DNA of 64,000 nt from Massilimicrobiota sp. An134 (GTDB lineage: Bacteria; Bacillota_I; Bacilli_A; Erysipelotrichales; Coprobacillaceae): contig NZ_NFLH01000011.1 in NCBI RefSeq assembly GCF_002160815.1, positions 1-64,000 on the forward strand, given 5' to 3'. The notes under the pieces are model-generated. The model was not told the DNA's origin. It saw nothing but the letters and a program-made list of their open reading frames with translations, and made no database searches. The translations under genes and the position numbers were made by a program. Within the stretch, counting starts at the first letter, position 1, and each line of letters starts with the position of its first letter. Positions 1 through 64,000 of this stretch are shown here, one piece after another.

Positions 1-37
1 TACAAGTCAGTTGCTCTACCAATTGAGCTAAGCCGGC
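1..37 (-). tRNA. tRNA-Thr(TGT), 3' part outside window
   Basis: On the minus strand this reads a 5' acceptor strand GCCGGCT, a D arm GCTC-AATTGGTA-GAGC and an anticodon stem entering the loop CTTGTA, which gives anticodon TGT. The window edge cuts it within the anticodon loop. It is the last visible member of a tRNA cluster read right to left (Gln, Val, Thr). Confidence 0.85.
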
Positions 38-42
38 ATAAA

Positions 43-118
43 TGGTGGAGGTTAACGGGCTCGAACCGCTGACCCTCTGCTTGTAAGGCAGATGCTCTCC
101 CAACTGAGCTAAACCTCC
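43..118 (-). tRNA. tRNA-Val(TAC)
   Basis: This is a complete 76-nt cloverleaf on the minus strand. The acceptor strands GGAGGTT and AACCTCC pair, followed by discriminator A and an encoded CCA. The anticodon loop CTTACAA gives TAC, and the T arm carries GGTTCGAGCC. It sits 3 nt from tRNA-Gln and 5 nt from tRNA-Thr, so all three are probably cut from one transcript. Confidence 0.95.
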
Positions 119-121
119 ACA

Positions 122-197
122 TGGCTGGGATAGCTGGATTCGAACCAGCGCAATGACAGAGTCAAAGTCTGTTGCCTTACCGCTTGGCTATATCCCA
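122..197 (-). tRNA. tRNA-Gln(TTG)
   Basis: Minus-strand cloverleaf with acceptor TGGGATA pairing with TATCCCA, discriminator G and encoded CCA, as is usual for tRNA-Gln. The anticodon loop CTTTGAC gives TTG. It is the first tRNA of the visible cluster. The matching synthetase glnS lies 21 kb away. Confidence 0.95.
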
Positions 198-255
198 ACA
201 GTGCTTATTTAATATAACAATTTTTTAGAATATAGTCAATATTTTTTAGTGGAAA

Positions 256-280
256 AGTTGAATTTTTTTCAAATTCAACT
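256..280 (-). terminator. Second terminator-like hairpin after the aminotransferase gene
   Basis: A 10-bp inverted repeat (AGTTGAATTT with AAATTCAACT, 5-nt loop) is followed by four T on the minus strand. It lies just beyond the stronger terminator at 283-309, so the pair could act in tandem and insulate the tRNA cluster. Confidence 0.6.
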
Positions 281-282
281 TG

Positions 283-309
283 AAAAAAGATGAATCCATG
301 GATTCATCT
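283..309 (-). terminator. Intrinsic terminator of the aminotransferase gene
   Basis: Positions 288-309 form a perfect palindrome around CCATGG, which overlaps the gene's stop codon. It is followed by six T on the minus strand (283-288). Confidence 0.8.
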
Positions 310-1585
310 ATAATTTTAATAATTTTTCTACACTAACAAGCTTTACACATAACACAAAAAGTTCTGTTGCTTGCTTCAATTCATTTAAAGGAGGATATGA
401 TGGGGCAATACGAATCACTGAATCATGAGGATCTTTTCCATAAGGGAAAGTTGCACCCGCATCAGTTAAAATAACACCTGCTTCTTTACATTTTTGAACA
501 ATATCTTGTGCACAATTGTCCATAGCTTCAAAAGTAATAAAATATCCACCTAATGGATGAGACCATGTTCCAATATGAAGAGGTTTTAATTCTTTATCAA
601 AAATATCTAATACCATTTCAAATTTAGGTCTTAATAATTCAGCCTGTTGACTCATATGATGTTTTAAATCTTCGATGCTTTTAAAATATTCAGCATGTCT
701 TAATTGATTTAACTTATCATGACCAATAGATTGAACTGTTAAATGTTTTAAAATATCTTTTTTATTATTAATTGATGTAGCCATAGCCGCTACCCCAGCT
801 CCTGGGAAAGTAACTTTTGATGTTGAACAGAATTCAAACACAAGATCAGGATTTCCTGCTTCTTGACAAGCTTCAAGAATATTTTTGACATGATCTTGAT
901 GATGATCATAAAGGTGATGAATAATATAGGCATTATCCCAGAAAATTCTAAAATCTGGAGCGGCAGGTTTGAGATGTGCAAATCTTTCTACAACTTCATC
1001 AGAATATGTTATTCCTGATGGATTAGAATATTGAGGCACACACCATATACCTTTCACCGATTCATCATTATTCACATATTTTTCTACCAGATCCATATCA
1101 GGACCATTTTCATCCATAGGAATAGATATCATTTCAATGCCAAAACGTTCTGTAATAGCAAAATGACGATCATATCCAGGCACAGGACATAAAAATTTGA
1201 CTTTATCTAAATGACACCAAGGTGTATGTCCTAAATATCCATGTGTAAAACCACGACTGATCTGATCAAACATGATTGTTAAACTTGAATTTCCATAAAC
1301 AATAATATGTTCAGGTGTTGTTTCTAAAATAACTGCAAATAACTGTTTGGCTTCATCAATTCCATCTAATATACCATAATTACAATAATCTTTTTTATCT
1401 GTAAAATCATAATGACTATTAATAACATCTAATAAAGGCATAGAAAGTTGAACTTGACTAAAATCAGGTTTACCGCGAGCCATATTTAGCTGTAAATGTA
1501 AATCTTTCATGTCTTGGTATTGTTTGCTTAATTGTTGATGTAAAGTTTTTAATTCATCTTGATTCATATCTTGATATGCTTTCAT
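308..1585 (-). CDS. Aspartate aminotransferase, type Ic (AAT_1D-like)
   Basis: A 425-residue fold-type I PLP aminotransferase. The N-terminal LQLNMARGKPD and the lysine in STSKVTFPGAGVA, expected to bind PLP, are typical of the type Ic aspartate aminotransferase group (PF12897 family). It would interconvert aspartate plus 2-oxoglutarate with oxaloacetate plus glutamate in the cytoplasm, linking it to the GOGAT block elsewhere in the window. It is a single gene with its own promoter (1609-1637) and terminators. MocR-like regulators share the fold, but no helix-turn-helix domain precedes this one. The family call is firm; the exact amino donor is inferred. Confidence 0.85.
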   Translation of the reverse strand: MKAYQDMNQDELKTLHQQLSKQYQDMKDLHLQLNMARGKPDFSQVQLSMPLLDVINSHYDFTDKKDYCNYGILDGIDEAKQLFAVILETTPEHIIVYGNSSLTIMFDQISRGFTHGYLGHTPWCHLDKVKFLCPVPGYDRHFAITERFGIEMISIPMDENGPDMDLVEKYVNNDESVKGIWCVPQYSNPSGITYSDEVVERFAHLKPAAPDFRIFWDNAYIIHHLYDHHQDHVKNILEACQEAGNPDLVFEFCSTSKVTFPGAGVAAMATSINNKKDILKHLTVQSIGHDKLNQLRHAEYFKSIEDLKHHMSQQAELLRPKFEMVLDIFDKELKPLHIGTWSHPLGGYFITFEAMDNCAQDIVQKCKEAGVILTDAGATFPYGKDPHDSVIRIAPSYPPLNELKQATELFVLCVKLVSVEKLLKL

Positions 1586-1608
1586 TTTTAATCCCCCACT
1601 TTGAAGTC

Positions 1609-1637
1609 ATTGTACCTTTTCATTCAATAAATTGCAA
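1609..1637 (-). promoter_or_regulatory. Sigma-A type promoter for the aminotransferase gene
   Basis: On the minus strand a -35 TTGCAA (1632-1637) and a -10 TACAAT (1609-1614) are spaced by 17 bp. The transcript would start about 20 nt before the ATG. Confidence 0.65.
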
Positions 1638-1661
1638 TCTTTATTCGACAAGAAAAAATAT

Positions 1662-2786
1662 TTATTCATTTGTATGTAATCTATGTAAAATCACAATAAA
1701 TGTTGTTTTATCCTGGTGACTCGTAGCTAAGATTTCTCCATTATGAATTTGAATAATATTTTTAGCAATCGCTAAGCCTAAACCAGTTCCACCAGTTGAG
1801 GAAGAACGAGATGCATCACTGCGATAAAATTTATCAAAAATATATGGCAAATCAGCACTATCAATAGGATTTCCATAATTCATAATTTTGATAGTGACAG
1901 TTTCTTCATCGTTGATAACTTCAATTTTAATTTTCTTTCCATCCTGTCCATATTTTACTGCATTAGATAAAAGATTATCGAAAACTCTTGCGATTAATTG
2001 TCCATCCCCATTAATAAATAAATTATTTTGACTGATTTTCACTTCAGGCGTGATATGATGTTCCTGAAATGTTGGGTAAAACTCATCAACAATCTGTAAG
2101 ATTAACTCAGTAATATTAATAGTGGCCATATGAATCTTGACATTGGCCTGATCCAAGCTTGTAAACTCAAATAAATCATCCATCATGCTTTGAAGTCTTT
2201 TTGATTTTTCATAAGCCACACTTGAATATTTTTGTATTTCCTCTTTCGTTAATTGCTGGTTATTCTTAATCAACTCTAAATAACCCACAATAGTTGTCAG
2301 AGGTGTTCTTAAATCATGAGCAACATTTGTAATTAAATCATTTTTTTGTTTTTCAGCATTTCTTTCAGCATCATAGGCCAAACGTTCATTTTCTTTAAGA
2401 ATTTCACTTTCTTTTTCCTTATCTCTTAATGTTTTCGCAAGAGCATTAATATTGGCTGCTAATAACCCCAGTTCATCATCATATTTGATAGGGGCTTCGA
2501 CCTCATAATCACCAGCAGTGACACGTTGAATAGTTCCACTTAAAACATCAATATATTTTAAAGTGATATTCATTAAATCAAAAAAAGTAACTAAAAAAAT
2601 TAATAAGGAAATAAGAAAAGCAATGATGTATAACCATTCATAAGGTAAATGAAAAATATTGGTATGTTGTAAAATGATCATTAAAGCAACATCACATAAA
2701 AATGCAATCAGATAAGCAACAATGATATTAATAAATAAACGCCATCGAAAACTACTGATCAATAATCTTTGTATTTTCTTTATCAT
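1662..2786 (-). CDS. Membrane sensor histidine kinase, VanS/PhoR-like
   Basis: A 374-residue kinase with two transmembrane helices (about 17-40 and 52-70) and only a short external loop. A HAMP linker follows (71-125), then a dimerisation/phospho-acceptor domain with the H box NVAHDLRTPLTT (His157). The ATPase domain shows the N box DNLLSNAVKYG and G boxes FDKFYR and GTGLGLAIAKN. It would autophosphorylate and pass phosphate to the regulator encoded just upstream, which it overlaps by 4 bp (ATGA), indicating translational coupling. The ligand is unknown and no van-type resistance genes lie nearby. The short sensor loop suggests sensing in or near the membrane. Confidence 0.9.
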   Translation of the reverse strand: MIKKIQRLLISSFRWRLFINIIVAYLIAFLCDVALMIILQHTNIFHLPYEWLYIIAFLISLLIFLVTFFDLMNITLKYIDVLSGTIQRVTAGDYEVEAPIKYDDELGLLAANINALAKTLRDKEKESEILKENERLAYDAERNAEKQKNDLITNVAHDLRTPLTTIVGYLELIKNNQQLTKEEIQKYSSVAYEKSKRLQSMMDDLFEFTSLDQANVKIHMATINITELILQIVDEFYPTFQEHHITPEVKISQNNLFINGDGQLIARVFDNLLSNAVKYGQDGKKIKIEVINDEETVTIKIMNYGNPIDSADLPYIFDKFYRSDASRSSSTGGTGLGLAIAKNIIQIHNGEILATSHQDKTTFIVILHRLHTNE

Positions 2787-3478
2787 AATTCAAATTTATA
2801 ACCAACACCCCAGACAGTTTTAATGTGTCGAGGATTTCTTGGCTGCCTTTCTATTTTTTCTCTTAATTTTCTAATATGAACCATTATTGTATTATTAGAA
2901 TTATGTGATTTAACATGCCATATCTTTTCAAATATATCTTCAATAGAAAAGACAGTTCCAGGTTGACTTGCTAATAAGACGAGAATTTCATACTCAATGC
3001 GTGTTAAAGCTAAGGGCTTTCCATCTAATGTCACCAGTTTTTTTTGTGTATCAATCATTAAATCGGTTGCTTCAATAATATAAGAAGAATGATGAACCGG
3101 TTTATTTAAGACATGATAACGTCTAAGTTGTGATTTGACTCTGGCAACAAGTTCCATTGCATTAAATGGTTTACTCACATAGTCATCAGCACCAGTTAAT
3201 AATCCTTCAATTTTATCATTATCAGCTGTTTTTGCAGAAACAATAATGACAGGAATATTGTATTTTTCTCGAATCATTTTCAATGCTTGAATACCATCTA
3301 TTTCAGGCATCATGATATCTAAGATGACAAGATCAATATGATATCGAGGAATATCATCTATAAGGGAAGATGCGTTATATCTTTTTTCAACAGTATATCC
3401 TTCTTGGGTTAAATAAATTTCAATTAAATCAGTAATTTCTTTTTCATCATCAACAACAAGAATATGTGGATTTTCCAT
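2783..3478 (-). CDS. OmpR-family response regulator, VanR-like
   Basis: 231 residues. The receiver domain has acidic residues in VVDDEKE, the phospho-acceptor Asp54 in VILDIMMPEIDG and a lysine in VSAKT. The C-terminal winged helix contains RIEYEILVLL and ends with HIKTVWGVGYKFEL. It is the first gene of a two-gene operon with the histidine kinase. An AGGAGG ribosome site precedes the ATG, and a promoter is visible at 3499-3526. The family call is secure but the targets are unknown; VanR is only a similarity label. Confidence 0.92.
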   Translation of the reverse strand: MENPHILVVDDEKEITDLIEIYLTQEGYTVEKRYNASSLIDDIPRYHIDLVILDIMMPEIDGIQALKMIREKYNIPVIIVSAKTADNDKIEGLLTGADDYVSKPFNAMELVARVKSQLRRYHVLNKPVHHSSYIIEATDLMIDTQKKLVTLDGKPLALTRIEYEILVLLASQPGTVFSIEDIFEKIWHVKSHNSNNTIMVHIRKLREKIERQPRNPRHIKTVWGVGYKFEL

Positions 3479-3498
3479 ATAGATCGCCTCCTATGCTT

Positions 3499-3526
3499 AT
3501 TATATAGAAAATAATCAAAACGACAA
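3499..3526 (-). promoter_or_regulatory. Promoter of the two-component operon
   Basis: On the minus strand TTGTCG (3521-3526) and TATAAT (3499-3504) are separated by 16 bp, just upstream of the AGGAGG site of the response regulator. Confidence 0.55.
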
Positions 3527-3598
3527 TCATTTTTATAAAATAATAAGCTAAAATATATGTTATAATGATGTATAAAAATAGAAAAGGGAGTTTATCAT

Positions 3599-4072
3599 AT
3601 GAATATCATATTTGAAAAAGCAAGTAGAAAAGATGTGCCAATCATACTACAGTTTATCAAAGATCTGGCACGTTATGAAAAATTAGAAAATGAAGTCATA
3701 GCGACAGAAGAATTAATTGAAGAATGGTTATTTGATAAAGAAAAAGCAGAAGTTATTTTTGCGGTTGTCGATCATAAAAAGATAGGTTTTGCTTTATTTT
3801 TTCATAATTTTTCAACATTTTTAGGACGTGCAGATCTCTATTTAGAAGATTTATATATTATGCCAGAATATCGTGGACATGGTTATGGTAAAGCCATGAT
3901 TAAAGAACTTGCAAGAATTGCAGTTGAACGAGGATGTGGAAGGCTAGAATGGTGGTGTTTGGATTGGAATCAGTCAAGCATTGATTTTTACCTTTCATTA
4001 GGTGCAAAAGCCATGGATGAGTGGACTGTTTATCGTATAACAGGTGAATCTTTAAGAAAATTATCAGAATAA
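3599..4072 (+). CDS. GNAT N-acetyltransferase, SSAT-like (diamine/polyamine type)
   Basis: 157 residues of a single GNAT domain. The acetyl-CoA loop is YRGHGYGKAM. The stretches LYLEDLYIMPEYRG, ERGCGRLEWW, DWNQSSIDFY and MDEWTVYR are typical of the spermidine/spermine N1-acetyltransferase family known from eukaryotes and many bacteria. The likely reaction is transfer of acetyl from acetyl-CoA to a small amine; substrates in bacterial SSAT-like enzymes vary (diamines, thialysine). It has its own TGT-TATAAT -10 (3558-3566) and a GGGAG ribosome site. It appears to be monocistronic. Confidence 0.85.
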   Translation: MNIIFEKASRKDVPIILQFIKDLARYEKLENEVIATEELIEEWLFDKEKAEVIFAVVDHKKIGFALFFHNFSTFLGRADLYLEDLYIMPEYRGHGYGKAMIKELARIAVERGCGRLEWWCLDWNQSSIDFYLSLGAKAMDEWTVYRITGESLRKLSE

Positions 4073-4085
4073 TAAGAAAAAATAA

Positions 4086-4114
4086 TTGCTTTGATAAATA
4101 TTTTTTGCTAGAAT
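4086..4114 (+). promoter_or_regulatory. pyrG promoter with extended -10
   Basis: TTGCTT (4086-4091), a 17-bp spacer and TAGAAT (4109-4114) preceded by TGC. The start falls at about G4121, so the RNA should begin GGGC. Confidence 0.8.
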
Positions 4115-4120
4115 AAGAAA

Positions 4121-5804
<1,684 letters not shown>

Positions 5805-5940
5805 ATGTGGGTTTCAAAGGAGAATTTATGATTGGTATTGTCAGAATAAAAGGAATAATGTTGCATTTTTATATGAAGAATATAATCTTTTTTGATTATT
5901 TATTTCTTTATATAATAAACATAGAGGGGAGGTAGAGAAA

Positions 5941-7842
5941 ATGCGATTATATTCTATAATGAAAGATTTTTTTGAACAAGCAACCTACCTCTCAGTTGAA
6001 TACTTTACAACAAAATATGGTGTATCTAAAAGAACTATTCAAAAAGATATTTCTTATTTAATGCGTATTTCTCCTCGCAAAGGTTTTAGATTACATATGA
6101 AAAGAGGAGAAGGATACTTATTAGAAGTCACGAATAAAGTGCTATTAGATGATTTTTTAGATACTTTAAATGAAGGTTTTTTTGTTCCAACAAAAGAAAG
6201 ACCAGCACAGATTTTATCTTTTCTTTCTATTCAAGATGGATTTGTTTCAATGGATAAGATAGCTGAGTTTCTTCAGGTATCAAAAACAGTTATCAAAAAT
6301 GATATGGAAGATGTAGAGAAACTGGCACAACGTTATCATATTCTCATTGAACGTAAACATCATTATGGAGTAAGAATTCATGGGCTTGAAAAAGATATCA
6401 AAGCTTATTTAACAGATGAATATTTGAATCAGGATTTAGTTGTTCAAACAGCTGTTAATGATGTTGTGAAAGACTTTAAGCTCGTAGAAGATGCCTTTAT
6501 AGATTTATTGATACATGAGAATTTAAATGTGAATTATAATGAATTGTTAAATATTACCGAGTATTTAAAGGTGATGATTTATCGTGCAATCCTGAATCAT
6601 GAAAGAAAAGAAGGAGAAATTCAGGGAAATGATACATTTCATCGTATTGTTAAAGAGATTACTCAATTACTTCAGAACATATATCAGGTTGAGTTTAGTC
6701 GAGCAAGTATTGATGACTTCATAGTCATTTTGAATAAAAATGTTAGAAAACGCATAGAAAATGTTGGTTTTAGTGATACTTTGGAAAATGACATTAATGA
6801 ATTTCTAAGCAAGATAGATAAGATTTATCAGACAAATTTTTTACAAGATGCAGACTTTAAAAAGTTTTTGTTATCGCACGTGACTTTGCTAATTGACCGA
6901 TTGCGAGATAAGATTTCTTATAAAAATGAATTAGCAAATAAATTAAGCATCACAAATCCTATGATTTTTAATATTGCGATTCAATTCTGTGATATGTTAT
7001 CAGAAAAATATAATGTTCAATCAACTTTTGATGAGATTGGTTTTGTAGCAATGCATTTTGCTGGACATATGGAAAAAGAAAAACAATTAAAATTACAATC
7101 ATATAATCGCATTGGTGTTGTCTGCTCTTCTGGTGGTGGGAGTGCCTACATGATTAAATTACAGATTGAATCTTTATTCCCTAACGCAACAGTGCAGACA
7201 TTCTCTTTTTTGCAGAAAAATGATTTATTGGCTTATAAACCTGATTTGGTTTTTACCGTTTTGCCTTTGTCATTTGATGTCCAAGTTCCGGTGATTTATA
7301 TTAAAGAGTTGTTAGATGATAAAGATTTGATTCGTATTAAACAGATTCTGCAAACAGATGAATATGATCCGTATACATTGATTCATGATGAACCACCTTA
7401 TGCAGCTTTCTTTTCTAAAGATTTTTTCAAAATTGTGAAGGAAGATAACTATGAGCGATTAATTTATACTATGGCACAAGAACTGGAAGAGAAAAAATAT
7501 GGAAAAGAAGGATTTACAGATATGGTTATGCAACGTGAATCTTTTGTGAGTACGATATATTTTAATGGTATTTGTATACCCCATCCAATTGAAACAGATG
7601 CTTTAAAAAACATGATTTCAGTCTGTGTTCTAGAAAATCCTTTTTTCTGGAATGAAAAAGAAGTTAAGATTGTTTTTATGATATGTTTGAAAAAAGATCA
7701 GATAGAAATGTATAAGGTGTTGACAACGCAGTTATATAAGTTGATGCAGGAAAAAAAGTATGTTGATCGTATTTTTCACGTAAAATCATTTGAAGAATTG
7801 ATGGCCGTTATGAAGGAGTTAGGAGGTGTTAATCATGAATAG
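5941..7842 (+). CDS. PRD-containing transcription regulator (LicR/FrvR type)
   Basis: 633 residues. Two N-terminal helix-turn-helix domains (about 1-70, with YGVSKRTIQKDISYL, and 85-150, with LQVSKTVIKND) are followed by two PRDs (about 170-390). A GatB-like IIB domain with GVVCSSGGGSAYM comes next, then a C-terminal IIA-like domain with GICIPHP. PRD2 keeps histidines (LLSHVTLLIDR, VAMHFAGH), while PRD1 seems to lack the usual ones. Such proteins activate a PTS operon according to phosphorylation by HPr and their own permease. It is the first gene of the operon below and overlaps the M42 gene by 8 bp, so it probably controls that operon. Confidence 0.9.
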   Translation: MRLYSIMKDFFEQATYLSVEYFTTKYGVSKRTIQKDISYLMRISPRKGFRLHMKRGEGYLLEVTNKVLLDDFLDTLNEGFFVPTKERPAQILSFLSIQDGFVSMDKIAEFLQVSKTVIKNDMEDVEKLAQRYHILIERKHHYGVRIHGLEKDIKAYLTDEYLNQDLVVQTAVNDVVKDFKLVEDAFIDLLIHENLNVNYNELLNITEYLKVMIYRAILNHERKEGEIQGNDTFHRIVKEITQLLQNIYQVEFSRASIDDFIVILNKNVRKRIENVGFSDTLENDINEFLSKIDKIYQTNFLQDADFKKFLLSHVTLLIDRLRDKISYKNELANKLSITNPMIFNIAIQFCDMLSEKYNVQSTFDEIGFVAMHFAGHMEKEKQLKLQSYNRIGVVCSSGGGSAYMIKLQIESLFPNATVQTFSFLQKNDLLAYKPDLVFTVLPLSFDVQVPVIYIKELLDDKDLIRIKQILQTDEYDPYTLIHDEPPYAAFFSKDFFKIVKEDNYERLIYTMAQELEEKKYGKEGFTDMVMQRESFVSTIYFNGICIPHPIETDALKNMISVCVLENPFFWNEKEVKIVFMICLKKDQIEMYKVLTTQLYKLMQEKKYVDRIFHVKSFEELMAVMKELGGVNHE

Positions 7843-8884
7843 TCAATTGTTAAAAAAATTAAGTGATGCTGATAGTATTGCTTCTTGTGAAGATGAAGTT
7901 AGAGAAATACTTTATCAGGAATTAAAAGAAGTCTGTGACGATATTTCTTGTGATGCACTAGGCAGTCTTATATTTCATAAACGTGGAACGGATGAAAATG
8001 CTTTGAAGATCATGATATGTGCACATATGGATGAGGTCGGTTTTATTGTACGACATATTTCTGATATTGGATTTCTTTATGTAATGGCTGTTGGTGGTGT
8101 TTTGGATAAGAGCAAAGAAATGCAAATTGTTAGAGTCACAACGGAAGATGGTCAAAAAATAGAAGGTTTATTAAATGTTACAAAAGATGATGAAGGCCAT
8201 ATCAAAGAAATGTATATAGATATTGGTTGTGATACGCGTGAAGAGGTAGAGGCTTTAGGAATTGAAGTTGGAAATATGGTTTGTTTTGCCAGTCAAATGC
8301 GCTCACTCTCATCGCAGCATGTATATATGGGCAAAGCTATGGATGATCGTAGTGGATGTTATGTCGTTGCTGAAACGCTAAAGCACCTATCACATGATAC
8401 AAAAAATGATCTTTATTTTGTTGCAACAAGTAGCGAAGAAGTAGGATTACGAGGAGCGCAAACAGCAACTTATCAAATTGATCCAGATGTGGTTTTTGCT
8501 GTGGATGTTGCGAATAATCCGGAGCTAGTCAAAAATTATACCAATCATCGTTTGATTGGAAAAGGTCCAATGCTTGTCCATTATGACAAGACTATGGCAC
8601 CTAATCGTCAATTGATTCGTTATGTAAAAGCAGTTGCGAATAAGCATCAAATTCCTTACCAAAATGATATGCTTAGTGGTGGTGGAACGGATGCAGGACA
8701 GGCTCATTTACAAAAAGGTGGACGTTTGGCGATGGTTTTGGGTATTCCACTTCGTTATTGTCATGGAGCTTATTCAATGGTTCATGCTGATGATTTGGAC
8801 CATCTGGTAGAATTGTTAGTTCATTTGCTACAGAGTGATGCAAAAGAATATAGGAATATGACAGATTATTTGGGAGGAAAGTAA
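7835..8884 (+). CDS. M42 family metallopeptidase (FrvX-like)
   Basis: 349 residues from ATG 7835, placed 8 nt after AGGAGG; the ORF could open 9 nt earlier but without a ribosome site. Metal-ligand and catalytic motifs of M42 aminopeptidases are visible: CAHMDEVGFIV, KAMDDRSGCYV, ATSSEEVGLRGA, VFAVDV and GGGTDAG. The family consists of dinuclear-metal aminopeptidases that form tetrahedral 12-mers. Members encoded inside PTS operons (FrvX, SgcX) have no firmly known substrate. Here it lies between the PRD regulator and the PTS genes, suggesting it trims an imported conjugate with an amide or peptide bond. That role is inferred. Confidence 0.88.
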   Translation: MNSQLLKKLSDADSIASCEDEVREILYQELKEVCDDISCDALGSLIFHKRGTDENALKIMICAHMDEVGFIVRHISDIGFLYVMAVGGVLDKSKEMQIVRVTTEDGQKIEGLLNVTKDDEGHIKEMYIDIGCDTREEVEALGIEVGNMVCFASQMRSLSSQHVYMGKAMDDRSGCYVVAETLKHLSHDTKNDLYFVATSSEEVGLRGAQTATYQIDPDVVFAVDVANNPELVKNYTNHRLIGKGPMLVHYDKTMAPNRQLIRYVKAVANKHQIPYQNDMLSGGGTDAGQAHLQKGGRLAMVLGIPLRYCHGAYSMVHADDLDHLVELLVHLLQSDAKEYRNMTDYLGGK

Positions 8885-8886
8885 AA

Positions 8887-9207
8887 ATGACAGAAATGGA
8901 AAAAAGTATTATTGGGATGATTTCATCTGCTGGGCAAAGTAAAGCTAAAGCATTTGAAGCATTAAAGAAAGTGAAAACTGGAGAGTATGATGAAGCAAGA
9001 AAATTGCTTGAAGAAGCTAGGGAAGCTGATGTTCAAGCACATACGATCCAGACAAAGCTTATCCAGGCAGAAATGTCAGAAAATGGAGATAAGCCAGAAG
9101 TTGGGTTATTAATGGTTCATGCACAGGATCATTATATGACTTCTCAATTAGCAAGAGATCTAATTGAGGAATTAATAAATGTATTTGAAGCAAAGGAGGG
9201 GAAATAA
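8887..9207 (+). CDS. PTS lactose/cellobiose-family IIA component
   Basis: 106 residues, nearly all helical. The phosphorylation site is in LLMVHAQDHYMT; by analogy with the L. lactis lactose IIA the active histidine is His78. It accepts phosphate from HPr and passes it to the IIB encoded next. It starts 2 nt after the M42 stop codon with GGGAGG upstream, and ends 1 nt before the IIB start. Confidence 0.93.
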   Translation: MTEMEKSIIGMISSAGQSKAKAFEALKKVKTGEYDEARKLLEEAREADVQAHTIQTKLIQAEMSENGDKPEVGLLMVHAQDHYMTSQLARDLIEELINVFEAKEGK

Positions 9208-9208
9208 G

Positions 9209-9541
9209 ATGAAAATTGTATTATGTTGTGCTGGAGGTTTTTCAACAACTATGCTTATGGATAGTATGAAAAATACTGTAAAGAATAGTGCTAAATTAGA
9301 TGAAAAGGATTTTGAATTTGTGGCTATTCCAGTTGATATTTTACAAAGTGAAGTTGAAACTTGTGATGTATTAGTTATTGGACCTCAAATCGCTCATAAA
9401 TTGGACTATATTAAACCAATTATTGAACCATACAATATTCCATATGTTATTGTTGATCAGGATACTTATGGAAAAATGGATGGAGCAACTGTTTTGAAAA
9501 AAGCACTTGTTGAAAGAAAAAAAGCAGATATGAAAAAATAG
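9209..9541 (+). CDS. PTS lactose/cellobiose-family IIB component
   Basis: 110 residues from ATG 9209, which follows AGGAGGGGAAATAAG; longer in-frame starts lack a ribosome site. The N-terminal strand and loop KIVLCCAGGFSTTML holds the phospho-cysteine, most likely Cys7 by alignment with the C-x-x-G-x-S-T pattern. The rest is a small alpha/beta fold with VLVIGPQIAHKLDYI. It phosphorylates the sugar during transport through IIC. Confidence 0.92.
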   Translation: MKIVLCCAGGFSTTMLMDSMKNTVKNSAKLDEKDFEFVAIPVDILQSEVETCDVLVIGPQIAHKLDYIKPIIEPYNIPYVIVDQDTYGKMDGATVLKKALVERKKADMKK

Positions 9542-9556
9542 GGAGTGGGTGAATGT

Positions 9557-10879
9557 ATGTTTGACAAATTTGAAGCATTTATGAACAAGTATTTAACTCC
9601 ACTAGCAAACAAGATGGATAAACAAGTTCATTTAAGTGCTGTAAAAAAAGCTATGGTTGCAATGACTCCGTTGTTGATTATTGGGAGTTTCTGTTTGATT
9701 CCAGAAGCTATTCCAAATATGATTGGAGAAAACAACCCAGTATCACAATGGATTTTAAACAATCTTGATATTATTTATATTCCATATAATGTTGGTATGG
9801 GATTAATGTCTTTATATGTATCAGTAATTATCGCATATCATCTTGCAAATTCTTATAAGCAGGATGTTCCTGGAAGTGTCAGCATGGGATTAATTGCCTT
9901 TTTAATGATGACAGTTCAATATACTGAAGATGGTGGAATTGATACAACTTATTTTGGAACAAAAGGTTTATTTGCAGCAATGTTTGCATCATTGATTGCA
10001 GTAGAACTTTATCGTTGGTGTAAGAAAAAGAAATTTACTATTAGAATGCCTGAATCAGTTCCAGATTTCGTATCACGTTCTTTTGAAATGATTCCTATTT
10101 CAGTTATTGTTATTGGATTTTTCTTAATTATTCGTATTTTATGTGTCAATGTATTTAATACAATGCCACCACTTATCTTTACGAATTTATTAGCACCTCT
10201 AGTTGGTTCTATGGACAATCCATTTGCTTATACATTCTTGAAGATGCTACATTGTTTATTATTCTTCTTTGGTATTCATCCATCAGTATTAAGTCCAATT
10301 ACAAGTCCAATTTCAACTCAATTCTTAGCAGAAAATATTGCAAATTATCAAGCAGGAGTTGAAATGACACACTTCTTTACACCTGGACCTGAATCAGCAT
10401 TTGGTAACTTTACAGGAACAGGAGTTACATTTGGATTAGTACTTTGGTGCTTATTATCTAAGAATAAAGCTTTAAAACAAATTGGTGGAGTAGCACTTAT
10501 TCCAGCATTGTTTGGAATTAATGAACCAATCTTATTTGGAGCACCAATTGTATTAAATCCTGTATTCTTTATTCCATATGTTATTTGTGGAGGTATTATA
10601 GGAAGTTTAGGGGGATGGGCTCAATATCTTGGTATTATGAGTTGTTCATTCTTTACACCTCCATATGTTGGAGTTTTCCTAGAAGGTTATTTAACGAATA
10701 TGGACTTTATGTCTATTGTTGTTAATGCAGTACAGATGATTCTTTCTATTATTGTATGGTATCCATTCTTTAAAATGTATGAACAACGCTATGGAAAACA
10801 AGATGAAAAGACTAATGATAATTCATTATTGACAAAAGAAGATGAAGATATCTTAAATGATTTAGATTTAGACTTTTAA
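9557..10879 (+). CDS. PTS lactose/cellobiose-family IIC permease
   Basis: 440 residues from ATG 9557, about 6 nt after GGGAGTGGGTG; the GTG at 9545 would overlap that site. It is a polytopic membrane protein with about ten helices. It shows the LacE/CelB-type start (KFEAFMNKYLTPLANKMDKQVHLSAVKKAM), here given in pieces: KFEAFMNKYLTPLANKM, then HLSAVKKAM. The cytosolic loop GINEPILFGAPIVLNP is the signature segment near the substrate site. It imports and phosphorylates a beta-glycoside-like substrate. The real ligand is unknown; the neighbouring peptidases and C-S lyase suggest a glycoconjugate rather than plain cellobiose. Confidence 0.93.
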   Translation: MFDKFEAFMNKYLTPLANKMDKQVHLSAVKKAMVAMTPLLIIGSFCLIPEAIPNMIGENNPVSQWILNNLDIIYIPYNVGMGLMSLYVSVIIAYHLANSYKQDVPGSVSMGLIAFLMMTVQYTEDGGIDTTYFGTKGLFAAMFASLIAVELYRWCKKKKFTIRMPESVPDFVSRSFEMIPISVIVIGFFLIIRILCVNVFNTMPPLIFTNLLAPLVGSMDNPFAYTFLKMLHCLLFFFGIHPSVLSPITSPISTQFLAENIANYQAGVEMTHFFTPGPESAFGNFTGTGVTFGLVLWCLLSKNKALKQIGGVALIPALFGINEPILFGAPIVLNPVFFIPYVICGGIIGSLGGWAQYLGIMSCSFFTPPYVGVFLEGYLTNMDFMSIVVNAVQMILSIIVWYPFFKMYEQRYGKQDEKTNDNSLLTKEDEDILNDLDLDF

Positions 10880-10883
10880 TGAT

Positions 10884-10910
10884 AAGGCAAGCAAAAGCTT
10901 GCCTTTCTAT
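10884..10910 (+). terminator. Weak intercistronic hairpin after IIC
   Basis: AAGGCAAGC (10884-10892) pairs perfectly with GCTTGCCTT (10897-10905), but the tail TTTCTAT is a poor U tract. It is more likely a partial terminator or mRNA-stabilising hairpin than an operon end, because the M24 gene starts 17 nt later without a visible promoter. Confidence 0.6.
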
Positions 10911-10926
10911 CTAGGAGGTAAATAAT

Positions 10927-12015
10927 ATGGCCAAAAGAATAGAAAAAGTGCAAGATTTTCTAAAGAATCAAAAACTTGATGCTTTATTAATTCAAAGCAA
11001 AACTATGAAAAAATGGATGTCAACAATGTTAGGAAGTGGGTGTAAGGTTCTTATCACTCAACAACATGGATATTTAATTCTGGATGGACGTTATATAACT
11101 GAAGCGAAAGAAACTGAGTTTGATTTAGAAATCAGACTTCATAATCCTCATACGACAGGAAAAAGTTATTTATATGCAGTAGAGAACATATTAAAAGAAG
11201 AGCATTGTCAATCATTAGGTGTAGAGGCTAGTGAAGTATTGGTTAAAGATTATCAAAAACTACAGACATTGGATGTAGATATTCATTTATTTGATGAGGA
11301 AATTACGAATTTAAGAATTGTTAAGGATGATAGTGAAATTGTTGCTATGCAAAAAACGATTTCTTTGACAGATGATGTGTATGCAAAAGTATTACAACAT
11401 ATTCGAATAGGAATGGCGGAATATGAAATAAGTGCCTTGGTTCAATATTATGCAATTGCTGCTGGAGCTCAGCAAATGTCTTTTGAAACGGTTGTTACAA
11501 GTGGAGAAAGAACTGCTTTGCCACACGGACGACCAACATCACGTAAGGTCAAGGCTCATGAGCCAATTATGATTGATTTTGGAATTCAATATCAAAATTA
11601 TCAGTCAGATATGACGCGTGTTTGTTTTATTGGTGAGCCATTGCCTCAATATAGAAATATTTATGATTTGGTTTTAAAGGCACAATTAACGGGGTTAGAG
11701 GCTATTCGTGCAGGCGCAAAGGCATGTGATGTAGATCGTGCAGCTCGCCAAGTCATTGAAGAAGCAGGATATGGTGAATATTTTGATCATGGTCTTGGAC
11801 ATGGAATAGGGGTAACAGATAGTGGTGAAGGACCCATTTTAAATAGTCAAAGTCAAACAATTCTGCAAAATGGCATGATGATGTCTTGTGAACCAGGAGT
11901 TTATGTTCCTGGTTTAGGAGGTATTCGTATTGAAGATGATGTTGTCATCATTGATGGGAAAGGTGTTCCAATGAATAAGACACCAAAAGATTATATAATA
12001 TTGGAGGAAAAATAA
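10927..12015 (+). CDS. M24 family aminopeptidase P / Xaa-Pro peptidase
   Basis: 362 residues. A creatinase-type N-terminal domain (about 1-130) is followed by the pita-bread catalytic domain. The metal ligands lie in MIDFGIQYQNYQSDMTRVCF (two aspartates), HGLGHGIGV (histidine), MMSCEPGVYVPGLGG and IRIEDDVVI (glutamates). It would remove an N-terminal residue next to proline or cleave an Xaa-Pro dipeptide in the cytoplasm. Its stop codon touches the start codon of the next gene (0 nt), so it is translated together with the C-S lyase. Placement in a PTS operon is unusual. Confidence 0.9.
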   Translation: MAKRIEKVQDFLKNQKLDALLIQSKTMKKWMSTMLGSGCKVLITQQHGYLILDGRYITEAKETEFDLEIRLHNPHTTGKSYLYAVENILKEEHCQSLGVEASEVLVKDYQKLQTLDVDIHLFDEEITNLRIVKDDSEIVAMQKTISLTDDVYAKVLQHIRIGMAEYEISALVQYYAIAAGAQQMSFETVVTSGERTALPHGRPTSRKVKAHEPIMIDFGIQYQNYQSDMTRVCFIGEPLPQYRNIYDLVLKAQLTGLEAIRAGAKACDVDRAARQVIEEAGYGEYFDHGLGHGIGVTDSGEGPILNSQSQTILQNGMMMSCEPGVYVPGLGGIRIEDDVVIIDGKGVPMNKTPKDYIILEEK

Positions 12016-13197
12016 ATGAAATATGATTTTGATGAAATTCATAATCGTTTGGGAACATATTGTACACAATGGGATTACATAGAAGATCGTTTTCACAAAA
12101 AAGATTTGATTCCTTTTTCGATTTCTGATACAGATTTTATTGTTCCAAAACCTATAACAGATAAAATTCATGAAGTTGCCAATCATCAGATTTATGGATA
12201 TACCAGATGGAATCATCATGATTTTAAATCATCTATCACAACTTATTTTCAAAGGCGTTTTGATACTCATATTGAGGAAGATTGGATTTTGTATAGTCCA
12301 AGTGTTATGTATTCAGTTTCACTGTTAATTCGTTTGCTGAGTCAACCACATGATAAAGTCTTGACGATGAATCCAATGTATGATGCATTCATCAATGTCA
12401 TTTTAGAAAACGATAGAGAATTGGTTTCACATCATTTGATAAAAACAAATGGAACCTTTGAAATTGACTTTGAAGTATTTGAACAGCAAGCATCTCAATG
12501 TCAAATATTACTTTTATGTTCGCCACATAATCCAACGGGTAGAATCTGGCGTGATGATGAAATAAAAAAAATGATTGAAATATGTAAAAAATATCAAGTT
12601 AAGATGATTTCAGATGAAATACATATGGATATTCAAATTAAAGATCAAAAACATCAGCCGTTGTTGAAATATCTCAATGAATATGATGAAATGTATACTG
12701 CGAGTTCTTCAAGTAAAACTTTAAATACACCAGGTTTGATAGGATCTTATGTAATAATTCCTAATGAAAAAGTAAGAGATGCTTTTGTGGGTGTAACGCG
12801 AAGAAGAGATTTTTTGAACTCAGCAAGTATTTTCGGTATGTATGCAACAATGATTGGTTATACACAATGTGATGATTATATTGATCAATTAAATGAATAT
12901 ATTCGTGGGAATATGGAATTAGTGGAAAACTTTATTCATGATTATTTACCGGATTTCCATTTTCAAAGACCTGAAGCTACTTATTTAGCTTGGATTGATG
13001 CTCGAGATGTTCCTTTTACTAGTGATGAAATTCAGGAAGCTTTAGTAAATATCGGTGGTGTTGCTATTATGAAAGGTGAGACATATGGTGAAAATGGAAC
13101 AAAATATTTGAGAATGAATTTAGGATGTCCACGTGCTAAAGTACAAGAAGGATTAAATCGCTTTAAAAAGGCAATGGATGCCTTATATCATAAGTAG
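12016..13197 (+). CDS. PatB/MalY-type PLP enzyme, probable cysteine-S-conjugate beta-lyase
   Basis: 393-residue fold-type I aminotransferase of the MalY/PatB subgroup. The start YDFDEIHNRLGTYCTQWD and the segment IPFSISDTDF are typical of the group. LLCSPHNPTGRIW, ISDEIHMDI and the PLP-lysine segment SSSKTLNTPGL are also present. Characterised members cleave C-S bonds of cystathionine or cysteine conjugates to give a thiol, pyruvate and ammonia; MalY also represses maltose genes. As part of the PTS/peptidase operon it may act last, on a cysteine-containing product. Activity cannot be proved from sequence, and a transaminase role remains possible. Confidence 0.88.
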   Translation: MKYDFDEIHNRLGTYCTQWDYIEDRFHKKDLIPFSISDTDFIVPKPITDKIHEVANHQIYGYTRWNHHDFKSSITTYFQRRFDTHIEEDWILYSPSVMYSVSLLIRLLSQPHDKVLTMNPMYDAFINVILENDRELVSHHLIKTNGTFEIDFEVFEQQASQCQILLLCSPHNPTGRIWRDDEIKKMIEICKKYQVKMISDEIHMDIQIKDQKHQPLLKYLNEYDEMYTASSSSKTLNTPGLIGSYVIIPNEKVRDAFVGVTRRRDFLNSASIFGMYATMIGYTQCDDYIDQLNEYIRGNMELVENFIHDYLPDFHFQRPEATYLAWIDARDVPFTSDEIQEALVNIGGVAIMKGETYGENGTKYLRMNLGCPRAKVQEGLNRFKKAMDALYHK

Positions 13198-13209
13198 GAG
13201 GATTGTTTT

Positions 13210-13866
13210 ATGCGTCAATTATGGAAAAAATTAACATTTTGGGTTGATCGAAAGCCTTCCAAAGTCAATTTTTCAACACGTTTAATTGCTTATGCTTTAG
13301 ATTGGGCAATTGGTGGAATTATTGCAGGCTTACCGGCAGTGGCTATTTATGGTTTGGTTACTGATCGTAGTGATATGTTCAGTGATTTATACGTTTTTCC
13401 CTCTTTAGGATATTCAGTCTATTGGAGTTATTTAGCTGGATTTTTGAGTATTATTTTAGCGTTGATTTATTTGGTTTATATTCCATTGAAAAAATATCCT
13501 GGACAGACTATTGGAAAACGTATTATGAAATTGCAGATTGTGAGAATGGATAATCAGCCATTAGATTTGAAAACACTATTGATAAGACATGTTATTGGTT
13601 TAATGATTTTAGAGAGTGTCTCAGTTGTAGTAGCTAGATATTATCGTCAGATGTTGACTATGGCAACAGGTATTTATTTTGAGTATTATCTAATGGCTAT
13701 TGGAAGTTTTATTACTATTATTTCTGCAATTATGGTATATAATACACCCTCAAGACGTGCAATTCATGATTACCTCTCTGGCACGACTGTTGTTCATTTA
13801 GGAGATCAAGCTCCTCAAGAGAAAGGAAAAGAGAAGAAAAATAAGCGTAAGCATAAGCGCTCATAA
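13210..13866 (+). CDS. RDD family membrane protein
   Basis: 218 residues with about four hydrophobic segments. The RDD signature is visible in the first helix (RLIAYALDWAIGG) and in PGQTIGKRIMKLQIVR. The tail is very basic (KGKEKKNKRKHKRS) and probably cytoplasmic. RDD proteins are poorly understood; some have been linked to ion or proton exchange. It follows the C-S lyase by 12 nt and is the last gene before a strong terminator, so it belongs to the PTS operon or reads through from it. Confidence 0.8.
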   Translation: MRQLWKKLTFWVDRKPSKVNFSTRLIAYALDWAIGGIIAGLPAVAIYGLVTDRSDMFSDLYVFPSLGYSVYWSYLAGFLSIILALIYLVYIPLKKYPGQTIGKRIMKLQIVRMDNQPLDLKTLLIRHVIGLMILESVSVVVARYYRQMLTMATGIYFEYYLMAIGSFITIISAIMVYNTPSRRAIHDYLSGTTVVHLGDQAPQEKGKEKKNKRKHKRS

Positions 13867-13880
13867 TGCATAAAACATCA

Positions 13881-13934
13881 AAAAAAGCTGTACAAAATCA
13901 ATTATTTAAAAAGTTATTTTGTTACAGCTTTTTT
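13881..13934. terminator. Bidirectional terminator closing the PTS operon
   Basis: A near-perfect 18-bp stem starts with AAAAAAGCTGT on the left and ends with ACAGCTTTTTT on the right, with one bulged base. It has T runs on both strands, so it can end both the operon on the left and the Rpn remnant on the right. Confidence 0.85.
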
Positions 13935-13941
13935 ATACAAT

Positions 13942-14690
13942 TTATAAATAACGAAGAATATCTTTTTCACTATGAATATCAAAAATATGTACTGTAAGTA
14001 AATCAAGTTGTTCTTGATTGCATGATTGGATTTTTGTAAGGGTGTCTTTTGAAAGAAATCCTAACTTTGATTGAAGTAGCTTAATTAAAGTTTGAATGAT
14101 ACCTTCATTTCTTCCAATAACAATACCCTCATTCCTTCCGATATCAATACCTTCATTTCTTCCAATATCAATACCTTCTTTTTTTTCTATTCTTAGATTT
14201 TCTTTTCCATAATCTCTGATAGCTTGACACATATCAATCTTCTCCTCCTTTACCTTTTTATAAATGTGTGTATTTTTTGTAAGTGCTGCAAGTGTGATTG
14301 CTATTTCATGACTGAGGGTTATATCATGAGCTTTGTCATATTGATGATTATATAAATATTTCAATCCAATGATCAGCTCTTTAAGTTCTTGAGTGTGAAA
14401 TCTCTCTGGATTTAGAGATCTCATTTCAATGAGTGGATAGGATGCAATATTTATATAGTTTTTTAAAACGGAAGGTAGGGGCTTCATCATGTCCTCATAA
14501 GTTCTTGGAGCTTTCCATTTCCTTTGTCCGTAATAAACAACCAATGTCATGACACCCATAATCATCTGATGATTGCATTTCCATAAAAAAGGATACCATT
14601 GATAAAATCGACCACGATATGATGATTTTTAAATAATGTTCTGATACGAATATCAAAAATCTTTTGAAGCTTGTACTTTTTTTGAGACAT
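13942..14690 (-). pseudogene. Rpn/PD-(D/E)XK nuclease-family transposase remnant
   Basis: Two pieces of one gene lie in different frames. The N-terminal piece (14562-14690) runs MSQKKYKLQKIFDIR to NGILFYGNAIIR and stops at TGA. The C-terminal piece (13942-14565) starts MIMGVMTLVVYYGQRKW and continues with ERFHTQELKELI and the repeat tail. Intact Rpn family proteins are about 300 residues with the nuclease core between these parts; here that core is missing, so an internal deletion plus a frame change is inferred. Rpn proteins are DNA endonucleases that promote RecA-independent recombination. The remaining C-terminal piece could still be translated. Confidence 0.8.
14099..14170 (-). repeat. 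Three 24-bp in-frame tandem repeats
   Basis: Three copies of a 24-bp unit (14099-14122, 14123-14146, 14147-14170) plus a partial fourth encode GIDIGRNE-like octapeptides in the Rpn remnant. Such tails with variable copy number are common in this family and can change by slippage. Confidence 0.9.
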
Positions 14691-14938
14691 GAATCATACC
14701 TCCTATTATTCATATACGCAAAAAAAGTTCATTTTTCTTCTTTTTTAGATTAATTTGAAAATATTTTTTTCATACAGATATATGATACCATAAAAATTGC
14801 TTAAAGCATATATTTTTAAATTTCATATTCAACAAACTGTTATAGCTCATAAATAGTGATTTTTTGAATATTGAATATTTGTTAATGGAAAGTCTTGGAA
14901 AATATGTTAGAATAGTGATATGCATAGGAGGAATGTAT

Positions 14939-15679
14939 ATGTCTATTCATCTTATTTATTTTAGTGGTACAGGAAGTACTCAAGAAGTTGTACGATTTAT
15001 AGGAAAACAATGGGATAAACCTATACAGGAATATGATTTATCAAGAACGGATTTTTCAACACATGAATTTTCACATGAAGATTTATGTATTGTAGGTGTC
15101 CCATCATATGGTGGAAGAGTTCCATCTATTGCTATAGAGCGATTAAAATTATTGAAAGGAAATCAGACACCGGTTATTCTCGTTGTGACTTATGGAAATA
15201 GACATTATGATGATACATTTATAGAATTAAAAGATACTTTAGATGAATTAGGATTTATTTGTGAAGGTGCAGTGGCTGTTGTTTGTGAACATTCTATTGT
15301 CCATGATTATGCGAAAGGAAGACCTAATCAGGAAGATTATCAACATATTCAAAAGTTAGTAGAAACTTTAAAAAACAATCTTCACCCTATTGAAGTTCCA
15401 GGACATAGACCTTATAAGGAATTTCATGGAGGACTCAAACCAAAAGCAACTTCTCAGTGTACAAAATGTGGATTATGTGCTAAACTTTGTCCTGTAGAAG
15501 CCATTGATTGTCATCATTTACAAGTCACTGATGAAACAAAATGCATTTCATGTATGCGTTGTGTTTCAATTTGTCCAACACATGCAAGGGTTTGTGATTT
15601 ACAGCAAGTTGAAGCAACACGTCAAAAAATTCAAAAAGTTTGTACTTTGTATAAGCAAAGTGAATTGATAGGAGGTTAA
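14939..15679 (+). CDS. EFR1 family ferrodoxin (flavodoxin plus two 4Fe-4S clusters)
   Basis: 246 residues from the ATG at 14939, which lies 7 nt after AGGAGG; the ORF is open further upstream but without a ribosome site. The N-terminal half is flavodoxin-like (LIYFSGTGSTQEVV for FMN phosphate; VPSYGGRVPS). The C-terminal half holds two ferredoxin motifs, CTKCGLCAKLCPVEAIDC and CISCMRCVSICPTHARVC. It is a soluble electron carrier or small oxidoreductase; partners are unknown. An extended -10 TGT-TAGAAT is visible at 14905-14913. The HAD gene follows after 2 nt, so they share a transcript. Confidence 0.88.
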   Translation: MSIHLIYFSGTGSTQEVVRFIGKQWDKPIQEYDLSRTDFSTHEFSHEDLCIVGVPSYGGRVPSIAIERLKLLKGNQTPVILVVTYGNRHYDDTFIELKDTLDELGFICEGAVAVVCEHSIVHDYAKGRPNQEDYQHIQKLVETLKNNLHPIEVPGHRPYKEFHGGLKPKATSQCTKCGLCAKLCPVEAIDCHHLQVTDETKCISCMRCVSICPTHARVCDLQQVEATRQKIQKVCTLYKQSELIGG

Positions 15680-15681
15680 TC

Positions 15682-16335
15682 ATGTTAAAGGCGATATTCA
15701 TTGATCATATGGGAACATTGGTATATGACACAAGTGAATGGTTAACAAAATTATTAGATGAATGTGTAGAGAATTCAAATGAAAAAGATCCACAAAAACT
15801 AGGAGAAATGTGGTATCAGAAACATGATGAATTAGTTATGCATTATAATGGAAAAGATTATAAAAATGAGTATGAAATAGCTTTTGAAGCATTTGAAAGC
15901 ATTAAAGATCAAATAGGTTTACAGGGAGATAGTCAGCATTATTGTGATTTACTTGTTCAACATTGGATTCATACACCAGCATATGATGATTCTTATGATT
16001 TTTTTGAACAATGTCCTTTACCTATATATATTATTACGAATAATGATTTACAGTATGTAGAAGAAAATATGAAAAATTTGGAATTAAAACCAAAAGGTAT
16101 TATTTCCAGTGAAACAACACATTATTATAAACCTGCCAAAGAAATGTTTGAAAAAGCGTTAGAAATAACAAAATTAAAAGCAAGCGAAGCGGTTTATATA
16201 GGAGATAGTTACAACAAAGATATGCAATCAGCGAAAAGTGTTGGAATGCGTGCTTTCCTGATTGGACATAAAGACATTGAAGATCCAGATATTACATGTA
16301 TTGATTCTTTGTTAGATGTTTTTGAGTATTTATAG
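15682..16335 (+). CDS. HAD-superfamily hydrolase with altered motif I
   Basis: 217 residues. Motif I reads FIDHMGTLV (nucleophile Asp8) with Met10 where most phosphatases have the second, acid/base Asp. Other motifs look normal: IITNND, the lysine in HYYKPAKEMF and the acidic motif IV in VYIGDSYNKDMQSA. HAD enzymes lacking the +2 Asp include phosphonatases and dehalogenases, so it may not be a simple phosphatase. It is translated with the EFR1 ferrodoxin and ends at a terminator. Confidence 0.8.
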   Translation: MLKAIFIDHMGTLVYDTSEWLTKLLDECVENSNEKDPQKLGEMWYQKHDELVMHYNGKDYKNEYEIAFEAFESIKDQIGLQGDSQHYCDLLVQHWIHTPAYDDSYDFFEQCPLPIYIITNNDLQYVEENMKNLELKPKGIISSETTHYYKPAKEMFEKALEITKLKASEAVYIGDSYNKDMQSAKSVGMRAFLIGHKDIEDPDITCIDSLLDVFEYL

Positions 16336-16355
16336 TCCTTTTTAAGGACTTTTTT
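16334..16355 (+). terminator. Terminator of the ferrodoxin-HAD operon
   Basis: AGTCCTT and AAGGACT pair around a TTT loop and are followed by six T. The hairpin starts inside the stop codon. Confidence 0.85.
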
Positions 16356-16368
16356 CTTTATTCTCACT

Positions 16369-16975
16369 TTGTGTCGTGTCCTTTTTTTTATTAAAAATGT
16401 TGTGAAAGCAAGTCATGTTGAAATTGGTGAATATACTTACTATGATGATGAAGATGCAATTCATTTTGAAAAAAAAGAATATCTTATTTAATTATCCTGA
16501 ATTTGGCGATCGTTTGATTATTGGAAAGTTTTGTTCGATTGCTTCTGGAACACAATTTATTATGGGTTCAGCTAATCATCGTATCAATAGTGTGTCGACA
16601 TATCCATTTGCTGTGATGGGTGGTGAATGGGCAAAACGAGTTCCTGATCATTTAGCCCAGTTGCCATTTAAAGGAGATACAGTCATTGCCAATGATGTCT
16701 GGTTTGGGCGACATTGTGTCATTATGCCAGGTGTACATATTGGTGATGGCGCTATTATTGGAGCACATAGTATTGTGACAAAAGATGTCAAGCCTTATAC
16801 TATTGTTGGTGGTAATCCTGCGCGATTCATTAGAAAAAGATTTGATGATGAATTGATTGAACTTTTATTACAGTGGAAATGGTGGGATCTCCCTCCAGAA
16901 CAATTAGTAGATGCTTTGCCGATTTTATGCAATTCAGACTTAGAGGAAGTTAAGAAGCAGATTCAATCATTTTAA
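16369..16975 (+). pseudogene. Vat/CatB-like O-acetyltransferase, frameshifted and 5'-truncated
   Basis: The frame from 16369 encodes FIKNVV, then VEIGEYTYYDDEDAIHFEKK. The continuation NILFNYPEFGDRLIIGKFCSI lies in the next frame from about 16478. Together they match the left-handed beta-helix xenobiotic acetyltransferases, with IMGSANHRINSVSTYPF, WFGRHCVIMPGVHIG and GGNPARFIRKRF. The break is in an 8-A run at 16469-16476; 7 A would restore the frame. The usual first 15-20 residues are also missing, because the preceding terminator abuts the gene. Intact relatives acetylate streptogramins, chloramphenicol or unknown substrates. A shorter product from an internal start (16415) would lack the N-terminal part. 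Confidence 0.8.
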
Positions 16976-17002
16976 AAAGATATGGGGAGAAGATAAGTCA
17001 TT

Positions 17003-17032
17003 AAGCGTATGTGAAAAACATATGCTTTTTTT
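17003..17032 (+). terminator. Terminator after the acetyltransferase pseudogene
   Basis: AAGCGTATGT and ACATATGCTT pair with one G-U around a GAAAA loop, followed by a run of seven T. Confidence 0.85.
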
Positions 17033-17070
17033 CATGGATATGCTAAGATAAAAGGGAAAGAAGGTTATTT

Positions 17071-17802
17071 ATGAAAGAGAATAAATATGATGATGAAGTC
17101 TTTTTTGAAAAATATAGTCAAATGTATCGTTCTATTTACGGACTTCAAGGATCTGGTGAGTGGCATGAATTTGAAAAGCTACTGCCAGATTTTCAAGGAA
17201 AAAGAGTTTTAGATTTAGGCTGTGGATATGGGTGGCATTGTCAATATGCGATGGAACATCATGCGCAATATGTTTTGGGTGTTGATATTTCTAAACGTAT
17301 GCTAGAAACGGCCAAACAAAAGCATGCACATCCTCAAATAGAATATCGTCAAATCGCTATGGAAGATTTAACATTAGAACCTGATAGTTTTGATGTGGTT
17401 TTCAGTTCATTGGCACTACATTATGTCAAAGATTATGAACAACTGGTGCAACATATTGCCAATTGGTTGACAAAGGGTGGAAATTTTGTGTTTTCAGTCG
17501 AGCATCCTGTTTTCACATCTTATGGAAATCAGGATTGGTATTACGATGAAAATGGGAATATTTTACATTTTCCAGTTGATCGTTATTTTTATGAAGGACA
17601 ACGTGAAGCTGTCTTTTTACAAGAAAAAGTAGTGAAATATCATCGTACTTTGACAACGTATCTTGAAACGCTCATGAAACATGGCTTCATGATTCAACAT
17701 GTTGTTGAACCTCAACCACCTTTAGAAATGATGAATATGGAGGGTATGAAAGATGAAATGCGTAGACCTATGATGTTGTTGATTGCGGTACAAAAGGTGT
17801 AA
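17071..17802 (+). CDS. Class I SAM-dependent methyltransferase
   Basis: 243 residues of the Methyltransf_11/25 type. The SAM-binding motif I is VLDLGCGYGWHCQYA, followed by the acidic residue in GVDISKRML and then QIAMEDLTL and FDVVFSSLALHYV. The C-terminal part (HPVFTSYGNQDWYYDENG) resembles small-molecule methyltransferases of gut Firmicutes. The substrate is unknown. A Gfo/Idh oxidoreductase gene follows after 3 nt. Confidence 0.85.
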   Translation: MKENKYDDEVFFEKYSQMYRSIYGLQGSGEWHEFEKLLPDFQGKRVLDLGCGYGWHCQYAMEHHAQYVLGVDISKRMLETAKQKHAHPQIEYRQIAMEDLTLEPDSFDVVFSSLALHYVKDYEQLVQHIANWLTKGGNFVFSVEHPVFTSYGNQDWYYDENGNILHFPVDRYFYEGQREAVFLQEKVVKYHRTLTTYLETLMKHGFMIQHVVEPQPPLEMMNMEGMKDEMRRPMMLLIAVQKV

Positions 17803-17805
17803 ATA

Positions 17806-18801
17806 ATGAAACTAGGAATTGTAGGAAGTGGTATGATTGTGGGTGAATTTCTTTCCTTTATTCATGAAATCAAAGATATTCAGCTCATTCATATTTCAGG
17901 AACTCAAAGAAGTGAGGAAAAGCTAAAACAGATTGTAGAACAATATGGTTTTGAACGTTATTCTACAAATTATGAACAATTATTAAATGATCGGCATGTC
18001 GATACTATCTATATCGCATTACCCAATCATTTGCATTTTGAATTTGCTAAAAGGGCTTTGCAACATCATAAACATGTTATTATAGAAAAACCAATGACAT
18101 CGACTTATCAGGAAGCATTATTTCTTCAAAAAATCGCCATGGAAAACCATTTGTTTTTATGGGAAGCTATTACAAATCAATATTTACCTCATTATCAATA
18201 TATAAAAGATCATCTTCATGAAATAGGAAATATCAAGATTGTACAATGTCATTTCTGTCAGTACTCATCACGCTATCAAAAATTTCTTGAAGGAGATATT
18301 TTGCCGGTATTTGATTATACCAAATCAGGTGGCGCATTGATGGATATCAATATTTATAATATTCATTTTGTTGTGGGATTATTTGGTGAACCACAGGATA
18401 TCCATTATTATCCTTGTATTGAACATCATATTGATACATCGGGTGTTCTTGTCTTACAATATCCACATTTTCAATGTGTATGTATTGGGGCGAAAGATTG
18501 TCAATCGCCTTCATTCAATACCATTCAAGGAGAAAAAGGATATTTTTATGTGGATACACCATCAAGTTTTATCAAGACTGTTGAATGGGTTAATCATGAT
18601 GGAACAAGCATACAAACAGATCATCAACATCAACATGTTATGTATGCTGAAATGCAAGCATTTGTAGATATGTATCAAAATCAAGATTATCAAAGATGTT
18701 ATGAGATGTTGAAACATAGCTTAACAGTTTGTAAAGTTCAAACTATAGCCAGAAGAAAAGCTGGAATTCTTTTTCCAGCTGATCAAGTGTCATCATTATG
18801 A
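17806..18801 (+). CDS. Gfo/Idh/MocA family oxidoreductase
   Basis: 331 residues. The Rossmann N-terminus is LGIVGSGMIVGEFL, followed by DTIYIALPNHLHFEFAKRAL and the family lysine in EKPMTSTYQEA. The substrate-binding domain contains SGGALMDINIYNIHFV. Such enzymes use NAD(P) to oxidise or reduce sugars and related alcohols. It is probably co-transcribed with the methyltransferase. The last 6 bp overlap the convergent PTS IIB gene. Confidence 0.87.
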   Translation: MKLGIVGSGMIVGEFLSFIHEIKDIQLIHISGTQRSEEKLKQIVEQYGFERYSTNYEQLLNDRHVDTIYIALPNHLHFEFAKRALQHHKHVIIEKPMTSTYQEALFLQKIAMENHLFLWEAITNQYLPHYQYIKDHLHEIGNIKIVQCHFCQYSSRYQKFLEGDILPVFDYTKSGGALMDINIYNIHFVVGLFGEPQDIHYYPCIEHHIDTSGVLVLQYPHFQCVCIGAKDCQSPSFNTIQGEKGYFYVDTPSSFIKTVEWVNHDGTSIQTDHQHQHVMYAEMQAFVDMYQNQDYQRCYEMLKHSLTVCKVQTIARRKAGILFPADQVSSL

Positions 18802-19095
18802 AAGACTGGCAAGTGCTTCTTCTAAAACTTTCTTTGCATTGAATTGAACAAAATCTTCATCACTGATCAAAATAACAGGAGTTCCAGCTTTGGCAAGATC
18901 CTCAAATTTAGATACGGAGCTTTTTAGCTGTGGTGTAACAAGTATCAAATCTGCTTGTTCAATAGAATATTCAATCATTGTTTCTGCAGTTGCCCAAATG
19001 ATAACTTCCATATCTTTTTTAGAAGCTTCATCTTTTAAGGCAGAGGCAAACATATTAGAAGTCACACCTGCTTTACAACATAATAAAATTTTCAT
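18796..19095 (-). CDS. Orphan PTS lactose/cellobiose-family IIB
   Basis: 99 residues with the phospho-cysteine loop LLCCKAGVTSNMFA (Cys7 by pattern) and LILVTPQLKSSVSKFEDL. No IIA or IIC is adjacent. It overlaps the 3' end of the oxidoreductase on the opposite strand and has AAGGAGAAAA upstream of its ATG. It may serve a distant permease or have a regulatory role. Compared with the operon IIB (9209-9541) it is clearly a different paralogue. Confidence 0.88.
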   Translation of the reverse strand: MKILLCCKAGVTSNMFASALKDEASKKDMEVIIWATAETMIEYSIEQADLILVTPQLKSSVSKFEDLAKAGTPVILISDEDFVQFNAKKVLEEALASLS

Positions 19096-19185
19096 AAGTT
19101 TTTCTCCTTTCTATGTTTCTTTATAATTCTATTTTATCATATTGTTATAAAAAGTGAAAAAACTTCAATCAAATCAAAAAAACTC

Positions 19186-19216
19186 TTGACTGTAGAGTGA
19201 CTCCATAGTGTTCAAT
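19186..19216 (+). promoter_or_regulatory. MerR-type promoter and operator
   Basis: TTGACT (19186-19191) and TTCAAT (19211-19216) are 19 bp apart, the long spacer typical of MerR-controlled promoters. The spacer holds a dyad, ACTGTAGAGT-G-ACTCCATAGT (19189-19209), matching at 8 of 10 pairs. The layout is close to that of the E. coli zntA promoter bound by ZntR. It lies about 25 nt upstream of the merR-like gene, which points to autoregulation. Confidence 0.85.
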
Positions 19217-19240
19217 ATAAGTAGAAAGAAGGGAAATAAT

Positions 19241-20272
19241 ATGAAAACAAGTGATTTAGAAAGAGAATTAGGGCTAAGTAAACATACCATTCGTTATTAT
19301 GAAAAAGAAGGTTTTATTACTCCTCAAAGAGATGATAATGGTTATCGTAACTATAGTGATGAAGATTTACAGGTCTTAAAATTAATTAAATTTTTAAGAG
19401 GATTAAATATTTCTATTGATGATGTTAAAGCTATTGTTAATGGACATTTAGATTTTCATGAATGTTTAAGAGTCAATCAGATTCATTTGGATCATCAAAT
19501 AGAAAATATGAAAGAAATTAAAAAAACGATTGATAACTATCATGATAAAGATTTACCATTAATTCCAGCTTTACAGGATATTGAAGAAACCTCACATCAT
19601 TGGAAGTTAGGTATTCAAAAAACAACCAATACTGTATCGTTAGGAAGAAAACTAACAAAGGCATGGGCTAAAAGACAAATTATTTATGAAGTATTAGATT
19701 CATTATTTTTGACAGGAACAGTCATGATCTGGTTAAGGCTTGTTATAGAACAGTCTTGGATATGGTGGACTCTTTTTGCTTTGATGTTTATCACTTTAAC
19801 CATTGTGTCGATTGGAGTGGCTAATCGTGCAACAGGTCCATCCATGATGTTAGATAACTCTTTAGACCAGTCTGTAGAATTTTTAAGAGATGGTATTCGC
19901 TATTATGAATTTAAAGGAATGATGGATAATTTAAAATATTTCTTTGCAGTGTTAGTGGGTAAAGATGAAAAGATTATGCATTATTATCGTTATGAAGATA
20001 TTGAAAAAGTCAATGTTTATGCAAATCGTAAATATATGAATGTCATGGGAGCAAGTCCTATTGCCTATGAAGTCTATGTTCCTGATTTTGAGTTTTTCTT
20101 TAAAGATGGGACAAGATTCTACTTTTTCTGGCCGATGATTTTAGATGATGATGCCAGATATATTGCGACAATCCTAGAAGCAAAAGTGGCTCATATCAAT
20201 GATAAAAATCATGTTCTATATGCCATGAAACATGGTATTAATTTAACAGATTATATGATAAAGCAGAGTTAA
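19241..20272 (+). CDS. MerR-family regulator with membrane-anchored C-terminal domain
   Basis: 343 residues from ATG 19241, after AGAAGGG. The N-terminal MerR winged helix has ELGLSKHTIRYYEKEGFI and the dimerisation helix follows (to about 110). Unlike classical MerR proteins it continues with two hydrophobic helices (about 155-195, including LFALMFITLTIVSIGV). A soluble domain of about 140 residues follows, with KVNVYANRKYMNVMG and EFFFKDGTRFYFFWP. It is likely a one-component membrane-bound regulator acting on the promoter just upstream. The ligand is unknown and no metal-binding cysteines are obvious. Confidence 0.82.
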   Translation: MKTSDLERELGLSKHTIRYYEKEGFITPQRDDNGYRNYSDEDLQVLKLIKFLRGLNISIDDVKAIVNGHLDFHECLRVNQIHLDHQIENMKEIKKTIDNYHDKDLPLIPALQDIEETSHHWKLGIQKTTNTVSLGRKLTKAWAKRQIIYEVLDSLFLTGTVMIWLRLVIEQSWIWWTLFALMFITLTIVSIGVANRATGPSMMLDNSLDQSVEFLRDGIRYYEFKGMMDNLKYFFAVLVGKDEKIMHYYRYEDIEKVNVYANRKYMNVMGASPIAYEVYVPDFEFFFKDGTRFYFFWPMILDDDARYIATILEAKVAHINDKNHVLYAMKHGINLTDYMIKQS

Positions 20273-20290
20273 TTCTCTGTTTTATTTTTT
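20261..20290 (+). terminator. Terminator of the MerR-like gene
   Basis: AAGCAGAG and CTCTGTTT pair around TTAATT, followed by a T-rich tail (TTTATTTTTT). It overlaps the stop codon. Confidence 0.8.
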
Positions 20291-20350
20291 CACATATTTA
20301 TATGATAATCCTTTTTATAATCTGACATACAATGATGATTGGGTGATGTT

Positions 20351-20977
20351 ATGGACTTGAAAGATGAATTGAATGATCATAAGACTTTTTGGAAAATAAT
20401 GCAGCCTTATCGACAGGCTATTAAAGTCATGAAAATGAAGTTAGAAAGTATTGATGGTGAATTGAAGTGTGAAAATGGATATAGTCCAATTCATAATATT
20501 CAATCACGTATTAAATCTCCTGAAAGCATCATAGACAAACTGCAACGAAAGCAATATCCTTTAGAAAGGCAATCTTTAGAAAAGTTAAATGATATTGCTG
20601 GTTTAAGAGTTATTTGTCATTATATCAATGATATTCAATATATTTCTCAATTATTAATCATGCATGATGATATTATATTAGTAAAGAAAATGAATTATAT
20701 TGATTATCCTAAAGATACAGGTTATCGCTCTTTGCATCTTGTGTTAGAGGTGCCTGTTTATTTGAAATCTGGAAAAATGAAGCTTCCAGTCGAAATTCAA
20801 ATGCGAACAATTGCAATGGATTTTTGGGCCAGTTTAGAACATGAAATTTTATATAAAAACAAAGATCAGGTATCACAGGATATTTGTGAAGAACTCCAAC
20901 AATGTGCCAGTCGTATGGCATTAACAGATTTACAAATGCAAAAAATATATCAGAAAGTACATAAAAAAGATGGGTAG
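20351..20977 (+). CDS. Small alarmone synthetase (GTP pyrophosphokinase, RelP/YwaC-like)
   Basis: 208 residues from ATG 20351; a TTG at 20339 would add four residues, but GGGTG lies just before the ATG. A synthetase-only RelA/SpoT domain without hydrolase or TGS domains. Motifs: NIQSRIKSPESIIDKLQRK, LNDIAGLRVICHY, YPKDTGYRSLHLVLEVPVYL (G-loop region) and the catalytic glutamate in VEIQMRTIAMDFWASLEH. It makes (p)ppGpp from ATP and GDP or GTP. The IAMDFWASLEH ending is closer to YwaC/RelP than to YjbM/RelQ as I recall them. Confidence 0.88.
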   Translation: MDLKDELNDHKTFWKIMQPYRQAIKVMKMKLESIDGELKCENGYSPIHNIQSRIKSPESIIDKLQRKQYPLERQSLEKLNDIAGLRVICHYINDIQYISQLLIMHDDIILVKKMNYIDYPKDTGYRSLHLVLEVPVYLKSGKMKLPVEIQMRTIAMDFWASLEHEILYKNKDQVSQDICEELQQCASRMALTDLQMQKIYQKVHKKDG

Positions 20978-20994
20978 CCCCCATCTTATTTCTT
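20963..20994 (-). terminator. Terminator of glnS, possibly bidirectional
   Basis: AAGATGGG (20967-20974) pairs with CCCATCTT (20980-20987). On the minus strand it is followed by six T and ends glnS. On the plus strand the tail ATTTCTTT is weaker but could stop the alarmone synthetase gene. Confidence 0.8.
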
Positions 20995-22656
20995 TGGTAA
21001 TTTAAATGAACTTTTTAAAGAGACAATTCTATTAAAGACAAGATGATCATCAGTAGAATCTTTTGTGTCAACACAGAAATATCCATTTCTTACAAACTGG
21101 AATGAATCTCCAGGTTTTGCCTCTTCAATAGCTGGTTCAATATAACAGTTTTCAACAACTGTTAATGAATTTGGATTTAAATTGACACTTCCATCTTCAT
21201 TGTAAACACCTTTTTCTTCATCCACAAGATTTTCATATAATCTGGCAGTGACTTTCTTTGCGAAAGGTACTGGTACCCAATGAATTGTTCCTTTGACTTT
21301 ACGACCTGTAAATCCAGTTCCATTTTTTGTGATTGGATCATAAGTACAATGTACAACAGTCACTTTTCCATTTTCATCTTTTTCATAACTTACACATTTA
21401 ACAAAGTAAGCATTCATTAAACGGACTTCATTACCTGGGAATAAACGGAAATATTTTTTAGGTGGTTCTTCCATAAAGTCATCTCTATCTATCCATAACT
21501 CCTTGCAGAATGGAATTTGTTTTACACCTAATTCAGGATTTTCCATATTCACTTGCGCATCTAAGTATTCAACCTGATCTTCTGGGTAGTTGTCAATCAC
21601 AAGCTTAATAGGATCTAAAACAGCCATAACACGAGGTGCTTTTGGTTTTAAATCATCACGAATACAATATTCAAGCATTGCATAATCAACTGATGAATTG
21701 CTTTTTGCGACACCAACTAAATCCATGAAATTCTTTAATGATTCAGGTGTAAATCCTCTTCTTCTTAAAGCAGCAATGGTAACTAATCGTGGATCATCCC
21801 ATCCATCAACAATACCCTGATCAACTAAACGCTTAATATAACGTTTTCCAGTAATGACATTTGTTAAATAAAGTTTTGCAAATTCAATCTGTTTTGGTGG
21901 TTCAGGATATTCAAGTTCTTGGACAACCCAATCATATAAAGGACGGTGATCTTCAAATTCAAGTGTACAGATAGAATGAGTGATATGTTCAATCGCATCT
22001 TCAATAGGATGAGCAAAATCATACATTGGATAAATACACCATTGATCACCAGTGTTATGATGTGTCATTCTGGCAATTCTATAAATAATCGGATCACGCA
22101 TATTGATATTTGGTGAAGCCATATCAATTTTAGCGCGTAAGACTTTGCTTCCATCTTCAAATTCACCATTTTTCATTCTTTCAAACAAATCAAGGTTTTC
22201 TTCAATACTACGATCACGATAAGGTGAATTTTTTCCTGGTTCTGTTAATGTTCCACGGTATTCTTTGATTTGTTCAGCTGTTAAATCACAAACATAGGCT
22301 TTTCCTTTTTTGATTAACTTTACTGCAGCTTCATACATATCTTCAAAATAATCAGAAGCAAACTTGATTTCACCATCATAATGAGCACCTAACCATTCCA
22401 CATCTTTAACAATAGAGTCAACGAATTCAGTCTTTTCTTTTGTTGGATTTGTATCATCGAAGCGAAGATTAAAAGTTCCGTTATATTTTTTAGCGAGTCC
22501 ATAATTTAATAAGATAGACTTCGCATGTCCAATATGTAAATATCCATTAGGTTCAGGTGGAAAACGTGTAGCAACTTTTGTGTATGTGCCTTCCTCTAAA
22601 TCTTTATCTATAATTCTTTCAATAAAATTTTTACTTATAACTTCTTTATTATCCAT
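20986..22656 (-). CDS. glnS: Glutaminyl-tRNA synthetase
   Basis: 556 residues of a class I synthetase. [18 protein letters not shown] carries the HIGH motif, followed by [29 protein letters not shown] and the C-terminal anticodon-binding beta barrels. The KMSKS loop position reads [13 protein letters not shown], lacking the usual Ser-Lys pair. Direct glutaminylation is less common in Gram-positive bacteria, most of which use GatCAB. The partner tRNA-Gln(TTG) is at 122-197. It is a single gene with its own terminator. Confidence 0.96.
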
Positions 22657-22738
22657 GTGTCCAACCTTCCTTGTTTCAATATATGCTTTAGTTTACCATA
22701 TTTTTTGAAAATATAAAACAGTTTCATAAGATATAGTT

Positions 22739-22767
22739 TTGTATATTCATCTTATTTGTGCTAGAAT
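22739..22767 (+). promoter_or_regulatory. ispF-gltX promoter, extended -10
   Basis: TTGTAT (22739-22744), a 17-bp spacer and TAGAAT (22762-22767) preceded by TGC. It is closely similar in form to the pyrG promoter. Confidence 0.75.
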
Positions 22768-22788
22768 AGGGCAGAAAGGATGATGTGT

Positions 22789-23268
22789 ATGATGAGAATT
22801 GGACAATCTATTGATATTCATCAGTTAGTAGAAGGTAGACCACTTATCTTAGGTGGGGTGGAAATTCCTTACGAAAAAGGTTTAAAAGGACATAGCGATG
22901 CGGATGTTTTGCTTCATGCGATTATTGAAAGTATTATTGGTGCTATGGGACTTGGTGATATTGGAAAGCATTTTCCAGATACAGACCCTAAATACAAAGG
23001 GATTTCATCCATGTTATTATTAGAATATACGTATCAGATGATGAAAAAAGAAGGTTACCAGATTGGAAATATTGATAGCTTAATTTTGTGTGAAGAACCT
23101 AAAATGGCTCCACATATTGCCAAGATGAAAGACAATGTTGCTCGTGTTCTTCATTGTGACATCACACAAGTTAATATTAAAGCCACAAGAGGCGAAAAGA
23201 TGGGCTTTGTTGGAAGAAAAGAAGGTATTGTTGCCCAGAGTGTTGTATTATTAAATAAGGAAGGATAG
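22789..23268 (+). CDS. ispF: 2-C-methyl-D-erythritol 2,4-cyclodiphosphate synthase
   Basis: 159-160 residues. Four ATG codons cluster (22780, 22783, 22789, 22792); GAAAGGA at 22774-22780 best fits 22789 or 22792. Motifs: metal site DIH in IGQSIDIHQLVEGRPLILG, then GHSDADVLLHAI, GDIGKHFPDT and the C-terminal IKATRGEKMGFVGRKEG. It is the fifth step of the MEP isoprenoid pathway, a trimeric zinc enzyme. The first gene of a two-gene operon with gltX; no other MEP gene is nearby. Confidence 0.96.
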   Translation: MMRIGQSIDIHQLVEGRPLILGGVEIPYEKGLKGHSDADVLLHAIIESIIGAMGLGDIGKHFPDTDPKYKGISSMLLLEYTYQMMKKEGYQIGNIDSLILCEEPKMAPHIAKMKDNVARVLHCDITQVNIKATRGEKMGFVGRKEGIVAQSVVLLNKEG

Positions 23269-23273
23269 AGAAA

Positions 23274-24704
23274 ATGAGTAAAGTACGTACAAGATTTGCC
23301 CCAAGTCCAACAGGTTATATGCATATTGGGAATTTAAGAACAGCTTTGTATGAATATTTGATTGCAAAACATGATGGTGGGGATTTCATTTTAAGAATTG
23401 AAGATACAGACCAGCAAAGAGAAGTTGCTGGGGCAGTTGATATGATTTATGATGTTCTTGATAAGACAGGTTTACATTATGATGAAGGACCAGATAAACC
23501 AGGAGATGTAGGACCTTATATTCAATCACAAAGATTAGCTATTTATAAAGAATATGCTGATAAATTAGTAGAATTAGGTGGCGCACATTATTGTTTCTGT
23601 GATGAAGAAACAATTGAAGAAGCGAAAAAGGAAAATGCTGATCATGAAGAATTAGGATATATTGATCCATGTAAATCATTATCTTTAGAAGAAGCAAAAC
23701 AAAGAATTGCTAATGGTGAAAAATATGTTGTCAGACAAACAATTCCAAGTACAGGAGTCACTTCTTTTGATGATGAAGTTTATGGACATATTGAAGTTGA
23801 AAATGCAGGATTATCTGAAGGTGTATTGTTAAAGAGTGATGGATATCCAACATATAATTTTGCTAATATTGTTGATGATCATTTAATGAATATTACACAT
23901 GTTGTTAGAGGAAATGAATATTTGTCTTCTACACCTAAATATAATTTGATATATCAGGCATTTGGATGGGAACCACCAGTTTATATTCACTGTCCACCTG
24001 TGATGAAAGATGAAACACATAAATTAAGTAAGCGTAATGGGGATGCTTCTTATCAGGATTTAATTTCAAAAGGATATTTAAGTGAAGCTATTTTGAATTA
24101 TATTGCATTGTTAGGATGGTCACCAAAAGAAGAAAAAGAATTATTTACATTGGATGAATTGATTCAATCATTTAGTGTTGATCGTATCTCTAAATCAGGG
24201 GCTATTTTTGATAACGATAAATTAAAATGGATGAATAGCCAATATTTAAAAGAAAAAACTTTAGATGAATTGGTTGATTTGTGTCTACCATTCTTACAAA
24301 AGGCTTATGATTTATCTGATAAGAGTGATGAATGGATCAGACAGTTAATTGATGTTCATCGTGATCATATCAGTTATGGTGAAGAAATTGTTGAACAGGT
24401 TGCATTATTCTTTGAAGATGACATGCAGATCAGTGAAGAAGCTCAAGAATTTATGCAGGATGAATCTATTCCAAATACATTAGCAGTGTTTAAATCACAT
24501 TTAGAACAATTGTCAGATGAAGAATTTGATGCAGATCATATCTTTGCATGTATCAAGGCAACACAAAAAGGAGCAAAAGCAAAAGGAAAGATGTTATATA
24601 TGCCAATTCGTATTGCAACGACTGGTATTATGCATGGACCAGATTTAACAAAATCAATTGCTTTGCTTGGAAAAACAAAAGTTTTATCAAGATTAGAAGG
24701 GTAA
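23274..24704 (+). CDS. gltX: Glutamyl-tRNA synthetase
   Basis: 476 residues of a class I synthetase: RFAPSPTGYMHIGNLRTALY (HIGH-type), RIEDTDQQR, and the KMSKS-type HKLSKRNGDAS. A helical C-terminal anticodon-binding region follows. It starts 5 nt after ispF and is followed at once by a terminator. With glnS also present, this enzyme need not charge tRNA-Gln. Confidence 0.97.
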   Translation: MSKVRTRFAPSPTGYMHIGNLRTALYEYLIAKHDGGDFILRIEDTDQQREVAGAVDMIYDVLDKTGLHYDEGPDKPGDVGPYIQSQRLAIYKEYADKLVELGGAHYCFCDEETIEEAKKENADHEELGYIDPCKSLSLEEAKQRIANGEKYVVRQTIPSTGVTSFDDEVYGHIEVENAGLSEGVLLKSDGYPTYNFANIVDDHLMNITHVVRGNEYLSSTPKYNLIYQAFGWEPPVYIHCPPVMKDETHKLSKRNGDASYQDLISKGYLSEAILNYIALLGWSPKEEKELFTLDELIQSFSVDRISKSGAIFDNDKLKWMNSQYLKEKTLDELVDLCLPFLQKAYDLSDKSDEWIRQLIDVHRDHISYGEEIVEQVALFFEDDMQISEEAQEFMQDESIPNTLAVFKSHLEQLSDEEFDADHIFACIKATQKGAKAKGKMLYMPIRIATTGIMHGPDLTKSIALLGKTKVLSRLEG

Positions 24705-24717
24705 TCCCTTCTTTTTT
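24695..24717 (+). terminator. gltX terminator
   Basis: AGAAGGG and CCCTTCT pair around a TAAT loop that holds the stop codon, followed by six T. Confidence 0.88.
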
Positions 24718-24787
24718 CAAAAGAAAAAGCATTAGACACAAAAATTTCATATTTTAGTGATATAATATTTAATAGGGGGTGTATACT

Positions 24788-25585
24788 ATGCAGAATAAAA
24801 TTATTGTTTCAATTTTAACCTTTTTTATTCTTGTTGATACAATATTAATTTATTTAGCATTAACAATTTCCCCAATTAAATTAAAAAGAAATGTTTTTAC
24901 ATTTCAATATGGACAAGTTATTCCTACAGATGTTAGTGAATATGTCAATGCGAATCATTCAGTCTTAGAAAATGTGAAATTAGATTTATCACATGTTTCA
25001 AAGGAAGTTGGAACATATCAGGCATCTATTACTTATTTTAATGAAACACAATATTTTGAGATTGTGGTAGAAGATACAATTAAACCTAAGTTTCAATTAA
25101 AGAAAGTAGAATGGCATGTTCAGTTAGGTGAAACACTTCAAGCTGAAGACTTGATTGAAAATGTTGAAGACCATTCACTTACAAAGGTTTATTTCTATGA
25201 TGAAAAAAGTGGTAAAAAGAGTGAAACAAAATCTTTTGAAATTGAAGGAACACAGATTGAACGTATCATTGTAGAAGATCAGCATGGCAACCAGTCAAGT
25301 TCTTTAAGAGTCAAGGTTGTTGTAGAAAAAAATGCTATTGCACCAACAATTAAAGGTATTGAAAACCTTGAAATTCATGTTGGAGAGAGTGTGGATTTAT
25401 ATGATGGTGTTTATGCGACAGATGATATTGAAGGAGATATTACATCACGTCTGATTGTCGATGGACATGTTGATAATCAAGTACCAGGAATCTATGAGAT
25501 TATGTATACGGTTAGTGATAAAGATGGAAATACGACACAAGTCGTAAGAACAATTACAGTTATAGAGGTAGAAGATGATAACTAA
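24788..25585 (+). CDS. Membrane-anchored protein with Ig-like DUF5011 domains
   Basis: 265 residues from ATG 24788, after a GGGGG ribosome site. An N-terminal signal-anchor helix (about 5-30) is followed by an extracellular region. The region holds a degenerate domain, then a typical DUF5011 Ig-like domain with IEVHVGE-like sequence, here IEIHVGESVDLYDGVYAT preceded by NL, plus DDIEGDITSRL and GIYEIMYTVSDKDGNTTQVV. It is probably a surface or wall-associated adhesin-like or scaffold protein. A TGA-TATAAT -10 is at 24758-24766. It overlaps the rhomboid gene by 11 bp, so the two may act together, for example as substrate and protease. Confidence 0.72.
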   Translation: MQNKIIVSILTFFILVDTILIYLALTISPIKLKRNVFTFQYGQVIPTDVSEYVNANHSVLENVKLDLSHVSKEVGTYQASITYFNETQYFEIVVEDTIKPKFQLKKVEWHVQLGETLQAEDLIENVEDHSLTKVYFYDEKSGKKSETKSFEIEGTQIERIIVEDQHGNQSSSLRVKVVVEKNAIAPTIKGIENLEIHVGESVDLYDGVYATDDIEGDITSRLIVDGHVDNQVPGIYEIMYTVSDKDGNTTQVVRTITVIEVEDDN

Positions 25586-26144
25586 TATTTATGTATTAAT
25601 TTGTGCAGTTATATTTATATATATTCAGTTTATACAACATGATGATAAATGGAGTTGTGCATTAAAATTAGGAGGATTTTATCCTCCTTATATTCAAGAA
25701 CGTCATCAATATTGGCGTTTTATAACATGTCACTTTATACATGTAGAATTCTTTCACTTTTTAATGAATGCATATGCATTATATCAGGTAGGACATTTTC
25801 TAGAGGCTTGTCTAGGAACAGTTCCTTACTTGTATCTGGTTATTATATCCATGATATTAAGTTCATTATTAAGTTATAGTGCATCACAAATTTCATCACG
25901 TTATTATCAGACTTTAACGATTGGAGCCAGTGGTGTTGTTTTTGGATTTTTTGGAGCCATCATTGCTTTAGGATATATTTTAGGTGGTCCATTTATGAGT
26001 GTGTTAAATGATTTTGCATTTGTGATTATTATCAATCTGATTTATACATTCATGGATAGACGTATTTCTAAAACAGGTCATATTGGTGGACTCATTGGTG
26101 GTATTGTCGCTATGGTTTTGATTTTGGCACTACATATTGTATGA
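25575..26144 (+). CDS. Rhomboid family intramembrane serine protease
   Basis: 189 residues with about six membrane helices. The catalytic serine is in GASGVVFGFFG and the histidine in GHIGGLIGG; HFLMNAYALYQVG matches the conserved first-loop and helix segment of rhomboids. It overlaps the DUF5011 gene upstream by 11 bp and the YaiI gene downstream by 4 bp (ATGA). It cleaves membrane-anchored substrates within the bilayer. The upstream single-pass protein is an obvious but untested candidate substrate. Confidence 0.92.
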   Translation: MITNIYVLICAVIFIYIQFIQHDDKWSCALKLGGFYPPYIQERHQYWRFITCHFIHVEFFHFLMNAYALYQVGHFLEACLGTVPYLYLVIISMILSSLLSYSASQISSRYYQTLTIGASGVVFGFFGAIIALGYILGGPFMSVLNDFAFVIIINLIYTFMDRRISKTGHIGGLIGGIVAMVLILALHIV

Positions 26145-26584
26145 GAGTGATTGTTGATGGCGATGCTGCCATGTATAAAAATGACATTTATCAATTGACA
26201 TTAGACTATCAAATAGAGATGTTTGTGTATTTAGATTATGCCCATTTATTAAAGGATGCTCCTTATCCTGTTATAGAATGTGAAATTGGTAAAGATAGTG
26301 TTGATATGCGTATTTTATCTGATTTGAAAAAAGGGGATTTACTCATTACTCAAGACTATGGGTTGGCAGCCCTGGCATTAGGAAAAGGCGCTTATGTTTT
26401 ACATATCTCAGGGCTAAAAATCACATCACAGAATATTGATGAGCTTTTATTAAGACGTTATATTGGGGCTCATCAAAGAAAAAGTCATAAGCATATCAAA
26501 GGTCCATCTAAACCAACAAAAGAGAATAAGGATTATTTTTTAAAACAGTTAGAAACTATTTTGAGTATTTCGTTAAAAAGGTGA
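26141..26584 (+). CDS. YaiI/YqxD family (DUF188) NYN-like protein
   Basis: 147 residues. VIVDGDAAMYK carries an acidic NYN/PIN-like first motif. LITQDYGLAALALGKGAYVLHISG and NIDELLLRRYIGAHQR with KGPSKPTKEN are the UPF0178 signature. The NYN-type fold suggests an RNA-related nuclease function, but none is proven. It is the last gene of the three-gene operon started at 24788. Confidence 0.88.
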   Translation: MRVIVDGDAAMYKNDIYQLTLDYQIEMFVYLDYAHLLKDAPYPVIECEIGKDSVDMRILSDLKKGDLLITQDYGLAALALGKGAYVLHISGLKITSQNIDELLLRRYIGAHQRKSHKHIKGPSKPTKENKDYFLKQLETILSISLKR

Positions 26585-26835
26585 TAATGTTTCATTCATT
26601 TGATGATAAAACATAGTCACTATAGATTGATTATTAATGACGTAGTTGATTAAGTATTTTGATTTAAGTGATGATTCGCTTTGATATAATGAACTCACTA
26701 TATAGTATTTAATTGTAGAGAGGTATCGAAGATGTGTAAGTAATAAATCATTTCTTTGTATTGAAATAAAAAATATTTTTATTGAATGATTCATTTTTTG
26801 AATACGACTTAAAAGCGTCCATTTGGACGCTTTTT
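26585..26835 (+). other. Gene-free stretch ending in a terminator-like hairpin
   Basis: No convincing gene is seen in 26585-26810; a 73-codon minus-strand ORF there has no recognisable features. At 26811-26835, AAAGCGTCC and GGACGCTTT pair and are followed by five T, a good plus-strand terminator. It lies more than 200 nt after the YaiI gene and just before the UTRA remnant, so it may have ended a gene that has since been lost. Confidence 0.6.
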
Positions 26836-26847
26836 GGTCTTCTTATA

Positions 26848-27197
26848 GGAATTTGTTTTCGTCTGCGTTTATTGCATAAAGAACTCTATTTAATAGAACA
26901 TTTAAAAGATCCAGTTCAAGTTATACCCCATTTAACAGAAGAGATTTTATTATCTTCGTTTTATAATGATATAAAGGAAAATTTTAAACTCAAGCTTGTT
27001 GGTGCTAATCGTAAGATTAGGGCTGATTTACCAAACAACTTGGAAGTCGAATACTTAAAATGTACACCAACAACACCTATGCTTGAAGTACAACAAGTAA
27101 CGTATTTAAATAATGGACTCCTTTTGAATATGTTCGTTCACGTCATACGTATGGTAAAAGGTCTGTCCTTGTTCATAGTCTTTATAATGTTGATTAA
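26848..27197 (+). pseudogene. GntR-family regulator remnant (UTRA domain only, frameshifted)
   Basis: The frame beginning near 26848 encodes CFRLRLLHKELYLIEHL, VIPHLTEEILLSSFYND and LEVEYLKCTPTTPMLEVQQ. These match the ligand-binding UTRA domain of GntR/HutC regulators. After YLNNGLL the frame breaks; one more T in the TTTT run near 27121 would continue as FEYVRSRHTYGKRSVLVHSL and stop at 27197. The DNA-binding half is absent. It ends against the convergent hypothetical gene. Confidence 0.75.
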
Positions 27198-28168
27198 ATG
27201 AATTGTGTTTTGTTTTCTGCCCATTCAAAAATTGTTTTGATTTGAGGTGGAAGATTATTATGAGATGATAGTATTTGTTTTTTGAGTTGAAGAACTTCTT
27301 CAGGTTGATTATGAATATAAGCGACATAAAGAGAAACAATCAAGGTTAATGTTTTGATATTTTCTCTTTGGTGTAAACGAGGATGACTTTGATAAAGAGT
27401 TTGAAACTTTGTATAAGCATCCTCAAACTTTTCAAGATCCTGTAGCATTGCTAAGTGAGAAATACAATGTTCATAGTAATAAAGTTTTGTGAGGGCAGGA
27501 AGTCTTTTGGCATTTTGTTTCCATATAAGTAAAAAATCATAAGCTTCCTGAGGATAACCCAATCTTCCCAATGCTGATGAAACATTCATAAGTGTATTGT
27601 AACTCAAGATTGCTTTTTGAAAGACAGGGATACAACAAAGATGATAAGTCATTTGAATATAGAGTTGACAATCCTGATATAAATAGGACTGATAATATGT
27701 TTTTTCAATATGCGTATAGATGTATGCATATACAAATACAATTATCAACAAACAGACTATAAACAACAAGAAAATCATACTTATAGGCTGATCAAAGATA
27801 ATACGCATAATAATATAATAAGAAAAAACAATAGCCATGATATTTAAACAGAAATAATAGACTAATAAGGCGAAGATACGTTTTTGAGCGTATATTGTAG
27901 CGTAAGATAAAGATTGCAAATGTTGAATATCTGGATGTTTGGCAAGAAAGTTTTCTAACCAGTCATGAATAGCTGGTATTTTTTTATTTTGAGAAAAATA
28001 CATGATCCATTGTATCAATATGATACTTATAAAAACGATTGTATAGATTATACGAAAGATAGGTGTATAAGTATAAACATTAATACGCAAGAAGAAAAAG
28101 AGAAATATAAAGAATGATAGTATTGTGAGAATAATCATCTGATTTCTTAATTTGTTTTTGAGATTCAT
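27194..28168 (-). CDS. Hypothetical membrane protein with helical C-terminal repeats
   Basis: 324 residues, not recognised. Four hydrophobic helices form two hairpins (about 10-60 and 100-150). The soluble C-terminal half contains pairs of amphipathic helices (SALGRLGYPQEAYDFLLIW; LEKFEDAYTKFQTLYQ) that resemble TPR units. The ribosome site is strong (GGGGGGATAAAA). It is a single gene, convergent with the UTRA remnant. A scaffold or sensor role at the membrane is possible but unsupported. Confidence 0.6.
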   Translation of the reverse strand: MNLKNKLRNQMIILTILSFFIFLFFFLRINVYTYTPIFRIIYTIVFISIILIQWIMYFSQNKKIPAIHDWLENFLAKHPDIQHLQSLSYATIYAQKRIFALLVYYFCLNIMAIVFSYYIIMRIIFDQPISMIFLLFIVCLLIIVFVYAYIYTHIEKTYYQSYLYQDCQLYIQMTYHLCCIPVFQKAILSYNTLMNVSSALGRLGYPQEAYDFLLIWKQNAKRLPALTKLYYYEHCISHLAMLQDLEKFEDAYTKFQTLYQSHPRLHQRENIKTLTLIVSLYVAYIHNQPEEVLQLKKQILSSHNNLPPQIKTIFEWAENKTQFI

Positions 28169-28292
28169 TTTTATCCCCCCTGATAGTCATTATACCATAA
28201 ATATGCTTATAAAATATGTGATTATCTTGGAAAATAGAATATAGACAAATGATACAAAATTTTATAAGATAGTAAAAAAACAGGAGGTTATG

Positions 28293-29111
28293 ATGAAATA
28301 TAAATTAATCGCATTAGATTTAGATGGGACTTTAAAGAATTCTGATAATCAAATCACTGCTAAAACAAAAGAAGCTTTAATCGAAGTTCAAAAACAGGGA
28401 GTTAAGATTGTTTTGGCTTCAGGTAGACCAACAGCAGGACTTAGACATGAAGCTAAAGAATTATTGTTGGATGAATTTGGTGGATATTTACTTTCTTTTA
28501 ATGGTGCCAGAGTGGGAACTGTACCGAATCAGGAAACAGTATATGAACAAACATTATCTATTGAAGAAGCTAAAAAGGTGTATACACAAGCTAAACAATA
28601 CAACTTAGCTTGTATGACATATAAAAATGATAGTATCTATACAGAAGATATTGACGATGAGTATGTTTGCATTGAAGCAAAAATTAATGATATAAGAAAA
28701 TATCAGGTTTCATCTTTTATTGATATATTAGAAAATCCTATACATAAAGTTTTATTAACGGGAACACCAGAATATATTGCTTCTATTGAAGAAGGATTTA
28801 AAAAGCCTTTTGGAAATGAATTAAGTATTTATCGTAGTGCACCATTCTTTTTAGAAGTGATGGCCAAAAATATAGATAAAGCAGCTTCTCTTGATCGTTT
28901 AGCTAAGAGTTTAGGCATTAAACAAGAGGAGGTCATAGCTTTTGGAGATGGCTATAACGATTTAAGTATGATTGAATATGCAGGACTTGGCGTTGCGATG
29001 GAAAATGCAGTTGAAGAAGTGAAACAACGTGCAAAAGTCGTAACGAAATCAAATAATGAAGATGGTATTGCATATGTTTTATCACAAATCTATGAAGGAG
29101 TTGAATACTAA
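28293..29111 (+). CDS. Cof-type HAD-IIB phosphatase
   Basis: 272 residues from the second ATG (28293), which gives 5 nt after AGGAGG; the first ATG (28290) would leave 2 nt. Motif I is LIALDLDGTL, motif II LASGRPTAG, the lysine lies in KAASLDRLAK and motif IV is VIAFGDGYNDLSMIEYAGLGVAMENA. The family dephosphorylates sugar phosphates, FMN or pyridoxal phosphate with broad specificity. It overlaps the next small gene by 1 nt. Confidence 0.9.
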   Translation: MKYKLIALDLDGTLKNSDNQITAKTKEALIEVQKQGVKIVLASGRPTAGLRHEAKELLLDEFGGYLLSFNGARVGTVPNQETVYEQTLSIEEAKKVYTQAKQYNLACMTYKNDSIYTEDIDDEYVCIEAKINDIRKYQVSSFIDILENPIHKVLLTGTPEYIASIEEGFKKPFGNELSIYRSAPFFLEVMAKNIDKAASLDRLAKSLGIKQEEVIAFGDGYNDLSMIEYAGLGVAMENAVEEVKQRAKVVTKSNNEDGIAYVLSQIYEGVEY

Positions 29112-29284
29112 TGTTACCTAAAGATCCAGCCATGCTTTTAAGTCTTATCAATATGAAACTGAGAGATCAATATGATTCATTAGAATCATTATGTGATGAT
29201 TTGGATGTTTCACAGGATGAAGTTATCCAAACATTAAAAAAGATTGATTACATCTACGATGAACAATTAAATCAATTTAAATAA
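29111..29284 (+). CDS. DUF4250 domain small protein
   Basis: 57 residues starting MLPKDPAMLLSLINMKLRD and ending YIYDEQLNQFK, which fits the DUF4250 family as I know it. Its helical centre (SLESLCDDLDVSQDEVIQTL) suggests a small helix-turn-helix-like fold. The ATG overlaps the HAD stop codon (TAATG), so it is translationally coupled. The function is unknown. Confidence 0.82.
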   Translation: MLPKDPAMLLSLINMKLRDQYDSLESLCDDLDVSQDEVIQTLKKIDYIYDEQLNQFK

Positions 29285-29285
29285 A

Positions 29286-29374
29286 AAAGCCTCTACAAAT
29301 ATGAGAAGAATTTTGTTATTTGAGTGTTCTAATAACGAGATTCATTTCATATTATAGAGGTTTATTTTTTTAAA
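29286..29374 (+). terminator. Long compound hairpin ending the HAD-DUF4250 operon
   Basis: A roughly 75-nt imperfect hairpin. The outer stem CCTCTA/TAGAGG is followed inward by AATATGA/TCATATT, GAAT/ATTC and GTTATT/AATAAC around a 10-nt loop. It is followed by TTTATTTTTTT. It is much longer than the other terminators here. Confidence 0.7.
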
Positions 29375-29565
29375 AGAATACTCTTTTTATAACAAAAGTC
29401 ATTTGAAATACATTTGTTATTATAAGGTTTATTGATAATTGTGTTTTTTTATGGGAATTAAACTAATTTTAGATTGGAAATAAGTATAGTATCTTATTCA
29501 TATGACTTTTTATATCAGAAAAATCTTTATAAAATATTAACATGTCATGAAAGGTGTGTTATCGT

Positions 29566-29594
29566 AAAGGTATGGTTTATCAACTATACCTTTT
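29566..29594 (+). promoter_or_regulatory. Terminator-like hairpin in the metallophosphoesterase leader
   Basis: AAAGGTATGGTT (29566-29577) pairs with AACTATACCTTT (29582-29593) with one G-U around a TATC loop, followed by four T. It lies about 20 nt before the ATG. The gap 29375-29614 holds no gene, and a TATAAA box near 29527 could start a short leader. It may be an attenuator or a read-through stop. Confidence 0.5.
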
Positions 29595-29614
29595 ATTGTC
29601 ATGGAGGTGATCAA

Positions 29615-30127
29615 ATGATTTATTTTACAAGTGATTTACATTTAGGACATCAAAATGCTCTGCGTTTATGCAATAGACCATTTCAAGATGTTGATGAGAT
29701 GAATAGAACATTGATACAAAACTGGAATCAGTTTGTAAAAAAGAATGATTTTATCTATATCTTAGGAGATTTAACAATGAAATTGTCTTTAGATGAAGCT
29801 AATCAGATCATTTCAAAGTTAAATGGAAGAAAAATATTAGTAAAAGGGAATCATGATAAAAAGTATGATGAATGTTTGTTTGAAGAAGTCTGTGATTATA
29901 AAGAACTAAAGTATCAAAAGAAATTTCTTGTTTTATCACATTATCCTTTTTTAGAGTGGAATCATTCTTTTAGAGGTTCTATTCATTTACATGGACATCA
30001 ACATAATGATAGGAGTTATAATTTAAAAATGAGAGAAGAAGGTATTTATAGATATGATGTTGGTGTGGATGCGCATGAATATAGACCTGTAAGTATTGAT
30101 GAAATTTATAATTTCTTTCATATATAA
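29615..30127 (+). CDS. Calcineurin-like metallophosphoesterase
   Basis: 170 residues from ATG 29615, after TGGAGGTGA; the ORF is open further upstream but without coding features. Metal-binding motifs in order: SDLHLGHQNA, LGDLTM, KGNHDKKYD, LSHYPFLEW and HLHGHQH. This compact phage/bacterial type is often annotated as a phosphoesterase of unknown substrate. It is a single gene with a hairpin in its leader. Confidence 0.88.
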   Translation: MIYFTSDLHLGHQNALRLCNRPFQDVDEMNRTLIQNWNQFVKKNDFIYILGDLTMKLSLDEANQIISKLNGRKILVKGNHDKKYDECLFEEVCDYKELKYQKKFLVLSHYPFLEWNHSFRGSIHLHGHQHNDRSYNLKMREEGIYRYDVGVDAHEYRPVSIDEIYNFFHI

Positions 30128-30243
30128 ATTTGTATTTAACTAAATCATAAGTATAGTATTTATGAATATGAAAAAAATCAATTCAAATCTATAATGAGTT
30201 ATGTTATAATGTTGAAAATATATGAAAGAGAGGGAGATTCAAT

Positions 30244-31446
30244 ATGTTAGATTTAAAGCATTTTCAAGAAGCCAAAAAGAGAGTTGATGAAGTCATTATT
30301 CCTACTCCCTTAATATATAGTGAAGCTTTTTCAAAGGAATGTAAAAATCAGGTTTATATTAAACCTGAGAACTTACAGAGAACAGGTGCTTTTAAAATAA
30401 GAGGGGCTTATAATAAGATTGTCAAAATGGATGATGAAGCGAAAGCTAAAGGTTTAATTGCTTCTTCAGCTGGTAATCATGCACAAGGGGTGGCATACGC
30501 AGCTTCTAAATTAGGTGTCAAGGCCACAATTGTAATGCCTCAACATACACCATTAATTAAAGTAGAAGCAACAGAAGCACATGGGGCTGAGGTTGTTTTG
30601 GCTGGTGAAGTTTATGATGAAGCCTATCAGAAAGCTTGTGATTTACAAAAGGAACATGGATATACATTTGTGCATCCATTTAATGATGAAGATGTTATTG
30701 AAGGGCAAGGAACAATTGCGTTAGAAATACTTGAAGAATTGCCTGAAGCAGATATTATCTTAGTGCCAATTGGTGGTGGTGGATTGATTTCAGGTATTGC
30801 CTGTGCTGCCAAACAAATCAAGCCAACAATCAAGATTATTGGAGTAGAACCAGAAGGTGCTGCCAGTGCTTTAGCAGCTATTAATGAAGATCAGGTTGTG
30901 GCTTTAAAAGAAGCCAATACAATTGCTGATGGGACAGCCGTTAAAGAAATTGGTGATATGACTTTTGATTATATTAAAGAATATGTGGATGGTATTATTA
31001 CGGTTTCTGATTATGAATTGATGGATGCGTTCTTATTGCTTGTGGAAAAACATAAACTGATCGCTGAAAATTCAGGTATTTTATCTCTTGCAGCATTAAA
31101 GAAATTAAATGAAAAGAATAAAAAAGTGGTATCATTGATTAGTGGTGGAAATATTGATGTTTTAACAATTTCTTCAATGATTAATAAGGGATTGATTGCT
31201 AGAGGTCGTGTCTTTACATTTACTGTACAGTTATTAGATAAACCTGGTGAACTTGAATATGTATCTCATGTTTTAGCTCAATGTAATGCGAATGTTATTG
31301 GTGTGGAACATAACCAGTTTAAGAACTTTGCACGTTTTTCTGAAGTGGAATTACGTGTCACTTGTGAAACCAATGGAGAAAAGCATATACAAAGAATTAT
31401 AGATACATTTGCCAAAGAGGGATATGAAATCACAAGAATAAATTGA
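30244..31446 (+). CDS. ilvA: Threonine ammonia-lyase with ACT domain
   Basis: 400 residues. The PLP lysine is in NLQRTGAFKIRGAYNK, with ASSAGNHAQGVAYAA and the phosphate loop PIGGGGLISGIA. A C-terminal ACT-like domain (about 330-400, FTVQLLDKPGELEYVSHVLAQ) suggests allosteric control. It converts threonine to 2-oxobutyrate and ammonia. The length fits the short bacterial class between catabolic TdcB and biosynthetic IlvA. No isoleucine genes are adjacent. It is a single gene with AGAGAGGGAG before the ATG. Confidence 0.92.
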   Translation: MLDLKHFQEAKKRVDEVIIPTPLIYSEAFSKECKNQVYIKPENLQRTGAFKIRGAYNKIVKMDDEAKAKGLIASSAGNHAQGVAYAASKLGVKATIVMPQHTPLIKVEATEAHGAEVVLAGEVYDEAYQKACDLQKEHGYTFVHPFNDEDVIEGQGTIALEILEELPEADIILVPIGGGGLISGIACAAKQIKPTIKIIGVEPEGAASALAAINEDQVVALKEANTIADGTAVKEIGDMTFDYIKEYVDGIITVSDYELMDAFLLLVEKHKLIAENSGILSLAALKKLNEKNKKVVSLISGGNIDVLTISSMINKGLIARGRVFTFTVQLLDKPGELEYVSHVLAQCNANVIGVEHNQFKNFARFSEVELRVTCETNGEKHIQRIIDTFAKEGYEITRIN

Positions 31447-31483
31447 TAATATATTATCTTTTTGATTATTATTTATCATTTTC

Positions 31484-31512
31484 TTGAATGTATAAATACA
31501 AAAATATATACT
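31484..31512 (+). promoter_or_regulatory. Promoter of the lone carB leader
   Basis: TTGAAT (31484-31489), a 17-bp spacer and TATACT (31507-31512). The -10 and spacing match the carAB promoter at 56148-56176. Confidence 0.7.
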
Positions 31513-31541
31513 TATTAAGGATAAGGAAAGGAATGAGAAAA

Positions 31542-31625
31542 ATGATGGATTTTGGTTTAAAAACAACGAATCAAATAGCTGTTTCTCCAGAGTCTTCTTT
31601 TTCTTATTTTTTATATTTGTTATAG
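31542..31625 (+). CDS. carB leader peptide (27 codons)
   Basis: Starts at ATG 31542, 9 nt after AAGGA, and ends at TAG 31623-31625. The peptide ends SSFSYFLYLL, encoded by a 31-nt stretch (31593-31623) with 23 T. The stop codon touches the 5' arm of the terminator. The carA leader peptide shares the start context AAAGGAATGAGAAA and the end SFS-x-FLY. It is probably read as a sensor rather than for its product. Translation is inferred. Confidence 0.72.
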   Translation: MMDFGLKTTNQIAVSPESSFSYFLYLL

Positions 31626-31656
31626 GACATATCATTTGATTTGATATGTCTTTTTT
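31626..31656 (+). terminator. carB leader attenuator terminator
   Basis: GACATATCA (31626-31634) pairs perfectly with TGATATGTC (31642-31650) and is followed by six T. It starts one base after the leader stop codon and ends 20 nt before the carB ATG. A ribosome at the stop codon would cover its 5' arm. Confidence 0.85.
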
Positions 31657-31676
31657 ATGGATAAGGAGGAAAAGAT

Positions 31677-34600
31677 ATGCCAAAAAGAGAAGATGTAAAC
31701 ACAGTATTAGTTATTGGTTCAGGACCTATTATTATTGGTCAGGCTTGTGAATTTGACTATTCAGGAACACAGGCATGTAAAGCATTGAGAAGTTTAGGAT
31801 ACAAGATTGTCTTAGTCAATTCTAATCCAGCGACAATCATGACAGATCCAGAAACTGCTGATGTGACTTATATTGAACCATTGAATTTGAAAAGATTAAC
31901 ACAAATTATTGAAAAAGAAAGACCAGATGCCTTATTGCCTAACTTAGGTGGACAATCAGCATTAAACTTATGTGCTGAATTACATAATGCTGGAGTTTTA
32001 GATAAATACAATGTCAAAGTTCTAGGTGTGCAGGTTGATGCAATTGAACGTGGTGAAGACCGTTTGGAATTCAAAAAAGCCATGAATGAACTTGGTATTG
32101 ATATGGCAAGAAGTGAAATTGCGAATACAGTTGAGGAAGCTTTAGCGATTGCTGATAAATTAGGTTATCCTGTTGTTGTGAGACCTGCTTATACAATGGG
32201 TGGTGCCGGAGGAGGACTTGTTTATAATGTTGAAGAATTAAAAACAGTTGTTTCTCGTGGTTTACAGGCAAGTCTTGTTCATGAATGTTTGATTGAAGAA
32301 TCTATTCTTGGATGGGAAGAATTAGAAGTAGAAGTTGTCAGAGATGCTAAAAACAATATGATTACTGTATGTTTTATTGAAAACATTGATCCATTAGGTG
32401 TTCATACTGGAGATTCTTTCTGTAGTGCGCCAATGTTGACAATTTCTCAAGATGTTCAAGATCGTTTAAAAGATCAGGCTTTTAGAATTGTAGAATCAAT
32501 TGGTGTTATTGGTGGAACAAACGTTCAGTTTGCACATGATCCAAAAACAGATAGAATTGTTGTTATTGAAATTAACCCAAGAACTTCACGTTCTAGTGCT
32601 TTGGCTTCAAAAGCAACAGGTTTCCCTATTGCCCTTGTTTCAGCTATGTTAGCTGCTGGTTTAACTTTAGATGAAATTCCATGTGGAAAATATGGGACTT
32701 TAGATAAATATGTACCAGATGGTGACTATGTTGTTATTAAATTTGCAAGATGGGCTTTTGAAAAATTCAAAGGTGCACAAGATAAACTAGGAACACAGAT
32801 GAAAGCTGTTGGGGAAGTTATGAGTATTGGTAAGACTTATAAAGAAGCTTTCCAAAAAGCGATTCGTTCTCTTGAAATTGGTCAATATGGTTTAGGATAT
32901 GCAAAGAATTTCAATGAATTAACAAAAGAACAATTATTAGAAAAATTAACAGTTCCTACAAGTCAAAGACAATTCATCATGTATGAAGCTTTAAGAAAAG
33001 GAGCAACTGTTGAAGAATTATATGAATTAACAAGTATTAAACATTATTTCATTGAACAAATGAAAGAATTAGTTGATGAAGAAGAAATGTTAAAATCATA
33101 TGCAGGGAAAGAGTTGCCAGTAGATGTTTTAAGACAAGCAAAACAAGATGGTTTCTCAGATAAATATTTAAGTCAGATTTTAAATGTTTCTGAAGATAGT
33201 ATCAGAAATGAAAGAATTGAAAATGGTATTACTCAAGCTTGGGAACCAGTTCATGTCAGTGGTACAAAAGATAGTGCATATTACTATTCTACATATAATG
33301 CCAAAGATCATAGTGATATTCATCATGATAAGAAAAAGATTATGATTTTAGGTGGAGGACCAAACAGAATTGGTCAGGGTATTGAATTTGACTATTGCTG
33401 TGTTCATGCTTCACTTGCTTTAAAGAAATTAGGATTTGAAACAATTATTGTCAACTGTAATCCAGAAACAGTCTCTACTGATTATGATACTTCTGATAAA
33501 TTATATTTTGAACCATTAACATTAGAAGATGTTTTAAGTATTCATGATAAGGAAAAACCAGTTGGTGTGATTGCTCAATTTGGTGGACAGACACCATTAA
33601 ACTTAGCTTCTCAATTAAAAGCCAATGGTGTGCATATTTTAGGAACAACACCTGAAACAATTGATATGGCAGAAGATAGAGATTTATTCAATGAAATGAT
33701 GGAAAAATTAGAAATTCCTATGCCAGAATCAGGAATGGCTGTCAATGTTGAAGAAGCTTTAGAAATCGCTAAAAGAATTGGTTATCCATTAATGGTAAGA
33801 CCTTCTTATGTCTTAGGTGGACGTGGAATGGAAGTTGTTTATGATGATGACAGCTTAAAACAATATATGGCTGCGGCCGTTGGTGTGACACCAGATCGTC
33901 CAATCTTAATTGACAGATTCTTAAATAATGCAATGGAATGTGAAGCAGATGCTATTAGTGATGGAACAAATGTTTTCGTTCCAGCTGTTATGGAACATAT
34001 TGAATTAGCAGGTATTCACTCTGGAGATTCAGCATGTATCTTACCTTCTAAACATATTCCAATGAGACATTTAGAAACAATCAAAGAATATACAAAGAAA
34101 ATCGCGAAAGAAATGAATGTTCGTGGACTTATGAACATGCAATATGCGATTGCTGATGATAAAGTTTATGTTCTTGAAGCCAACCCAAGAGCTTCACGTA
34201 CAGTACCTTTAGTATCAAAAGTATGTAATGTTAATATGGTGAAAATTGCAACTGATATTGTGACAATGGAATTAACTGGTAGAGAATCACCAGTACCAAA
34301 ATTAACTGAAAAGAAAATCCCACATGTTGGTGTTAAACAAGCTGTATTCCCATTCAATATGTTCCCAGAAGTTGACCCAATCTTAGGACCAGAAATGAGA
34401 TCAACAGGAGAAGTGTTAGGATTAGGAAGTTCATTTGGAGCAGCTATCTATAAAGCTGAAGAAGCGACACAAACAATCTTACCAACTGAAGGAAAAGTAT
34501 TAATCAGTGTTAACGATATGGACAAACCACAAGTTGTCTCTCTTGCAAAAGGATACTATGATGCAGGATTTACAATTGTAGCAACAGGAAATACATACGC

Positions 34601-34895
34601 TTTAATTCAAGAAGCAGGTGTACCAGTTGAAAAAATTAAGAAATTAAATGAAGGACGTCCAAACATTACAGATGCCCTTACAAATGGTGAACTTGCTATG
34701 GTGATCAATACACCTCATGGTAAACAAAGTGCTCATGATGATAGCTATATCAGAAAAACAGCTATTAAGATGAGAATTCCATATATGACAAACATCGCTG
34801 CTGCTAAAGCTGCATTAGAAGGAATTATGGAAATGAAGATTCATGGTAGCCATGCAGTCAAATCTTTACAAGAATACCATAGTGAAATTCAATAA
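31677..34895 (+). CDS. carB: Carbamoyl-phosphate synthase large subunit, lone copy
   Basis: 1072 residues with the full two-half architecture: [20 protein letters not shown], the first ATP-grasp domain (RPAYTMGGAGGGLVYN), a helical middle, the second ATP-grasp ([16 protein letters not shown]) and a C-terminal MGS-like regulatory domain. That domain keeps the conventional features IVATGNTYAL, NEGRPNITD and VINTPHGK, which correspond to the UMP-contact region of E. coli CarB. No carA is adjacent, so it would have to share CarA from 56325. It makes carbamoyl phosphate from glutamine-derived ammonia, bicarbonate and two ATP. Its leader has an attenuator. Confidence 0.95.
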   Translation: MPKREDVNTVLVIGSGPIIIGQACEFDYSGTQACKALRSLGYKIVLVNSNPATIMTDPETADVTYIEPLNLKRLTQIIEKERPDALLPNLGGQSALNLCAELHNAGVLDKYNVKVLGVQVDAIERGEDRLEFKKAMNELGIDMARSEIANTVEEALAIADKLGYPVVVRPAYTMGGAGGGLVYNVEELKTVVSRGLQASLVHECLIEESILGWEELEVEVVRDAKNNMITVCFIENIDPLGVHTGDSFCSAPMLTISQDVQDRLKDQAFRIVESIGVIGGTNVQFAHDPKTDRIVVIEINPRTSRSSALASKATGFPIALVSAMLAAGLTLDEIPCGKYGTLDKYVPDGDYVVIKFARWAFEKFKGAQDKLGTQMKAVGEVMSIGKTYKEAFQKAIRSLEIGQYGLGYAKNFNELTKEQLLEKLTVPTSQRQFIMYEALRKGATVEELYELTSIKHYFIEQMKELVDEEEMLKSYAGKELPVDVLRQAKQDGFSDKYLSQILNVSEDSIRNERIENGITQAWEPVHVSGTKDSAYYYSTYNAKDHSDIHHDKKKIMILGGGPNRIGQGIEFDYCCVHASLALKKLGFETIIVNCNPETVSTDYDTSDKLYFEPLTLEDVLSIHDKEKPVGVIAQFGGQTPLNLASQLKANGVHILGTTPETIDMAEDRDLFNEMMEKLEIPMPESGMAVNVEEALEIAKRIGYPLMVRPSYVLGGRGMEVVYDDDSLKQYMAAAVGVTPDRPILIDRFLNNAMECEADAISDGTNVFVPAVMEHIELAGIHSGDSACILPSKHIPMRHLETIKEYTKKIAKEMNVRGLMNMQYAIADDKVYVLEANPRASRTVPLVSKVCNVNMVKIATDIVTMELTGRESPVPKLTEKKIPHVGVKQAVFPFNMFPEVDPILGPEMRSTGEVLGLGSSFGAAIYKAEEATQTILPTEGKVLISVNDMDKPQVVSLAKGYYDAGFTIVATGNTYALIQEAGVPVEKIKKLNEGRPNITDALTNGELAMVINTPHGKQSAHDDSYIRKTAIKMRIPYMTNIAAAKAALEGIMEMKIHGSHAVKSLQEYHSEIQ

Positions 34896-34903
34896 AATCA
34901 ATG

Positions 34904-34934
34904 AGAGAATGGAGTTATCTATTCTCTTTTTTTT
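34904..34934 (+). terminator. Terminator of the lone carB
   Basis: AGAGAAT (34904-34910) pairs with ATTCTCT (34921-34927), with two further inner pairs, followed by a run of T. Confidence 0.85.
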
Positions 34935-34964
34935 GGTTAAAAATAGTTGAATAGAAGGATATCG

Positions 34965-34993
34965 TTGTTGTGGATAATAGTTACTGGTATAAT
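34965..34993 (+). promoter_or_regulatory. Promoter of the accessory operon
   Basis: TTGTTG (34965-34970), a 17-bp spacer and TATAAT (34988-34993) preceded by TGG. It drives 35042 and probably the genes behind it. Confidence 0.7.
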
Positions 34994-35041
34994 AAACATA
35001 CAGAAGTAGACAAATTGGAATTTATTGAGGAGAGCTAAAAA

Positions 35042-35587
35042 ATGAACTTGAAAGATTTGAAAAAAGATTGTGCCCAAAAGCAAAAGAAAGGTATTCATTT
35101 TATCATTGCATCAGTAGTAATATGGATTATGGTTTTAATCGTACAATTAACAGATTTACCTATATTAACAAAAAATCTATTGACATTTTGTTGCACTGCA
35201 CCATTATTACCTATAGCTTTTTTAATTTCTAAAATATTAAAAATACAATTTCAAGATAAAAGTAATCCATTAAACTACTTAGGAATACTATTTTCTGCAA
35301 ATCAAATGATATACCTTTTAATAGCAATGTGGATTTATCCTACATTGCCGGATAAAATGCTAATGGTTATTGCTATGATATTCGGAGCACATTTATTGCC
35401 ATACAGTTGGTTATATAATTCAAAAACATATATGGTATTGTCAATAATTATTCCAATATTATCTTTGATAGTTGGTTTAAATTTTGCTAATTATACTCTT
35501 GCAATAATGATGATACTGATAGAAATAATATTTAGTGTCCTGTTATCATTTGAAAATAAGAGAATAGTAAATGATTATGTCCAATAA
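35042..35587 (+). CDS. DUF7010-like membrane protein
   Basis: 181 residues with five to six hydrophobic helices covering nearly the whole length (from IIASVVIWIMVLIVQL to ILIEIIFSVLLSF). The start MNLKDLKKDCAQKQKKGIHF fits DUF7010 proteins of Firmicutes as I recall them. The function is unknown. It is the first gene of a run with very A-rich codons, closely followed by the alpha/beta hydrolase (26 nt). Confidence 0.6.
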   Translation: MNLKDLKKDCAQKQKKGIHFIIASVVIWIMVLIVQLTDLPILTKNLLTFCCTAPLLPIAFLISKILKIQFQDKSNPLNYLGILFSANQMIYLLIAMWIYPTLPDKMLMVIAMIFGAHLLPYSWLYNSKTYMVLSIIIPILSLIVGLNFANYTLAIMMILIEIIFSVLLSFENKRIVNDYVQ

Positions 35588-35613
35588 ATTAGAATTTGAA
35601 AGTGAGAATATCT

Positions 35614-36582
35614 ATGAATAAATTTTTAAAAATTAGTATAATTATAATTGAAGTTATTATTTTCCTTATAGTATTGTTGATGATAATAAGTTTCGTTAAT
35701 CATAAAATAAAATTAAAAAAAGAAGATAAATTTTTTAAAACAACTGGTAAAATTGTTGAAGTTAATAATCATAATATAAATGTTTATGTAAGTGGAAATT
35801 CCAATAGTGATACAACATTAGTATTTATGTCTGGAGGAGGAACTTGTTCACCTACACTTGATTTTAAAACACTATATTCATTATTTGAAAATGATTATCA
35901 AATAGCAGTAGTAGAAAAAGCAGGTTATGGTTTTAGTGATATAAGTGATATTGATAGAGATATAGATACAATTTTATTTGAAACAAGAGAATCATTGAAT
36001 AAAGCAGGTATAAAAAACAATAGATATATTTTATTTCCTCATTCTATGTCTGGAATTGAAGCATTATATTGGGCAAATAAATATCCAGATGAAATAAAAG
36101 GAATAGTGGGATTAGATCCATCAGTCCCTAAAGCATACGAGAATATGAAAATAAATAATATGCTCCTTTCTTTAGCTAAATTTGGAGCAGATATAGGACT
36201 TACTAGATTTATACCATCTATTGTTAATTCTTCTTCTGCAATTAAAGATGGAAATTTAACAGATGAAGAAAAAAAGTTGTATAGAATTGTTTTTTATAGA
36301 AGAACAGCAACAACTTCGATGCTAAATGAAACAAAACAAATAAAAGAAAATGCTAAAAAATTAGAAAGTATTGATATTACTAATGTACCTATGTTATTTT
36401 TTATATCTAATGGAGATGGGACAGGATATGCAAAAGAACAATGGAGAAACTTTATTATTGATTATATAAATAGTAAGCAAAATGGAGAATATAAAATTTT
36501 GGAATGTTCTCATTATGTTCATAATATTGAATATCAAAAAATATATGATGAAAGTATAAAATTTATAAACAATTTACAATAA
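35614..36582 (+). CDS. Membrane-anchored alpha/beta hydrolase
   Basis: 322 residues from ATG 35614, with GAAAGTGAG upstream. An N-terminal anchor helix (about 5-30) is followed by a hydrolase fold. An oxyanion region FMSGGGTCSPT is present; the nucleophile elbow is FPHSMSGIEA, with Pro in place of the usual first Gly; LECSHYVHN supplies the expected catalytic histidine. The acidic residue may lie in SNGDGTG. It is a secreted, anchored esterase or lipase-like enzyme of unknown substrate. The G+C content is lower than in the housekeeping genes around the region, hinting at transfer. Confidence 0.8.
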   Translation: MNKFLKISIIIIEVIIFLIVLLMIISFVNHKIKLKKEDKFFKTTGKIVEVNNHNINVYVSGNSNSDTTLVFMSGGGTCSPTLDFKTLYSLFENDYQIAVVEKAGYGFSDISDIDRDIDTILFETRESLNKAGIKNNRYILFPHSMSGIEALYWANKYPDEIKGIVGLDPSVPKAYENMKINNMLLSLAKFGADIGLTRFIPSIVNSSSAIKDGNLTDEEKKLYRIVFYRRTATTSMLNETKQIKENAKKLESIDITNVPMLFFISNGDGTGYAKEQWRNFIIDYINSKQNGEYKILECSHYVHNIEYQKIYDESIKFINNLQ

Positions 36583-36608
36583 CAAATTGAAATTTGGAGT
36601 GAAACAGA

Positions 36609-37091
36609 ATGATTATAATAATCGAAACCGTAATTTTATGTATTGCGTTTTTTCTAATATGTTTTTGGGGAACAGGTACAGATAACAAAAATTTAAAAAG
36701 CTATTCATCTTATCCAGATGAAGTGCAAAATCGAATAAAGAGTATTGCAGAATATCAAGGAAAATTTAAGGAAAGCAATAAAGTGGTTACATTTATATCC
36801 AATTTTCTGTTATTTCTGTTCGTACTATTTATATTAGGGTTGTTTATCAAAGAAAATGGCTTCACACATAATTTTCTTTGTTTATGTATTATAGGACAGG
36901 GATTGAATATCTTTGACTTATTTATTGTAGACCTTTTATGGTGGCGGAATACAAAGCGTGTTCGTTTAAGAAAAATACCAGAAAAGGAATTGTATCAAAA
37001 TCCGAAAAAGCATATAGAAGCGTTTATCAGAGCCTTTATTATGTATCTGCTAATTGCTCTGATAGACGGATATATATTGACACTTTTATAG
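36609..37091 (+). CDS. Hypothetical four-helix membrane protein
   Basis: 160 residues, not recognised. Hydrophobic helices lie at about 2-20, 62-82, 88-108 and 138-158. Between them is a charged segment (YPDEVQNRIKSIAEYQGKF) and a basic one (WWRNTKRVRLRKIPEKELY). GGAGTG precedes the ATG. It is part of the accessory run 35042-38730. Confidence 0.6.
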   Translation: MIIIIETVILCIAFFLICFWGTGTDNKNLKSYSSYPDEVQNRIKSIAEYQGKFKESNKVVTFISNFLLFLFVLFILGLFIKENGFTHNFLCLCIIGQGLNIFDLFIVDLLWWRNTKRVRLRKIPEKELYQNPKKHIEAFIRAFIMYLLIALIDGYILTLL

Positions 37092-37133
37092 GAATAGATA
37101 TAAGTAAATCCTAATTTATGGAGGTGTTTCATT

Positions 37134-37325
37134 ATGGATAAACGTAAAAAAATAAAAGTAATTACAACAATAATTTGCCTGTTATTAAGTATATTTGCTT
37201 TATATACTTTTATTTTTATTGCAGAAGTTTCTAAAGGATGGAGAATTGTCTTAATTATAATAGCGATATTTTGGATAATTTCAGGAATATCTAACTTATT
37301 AGAATATTTTGGAAAACAAAAATGA
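37134..37325 (+). CDS. Small two-helix membrane protein
   Basis: 63 residues with a basic start (MDKRKKIK), two hydrophobic helices (about 9-31 and 38-56) and a short basic tail. A good GGAGGTG ribosome site supports translation. It is not recognised. It resembles small membrane proteins commonly found in accessory islands of Firmicutes. Confidence 0.55.
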   Translation: MDKRKKIKVITTIICLLLSIFALYTFIFIAEVSKGWRIVLIIIAIFWIISGISNLLEYFGKQK

Positions 37326-37366
37326 TAAAAAACCTAATTTAGAAAAGAAAGGGTGATTCTTTATTC

Positions 37367-38182
37367 ATGATATATTTAAGAAGTTTTCAATTGAGTGATT
37401 CACAAATATCTAATCCTCATATCTATCCTTATAATGTTTTTAGAAATAAAGATATAGAGCCTTTCGTATTTACTCCAATAACAGTTTTTTATGGAAATAA
37501 TGGTTCTGGTAAATCGACATTACTTAATATCATCGCTAATAAATTGAGGTTAAAAGGTAAAGAAAATGCTACGAGTAATTCATATGGTATAAAAGATTAC
37601 TACAATGAATTTTGCTTTAAATGTTCTTATTGTCTGGGTGAAGATGAACTTGGTCATAAGATTAAATGTTTGCCAGAGAATAGTTGCTATATCAAAAGTT
37701 AAGATATTTTATATAAGGTGAAGAAAATTCAACAAAAACAAGTATTATCAGATGGAATGTTATATGACTATGTAAAAAAGGGGATGACGAAAGAAGAAGC
37801 AAGAAAATATTTGGAGTCAAAAGAAGGTGCTAGACAGATGGAATATATCATGTTTGCCCAAGAAAAATATTCTAATGGGGAAACATCTATGCAATATTTT
37901 GATGATTTTTTGCAACCTGATGCGTTATATTTATTAGATGAACCAGAAGTATCTCTTTCTCCTGCTAATCAAGTCGCATTAGCAAAAGAAATTAATAATA
38001 TGGCAAGATGGTTTCAGTGTCAATTTATTATCGCAACACATTCACCTTTTATGTTAGGAACTCTGGATGCGAAAATATATAATCTTGATTCAAAAGAATA
38101 TGCCATTATGAAATGGAGTGATTTAGAAAATATGAGATATTTTTACAATTTTTTTAAAGAACATGAAAAAGAATTTGAATAA
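37367..38182 (+). pseudogene. AAA-family (SMC/RecF-like) ATPase interrupted by an in-frame stop
   Basis: The first part (37367-37702) has a Walker A motif, FYGNNGSGKSTLLNIIANK. The same frame continues after TAA 37700-37702 as DILYKVKKIQQKQVL and carries the Walker B and signature region (ALYLLDEPEVSLSPANQ) and FIIATHSPFMLGTL. Related proteins run through this point, apparently with a sense codon such as GAA. The whole would be about 271 residues. A restart at GTG 37718 would give a protein without Walker A, so the gene is probably dead unless the stop is read through. Confidence 0.82.
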
Positions 38183-38247
38183 ATCTTTTTCTATACGAAA
38201 TATTGATTTCTAAGTTGATAAATAGTAATTTAAGGAGAAGTGATATT

Positions 38248-38730
38248 GTGATTAGAATTGAAAAAATAAATGCGAAAAATATATGGGATATACTAAAGCT
38301 ACATGTGAGTAAGGAACAAGAATCGTTTGTTGCACCTAATGATTTGAGTATCATAGAAGCATATATATCGATAACAGGAAATGGACACGCTTTTCCATTT
38401 GGTATTTTTGAAGATGAAATTCCTGTTGGTTTCTTGATGATAGGTTATGATGTAGATGAATCTTTTGATAACCCACCACAGATAGCTTATGGTAACTATA
38501 GTATCTGGCGATTGATGATTGATGAAAAATATCAAGGCAATGGATATGGAAAAGAAGCCATTCGTTTAGCTTTAGAGTTTATTAGGACATTTCCGTGTGG
38601 TAAGGCAGAATATTGCTATTTATCTTATGAACCTGAAAATATAAATGCAAAAAGACTTTATTCAAAATTTGACTTTATAGAGAATGGTGAAATGGATGGC
38701 GAAGAAATAGTTGCAGTTTTAAAATTATGA
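38248..38730 (+). CDS. GNAT acetyltransferase, spermidine/spermine (SpeG/PaiA)-like
   Basis: 160 residues from GTG 38248, which lies about 10 nt after AAGGAGA and gives MIRIEKINAKNIWDI; the ATG at 38203 has no ribosome site. The acetyl-CoA loop is YQGNGYGKEAIRLAL, preceded by WRLMIDEKYQ and followed by YEPENINAKRLYSKFDF. Acetylation of a small amine is likely; the substrate is unproven. It is the last gene of the accessory run. Confidence 0.8.
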   Translation: MIRIEKINAKNIWDILKLHVSKEQESFVAPNDLSIIEAYISITGNGHAFPFGIFEDEIPVGFLMIGYDVDESFDNPPQIAYGNYSIWRLMIDEKYQGNGYGKEAIRLALEFIRTFPCGKAEYCYLSYEPENINAKRLYSKFDFIENGEMDGEEIVAVLKL

Positions 38731-38863
38731 TAATAAGTAAGACTTGAGAATGAGGTACATGATTGATTTCAATTCTGGTTTTAAATGGTTTATTAGCATT
38801 TCAAATCCTAAGTTTTTCATGAAATAGTATTTCGCATTAATATTTTCATAAGATTTGTTTATT

Positions 38864-38892
38864 TTGAATGTTATTATCAACATTGGTATAAT
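38864..38892 (+). promoter_or_regulatory. Promoter of the lipoprotein gene
   Basis: TTGAAT (38864-38869), a 17-bp spacer and TATAAT (38887-38892), about 28 nt before the lipoprotein ATG. Confidence 0.7.
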
Positions 38893-38920
38893 GATAATAG
38901 ATAAAGAAAGGATGAGTCTT

Positions 38921-39532
38921 ATGAAAAAAGTTCTATTATTTGTTGTATGTGTTTTTGTGTTGATTGGGTGTACAAGTTCAAAGAAATCAAACAATAATAA
39001 TGCTGAAAATGAATCTACAACATCAGGTGTAATCAATTATATTTCTGAAACAGCTTTAACTCAAAGTGTTGTTGGTGATACAGAAGATGATTATCCTGTC
39101 TATGAATATGAATTAAGTCAGCCTTTGAAATCTGCAAGTATTTGTGTATATGAAAAAGAAAATGAATGGGAAAAACAGATAATATCTTACGAAGATGATA
39201 TATATTCTCATGGACAAATAGCTATTGTTTTAGGTGATGAAACATACGATATTTATTTGATCCATTCAGAAACTGAAAATAATATAATCAAATATAATTT
39301 TTCTCAACATTATTTAGAATCATTAAATAGCAATAAAGTCATGTTTGCAAATACATTAGATAATAAAAAAATCGAAGCAAATGAAGAAATTGTCCTTTTT
39401 ACAGTACTTGGAAAAAAAGATAATCCAATTGATCCACCTAACCCTGAAAATTTTACTAAAGAAAATTGTGATTATGGTATTGAAGTAACTATTACTTTTC
39501 ATGACACAAAACAAGCACCAAGAAGTGAATAA
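38921..39532 (+). CDS. Lipoprotein of unknown function
   Basis: 203 residues from ATG 38921, after GAAAGGATG. The signal peptide MKKVLLFVVCVFVLIGC has the lipobox LIGC, with Cys17 to be lipidated. A low-complexity Ser/Asn linker follows, then a domain with VYEYELSQPLKS and KVMFANTLDNKKIEANEE. The folded part is not recognised. It is a single gene with its own promoter, in the accessory stretch. Confidence 0.75.
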   Translation: MKKVLLFVVCVFVLIGCTSSKKSNNNNAENESTTSGVINYISETALTQSVVGDTEDDYPVYEYELSQPLKSASICVYEKENEWEKQIISYEDDIYSHGQIAIVLGDETYDIYLIHSETENNIIKYNFSQHYLESLNSNKVMFANTLDNKKIEANEEIVLFTVLGKKDNPIDPPNPENFTKENCDYGIEVTITFHDTKQAPRSE

Positions 39533-39995
39533 TAATCAATAAAAAGTATATATAATTTTTAAAGGTTATTTCAGATAACACTTTAAGAGAAAAACTTATT
39601 GAAGAACTTATAGGAGTTCTTCTTTGTTATAATATAACTACAGATTCTGTTGTTATTATTTCATTTTTATTAGCCTTACCTAATGAAAAGATAAACATAA
39701 GCATGAAAATATAAATTTAATCTTTATATAAGTAACATGTATTAATGGTTCTATCTCAATAAAGAGATAGTATTGTTTTGAAAGATATTATTGATGGCGT
39801 AGAAAAAAGGATTTAAGGAAAAGAATTATTGAAAGAGTTTAATAATGAATATTATGGTTATACTTTTTGAATAGTTACTTTTTCGTTTCATATGATTTGA
39901 AACGATTTTTTTCTTTCATTGCAATAAAAATGCAACGATAATATTTTTCGTTGCAAAACGAATGGAACAATAATATATTCAGGGAGGAGACTGTT
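39533..39995 (+). other. Gene-free stretch with degraded coding and a terminator
   Basis: No intact gene. One stretch (about 39565-39720) reads as an open segment, including NTLREKLIEELIGVL and LLALPNEKINISMKI, and looks like a leftover gene end that I do not recognise. At 39883-39912, TCGTTTCA and TGAAACGA pair and are followed by seven T, a plausible terminator. Confidence 0.5.
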
Positions 39996-41247
39996 ATGAA
40001 AGAATCTAGAAATTTAGAGTTTAAAGAAATGATACAATCCAACACATTTCTCAAGACAGTCAGTGCTTTCGCAAACTATGGAACAGGAAGAATCGTTTTT
40101 GGAATTGACGATGATGGTCTGGTTAAAGGAATAAAAAATGCAATAGATTTTTGTTTAAGTATTGAAAACAAAATGAACGATAATATGAATCCTGTACCAT
40201 TATATGATTTAAATATTAATGATGATTCAACAATAACTCTTACTGTTTATGAAAGTGATTTGAAACCTTATTTATATAAAGGTAAAGCATATAAAAGACA
40301 TGATACTTCAACTATTGAAGTAGATAGACTGGAATTGAACAGACTTGTATTAGAAGGAAGTCATCAATCATATGAAGAACTTGTTTCTCGAAAACAGGAT
40401 TTAACATTTCAATGTTTAGAAAAAGCTTTAAAAGATAAATTGGCTATACAAGAATTAAATGAAGATATTTTGAAAACATTAGATTTATATACAAAAAATC
40501 ATCAATATAATAATGCAGCAGCATTACTTGCTGATCAAAATAATTATAAGGGTGTTGATATTATAAAATTTGGGCAAGATATTGATGAAATTATGGATAG
40601 AATTATTTTAGAAAATAAATCTATTTTATTGTTATTGGAAGAAAGTGTTGAAATGTATAAAAAATATTATCAATATGAAAAGATTGATGGAACTTCTAGA
40701 AAGATTGTCAATCGTATCCCAGAAAATGCGTTTCGTGAAGCTATAGCCAATGCTATGATTCATCGCTTTTGGGACATCAATGCATTTATAAGAGTAAGTA
40801 TGTTTGATGATAGAATCGAAATAAGTTCTCCAGGAGGTCTTCCTTCAGGAATGAGTGAAGCAGAATATCTCGATGGACAGATTTCAATGCTTAGAAATCC
40901 AATTATAGGAAATGTATTCTATAGATTAAGATATATAGAAATGTTTGGCACAGGAATCAAAAGAATCAATAAATCATACTATGATTCAATAACGAAGCCA
41001 GAATTTAAAGTCTATGAGAACTCCATAATAATCATATTACCAACTGTATTAGATATTACTAATTTAACAAGTGAAGAACAACAGATTATACAGCTTTTTC
41101 ATGGAAATTTAAAATTATCAAGAGCAGAAATAGAAAAAAAGTCATTATAATAAGGCAAAGCTTATTAGAATACTGAATTCATTATCTGATAAAAATATTA
41201 TTGATAAGTCGGGGAAAGGACGAGCTACTAAATATCAGTTACGATAG
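39996..41247 (+). pseudogene. AlbA_2 (Schlafen-type) putative DNA/RNA-binding regulator, 3' frameshift
   Basis: The intact frame from ATG 39996 (after GGGAGGAGA) gives 384 residues to TAA 41150. It has an N-terminal AlbA_2 domain (LEFKEMIQSNTFLKTVSAFANYG, given here in part: LEFKEMIQSNTF, VSAFANYGTGRIVFGI). A GHKL-like segment follows (ENAFREAIANAMIHRFW, RIEISSPGGLP) and the start of a winged helix (LKLSRAEIEKKS). In the next frame the winged helix continues as NKAKLIRILNSLSDKNIID and GKGRATKYQLR to TAG 41247. A 7-A run at 41134-41140, with 6 expected, explains the break. The truncated protein keeps most domains and may still work. Confidence 0.8.
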
Positions 41248-41349
41248 AGAAAAAAGTTTATTTACAAAATACAGATAATAGTAATGAGGATATTTTTCAA
41301 AAGTTAACTATCGTACAAGAAGAACGAATAAATATATTATAGGAACTTT

Positions 41350-41383
41350 AGCCTATGCAAATGGATGTTTGTATAGGCTTTTT
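41350..41383 (+). terminator. Terminator downstream of the AlbA_2 gene
   Basis: AGCCTATGCAAA and TTTGTATAGGCT pair with one G-U around TGGATG, followed by five T. The gap 41248-41546 otherwise holds no recognisable feature. Confidence 0.85.
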
Positions 41384-41546
41384 ACATATATGAATTATAT
41401 ATGTTTAGTAAATATCTAGTAGGCAATTGCGATAATACTTTGTTTTAATAAAATCTTAACTTAAAATAAAGACTATGAATATATCATTAATATCTTGCTT
41501 TGTTATACTGAAATCAAGATAAGAAAATGGAGGGGGAGAAAATCAT

Positions 41547-41915
41547 ATGTTGTATATGACAATGCCAGAATTTGCTTTCTTTATGGGACTTACATCTTAT
41601 GTCATAAGAGATGTTTTTTCTAAGAGACATGTTTTTAATGGCTCAAAAAGATTACATATAATAGGAAGTATAGTTATAGGGTTATTGTTGTTTTTATTAT
41701 ATTTACATGATGAAATGAATTTAAATGATTTAAAGATTTTAATGATATATGTTCTATTTGTAGGTATGGATTTTTATAAAATGCAAAATCATCATTCTAT
41801 TACGGAACATTTTTCATGGCTTTCATCAAGACAAGAAAATATGATTTTAAAGGTTTGTGGAACTTCTATAGTCATTGCACTATTAGCTTTGTTGGTCATG
41901 ATTAAGTTTATATAA
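41547..41915 (+). CDS. Small membrane protein, FSWLSS(R/K)QEN family, copy 1
   Basis: 122 residues with about four hydrophobic helices. It starts MLYMTMPEFAFFMGL and has HFSWLSSRQENMILKVCGTS before the last helix. A second protein at 42740 shares the start MLYMT, the overall size and FSWLSS-x-QEN with a following helix. They are paralogues of an unrecognised family. AGGGGGAGA precedes the ATG. Confidence 0.7.
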   Translation: MLYMTMPEFAFFMGLTSYVIRDVFSKRHVFNGSKRLHIIGSIVIGLLLFLLYLHDEMNLNDLKILMIYVLFVGMDFYKMQNHHSITEHFSWLSSRQENMILKVCGTSIVIALLALLVMIKFI

Positions 41916-41943
41916 AAAAGAAATAGCCTTATTTTGCTATTTC
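41914..41943 (-). terminator. Terminator of the minus-strand gene 41942-42292
   Basis: GAAATAGC and GCTATTTC pair around an 8-nt loop and are followed by six T on the minus strand. It sits between convergent genes and covers the minus-strand stop codon. Confidence 0.75.
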
Positions 41944-42292
41944 ATTGAGAATATATCGTTTCTAATTGATTGTCCAAGTTTTTTTGTTTGATTTCTTTGA
42001 TTTGATTTTGACTATTATCAATTGTTATTTCTAAAGGGTATTTCTTTCCTGAAAGCATAGAGCCATAACCCTGAATTTGATAAACACCATCTTCTATTTG
42101 ATTTAGCTTATATTTTTTATAGTAATAATGACCTGAACCATAAGGAATATGAATAATAATCTGGGATTGTTGTTCATGGACTTGATCAATATATAAATAG
42201 ATAGGAACAGTTGTGAAAGTGTCTATGATAATCCATGCTATGAGAAGGGATATAAGCCCTCCAATAATGAGACGTATTTTCTTTTTATTCAT
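41942..42292 (-). CDS. Hypothetical membrane-anchored protein
   Basis: 116 residues from the ATG at 42292, 8 nt after GAGGAG; a GTG at 42301 would overlap that site. The N-terminal basic stretch NKKKIR and one helix (LIIGGLISLLIAWIII) anchor an extracytoplasmic domain with IIIHIPYGSGHYYYKKYKL and EDGVYQIQGYGSM. The fold could be an all-beta DUF-type domain. It is not recognised. Confidence 0.62.
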   Translation of the reverse strand: MNKKKIRLIIGGLISLLIAWIIIDTFTTVPIYLYIDQVHEQQSQIIIHIPYGSGHYYYKKYKLNQIEDGVYQIQGYGSMLSGKKYPLEITIDNSQNQIKEIKQKNLDNQLETIYSQ

Positions 42293-42402
42293 GATGTCCA
42301 CTCCTCTTTTTCATTATATAACAGAAAACGATGTTATCTAAACAAAAAAGTGAATACACAAAAATTTCATATTATTTTGATATATATAAGATGGTGATCA
42401 AA

Positions 42403-42738
42403 ATGGAAGAAATCATTCGAGAAATTGTTTATATATGTGTTATGTTTATTGGGATTATATTATATGAAGTGATGAGTGATAAATGTCTGGTTTGTATTCT
42501 AGATAAGCCTTTGTTTCCAGATTTATTTAAGAAAGAATGGAAAAGAGAAGTTATACAGGATTGGCTGGCAGTCTTATTCTTATTTGTATTTCCAGGTCTT
42601 TTTTTATCTTTTGGAATAGCATATATCAAAATAGCAATACTAGGTATTATTGTAGTTTTTGAAAGCAAAACTTTACGTAGACTGAAAATCAGCCAATATG
42701 TTGCTGATAAGCACTTTTTTAAGAGGGAAGAAGAGTAA
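42403..42738 (+). CDS. Hypothetical membrane protein upstream of the FSWLSS paralogue
   Basis: 111 residues from ATG 42403; GGTGAT just upstream is a weak ribosome site, and ATG 42391 is an alternative. Hydrophobic helices lie at about 5-25 and 50-92 (two helices). The loop reads SDKCLVCILDKPLFPDLFKKEW. It is not recognised. The next gene starts 1 nt after its stop codon, so the two are coupled. Confidence 0.6.
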   Translation: MEEIIREIVYICVMFIGIILYEVMSDKCLVCILDKPLFPDLFKKEWKREVIQDWLAVLFLFVFPGLFLSFGIAYIKIAILGIIVVFESKTLRRLKISQYVADKHFFKREEE

Positions 42739-42739
42739 A

Positions 42740-43129
42740 ATGTTATATATGACTTCAGCAGACTATTTGTTCTTTGTAGTTGCTTCGACATTGATTATTA
42801 AAGATGTGCTCTGTCGAGATTATCAGGCATATGGCTATTGGAATACCTATAGTTATTCTAAAGGAATTTATTTTACTGGTTTGGTTATTGTTGTTTTGCT
42901 TTGGGCATATGTTTGTGATTTGTTTTCAGGGTTTGATGTGAACTCTTTAAAATTGTATATCATATTTTTAATTTTCTTAGGCGTTGAAATTTATAAATCT
43001 ATGACACAGCAGTTAATAAGTGAAAAATTTTCATGGCTATCTTCTAAGCAGGAAAATAAAGTATTAAGGATTTGTGGGACGGTTCTTGTTATTGGGATGT
43101 TGGCTTTGATTATTGCGATAAAAATATAA
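42740..43129 (+). CDS. Small membrane protein, FSWLSS(R/K)QEN family, copy 2
   Basis: 129 residues from ATG 42740, giving MLYMTSADYLFFVVAS; upstream in-frame starts lie inside the previous gene. Four hydrophobic helices, with EKFSWLSSKQENKVLRICGT before the last one. It is a paralogue of 41547-41915, separated from it by two other genes. The conserved cytosolic-looking motif next to a helix suggests a shared partner or activity; none is known. Confidence 0.7.
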   Translation: MLYMTSADYLFFVVASTLIIKDVLCRDYQAYGYWNTYSYSKGIYFTGLVIVVLLWAYVCDLFSGFDVNSLKLYIIFLIFLGVEIYKSMTQQLISEKFSWLSSKQENKVLRICGTVLVIGMLALIIAIKI

Positions 43130-43155
43130 AAGGTTTGTCGTTTTGACAAACCTTT
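43128..43155. terminator. Hairpin between the FSWLSS gene and purF
   Basis: AAAGGTTTGTC and GACAAACCTTT form a perfect 11-bp stem that includes both stop codons. The T-rich tail is better on the minus strand, so it mainly ends purF. Confidence 0.75.
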
Positions 43156-44557
43156 AATCGTCCTGAAAATCATTATCATATAGTGGTGTGACATATTTTC
43201 TATTGAAACAAGCCATACATAAATCACAGGTATGTTCTTTTTTAAAATGAATAGATTTTTGAAGTCCTTCTTCACTGATGAAGGCTAAGGAATCAGCACC
43301 AATATATGTGCAGAGTTCCTGAGTTGTCATTTTATGAGAAATTAATTCATCAAGAGTAGACGTGTCTACACCATAAAAACAAGGATATTTGATTGCAGGT
43401 GAAGCAATTCTGACATGAACTTCTGTAGCGCCTGCTTCTTTTAATAAAGTCACAATACGTTTGGATGTCGTTCCTCTGACAATAGAGTCGTCAATCATGA
43501 TGACTCTTTTTTGATTCACAATTGAAGAAACAGCCGAAAGCTTCATACGAACACCCTGATTTCTTAATTCTTGCGTAGGCTGAATAAATGTTCTTCCGAC
43601 ATATTTGTTTTTAATTAGTCCCATTTCATAAGGAATGTGGGAAGCTTCTGAATATCCAATTGCAGCAGATATAGATGAATCTGGTACTCCAATCACAATA
43701 TCAGCATCTACTGGACTTTCTAAATAAAGTTGTTTTCCAGCATTTTTACGTGTTGTATGAACATTGATACCATCAAGGATACTGTCGGGACGAGAAAAAT
43801 ATACATATTCCATAGCACAGATCTTATCATGTATAGGCTGTTTTGTATAAAGACGAGATAACAATTGATTGCCTTTGACTCTGACTATTTCTCCTGGCTC
43901 GACATCTCTTAGAAATTTAGCGCCTACAATATCTAATGCACATGTTTCTGAAGCAAAGACATACGCTCCATTAGGGAGCTGTCCAATAGCTAGTGGTCTT
44001 AATCCATAACGATCTCTGACAGCATAGAGACGATCTTCTAAAAGAATGAGGAAAGCAAAAGCTCCATCTAATTTTTCTAAAGAAGCACAGATACGATCTA
44101 TCATATGTCCTTTTTGACGTTTGATTAAATGTCCTAAAATTTCAGTATCAGATGAAGATGAAAAGATACTGCCTTGTTCTTCAAGTTCAGCTTTCAATAC
44201 ATTAGCATTCACAATATTTCCATTATGACAAATTCCCATATCACCCACCATGGTTCTAAAAAGTAATGGCTGTACATTCATAATACCTCCACCACCAGCA
44301 GTTGAATAACGCACATGACCAATAGCGTGAATACCATTCATCTGATGAATCTTTTCACTGTTAAAAACTTCAGTGACCAAACCTTCTCCTTTATGAATAG
44401 AAAGTTTATGATCATTTGCAACTAAAATACCGGCTCCTTCCTGCCCACGATGCTGAAGGGCATGTAAACCATAATAACAGAGGTTAGCTGCATTTGGATG
44501 CTGAAACACACCGAACACACCACACTCCTCATGAATTTCTTTTAAATCATTTATCAT
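43154..44557 (-). CDS. purF: Amidophosphoribosyltransferase
   Basis: 467 residues. The Ntn glutaminase domain begins after a short propeptide at the cysteine in EECGVFGVFQHP, followed by HIGHVRYSTAG-like sequence, here HAIGHVRYSTAGGGG, and CHNGNIVN. The PRPP-binding motif is VIMIDDSIVRGTTSKRIV. CDLCMACFN near the C terminus suggests cysteine ligands, as in the Fe-S class of B. subtilis PurF. It makes phosphoribosylamine, the first committed step of purine synthesis. It stands alone, divergent from glnN, with an unusual structured 5' leader. Confidence 0.97.
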   Translation of the reverse strand: MINDLKEIHEECGVFGVFQHPNAANLCYYGLHALQHRGQEGAGILVANDHKLSIHKGEGLVTEVFNSEKIHQMNGIHAIGHVRYSTAGGGGIMNVQPLLFRTMVGDMGICHNGNIVNANVLKAELEEQGSIFSSSSDTEILGHLIKRQKGHMIDRICASLEKLDGAFAFLILLEDRLYAVRDRYGLRPLAIGQLPNGAYVFASETCALDIVGAKFLRDVEPGEIVRVKGNQLLSRLYTKQPIHDKICAMEYVYFSRPDSILDGINVHTTRKNAGKQLYLESPVDADIVIGVPDSSISAAIGYSEASHIPYEMGLIKNKYVGRTFIQPTQELRNQGVRMKLSAVSSIVNQKRVIMIDDSIVRGTTSKRIVTLLKEAGATEVHVRIASPAIKYPCFYGVDTSTLDELISHKMTTQELCTYIGADSLAFISEEGLQKSIHFKKEHTCDLCMACFNRKYVTPLYDNDFQDD

Positions 44558-44665
44558 TGTTGTTCTCCTTATATTTTATAGAAGAATAGGAGATACATAT
44601 ATCAAAATTTGTTGTATAAGATGTTACATAAAAATAAATATTACGGGATTCAATATCTCCTATTC
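44558..44665 (-). promoter_or_regulatory. purF 5' leader: candidate RNA switch with anti-SD
   Basis: The predicted 108-nt leader opens with GAATAGGAGATA (from 44665 down) and pairs over 12 bp with TATCTCCTATTC (44595-44584), closing a 58-nt loop region. The 3' arm contains UCUCCU, which could instead pair with AGGAGA of the purF ribosome site (44569-44564). Two exclusive states would then turn translation on or off. The core lacks the GTTTCTACC and other marks of the purine riboswitch. Function is inferred from geometry. Confidence 0.5.
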
Positions 44666-44671
44666 GTCTTT

Positions 44672-44700
44672 ATTATAACGGAATAATTGTATTTTTTCAA
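44672..44700 (-). promoter_or_regulatory. purF promoter
   Basis: On the minus strand TTGAAA (44700-44695), a 17-bp spacer and TATAAT (44677-44672). The start is expected near 44665, exactly at the first arm of the leader helix. Confidence 0.75.
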
Positions 44701-44739
44701 TCAAATATAATAATAATTTATTAAAATGATAAAAAAACA

Positions 44740-44768
44740 TTGACAAAAACACGAAGCTGTATCATAAT
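44740..44768 (+). promoter_or_regulatory. glnN promoter
   Basis: TTGACA (44740-44745), a 17-bp spacer and CATAAT (44763-44768). No GlnR-type TGTNA-N7-TNACA box is visible around it. Confidence 0.75.
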
Positions 44769-44812
44769 GCAAAATAAGTAAACGGATAGGTTTACATAAA
44801 GGAGTGATAGAT

Positions 44813-46906
44813 ATGGAAAAGAAAATAACAGATATTTTTGGAACTTTGGTATTTGATGAAGAAGTCATGGAAGAAAGACTTGCGAAGGATACTTTCAGAG
44901 AACTTCAAAAAACAATTAAAGAGGGGAAATCTTTAAATATCAAGATTGCAAATGCTGTGGCGAATGCGATGAAAGATTGGGCTGTGGAACATGGAGCTAC
45001 ACATTATACGCACTGGTTTCAACCGATGACAGGTGTAACAGCTGAAAAGCATGATGGTTTTATTGGTACAAACAAAAATGGGAAAGTTATTTTAGAATTT
45101 TCTGGCAAGGAATTAATTAAAGGAGAACCTGATGCGTCATCTTTCCCGAATGGGGGATTACGTGCAACATTTGAAGCCAGAGGATATACAGCTTGGGATC
45201 CGACATCTTATGCTTTTATTAAAAATGGCGTTTTATGTATTCCTACAGCATTCTGTTCTTATTCAGGGCATGCTTTAGATAAAAAGACACCATTATTAAG
45301 AAGTATGCAGGCTATCAACAAACAGGCATTACGTATCTTAAAATTATTTGGTAACGAAAATGTTAAGAATGTCAAAACAACAGTGGGACCTGAACAGGAA
45401 TATTTCTTAGTCGATAAAAAATATTATGAACAAAGAAAAGACTTGATTTATACAGGACGTACTTTATTTGGTGCACCATCTCCAAAAGGACAGGAAATGG
45501 AAGATCATTATTTTGGAACAATCAAGAGTAGAGTTCAAGAATTTATGAATGATTTAAATGAAGAATTATGGAAATTAGGTGTCTTAGTGAAAACTGAACA
45601 CAATGAAGTTGCACCAGCTCAACATGAGTTAGCACCTATTTTCTCTACTACCAATATTGCGACTGATCATAACCAATTAACAATGGAATTGATTCAAAGA
45701 ATTGCGAAAAAACATGGTTTGGTAGCTTTATTACATGAAAAGCCATTTGATGGTATCAATGGAAGTGGAAAGCATAATAACTGGTCATTATCAACAGATA
45801 CAGGTGTGAATTTATTAGAACCTGGAGATACACCACATGAAAATGCTCAATTCTTATTATTCTTATGCGCTGTGATTAAAGCGGCTGATGAACATCAGGA
45901 TTTGTTGAGATTATCTGTTGCGACTGCAGGTAACGATCATCGTTTGGGAGCTAACGAAGCACCGCCAGCTATTATTTCTGTTTTCTTAGGTGATGAATTA
46001 GCTGAAATCTTAAAAGCTATTGAAGAAGATCGACCATATGATTCTAAGGAAAAAGAAGTCATGAAGATTGGGGCTCATGTCTTACCTAAATTTCCTAAAG
46101 ATACAACAGATCGTAACCGTACTTCACCATTTGCTTTTACAGGTAATAAATTTGAATTCCGTATGCCAGGATCAAGTTCATCTATTGCAGGATGTAATAT
46201 TGTTTTAAATACAGTGATTGCAGATGAATTAAAAGAATTTGCGGATATTCTAGAAAAAGCACCGGATTTTTCTTCAGCATTACATGCATTGATTCAAGGA
46301 ACAATCAAAGAACATAAACGTATTATTTTCAATGGTAATGGTTATGATGATTCATGGGTAGAGGAAGCCAAGAAACGTGGACTATTAAACTTACGTACAA
46401 CACCCGATGCTTTACCATATTTTATCAAGGAAAACAATATTGAATTATTTAAAAGACATAAAGTCTTTGATGAAGAAGAAGTGCATTCTCGTTATGAAAT
46501 TATGATGGAAGAATATGTCAAGATTTTGCATATTGAAGCTTTAACAATGGTCAATATGGCTCAAAAAGAAATCTTACCAGCTGTTAGTCAATATTCATAT
46601 GACTTAGCACAAACTTGTGCAATGAAAACAGAAGTTGCCAAGTTAGAAAATGTTTATGAAAAAGAAACTTTAAAAGATGTTTCAACATTATTAGATAAAG
46701 CTTTCAAAGCTACAAAACATTTAGACAAAGTCTTAAAAGAAGCTGAAGCGATTGAAGACTTTGAAAAGGCAGCTTTCTATTATCGAGATGAAGTCATTCC
46801 AGCTATGAGTGCTTTACGTACACCATGTGATGAATTGGAAACATTAACTGCCGAAAATGTATGGCCATTCCCAACATATGGCAAACTGTTATTTGGTATT
46901 TTATAA
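44813..46906 (+). CDS. glnN: Glutamine synthetase type III
   Basis: 697 residues from ATG 44813, after AAGGAGTG; much longer than GSI or GSII (about 350-470). GSIII features: HYTHWFQPMTG, PDASSFPNGGLRATFEARG, VGPEQEYFLVD, EVAPAQHELAPIF and FEFRMPGSSSSIAG. It makes glutamine from glutamate, ammonia and ATP as a large double-ring complex. First gene of a plus-strand nitrogen block, with asnB 26 nt downstream. GSIII is known from Bacteroides, cyanobacteria and some gut Firmicutes. It is not adenylylated; control may be through transcription or P-II. Confidence 0.96.
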   Translation: MEKKITDIFGTLVFDEEVMEERLAKDTFRELQKTIKEGKSLNIKIANAVANAMKDWAVEHGATHYTHWFQPMTGVTAEKHDGFIGTNKNGKVILEFSGKELIKGEPDASSFPNGGLRATFEARGYTAWDPTSYAFIKNGVLCIPTAFCSYSGHALDKKTPLLRSMQAINKQALRILKLFGNENVKNVKTTVGPEQEYFLVDKKYYEQRKDLIYTGRTLFGAPSPKGQEMEDHYFGTIKSRVQEFMNDLNEELWKLGVLVKTEHNEVAPAQHELAPIFSTTNIATDHNQLTMELIQRIAKKHGLVALLHEKPFDGINGSGKHNNWSLSTDTGVNLLEPGDTPHENAQFLLFLCAVIKAADEHQDLLRLSVATAGNDHRLGANEAPPAIISVFLGDELAEILKAIEEDRPYDSKEKEVMKIGAHVLPKFPKDTTDRNRTSPFAFTGNKFEFRMPGSSSSIAGCNIVLNTVIADELKEFADILEKAPDFSSALHALIQGTIKEHKRIIFNGNGYDDSWVEEAKKRGLLNLRTTPDALPYFIKENNIELFKRHKVFDEEEVHSRYEIMMEEYVKILHIEALTMVNMAQKEILPAVSQYSYDLAQTCAMKTEVAKLENVYEKETLKDVSTLLDKAFKATKHLDKVLKEAEAIEDFEKAAFYYRDEVIPAMSALRTPCDELETLTAENVWPFPTYGKLLFGIL

Positions 46907-46932
46907 AAATATATAAGAGAGGGGTTATGACA

Positions 46933-48513
46933 ATGTGTTCGATTATGGCGTATTGCGACAGCAATGTAGAAAAAGAGATTTTTTTAAAAGGTTTTGAAAG
47001 AACACATACCAGGGGACCTGATGCTATGCGTATTATTGATACAGGTAAAGGGCTATTGGGATTTCAACGTTTATCCATCATGGGATTAAATGAGTATGGT
47101 ATGCAACCATTTCAAAGAGGGAAGCATTATGTTGTCTGTAACGGTGAAATCTATGGTTTTAGACCAATGAAAGAAGAATTGATGAAGCAGGGCTTTGACT
47201 TTCAAGGGGAGAGTGATTGTGAAATCCTGCTTCCTCTTTATCAAAAAATGGGTGTAGACATGTTTAAAGAATTAGATGGAGAATTTGCATTGATTCTTTT
47301 TGATGGTGATACAAAAGAATTTATTGCTGCTAGAGATCCGATTGGAATTCGCCCATTATTTTATGGTTATGATGATCATCAACACATTGTCTTTGCTTCA
47401 GAAGCCAAAAATTTAGTTGGCATCTGTGATAAGATTGTACCTTTTCCACCAGGACATTATTATCAAAATGGGGAGTTTGTTTGTTATAGAGATATGAGCC
47501 TGGTGGAAAACTATCATCATGATGATTTCAATACAATCTATACAAATATACATGATTTATTAGTCAAAGGTATTGAAAAAAGATTGGATGCAGATGCACC
47601 ACTTGGTTTCTTATTAAGTGGAGGATTAGATTCATCACTTGTCTGTGCTGTGGCTTCTCGTCTATTGAAAAAGCCTATTCGTACTTTTGCAATTGGTATG
47701 GATAAAGATGCCATTGATTTAAAATATGCCAAAGAAGTGGCTGAGTTTATTGGCAGTGAACATACCGAAGTGATTATCACAAAAGATGATGTTCTAAGTG
47801 CTTTAGAACCTGTTATTGCCACTTTAGGAACATATGATATTACAACAATTCGTGCATCTATTGGTATGTATCTTGTCTGTCAGTATATTCATCAGCATAC
47901 AGATATCAGAGTTTTATTAACGGGTGAGATTTCAGATGAATTATTTGGTTATAAATATACCGATTTTGCGCCAAATGCAAAAGAATTCCAAAAGGAAGCT
48001 GAAAAACGTATTCGAGAAATTTATATGTATGATGTCTTACGTGCTGATCGTTGTATTAGTGTTCATTCCTTAGAAGCACGTGTGCCTTTTGGAGATTTGG
48101 CTTTTGTGGATTATGTTATGCATATTGATCCTGCTTTAAAAATGAATAATTATGGAAAAGGAAAATATTTATTGCGTAAAGCGTTTGACAGAGGATATTT
48201 ACCTCAAGATATCTTAATGCGTGAAAAAGCAGCTTTTTCAGATGCGGTAGGACATTCATTAAGTGATGAAATCAAAGCTTATGCGAATAATTATTATAGT
48301 GATCAGGAATTTGAAGAAAAAAGAAAGAAATATGATTTCGCCCAACCATTTACAAAAGAGTCATTATTATATCGTGAAATCTTTGAAAAATATTATCCAC
48401 ATCAGGCACAAATGGTGAAAGGATTCTGGATGCCAAATCCAAATTGGGAAGGCTGTCAGGTCAACGATCCTTCTGCCAGGTTTTTAGAAAATTATGGAGA
48501 TAGTGGAAAGTAG
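46933..48513 (+). CDS. asnB: Asparagine synthase (glutamine-hydrolysing), AsnB type
   Basis: 526 residues from ATG 46933, the start that places the nucleophile Cys at position 2 (MCSIMAYC) and 8 nt after AGAGAGGGG. The Ntn glutaminase domain has HTRGPDAMRI and VCNGEIYGFRPMKEEL. The synthetase domain has FLLSGGLDSSLVCAVASRL (PP-loop) and LTGEISDELFGYKY. It makes asparagine from aspartate, glutamine and ATP. It lies between glnN and gltB in one direction with short gaps, so it is probably co-transcribed. Confidence 0.95.
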   Translation: MCSIMAYCDSNVEKEIFLKGFERTHTRGPDAMRIIDTGKGLLGFQRLSIMGLNEYGMQPFQRGKHYVVCNGEIYGFRPMKEELMKQGFDFQGESDCEILLPLYQKMGVDMFKELDGEFALILFDGDTKEFIAARDPIGIRPLFYGYDDHQHIVFASEAKNLVGICDKIVPFPPGHYYQNGEFVCYRDMSLVENYHHDDFNTIYTNIHDLLVKGIEKRLDADAPLGFLLSGGLDSSLVCAVASRLLKKPIRTFAIGMDKDAIDLKYAKEVAEFIGSEHTEVIITKDDVLSALEPVIATLGTYDITTIRASIGMYLVCQYIHQHTDIRVLLTGEISDELFGYKYTDFAPNAKEFQKEAEKRIREIYMYDVLRADRCISVHSLEARVPFGDLAFVDYVMHIDPALKMNNYGKGKYLLRKAFDRGYLPQDILMREKAAFSDAVGHSLSDEIKAYANNYYSDQEFEEKRKKYDFAQPFTKESLLYREIFEKYYPHQAQMVKGFWMPNPNWEGCQVNDPSARFLENYGDSGK

Positions 48514-48526
48514 AAAGGATGATTTG

Positions 48527-51500
48527 ATGAAAGAGTATAATCAGGGATTGCATCATGTCAGAGAACATGATGCCTGTGGTATTGGAGCTGTCGTTCATAT
48601 TGATGGACGACAGGATTATCAGGTTATTGATCAGGCACTTACAATTGTCGAAAAACTAGAACATCGTGCTGGAAAAGATGCCAGTGGAGAAGTCGGTGAT
48701 GGGGTTGGAATCTTATTACAGATTTCACATCGTTTCTTTAATAAAGTTGCACATAATCTCCATATCACTTTGCCTCAACCTTATGATTATGCTGTGGGAA
48801 TGTTCTTTTTACCACAGGATACACTGACAAGACAAAAAGCTATGAAAACTTTAGAACGCATTGTCATGAAACATCAGGCCACATTTCTAGGGTGGCGAGA
48901 AGTGCCATGTCATGAAGATATCTTAGGTCAAAAGGCCAAGGATTGTATGCCTTATATTATGCAATGCTTTATTGAAAAACCTAAAACTTGTCAACAAAGA
49001 ATGGACTTTGAAAGAGTATTATATGTGATTCGTCGTGAATTTGAAAAATCTTCACCACAGACATATGTGGTTTCATTATCTTCATCAACAATTGTCTATA
49101 AAGGGATGTTTCTTGTTCATCAATTAAGACAATTCTATGATGATTTACAAGATCATGATTATCATAGTGCCATAGCATTGGTTCATTCACGCTTTTCTAC
49201 CAATACCAATCCAAGCTGGCAAAGAGCACATCCTAATCGTATGATTGCTCATAATGGAGAAATTAATACAATTAGAGGTAATGCGAATCGTATGCTGGCC
49301 AGAGAAGAAACATTAGATTCAAAGTATTTTTCATCAGATATGACAAAGGTTTTCCCAATTGTTGATGTACATGGTTCAGATTCAGCCATGCTGGATAATA
49401 CGTTAGAGTTCCTATATATGAATGGGATGCCATTAGCTAAAGCTATGATGCTATTGATTCCAGAACCATGGAAAAATACAGCCATGTCACAAGAGAAAAA
49501 AGATTTTTATCATTATTATGCCACAATGATGGAACCATGGGATGGACCTGCTGCTATTTTGTTTTCTGATGGTATTTCCATGGGAGCTACTTTAGATAGA
49601 AATGGTTTAAGGCCATCACGTTATTATATTTTAGATGATCAGACTTTGATTTTATCATCAGAAGTTGGCGTTTTAGATATTGATGAAAGTCATATTGTCA
49701 AAAAATCACGTCTTCAACCAGGAAAAATGTTATTAGTAGATACACAAAAACAGCAGCTGATTGAAGATGATATATGTAAAATGAGCTATGCTAAAGAACA
49801 TCCTTATGGAGAATGGTTGGATTATTATTTATTACATTTAAAAGATTTACCGGCGCCAGATAAAAAATCTCATATTCATAGTCAAAGTGATCGTGATATC
49901 TTATATAAGATTTTTAGTTATACATATGAAGATGTCAAAGATATGATTTTACCTATGGCCAAAAATGGTGTAGAACCTACAGCATCCATGGGAACAGATA
50001 TTCCACTTGCTATGTTGAGTCAAAAACATCCAACATTATTTCATTATTTTAAACAACAGTTTGCTCAAGTGACCAATCCACCTATTGATTCTTTAAGAGA
50101 AGAAGTGGTTGTAGATACAACGGTATATTTAGGATCTAATGGAAACTTATTACAGGATCAATCTGATAATTGTCAGGTCTTAGAAATTAATAATCCGATT
50201 TTAGACAGTCGTGATATGGATAAACTCAAACAGTTAAATCGTGATGGTTTCCATAGTCAAGTCATTTCTTTATTATATTACAAAGGGATTTCCTTAACAG
50301 AAGCTTTAGATCAGTTATTTCTTGATTGTGATAAAGCTTATCGTCAAGGTGTCAATATCTTAATTCTTTCTGATAAAGGTGTCGATGATAATCATTTGGT
50401 GATTCCTTCATTACTGGCTGTTTCAGCTGTAGAAAGTCATTTGGTCAAAACTAAAAGAAAAACAGCGATGTCCATTGTTTTAGAAAGTGGTGAACCACGT
50501 GATGTTCATCAATTTGCCTGTTTATTAGGTTTTGGTGCTACAGCTATTTATCCATATCTGGCCCATGAATGTATCATGGAAATGATTCAGCTTAATATGT
50601 TGGATAAAGAGGAAAATAAGGCTATTGAAGATTATAATCATGCCATTTTAAAAGGTATTGTTAAGATTGCCGCGAAGATGGGTATTTCTGCTTTACAGTC
50701 ATATCAGTCAGCACAAATCTTTGAAGTTGTTGGTTTAAAAGAAGATATTATGGAAAACTATTTCCCTCATACAGTTTATCGTGTGGGAGAAAAAGGTTTG
50801 ACAGATATTGAAAATGATATTCGTTACTATCATGATCATGCCTTTGACCCATTAGGATTAAAGACAGATACATCATTAAAAAGTTTAGGTTTCCATAAAT
50901 TGAGACGTGGACCACAAAGTGAAGTGCATATGTATAGTCCTGAAACAATCGTTTTACTTCAAAGAGCAACTCAAAGTGGTGATTATGCATTATTTAAAGA
51001 ATACTCTCATCAATTAGAAAGTCAACCCTTTGCTTTACGTCATTTATTAGAATTTGATACAACACAAAGACATTCTATTCCTCTTAATGAAGTAGAAAGT
51101 GTTGAAGAGATTGTCAAACGTTTTAAAACAGGAGCAATGTCTTATGGCTCTATTTCTAAGGAAGCTCATGAATGTTTAGCAATTGCAATGAATCGCTTAG
51201 GAGGAAAATCAAATTCTGGAGAAGGTGGAGAAAATCCAGAAAGATTATATACAGAAGCCAATAGTGCCATTAAACAGGTGGCCAGTGGTCGTTTTGGAGT
51301 CACAAGTGAATATCTGGTCAGTGCCAAAGAAATTCAAATTAAAATGGCACAAGGTGCAAAACCGGGTGAAGGAGGCCATTTACCAGGACAGAAAGTTTAT
51401 CCTTGGATTGCCAAAACACGTTATTCAACACCTGGAGTCACTTTGATTTCACCACCACCACATCATGATATTTATTCTATTGAAGATTTGGCACAATTGA

Positions 51501-53008
51501 TTTATGACTTAAAAAATGCCAATCGTGATGCGCGTATTTCTGTCAAACTTGTTTCAGAATCAGGTGTAGGAACAATCGCATCGGGGGTGGCCAAAGCTGG
51601 GGCTGAAGTTATCTTGATTTCTGGTTATGATGGAGGAACTGGAGCAGCTCCGCAAAGTTCGATTCATTATGCGGGATTGCCTTGGGAATTAGGACTAGCT
51701 GAAGCTCATCAGAGTCTTATCGAAAATGATTTAAGAACACGTGTTGTTTTAGAAACAGATGGAAAATTAATGACAGGAAGAGATGTAGCTGTGGCAGCAT
51801 TATTAGGTGCAGAAGAATTTGGTTTTGCGACAGCACCATTAGTGACAATGGGTTGTGTGATGATGCGTGTCTGCAATCTTGATACTTGTCCAGTCGGTAT
51901 CGCAACACAAAATGCTGAGCTTAGAAAACGTTTTAAAGGGAAACCAGAATATGTTATGAATTTTATGATTTTTATTGCTCAGGAATTACGTGAAATCATG
52001 GCACAGCTGGGATTCCATAGCATAGATGAAATGATAGGACATATGGAAGTTTTGAAAGTCAAACCAGAATATCAGGAATTAGAATCATTCTTTACAAAAA
52101 AGGATCTCAATGTGCATTTCCAAAAAGAAAATGTTTTTGATTTCCACTTAGAAGATAGTCAGGATTTAAAAGTCTTGTTACCAAGATTCCTTTCTTATCT
52201 GGAAACAAAACAGCCACATCAGGAGACAATACATATTTCCAGCCTTGATCGTAGTTTAGGAACATTGCTGGGAAGTGAAATCACAAAACGTTTCCAAAAC
52301 AATCTGCAAGATGATACTTATCAGATTGAATGTATTGGTGGAGCCGGACAATCATTTGGAGCCTTTATACCAAAAGGTCTCACAATGCAAGTTGAAGGAG
52401 ATGCCAATGATTATTTTGGAAAAGGATTATCTGGTGGAAAACTGATTATTCATCCTTCTTCAAATGCTCAATTTGTGGCTCAAGATAATGTCATTGTTGG
52501 AAACGTTGCCTTATATGGAGCAACATCAGGAGAAGCCTATATCAGTGGTCGTGCTGGTGAACGTTTTGCGGTCCGTAATTCTGGTGCGATTGCTGTGGTA
52601 GAAGGCTGTGGTGATCATGGACTTGAATATATGACTGGTGGAAAAGTGGTTGTTTTAGGAAAAACAGGAAAGAACTTTGCGGCAGGAATGAGCGGGGGTA
52701 TCGCTTATGTCTTAGATAAAGATCATGATTTATATTTACGTTTAAATAAAGAATTAGTCACAATGCAGGAAGTCAAACAGCATAAGGATATAGAAGATTT
52801 AAAATTGTTATTACAAAAACATGTGCAATATACAGGGTCATTACTGGCTAAAGATATCTTGGAAAGTTTTGAAGCATGGATACCACATTTTAAAAAAATT
52901 GTGCCAGTTAATTATGCGTGTATGTTAGATAATATTGAAAGCTTTGAAAAACAAGGCTATTCACATGATGAGGCTGCATTAATGGCCTTTAAAGAAGTTC
53001 ATCAATAG
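48527..53008 (+). CDS. gltB: Glutamate synthase large subunit
   Basis: 1493 residues from ATG 48527, after AAAGGATG. The N-terminal glutaminase has REHDACGIGAVVHIDG (nucleophile cysteine after a short propeptide). A central domain and the FMN barrel follow (GGENPERLYTEANSAIKQV; GHLPGQKVYPWIA; LISGYDGGTGAAPQSS). The cysteines for the 3Fe-4S cluster are in GCVMMRVCNLDTCPVG. The C-terminal beta-helix is GXGXG-rich (GDHGLEYMTGGKVVVLG). With gltD it converts glutamine and 2-oxoglutarate to two glutamates, using NAD(P)H. gltD follows after 11 nt. Confidence 0.97.
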   Translation: MKEYNQGLHHVREHDACGIGAVVHIDGRQDYQVIDQALTIVEKLEHRAGKDASGEVGDGVGILLQISHRFFNKVAHNLHITLPQPYDYAVGMFFLPQDTLTRQKAMKTLERIVMKHQATFLGWREVPCHEDILGQKAKDCMPYIMQCFIEKPKTCQQRMDFERVLYVIRREFEKSSPQTYVVSLSSSTIVYKGMFLVHQLRQFYDDLQDHDYHSAIALVHSRFSTNTNPSWQRAHPNRMIAHNGEINTIRGNANRMLAREETLDSKYFSSDMTKVFPIVDVHGSDSAMLDNTLEFLYMNGMPLAKAMMLLIPEPWKNTAMSQEKKDFYHYYATMMEPWDGPAAILFSDGISMGATLDRNGLRPSRYYILDDQTLILSSEVGVLDIDESHIVKKSRLQPGKMLLVDTQKQQLIEDDICKMSYAKEHPYGEWLDYYLLHLKDLPAPDKKSHIHSQSDRDILYKIFSYTYEDVKDMILPMAKNGVEPTASMGTDIPLAMLSQKHPTLFHYFKQQFAQVTNPPIDSLREEVVVDTTVYLGSNGNLLQDQSDNCQVLEINNPILDSRDMDKLKQLNRDGFHSQVISLLYYKGISLTEALDQLFLDCDKAYRQGVNILILSDKGVDDNHLVIPSLLAVSAVESHLVKTKRKTAMSIVLESGEPRDVHQFACLLGFGATAIYPYLAHECIMEMIQLNMLDKEENKAIEDYNHAILKGIVKIAAKMGISALQSYQSAQIFEVVGLKEDIMENYFPHTVYRVGEKGLTDIENDIRYYHDHAFDPLGLKTDTSLKSLGFHKLRRGPQSEVHMYSPETIVLLQRATQSGDYALFKEYSHQLESQPFALRHLLEFDTTQRHSIPLNEVESVEEIVKRFKTGAMSYGSISKEAHECLAIAMNRLGGKSNSGEGGENPERLYTEANSAIKQVASGRFGVTSEYLVSAKEIQIKMAQGAKPGEGGHLPGQKVYPWIAKTRYSTPGVTLISPPPHHDIYSIEDLAQLIYDLKNANRDARISVKLVSESGVGTIASGVAKAGAEVILISGYDGGTGAAPQSSIHYAGLPWELGLAEAHQSLIENDLRTRVVLETDGKLMTGRDVAVAALLGAEEFGFATAPLVTMGCVMMRVCNLDTCPVGIATQNAELRKRFKGKPEYVMNFMIFIAQELREIMAQLGFHSIDEMIGHMEVLKVKPEYQELESFFTKKDLNVHFQKENVFDFHLEDSQDLKVLLPRFLSYLETKQPHQETIHISSLDRSLGTLLGSEITKRFQNNLQDDTYQIECIGGAGQSFGAFIPKGLTMQVEGDANDYFGKGLSGGKLIIHPSSNAQFVAQDNVIVGNVALYGATSGEAYISGRAGERFAVRNSGAIAVVEGCGDHGLEYMTGGKVVVLGKTGKNFAAGMSGGIAYVLDKDHDLYLRLNKELVTMQEVKQHKDIEDLKLLLQKHVQYTGSLLAKDILESFEAWIPHFKKIVPVNYACMLDNIESFEKQGYSHDEAALMAFKEVHQ

Positions 53009-53019
53009 GAGGGTAATGT

Positions 53020-54474
53020 ATGGGAAAAGCTACAGGATTTTTAGAGTTTGATAGAGAAGATAATTTCACTGAATCACCAGAAACAAGAATCGCTGATTTT
53101 CAGGAATTCCACATCCCTCTTTCTGATGAAAAACGTCGTCAGCAAGGAGCTCGCTGTATGAATTGTGGTGTTCCGTTTTGTCAGTCAGCCATTGAAATCA
53201 ATCATATGGTTACAGGTTGTCCTTTACATAACCTCATTCCTGAGTGGAATGATGAAATCTTTCACCATAATGATGAACGTGCACTTTCACGTCTATTAAA
53301 AACAAATCCCTTCCCAGAGTTTACAGGACGTGTGTGCCCCGCATTATGTGAAAAGGCATGTGTATGTGGATTGCATGGAGATGCCGTGACTATTAAAGAT
53401 AATGAATTATTTATTATTGAAAAGGCTTATCAGAATCAATTGATGAAAGCTGAACAGTCGCCAATATGTTCATTTAAAAAAGTAGCTGTTATTGGCAGTG
53501 GTCCTACAGGATTAACGGTAGCCTATAAATTAAATCAACGTGGACATCAGGTCAGTGTTTTTGAAAAAGATGATCGTTTAGGAGGATTATTGATGTATGG
53601 TATTCCTCAAATGAAACTTGAAAAACAGATTATTGAACGTCGTATTCAATTAATGAAAGAAGAAGGGGTTCAGTTTTATACCAATGTTCATGTTGGACAA
53701 GATATAACGAAAGAAGAATTATTAAAAGAATATGATGCAGTTGTGTTATGTTGTGGAGCGAAAAAAGCACGTGATTTAAATGTACCAGGGAGACAAGCTA
53801 AAGGAATTTACTTTGCAGTGGATTTTCTCAAAAGCGTAACACAAGATTTATTAAATCAAAGTCCTTTACGTATTGATGCTAAAGGAAAACATGTGGTTGT
53901 TGTAGGAGGTGGAGATACGGGTAATGACTGTGTTGGAACATGTATTAGACAAGGATGTGCATCAGTTACACAGCTGGAAATGATGCCATCTCCGCCTCAT
54001 CAAAATACACGTCCATGGCCAATGTGGCCTGATGAATTAAAAACAGATTATGGACAGGAAGAAAGTCTGGCTGTTTTTAAGCAGGATCCACGTGTTTATG
54101 CAACAACAATTAAAGAATGTATTGAAGAAGATGGGCAACTCAAAGCTGTCAAAACGATTCAGGGGAGAATAGTTGATGGTCAATGGGTTGAAAAAGAAGA
54201 TAGCGAAAAAATGCTGAAGGCAGATTTGTTGCTGATTGCAGCAGGATTTGTAGGTATTGAAGATGATATTAAAGAGCAGTTTGATTTATCTGTGAATCAA
54301 CGTCAGGTTGTCATGACAATGCCAAAGAGCTATGCGACAAAGGAAGAGAAGATTTTCGTTGCAGGGGATATGCATCGCGGTCAATCTCTTGTTGTCTGGG
54401 CTATTGCGGAAGGAAATGAATGCGCCAAAGAAGTGGATCGATATTTAATGGGATATAGTTATATGAATGAATAA
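53020..54474 (+). CDS. gltD: Glutamate synthase small subunit
   Basis: 484 residues. The N-terminal Fe-S region has RCMNCGVPFCQ, GCPLHNLIPEWN and GRVCPALCEKACVCG. The FAD-binding site is VIGSGPTGLTVAYKLNQRGH, the NAD(P)H site VVVVGGGDTGNDCVG, and FVAGDMHRGQSLVVWAIAEG is the FAD-binding end motif. It passes electrons from NAD(P)H to GltB. AGGAGGG precedes the ATG. The amt gene follows after 25 nt. Confidence 0.97.
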   Translation: MGKATGFLEFDREDNFTESPETRIADFQEFHIPLSDEKRRQQGARCMNCGVPFCQSAIEINHMVTGCPLHNLIPEWNDEIFHHNDERALSRLLKTNPFPEFTGRVCPALCEKACVCGLHGDAVTIKDNELFIIEKAYQNQLMKAEQSPICSFKKVAVIGSGPTGLTVAYKLNQRGHQVSVFEKDDRLGGLLMYGIPQMKLEKQIIERRIQLMKEEGVQFYTNVHVGQDITKEELLKEYDAVVLCCGAKKARDLNVPGRQAKGIYFAVDFLKSVTQDLLNQSPLRIDAKGKHVVVVGGGDTGNDCVGTCIRQGCASVTQLEMMPSPPHQNTRPWPMWPDELKTDYGQEESLAVFKQDPRVYATTIKECIEEDGQLKAVKTIQGRIVDGQWVEKEDSEKMLKADLLLIAAGFVGIEDDIKEQFDLSVNQRQVVMTMPKSYATKEEKIFVAGDMHRGQSLVVWAIAEGNECAKEVDRYLMGYSYMNE

Positions 54475-54499
54475 TGAATAGAGTTAGGGGGTCTATGAT

Positions 54500-55738
54500 A
54501 TGAATTCAGGGGATATTGGTTTTATGTTAATATGTAGTGCTCTGGTGTTATTAATGACACCAGGCCTGGCTTTCTTTTATGGGGGACTTGTTCGCCGTAA
54601 AAATGTTGTCAATACAATGATGACATCTGTTTTTGTCATTGGTATTGCAGCTATTATGTGGGCATTATTTGGATACTCACTGGCTTTTGGAAATGATCAT
54701 TTTGGAATTATTGGAGATTTCAGCTGGTTAGGTTTACAGGGCATTGAAGGAAGTACAACAGATTATGTTTCTACAATTCCTCATTTAGAGTTTGCTATTT
54801 TCCAAATGATGTTTGCAATCATTACACCTGCTTTAATAACGGGGGCAGTTGCTGGTCGTATGAAATTTAAAGCTTTGTTTTTGTTTATTATTCTTTGGTC
54901 AGTCATTGTTTATTATCCAATGGCTCATATGGTCTGGGGACTTGGTGGCTTTCTGGCTAAAATTGGTTCGGTAGACTTTGCTGGTGGAAATGTTGTTCAT
55001 ATCAGTTCTGGTGTCAGTGCATTAGTTTTATGTATTGTCCTAGGAAAACGCAAAGACTATTTACGCGTACAATATCATGTTCATAATATTCCATTTGTTG
55101 TCTTGGGAGCCAGTTTACTGTTGTTTGGATGGTTTGGTTTTAATGCAGGCAGTGCCTTACAGGCCAATGAACTGGCTGTTCATGCCTTTATAACAACTGG
55201 TTTATCAGCAGCAGCTGGAATGCTGTCATGGATGGGTATGGATGTATGGATGAGTGGAAAACCAACACTGGTAGGAAGTGTAACAGGTATGGTTGTCGGT
55301 CTTGTTGCCATTACCCCGGGAGCAGGATATGTGCCTATCTGGGCATCAATCATTATTGGGCTTGTTGGAAGTCCTATTTGTTATCTGATGATTTCTAAAG
55401 TGAAACAGAAATTGGGCTATGATGATGCTTTGGATGCTTTTGGATGTCATGGTATTGGCGGTATCTGGGGTGGTATTGCGACTGGATTGTTTACACAAAC
55501 GTCTATTAACGATGTTGCCAGATGGAATGGTTTGTTCTTTGGAGATACACAATTATTCATAGCACAAATCATCAGTATCGTTGTTACGATTGCTGTGGCT
55601 ATTATTGGAACGCTTATTTGTATAGCCATTGTCAGATGTTTCACAACACTTCGTGTTTCTAAACAGGAAGAACAAAAAGGATTGGATATTTCTGAACATC
55701 AGGAAAATGCATATCCATCTTTTAATGGATTGGATTAG
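54500..55738 (+). CDS. amt: Ammonium transporter
   Basis: 412 residues with eleven predicted helices. PGLAFFYGGLVRRKNVVNTMM is the typical first helix start, here cited as PGLAFFYGGLVRRKN. The conserved pore histidines are expected in NVVHISSGVSAL and FGCHGIGGIWGGIATG. It moves ammonium through a trimeric channel. The P-II gene lies 13 nt downstream, the usual amt-glnK pair, in which P-II blocks the pore when nitrogen is plentiful. Confidence 0.97.
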   Translation: MNSGDIGFMLICSALVLLMTPGLAFFYGGLVRRKNVVNTMMTSVFVIGIAAIMWALFGYSLAFGNDHFGIIGDFSWLGLQGIEGSTTDYVSTIPHLEFAIFQMMFAIITPALITGAVAGRMKFKALFLFIILWSVIVYYPMAHMVWGLGGFLAKIGSVDFAGGNVVHISSGVSALVLCIVLGKRKDYLRVQYHVHNIPFVVLGASLLLFGWFGFNAGSALQANELAVHAFITTGLSAAAGMLSWMGMDVWMSGKPTLVGSVTGMVVGLVAITPGAGYVPIWASIIIGLVGSPICYLMISKVKQKLGYDDALDAFGCHGIGGIWGGIATGLFTQTSINDVARWNGLFFGDTQLFIAQIISIVVTIAVAIIGTLICIAIVRCFTTLRVSKQEEQKGLDISEHQENAYPSFNGLD

Positions 55739-55751
55739 GAGGACAGTGAAT

Positions 55752-56099
55752 ATGATCAAAATTGAAGCGATTGTGAGAGAAGAAAAATATGAAGAAGTGA
55801 AAGAAGCGCTTGCTCGTATTCATGTGAATGGTATGACAGTTTCTCAGGTAATGGGATGTGGCACACAGCATGGCTATACAGAATATGTTCGTGGTCAGGA
55901 AGTTGAAGTCAATATGTTGCCAAAGATTAAATTTGAAATTGTTGTCAGCAGTGAAGAATGGGCTGAAAAAACAATTGAAGCCATTTGTCAGGCGGCTTAT
56001 ACTGGAGAAGTAGGAGATGGTAAGATTTTTACTTATAAGCTTGATAATGCTATGAAAATTCGTACACGTGAAACGGGCGAAAAAGCAATTAATGAGTAA
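55752..56099 (+). CDS. glnK: P-II family nitrogen regulator, GlnK-like
   Basis: 115 residues from ATG 55752; upstream in-frame codons belong to the amt region. Typical P-II body: MIKIEAIVREEKYEEVKEAL, T-loop HGYTEYVRGQEVEVN, then LPKIKFEIVV and B-loop GEVGDGKIFTYKL with IRTRETGEKAI. Position 51, the tyrosine uridylylated in enterobacterial P-II, is valine here, though Tyr42 and Tyr45 lie in the loop. Control is probably by ATP, ADP and 2-oxoglutarate binding alone. Partner: the Amt just upstream, perhaps also GSIII. Confidence 0.95.
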   Translation: MIKIEAIVREEKYEEVKEALARIHVNGMTVSQVMGCGTQHGYTEYVRGQEVEVNMLPKIKFEIVVSSEEWAEKTIEAICQAAYTGEVGDGKIFTYKLDNAMKIRTRETGEKAINE

Positions 56100-56147
56100 T
56101 GATTAATAATTTAAAATTATGATAATAAAAAATTATGAAAAAATATC

Positions 56148-56176
56148 TTGATAATTATGTTAAATTTGACTATACT
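56148..56176 (+). promoter_or_regulatory. carAB promoter
   Basis: TTGATA (56148-56153), a 17-bp spacer and TATACT (56171-56176). The -10 is the same as in the lone-carB promoter. Confidence 0.75.
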
Positions 56177-56207
56177 ATACAAGAATAAATAGAAAGGAAT
56201 GAGAAAT

Positions 56208-56276
56208 ATGGTGGGAAAACGAGTTATGGATACAACGATTGTTAGAACATCTTTTTCTCATTTTTTATATTTCTAA
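56208..56276 (+). CDS. carA leader peptide (22 codons)
   Basis: Starts at ATG 56208, 9 nt after AAAGGA, and ends at TAA 56274-56276. It ends RTSFSHFLYF, encoded by a T-rich stretch (56250-56274). The stop codon touches the terminator's 5' arm, as in the lone-carB leader. Only the start context and the C-terminal part are conserved between the two peptides; the middle differs, which supports function through the nucleotide sequence or ribosome position. Translation is inferred. Confidence 0.72.
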   Translation: MVGKRVMDTTIVRTSFSHFLYF

Positions 56277-56305
56277 AAACATATCTTTTATGGATATGTT
56301 TTTTT
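56277..56305 (+). terminator. carAB leader attenuator terminator
   Basis: AAACATATC (56277-56285) pairs perfectly with GATATGTTT (56293-56301) and is followed by a run of T to 56305. It starts right after the leader stop codon and ends about 20 nt before the carA ATG. Confidence 0.85.
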
Positions 56306-56324
56306 ATGATATAAGGAGGTAACA

Positions 56325-57404
56325 ATGAAAGCATATTTGATATTAGAAGATGGACATGTCTTTGAAGGTGAACATTTTGGTGGTCATAAGGAAGTCATTA
56401 GTGAGTTTGTCTTTAATACATCTATGACAGGATATCTGGAAGTCTTGACAGATCCTTCATATGCTGGACAAAGTGTTGTGATGACATATCCATTGATTGG
56501 AAATTACGGTGTTTGTTTGGAAGATCAAGAATCAAGACAACCATATGTAGAAGGTTTTGTTGTGAATGAATTGGCAAGATTTGGAAGTCATTTTAGAAAA
56601 AATATTGAATTAGAAGATTATTTAAAACAACATGATATTATAGGTATTCAAGGTGTTGATACACGTTTTATCACAAAATTAATTAGAAATGAAGGTTGTA
56701 TGAATGGTTTAATTACAACACATCATTATGAAGACCTTGAAGAAGTCTTAAAACGTATTCGTGAATATAAAGTTAGCGGTGTTGTTGATCAGACAACATG
56801 CTCAAAACCTTATGTTTTGGGTCAAGGAAAATATAAAGTTGCCTTATATGATTTTGGTGCCAAGAAAAATATTGCGAGAGAATTGGTGAAAAGAGATTGT
56901 GAAGTGACAGTTTTCCCTGCACATACACCTGCTCAAATTATTCTTGATGGACATTTTGATGGGATTATGCTTTCTAATGGACCTGGGGATCCAGCAGAAT
57001 GTCATGAAATCATTGAAAATGTGAAGATACTAAGTCAAAGTGGCATTCCTATTTTTGCTATCTGCTTAGGGCATCAGCTGATGGCATTGGCGCACGGATT
57101 TGAAACAGAAAAGATGACATATGGTCATCATGGCGCCAATCATCCAGTTAAAGACTTAAGTACAAATCGTGTTTATATTTCAACACAAAATCATAATTAT
57201 GTTGTCAAAGAAGAATCATTGGATAATCAAGTAGCAAAAATGTGGTTCCAAAATGTCAATGATGGCACATTAGAAGGTATTGAATATTTACAAAAACCAA
57301 TTAAAACAGTGCAGTTTCATCCAGAAGCATGTGCTGGACCATTAGATACATCATATTTATTTGACGAATTTATCAAAATGATGGGAGGAAATCAAAATGC
57401 CTAG
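56325..57404 (+). CDS. carA: Carbamoyl-phosphate synthase small subunit
   Basis: 359 residues. The N-terminal domain begins [19 protein letters not shown], with [20 protein letters not shown]. The C-terminal class I glutaminase has [11 protein letters not shown], the nucleophile in [15 protein letters not shown] and the pair [11 protein letters not shown]. It supplies ammonia from glutamine to CarB through a tunnel. It overlaps carB by 8 bp. It is the only carA in the window, so it may serve both CarB copies. Confidence 0.97.
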
Positions 57405-60400
57405 AAATCATGATATTCAAAAAGTATTAGTGATTGGGTCTGGACCAATTATTATTGGACAAGCTGCTGAATTTGATTATGCAGGAACACAAGCTTGTCG
57501 TGCTTTAAAAGAAGAAGGAATAGAAGTTGTACTCATTAATTCCAATCCAGCCACAATCATGACAGATAAAGATATTGCTGATAAGGTTTATATAGAACCT
57601 TTAACTGTACCGGTTGTCAAACATTTAATTGAAGTTGAAAAACCAGATAGTATCTTACCAACGCTTGGAGGACAAAATGCTTTAAATATTGCGATGGCTT
57701 TGGCTGATGAAGGATTCTTAGAAAAACATCATGTCCGTACGATTGGGACTTCAACAGATACAATCAAACTGGCTGAAGATAGATTAGAGTTTAAAACATT
57801 AATGGAAAAGATTGGAGAACCATGTGCTGCTTCAATTGTCGTGAATCATGTAGATGAAGCCATTGAGTTTGCGAATAAAATTGGTTATCCAGTTGTTATT
57901 AGACCAGCATATACATTAGGAGGAACAGGTGGCGGAATTGCCAATAATGAAGAAGAATTACATCATATTTGTTCTAATGGATTGCGTTTATCACGTGTGA
58001 GTCAGTGCCTCATTGAAAAAAGTATTGCAGGATGGAAAGAAATTGAATATGAAGTGATGCGTGATGGACATGGCAACTGTATTACAGTATGTAATATGGA
58101 AAATTTAGATCCAGTTGGTGTACATACAGGAGATAGTATTGTTGTAGCACCAAGTCAGACTTTATCTGATAAAGAATATCAGATGTTAAGAAGTTCTGCT
58201 TTAAATATTATTACAGCGCTTAATATTCAAGGTGGATGTAATGTGCAGTATGCTTTAAATCCTGATAGTTTTGAATATTGCGTTATTGAAGTCAATCCAC
58301 GTGTTTCACGTTCTTCAGCTTTAGCTTCAAAAGCAACAGGTTATCCAATCGCCAAACTGGCAGCGAAAATTGCCTTAGGATATACATTGGATGAAATTAA
58401 AAATGCAGTTACTGGAAAAACATATGCTTCTTATGAACCGACGTTAGATTATATTGTTTGTAAGATTCCAAAATGGCCATTCGATAAATTTGTTGGGGCA
58501 TCTAGAAAACTAGGAACACAGATGAAAGCCACAGGAGAAGTCATGAGTATTGCTCATAATTTTGAAGGTGCATTTATGAAAGCTTTACGTTCTCTCGAAC
58601 AAAATGTTTATGATTTACATATTCCTGAAGTCGATGGACTTTCATTAGATGAATTAAAAGTCAAATTAAAAGATGTTGATGATCATCGTATCTTTGTAGT
58701 AGCACAGGCTTTAAGACAAGGAATGAGTGAACAGGAAATTCATGATATAACACGTATTGATTGCTGGTTTATTGATAAAATCAAACATTTAACGGAAGTC
58801 GAAAAACAATTAAAAACAGAACCACTGACTGTTGAATTATTAAAACTTGCTAAAAGATTAGAATTCCCAGATCAAATTATTGCTAAGTATACAAATCATA
58901 CAACTCAAGATATTCATCAAATGAGATTAGATCATCATATCGAAGCTGTTTATAAAACAGTAGATACATGTGCAGCTGAATTTGATGCAACAACACCTTA
59001 TTATTATTCTGTATATGGAGAACATAATGAAGTTGATCCTCGTGATGATAAAAAGAAAATTATGGTTTTAGGTTCAGGACCAATCCGTATTGGACAAGGG
59101 ATAGAGTTTGATTATTGTTCTGTTCATTGTGTCTGGGCGTTAAAGGAAGCTGGCTATGATACAATTATTGTGAATAATAATCCAGAAACAGTATCGACAG
59201 ACTTTGATATTGCTGATCGTCTGTATTTTGAACCATTGACACCTGAAGATGTGGAAAGTATTGTGCGTTTAGAAAAACCAGATGGTGCCATTGTACAATT
59301 TGGTGGACAAACAGCCATCAAGCTTACAAAAGCCTTAATGGAAATGGGAGTTCCTATTTTAGGAACATCAGCTGATAACGTAGATGCAGCAGAAGATCGT
59401 GAAAGATTTGATGAAATCTTACAGCGTTGTGATATAGATCGTCCAAGAGGTTCAACAGTTTTTACAACAGAAGAAGCTTTAGAGGTTGCTAATCGTTTAG
59501 GATATCCAGTGCTTGTCAGACCTTCTTATGTATTAGGTGGAGCTGGAATGGAAATTGCTTTAAATGATGGTGATATCAAGAAATTCATGGAAATCATTAA
59601 TCGTCAATATCAGGAACATCCTATCTTGATTGATAAATATTTATCTGGTAAAGAAGTTGAAGTCGATGCTATCTGTGATGAACATGGTGTATTGATTCCA
59701 GGTATCATGGAACACGTAGAACGTGCAGGAGTGCATAGTGGAGATAGTATCTCAGTATATCCACCACAAAAGATTAAACAGGAAATTAAAGATGTGATTG
59801 TGGATTATACACAAAGACTAGCAAAAGCGTTACATGTCATTGGATTGATTAACATTCAATTTATTGTTTATGAAGATCAAGTCTATGTTATTGAAGTGAA
59901 CCCACGTTCTTCACGTACTATTCCTTATATTTCTAAGGTTACTGATATTCCTGTGGTAGATGTCGCAACACATGTCATTATGGGAAAAACAATCAAGGAA
60001 CAAGGATATGAATATGGATTGGCTAAAGAAAAAGAAACAGTGGCTATTAAGATGCCAGTCTTCTCATTTGAAAAGATTACTGGTGCAGAAATCAGCTTAG
60101 GCCCTGAAATGAAATCTACAGGAGAAGTTTTAGGTGTGTCTAAAGACTTTGATGAAGCCATTTATAAAGCATTTATTGCGACAGGTATTGATTTACCAAA
60201 GAAAAAGAATATTATCTGTACGATTAAAGATAGTGCTAAAGAAGAATTCCTACCAATTGCGAAACAATATCATAAGTTTGGTTATGATATTTATGCAACA
60301 ATTGGAACATTTACGTATCTTATTGAACATGGAATTCCTGCTCATCTTGTCAATTACATTGCTGATAAGAAGAATACAATCTTTGATTTAATGTTAACTG

Positions 60401-60591
60401 ATACAGTTGATTTAATCATTGATATACCAACAAGAAACAATAATTTAAAAGATGGATTTATGATTCGTCGCTTTGCGGTAGAAGCAGGTATTCCAATTTA
60501 TACATCATTGGATACAGCTCAAGCATTAATTAACTGTCTTGAAAAAAGACATCATGGTGATACATCACTTATTGATATAACAAAAATTTAA
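57397..60591 (+). CDS. carB: Carbamoyl-phosphate synthase large subunit, carA-linked copy
   Basis: 1064 residues with the same two-half architecture: [36 protein letters not shown] and [16 protein letters not shown]. The C-terminal MGS-like domain is divergent: it keeps ATIGTFTYL, but the GRP element reads ADKKNTIFD and the INTP/INTT element reads IIDIPTRNN. Loss of those UMP-contact positions suggests weaker or different allosteric control than in the lone copy. It overlaps carA by 8 bp (ATG 57397 after GGGAGGAAATC) and ends at a terminator. An arginine-side role is possible but unproven. Confidence 0.95.
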
Positions 60592-60603
60592 TAAAAGAAA
60601 AAT

Positions 60604-60633
60604 GGGTGTCATATTTTGGTGACATCCGTTTTT
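60604..60633 (+). terminator. carAB terminator
   Basis: GGGTGTCA and TGACATCC pair with one G-U around TATTTTGG, followed by GTTTTT. Confidence 0.82.
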
Positions 60634-60642
60634 ATCTGTAAT

Positions 60643-60667
60643 AAAAAAGACTCCATATAAAGAGTCT
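60643..60667 (-). terminator. Terminator of the Atg22-like transporter operon
   Basis: AGACTC and GAGTCT pair around an 8-nt loop, followed by six T on the minus strand (60648-60643). It lies back to back with the carAB terminator. Confidence 0.8.
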
Positions 60668-60671
60668 AAAA

Positions 60672-61907
60672 TTATTGATGCAATTTTTCTGTTTTTTTGA
60701 AGAATACAAAACCAATGAAGAACATGATAGCTAATGAACCTACACCTATATTCATCATACCTGTAACTTGAGAAATAAGGGAAACAAGAGTTGTTCCCAT
60801 GAATGATGCCCCTTTACCACAAATATCATACAAACCAAAATATTCACCAGAACGATTGGCTGGAATGATTTTAGCATAATAAGAACGTGATAATGATTGA
60901 ATAGCTCCTTGAAAGATTCCAACACCAACAGCTAAAATCCAGAATTGATATTGTTGTTGGAGAGTGATTCCATATAATGCAATAAGGAAATAAGCAAAGA
61001 TACATATTTTGATGAGTTTTGTATTTTCAATAGAAGAACTTAATTTTCCAAAGATTAAAGCAGCTGGAAACGCCACAATTTGGGTTAATAACAACGCTAA
61101 TAATAAACCAGTTGTATCTAATCCTAAAGCTGTTCCATAGGCCGTAGCCATATCAATGATGGTATAAACACCATCAATATAAAAGAAGAAAGCTATTAAA
61201 AAGAATAAGACCTTTGGATTGTTTTTTAATTCTATAAAGATATTTTTTAAACGTAGAAAACTCGCTTTAACATAATAGTTTTCTTTTTCTAAATAATATG
61301 TTTGATGATATCCTAGAATTAAAGGAACTGACAATAATAACCACCATAAGGCAATCAAAAGAAAACAAATGCTCATAGCTGTTTCCATTGTTAATGAAAG
61401 TTGTTCATAGAATAATACAAGGGCTAAACTGGCTATAAAAGGTATACAGCTTCCAATGTATCCCCAGGCATATCCTTTAGCAGAAACATTATCCATACGT
61501 TCTGGAGTTGTAATATCTATAAGCATAGAATCATAAAAAACCAGGCTTAATGAATAAGCAGATTTTGCAATCACAAATAAACATAAAAACCATAACCAAG
61601 ATGAAGTAAAACCAAGTAAAATACAACCCAATGCGCCAATGAGTAAAGCAACCATGAACAGCTTCTTTTTCCATCCTTTAAAATCAGAAGCAGTTCCTAA
61701 TATAGGACCAAGAATAGCTGTAATGATTGTGGCTATAGATGTTGCATACCCCCAAAAAGCTAAATAGTTTGTTTCAGAGATATGAGCGCTGTCAGCTAAG
61801 AAATTAAAATAAATAGGCATGATTGTAGATACAAGTAATGTAAAAGCAGAGTTTCCAATATCATACATAATCCACTTCTTTTCTAAAGATGTTGTTTTAG
61901 ATGTCAT
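60672..61907 (-). CDS. MFS transporter, UMF1/Atg22-like
   Basis: 411 residues from the ATG at 61907 (MTSKTTSLEKKWIMYD), after AAAAGGAGAAAG; the longer reading lies inside the previous gene. About twelve membrane helices, with YDIGNSAFTLLVSTIMPIYF in the first and GTASDFKGWKKK in the loop after helix 2. QSLSRSYYAKIIPANRSGEYFG is typical of the UMF1 (Atg22-like) family. Relatives export amino acids or unknown solutes. It overlaps the PLC-like gene upstream by 11 bp, so both are on one transcript. Confidence 0.85.
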   Translation of the reverse strand: MTSKTTSLEKKWIMYDIGNSAFTLLVSTIMPIYFNFLADSAHISETNYLAFWGYATSIATIITAILGPILGTASDFKGWKKKLFMVALLIGALGCILLGFTSSWLWFLCLFVIAKSAYSLSLVFYDSMLIDITTPERMDNVSAKGYAWGYIGSCIPFIASLALVLFYEQLSLTMETAMSICFLLIALWWLLLSVPLILGYHQTYYLEKENYYVKASFLRLKNIFIELKNNPKVLFFLIAFFFYIDGVYTIIDMATAYGTALGLDTTGLLLALLLTQIVAFPAALIFGKLSSSIENTKLIKICIFAYFLIALYGITLQQQYQFWILAVGVGIFQGAIQSLSRSYYAKIIPANRSGEYFGLYDICGKGASFMGTTLVSLISQVTGMMNIGVGSLAIMFFIGFVFFKKTEKLHQ

Positions 61908-62751
61908 ATTCTTTCTCCTTTTCATACGATAATACTGGAATATTTTCCCAACCCTCTTGAGCACTGTAATGTGCTAAAAAATCATGACTGAGTGGTTCGT
62001 TTTTTGTTAAGTATGTATAATAATTTTCACTGAGTTCAAGACAGTGTGGAATGGCTTTTTTCATTAATTTTTCTAAACGTAGATTACTATCTTTGCATGC
62101 TTCGTGGTCTTTTTGATCCATCAACAATCCACGATAACCTTTATATTTACCTGAAATCAATAAAAAGACTTTCACTAATGTTCTGATGAATGGATTATGA
62201 CTCGCTAGAAAACGATTATATGTTTTCATGGATTTTAATGTTGATAAAATCTGTTGAACACTAAATTGATTAAAAAAAGTTTGAATGACTTTGGCATTTT
62301 CCATAGTGGGATGTAAATGCTGAGTTAAATCTGTATATAATGGTTTTTGATGATTCTTGATCAATAAATATTTATCCATTTCACATTCAACTAAGGAATG
62401 TGAAACATGTGAAGCTTGCATTTTCTTTTCAATATAACTATGACATTCATAGTCCAATGCAAAATGAGCAATAAAACCTAACATATAGGCTATTTTGGCT
62501 TCTTTATGACTTTTTTCTAAAATAACATGACGAGAATTTTCAAATAAGTCATAAGCTTTTTGTTTATGCATGGCACTTCCCCAACGATTCAAATCATTAT
62601 GATGATAAATCTGATAATAGAAAAAAATATCAGGACCATGTAAACCTATTTCATAAAGTTCAATATTGTCTTGAATGATTTTTTGAAGATGGGGTGAATA
62701 AACTTTTTTCATTTCTTCCCCAAAACAATAATGTGTATATATGGCTGGCAT
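61897..62751 (-). CDS. Zinc-dependent phospholipase C-like protein
   Basis: 284 residues of the Zn_dep_PLPC family (PF00882-like). MPAIYTHYCFGEEM starts with the histidine expected to bind metal. YEIGLHGPDIFFYY, AMHKQKAYDLFEN and FIAHFALDYECHSYIEKKM (histidines and aspartate) are the rest of the usual site. There is no signal peptide, so it probably acts in the cytoplasm, unlike classical PLC toxins. The substrate is unknown. It is the first gene of an operon with the Atg22-like transporter. Confidence 0.82.
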   Translation of the reverse strand: MPAIYTHYCFGEEMKKVYSPHLQKIIQDNIELYEIGLHGPDIFFYYQIYHHNDLNRWGSAMHKQKAYDLFENSRHVILEKSHKEAKIAYMLGFIAHFALDYECHSYIEKKMQASHVSHSLVECEMDKYLLIKNHQKPLYTDLTQHLHPTMENAKVIQTFFNQFSVQQILSTLKSMKTYNRFLASHNPFIRTLVKVFLLISGKYKGYRGLLMDQKDHEACKDSNLRLEKLMKKAIPHCLELSENYYTYLTKNEPLSHDFLAHYSAQEGWENIPVLSYEKEKEYDI

Positions 62752-62847
62752 ATATCCCCCTCCTAACGTGTATATATTACCACAAAAATATTAAAAGAAT
62801 GTAAAAAATACTTAAAAAAATTGTAATATTCATATGATTAAAGAGAT

Positions 62848-62884
62848 AAAAAGATCATCATAAGTATGAATCCTATGATGATCT
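62848..62884 (-). terminator. Terminator of the flavodoxin gene
   Basis: AGATCATCATA (62852-62862) and TATGATGATCT (62874-62884) form a perfect 11-bp stem, followed by five T on the minus strand. Confidence 0.85.
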
Positions 62885-62887
62885 CGA

Positions 62888-63379
62888 TTATTGAATGACT
62901 GAAAGTTGTTGGATAAATGATTGTAAATCCTCTAGGCTAGGGTGTGATAATGCCTGATCAAAATTTTCAATCATAGGAATAAATTTTTCCGGCTGTTTTT
63001 GTGCCATTTGTTCATAACGTTGTCTGACACTCATAGGCATTTTTCCTTGACACATAAATTGTCCCACAATTTGATTATCATCAGCAATGTTTGTTTGGAC
63101 ACGTTTTAAAATACCATCAAAATATTCTTGACTACCACCAAAACCAGCAGTTCCAAATAAAAAGATTTTTTGATGATGGAGTTGTTTTAAATAATCCTGA
63201 ATTGATTCATCACATGTTCCTTTATCTGTCCAGAAACCTACAAAAATATAATCAGCCATCAATGGTGCTAAGTCAGCCTTTCCATAATAACAACATTCTC
63301 CTTTTATATGATTTTTAATAGTTTCAGCCAACATTTGTGTATTTCCTGTTGGACTTGAAAAAATAATAGCATATTGCAT
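62888..63379 (-). CDS. Flavodoxin-family protein, BilS-like
   Basis: 163 residues of a single flavodoxin domain. The FMN phosphate loop is FSSPTGNTQMLA; YIFVGFWTDKGTCDE and FLFGTAGFGGSQEYF lie near the isoalloxazine ring; FMCQGKMPMSVRQRYE follows. This set of motifs is like that of BilS, the flavodoxin associated with bilirubin reductase in gut Firmicutes. No BilR-type old yellow enzyme lies in the window, so a bilirubin role is only a possibility. It is a single gene with AGGAGGATA before the ATG. Confidence 0.78.
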   Translation of the reverse strand: MQYAIIFSSPTGNTQMLAETIKNHIKGECCYYGKADLAPLMADYIFVGFWTDKGTCDESIQDYLKQLHHQKIFLFGTAGFGGSQEYFDGILKRVQTNIADDNQIVGQFMCQGKMPMSVRQRYEQMAQKQPEKFIPMIENFDQALSHPSLEDLQSFIQQLSVIQ

Positions 63380-63541
63380 AGAAATATCCTCCTTTTTTAT
63401 GACGATATTATATGAATTTGTGTGAATGTTGTCAAATGAAATAAATTAAGTAAATATTAAGGAATTTTTCGTAGAATTGGTTTATAATGGTAGCTAAGTA
63501 AGGGTATAGTTTTAATAAGTCGTTATGTTATGGAGGTAGTC

Positions 63542-64000
63542 ATGAAAAAAATTGTCGTAGGGATACTCTCTTTTATGTTTATGTTAACAGGATGTCAATC
63601 ACAAGACAAGGAAGCTCCTGTTTTAACATTAACAAAATCAAGAGTTCAAATAGCATTAAATGATACATTTGATTATAGTCTTTATATTGAAAAAGCCAGC
63701 GATTCACAAGATGGTGATTTAATGGATCAGGTGAGCTACAGTGATATAGATACATCTACGGTAGGGAAGAAAACTGTCCATTATTCTGTAGAAGATCAGG
63801 CTGGAAATAAAGCTCAAAAGGATTTGATTGTAGATGTTGTGGAATATGTGGGGGATTTGATTAATCCTATCACAGCACAGGCGGATATTGTTGAAAATCC
63901 TGATGATGTGACTGTTCTTGTCAATAAGTTACATGAAATACCTGAGGGATGGAAGCCTGATGATTTAGAAAAAGTGATTGATTGTAGTCAAAAGTTGCGT
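63542..64000 (+). CDS. Lipoprotein with DUF5011 domain, probable M15 peptidase start (partial)
   Basis: 153 residues are visible before the window ends. The signal peptide ends in the lipobox LTGC (Cys18 after MKKIVVGILSFMFMLTG). A DUF5011-like Ig domain follows (APVLTLTKSRVQIALND, DGDLMDQVSYSDID, KKTVHYSVEDQAGNKAQKD). The last part, VLVNKLHEIPEGWKPDDLE, looks like the start of an M15 D-alanyl-D-alanine carboxypeptidase (VanY/LdcB type). The catalytic motifs lie beyond the edge, so the peptidase call is tentative. GGAGGT precedes the ATG. Confidence 0.68.
   Translation, partial: MKKIVVGILSFMFMLTGCQSQDKEAPVLTLTKSRVQIALNDTFDYSLYIEKASDSQDGDLMDQVSYSDIDTSTVGKKTVHYSVEDQAGNKAQKDLIVDVVEYVGDLINPITAQADIVENPDDVTVLVNKLHEIPEGWKPDDLEKVIDCSQKLR

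Follow-up and report, generated by a model that had tools for sequence, protein, structure and literature searches.

The window analysed here, a stretch of 64,000 nucleotides from Massilimicrobiota sp. An134, carries a complete lone carB (NF003671, 1505 bits), and all of the parts that the initial annotation had named in front of this gene (a promoter, a leader ORF, a T-rich stretch, a stop codon and a terminator) were located at 31484-31676 (Table 1). The T-rich stretch holds 23 T in the 31 nt at 31593-31623, which is the maximal T density of the + strand and is reached at only three places over the 64 kb of that strand. The terminator begins immediately 3' of the leader stop codon and was the sole terminator detected within 31-32 kb, where 0.3 were expected. 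By itself, the promoter scan performed at about chance level, with 8 promoters found and 6.0 expected; in most relatives, a TATACT-type -10 element lies about 80-120 nt 5' of the hairpin. An alternative in-frame ATG at 31533 would extend the leader ORF to 30 codons, but it is an unlikely start because it lies too near the Shine-Dalgarno (SD) sequence AAAGGA. We found that the folded leader is more stable than its shuffled versions (z = -3.6, with 0 of 200 shuffles as good). Searches of the leader against the curated Rfam families, riboswitches included, returned no match, and neither did a search for phage origin.

Table 1. Features of the two leaders in the window and of the genes behind them (P1, predicted pairing of the U-rich tract with the SD/start region of its own leader).
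Feature	Position	Strand	Details
Promoter, lone carB leader	31484-31512	+	TTGAAT 31484-31489, 17 nt, TATACT 31507-31512; the -10 TATACT recurs in most relatives
P1 5' arm	31519-31556	+	Purine-rich transcript start; contains leader SD AAAGGA 31527-31532 and start codons
Leader ORF	31542-31625	+	27 codons, MMDFGLKTTNQIAVSPESSFSYFLYLL and stop; ATG 31542, TAG 31623-31625; maintained relative to shuffles
U-rich tract, P1 3' arm	31586-31622	+	
Intrinsic terminator	31626-31656	+	9-bp stem 31626-31634/31642-31650, 7-nt loop, six T 31651-31656
carB Shine-Dalgarno	31663-31669	+	AAGGAGG; outside (downstream of) the terminator
Lone carB	31677-34895	+	Carbamoyl-phosphate synthase large subunit, 1072 aa; putative controlled gene
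Promoter, second copy	56148-56176	+	TTGATA, 17 nt, TATACT
P1 5' arm, second copy	56186-56223	+	Leader SD AAAGGA 56193-56198
Leader ORF, second copy	56208-56276	+	22 codons, MVGKRVMDTTIVRTSFSHFLYF and stop
U-rich tract, P1 3' arm, second copy	56238-56274	+	
Terminator, second copy	56277-56306	+	AAACATATC-TTTTAT-GGATATGTTTTTTT
carA	56325-57404	+	Carbamoyl-phosphate synthase small subunit; first gene behind the second leader
carB2	57397-60591	+	Second large subunit

Two things had been missed initially, namely a second copy of the leader in front of carA (56148-56306) and a long pairing between the SD/start region of the leader and its U-tract, which we call P1. The attenuator is not specific to a lone carB, since carA-carB2 has one too. 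In the second copy, the terminator arms pair as AAACATATC/GGATATGT. Since CarB2 and the lone CarB are only 46% identical, the two leaders did not arise trivially by recent duplication of the entire gene. Within 48494-57404 of the window, carAB and its leader are situated directly behind an apparent nitrogen-assimilation cluster, comprising, as read, gltB-gltD, an ammonium transporter and a P-II-like protein.

We found candidate leaders upstream of carA and/or a lone carB in 20 of 20 Coprobacillaceae genera. When upstream regions were inspected without the leader pattern, the same layout was present in front of the lone carB of Longibaculum, Thomasclavelia, Faecalibacillus, Beduini and others, and it was not seen in the more distant Clostridia inspected. 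The terminator pattern ACATATC..GATATGT occurs in 37 of the 43 Coprobacillaceae genomes, nearly always before carA or a lone carB, and a reversed control of the pattern hardly ever matched. A covariance model built from 17 leaders also matches 37 of the 43 genomes, at sites before carA or a lone carB; it matches none of the 252 other genomes of the order, and among 344 genomes of the phylum its matches fall in Coprobacillaceae alone. The six genomes missed by the model have candidates that were found by pattern (G035, G074 and G080) or by eye (G034, G022 and, in part, G039), so that every one of the 20 genera has at least one. The stems of two carA leaders differ in sequence, that of G022 being ACACGTTACC/GGTGACGTGT with the ORF abutting it and that of G064 GCATATC/GATATGC, which indicates that the terminator is kept as a structure. 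Together, these comparisons show that the ORF, the U-tract and the stop-to-hairpin spacing are conserved across Coprobacillaceae. One carA leader, L165 in G047, looks degenerate, with P1 and the U-tract mostly lost and the terminator and carB2 intact. In a single Massilimicrobiota leader, L014, the ORF stops short of the hairpin, and carB2 of the same genome is split over two frames with internal stops (G001:C1:1416210-1419106), which is consistent with decay of the whole unit.

The stop codon of the leader ORF lies at -9 to +1 nt from the hairpin in 41 of 54 leaders, compared with 8.6 (maximum 17) among shuffled leaders on each of which the choice of start was freely repeated, a comparison that ignores kinship among genomes. 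Most leader ORFs end at or just 5' of the hairpin, with L187 as an exception, and in some leaders of genera g5, g6 and g8 the stop codon lies inside the hairpin. Judged by this comparison with shuffles, the leader ORF is under clear selection. The SFSxFLY peptide, on the other hand, does not hold up as the conserved feature, since it occurs only in the genus and a few relatives, and in other genera the same nucleotides fall into different reading frames. A search for the pattern SFS[HY]FLY in 295 genomes of the order recovered leaders in the genus only, and the other matches that were inspected are due to chance. The conserved TCATTTTTT..TATTT is read as ..HFLYF (L002), ..SFFYIS (L010) and ..LIFHIC (L177/L178), which covers all three frames, and selection therefore appears to act on nucleotides, not on amino acids. 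Across genera, this use of frames speaks against both amino-acid attenuation and a functional peptide. The codons of the tract contain 1019 T, compared with 953 predicted by synonymous usage in the eleven reference genes of the window (sd 9.6, with related genomes counted as independent), while C is as predicted. There is no T excess over codon usage in the 5' part of the leader ORFs, and the T content of the leaders is 58% at -38 to -5 compared with 29% upstream.

Duplex prediction and minimum-free-energy folding gave a substantial P1 duplex in 53 of the 54 leaders, the exception being L165. P1 and the terminator coexist in 52 of the 54 minimum-energy full-length folds, and we therefore rejected the idea that P1 is an antiterminator competing with the terminator. 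RNAalifold recovers both helices unprompted. Since MAFFT misaligns the U-tract in some genera, we counted pairs in a well-aligned subset of 17 rows (A2), in which 94% of P1 cells pair and three P1 pairs have changed on both sides. When the partner is shifted by 1-3 columns, pairing over the whole structure falls from 95% to 47-68% in the aligned subset. Outside A2, the exchange is clearer, the arms being AAUGAGAAA/UUUCUCAUU in most genera and AAUGGUAAA/UUUACUAUU in genus g5, and in the Faecalibacillus-type carB leaders the P1 5' arm is shifted upstream (AGCGAAA/UUUCGCU), the SD being covered by a second helix (AGGAGGCC/GGGCCCUU). Cognate arms pair at -18.2 kcal/mol compared with -14.3 kcal/mol for arms combined across genera (p = 9e-6, with one value per genus and type). 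The loop between the arms is variable in both sequence and length.

Since purine-rich SD sequences and U-rich tracts pair readily, part of P1 is expected from composition. The T fraction in the tract is 0.68 at paired and 0.52 at unpaired positions, and some of its U-richness may serve pairing. At columns 14 and 15 of A2, 17 of 17 rows have U opposite a G of the SD, where C would pair better. In simulated folding of the growing transcript, the leader SD stays mostly unpaired (mean probability 0.89-0.69) as long as the transcript ends at least about 30 nt short of the hairpin, and this probability drops to 0.19 as the tract emerges; when the body of the ORF is shuffled, it ends at 0.41. The ribosome site of the leader is thus predicted by folding to be open until the U-tract emerges and closed from then on.

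The adjacency of stop codon and terminator is not diagnostic here because the ordinary genes of the window show it too, their terminators starting a median of 3 nt after the stop codon and within 10 nt in 9 of 11 cases. In Bacillus subtilis, such spacing goes with a polymerase that outruns the ribosomes, known as runaway transcription (PMC7858274). Given this link and the spacing of the ordinary genes, a coupled attenuator at this locus needs something to hold the polymerase back, and the U-tract would do so at low UTP. When a stop codon was placed 5 bp ahead of a terminator in E. coli, termination dropped from ~90% to <10% (PMC4824070).

PyrR protein was found over the curated cut-off (profile NF003549, 138 bits) in 1 of 43 Coprobacillaceae genomes, compared with 144 of 252 genomes in the order's other, sister family. 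The best score in the source genome is 45 bits, below the cut-off of 138, and weak matches of 20-51 bits were set aside as other phosphoribosyltransferases. We found no PyrR-binding RNA (RF00515) over cut-off in the 43 genomes, nor any in the carB leader. The only PyrR-bearing genome of the 43, G064 (L181, L198 and L220), has a weak PyrR RNA match before pyrB-carB, and its carA still has a U-tract leader.

All targets of the leader are carbamoyl-phosphate synthase genes. pyrB is present in 41 of the 43 genomes. We did not accept the Massilimicrobiota pyrB operon as a further member, since pyrB, pyrC, pyrK and pyrD follow coaD without a leader; pathway control at this level may therefore rest on carbamoyl phosphate. 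The pyrB leaders of other genera were also rejected because they are of a different, antiterminator type. In Thomasclavelia, Longibaculum and relatives (L241, L242, L244, L245, L247, L248 and L251), a 5' GGTATAAT or GGTATAT can pair with ATTATACC, which doubles upstream of pyrB as the 5' arm of the terminator. This pyrB attenuator is similar to the pair of antiterminator and terminator that accompanies the PyrR RNA of G064 but lacks the PyrR loop, and it is perhaps the remnant of a PyrR attenuator. Arginine was rejected as the signal, since leaders are present in genomes without argH (e.g., G057, G062, G022 and G064).

Together, the comparative data support the architecture and the target genes, the existence of P1, the absence of PyrR, and selection that acts on the ORF rather than its peptide, while termination, translation of the leader and UTP as the signal are what we infer from these data and from E. 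coli pyrL. We consider it fairly probable that the leader is a UTP-sensitive transcription attenuator that depends on the ribosome and permits transcription of carbamoyl-phosphate synthase genes at low UTP. When UTP is ample, RNA polymerase would pass quickly through the U-rich tract, the tract would pair with the SD/start region of the leader so that no ribosome follows, and the terminator would fold and end transcription before carB or carA. When UTP is scarce, the polymerase would stall in the tract, which would not yet be available for P1; a ribosome would load on the open leader, translate as far as the stop codon at the base of the hairpin and occlude the 5' arm of the terminator, allowing read-through into the car genes. 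The functional analogy to UTP-sensing, translation-coupled attenuation that was drawn initially survives as the best-supported reading in view of the conserved parts and the lack of PyrR, and the peptide and the pyrL geometry do not. The findings named initially as refuting it, a lack of conservation in relatives or a PyrR-binding consensus, were not obtained.

Since the SD would be open until the tract emerges, the time taken to synthesize the U-tract would be the time allowed for ribosome loading, and low UTP would lengthen it. We propose more tentatively, as a possibility that falls somewhat short of an even case, that the U-tract plays two parts, its rate of synthesis reading UTP and the finished tract closing the ribosome-binding site of the leader, so that loading races against SD closure in a convergent replacement of PyrR. 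If true, this design would permit attenuation even where polymerase normally outruns the ribosome. The attenuator probably arose separately from pyrBI and pyrE of E. coli.

The U-tract might instead be an anti-SD strand and nothing else, the signal then being not UTP but the availability of ribosomes, the growth state or some factor that acts on P1. Such a role would account for a P1 that is conserved, shows compensatory changes and has shifted as one piece in the Faecalibacillus-type carB leaders, as well as for the more U-rich paired part of the tract and the predicted closure of the SD upon tract emergence. However, it does not explain why U is retained opposite the SD G at columns 14 and 15, why T exceeds codon usage and stays above 50% outside the helix too, or why only carbamoyl-phosphate synthase genes are targeted in a family that has almost no PyrR, and we regard it as unlikely. 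U-rich RNA is commonly bound by proteins, and P1 and the terminator form a compact conserved structure, as might be expected if a protein or small molecule bound the leader RNA (PyrR-like, a U-rich-RNA binder or a riboswitch) and the ORF were incidental. Binding of this kind is nonetheless improbable, since the variable P1 loop leaves no aptamer core, Rfam gives no match, PyrR is absent from 42 of 43 genomes and the ORF is clearly selected.

F, S, L and Y abound at the ends of the peptides, which could suggest classical amino-acid attenuation through Phe, Ser, Tyr or Leu codons, but the use of three frames (HFLYF, SFFYIS and LIFHIC) leaves no conserved codon run and none of these amino acids is a product of the target, so that we give this explanation very little credence. 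It is harder still to believe that the ORF encodes a small protein, has a terminator to itself and lies ahead of the car genes by chance: ordinary genes here also have terminators abutting their stop codons, but the peptides vary between genera while the RNA is conserved, the element is found only before carA/carB1, and the promoter scan shows no second + strand promoter between the terminator and carB. Control by UTP at initiation, through start-site switching or U stuttering, has a precedent in the UTP-dependent reiterative transcription of E. coli carAB (PMC6245113). Since the predicted 5' ends here are purine-rich and without a T run, and since the ORF, P1 and the terminator would stay unexplained, we consider it highly improbable. 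The attenuator sensitive to UTP and dependent on the ribosome is the reading that we compare with known systems below.

In E. coli, the pyrL ORF runs through the terminator, and the ORF at pyrE ends just before the hairpin; to our knowledge, SD closure by a U-tract is part of neither the pyrBI nor the pyrE model. Calling the leader pyrL-like, as was done initially, suits its short ORF, U-rich tract and terminator but not its geometry, since the ORF normally ends before the hairpin as at pyrE. We suggest that the element works like pyrBI and pyrE, with the geometry of pyrE rather than pyrL, and we claim no membership by descent; no sequence relation was seen between the car leaders and gammaproteobacterial pyrBI. 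With pyrBI, where pyrL works through UTP-dependent pausing, the element would share a short leader ORF, a U-rich template slowing the polymerase at low UTP and an intrinsic terminator (PMC10135430). With rph-pyrE, where the spacing between stop codon and attenuator is important (PMC2784333), it would share a translated ORF ending near an intrinsic terminator, a pyrimidine gene downstream and UTP as the signal, which is only proposed here. On the other hand, the ORF at pyrE is the full gene rph, whereas here it is a leader of 20-30 codons that has a promoter to itself and a pairing that sequesters the SD, and the targets are car genes.

PyrR attenuators of Gram-positives (RF00515) serve the same pathway through terminator control before pyr and car genes, but Coprobacillaceae are without PyrR RNA over cut-off and almost without PyrR, and the sensor proposed here is not a protein. 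In the ribosome-dependent leaders of Firmicutes, which are also Gram-positive, translation of a leader ORF likewise determines the outcome at an intrinsic terminator, but there the signal acts on the ribosome, as with histidine at the hisS/hisZ leaders (PMC2965389), branched-chain amino acids at the Staphylococcus aureus ilv leader peptide (PMC5794164) and an antibiotic at the vmlR leader (PMC9226507), whereas the signal proposed here slows the polymerase. E. coli carAB P1 has the same target genes and is UTP-dependent (PMC6245113), but acts at initiation without an attenuator or leader peptide. In the open-licence literature searched, we found neither a Firmicutes ribosome-dependent leader for UTP nor an account of this element. 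What is new here, as far as alignment and folding indicate, is the pairing of the U-tract with the leader's own Shine-Dalgarno/start region.

Ribosome-dependent UTP attenuation is textbook knowledge for enteric bacteria, and Gram-positives are taught as the PyrR case. Our findings suggest that Coprobacillaceae, which are mostly without PyrR, carry an apparently separately evolved UTP-type leader with a built-in Shine-Dalgarno switch on carbamoyl-phosphate synthase. This adds an RNA element that is absent from Rfam, and it is relevant to the question of whether transcription can be under translational control in lineages whose polymerase is thought to run ahead of the ribosomes. It also predicts that uracil starvation would induce the car genes in gut bacteria such as Thomasclavelia, Faecalibacillus and Massilimicrobiota.
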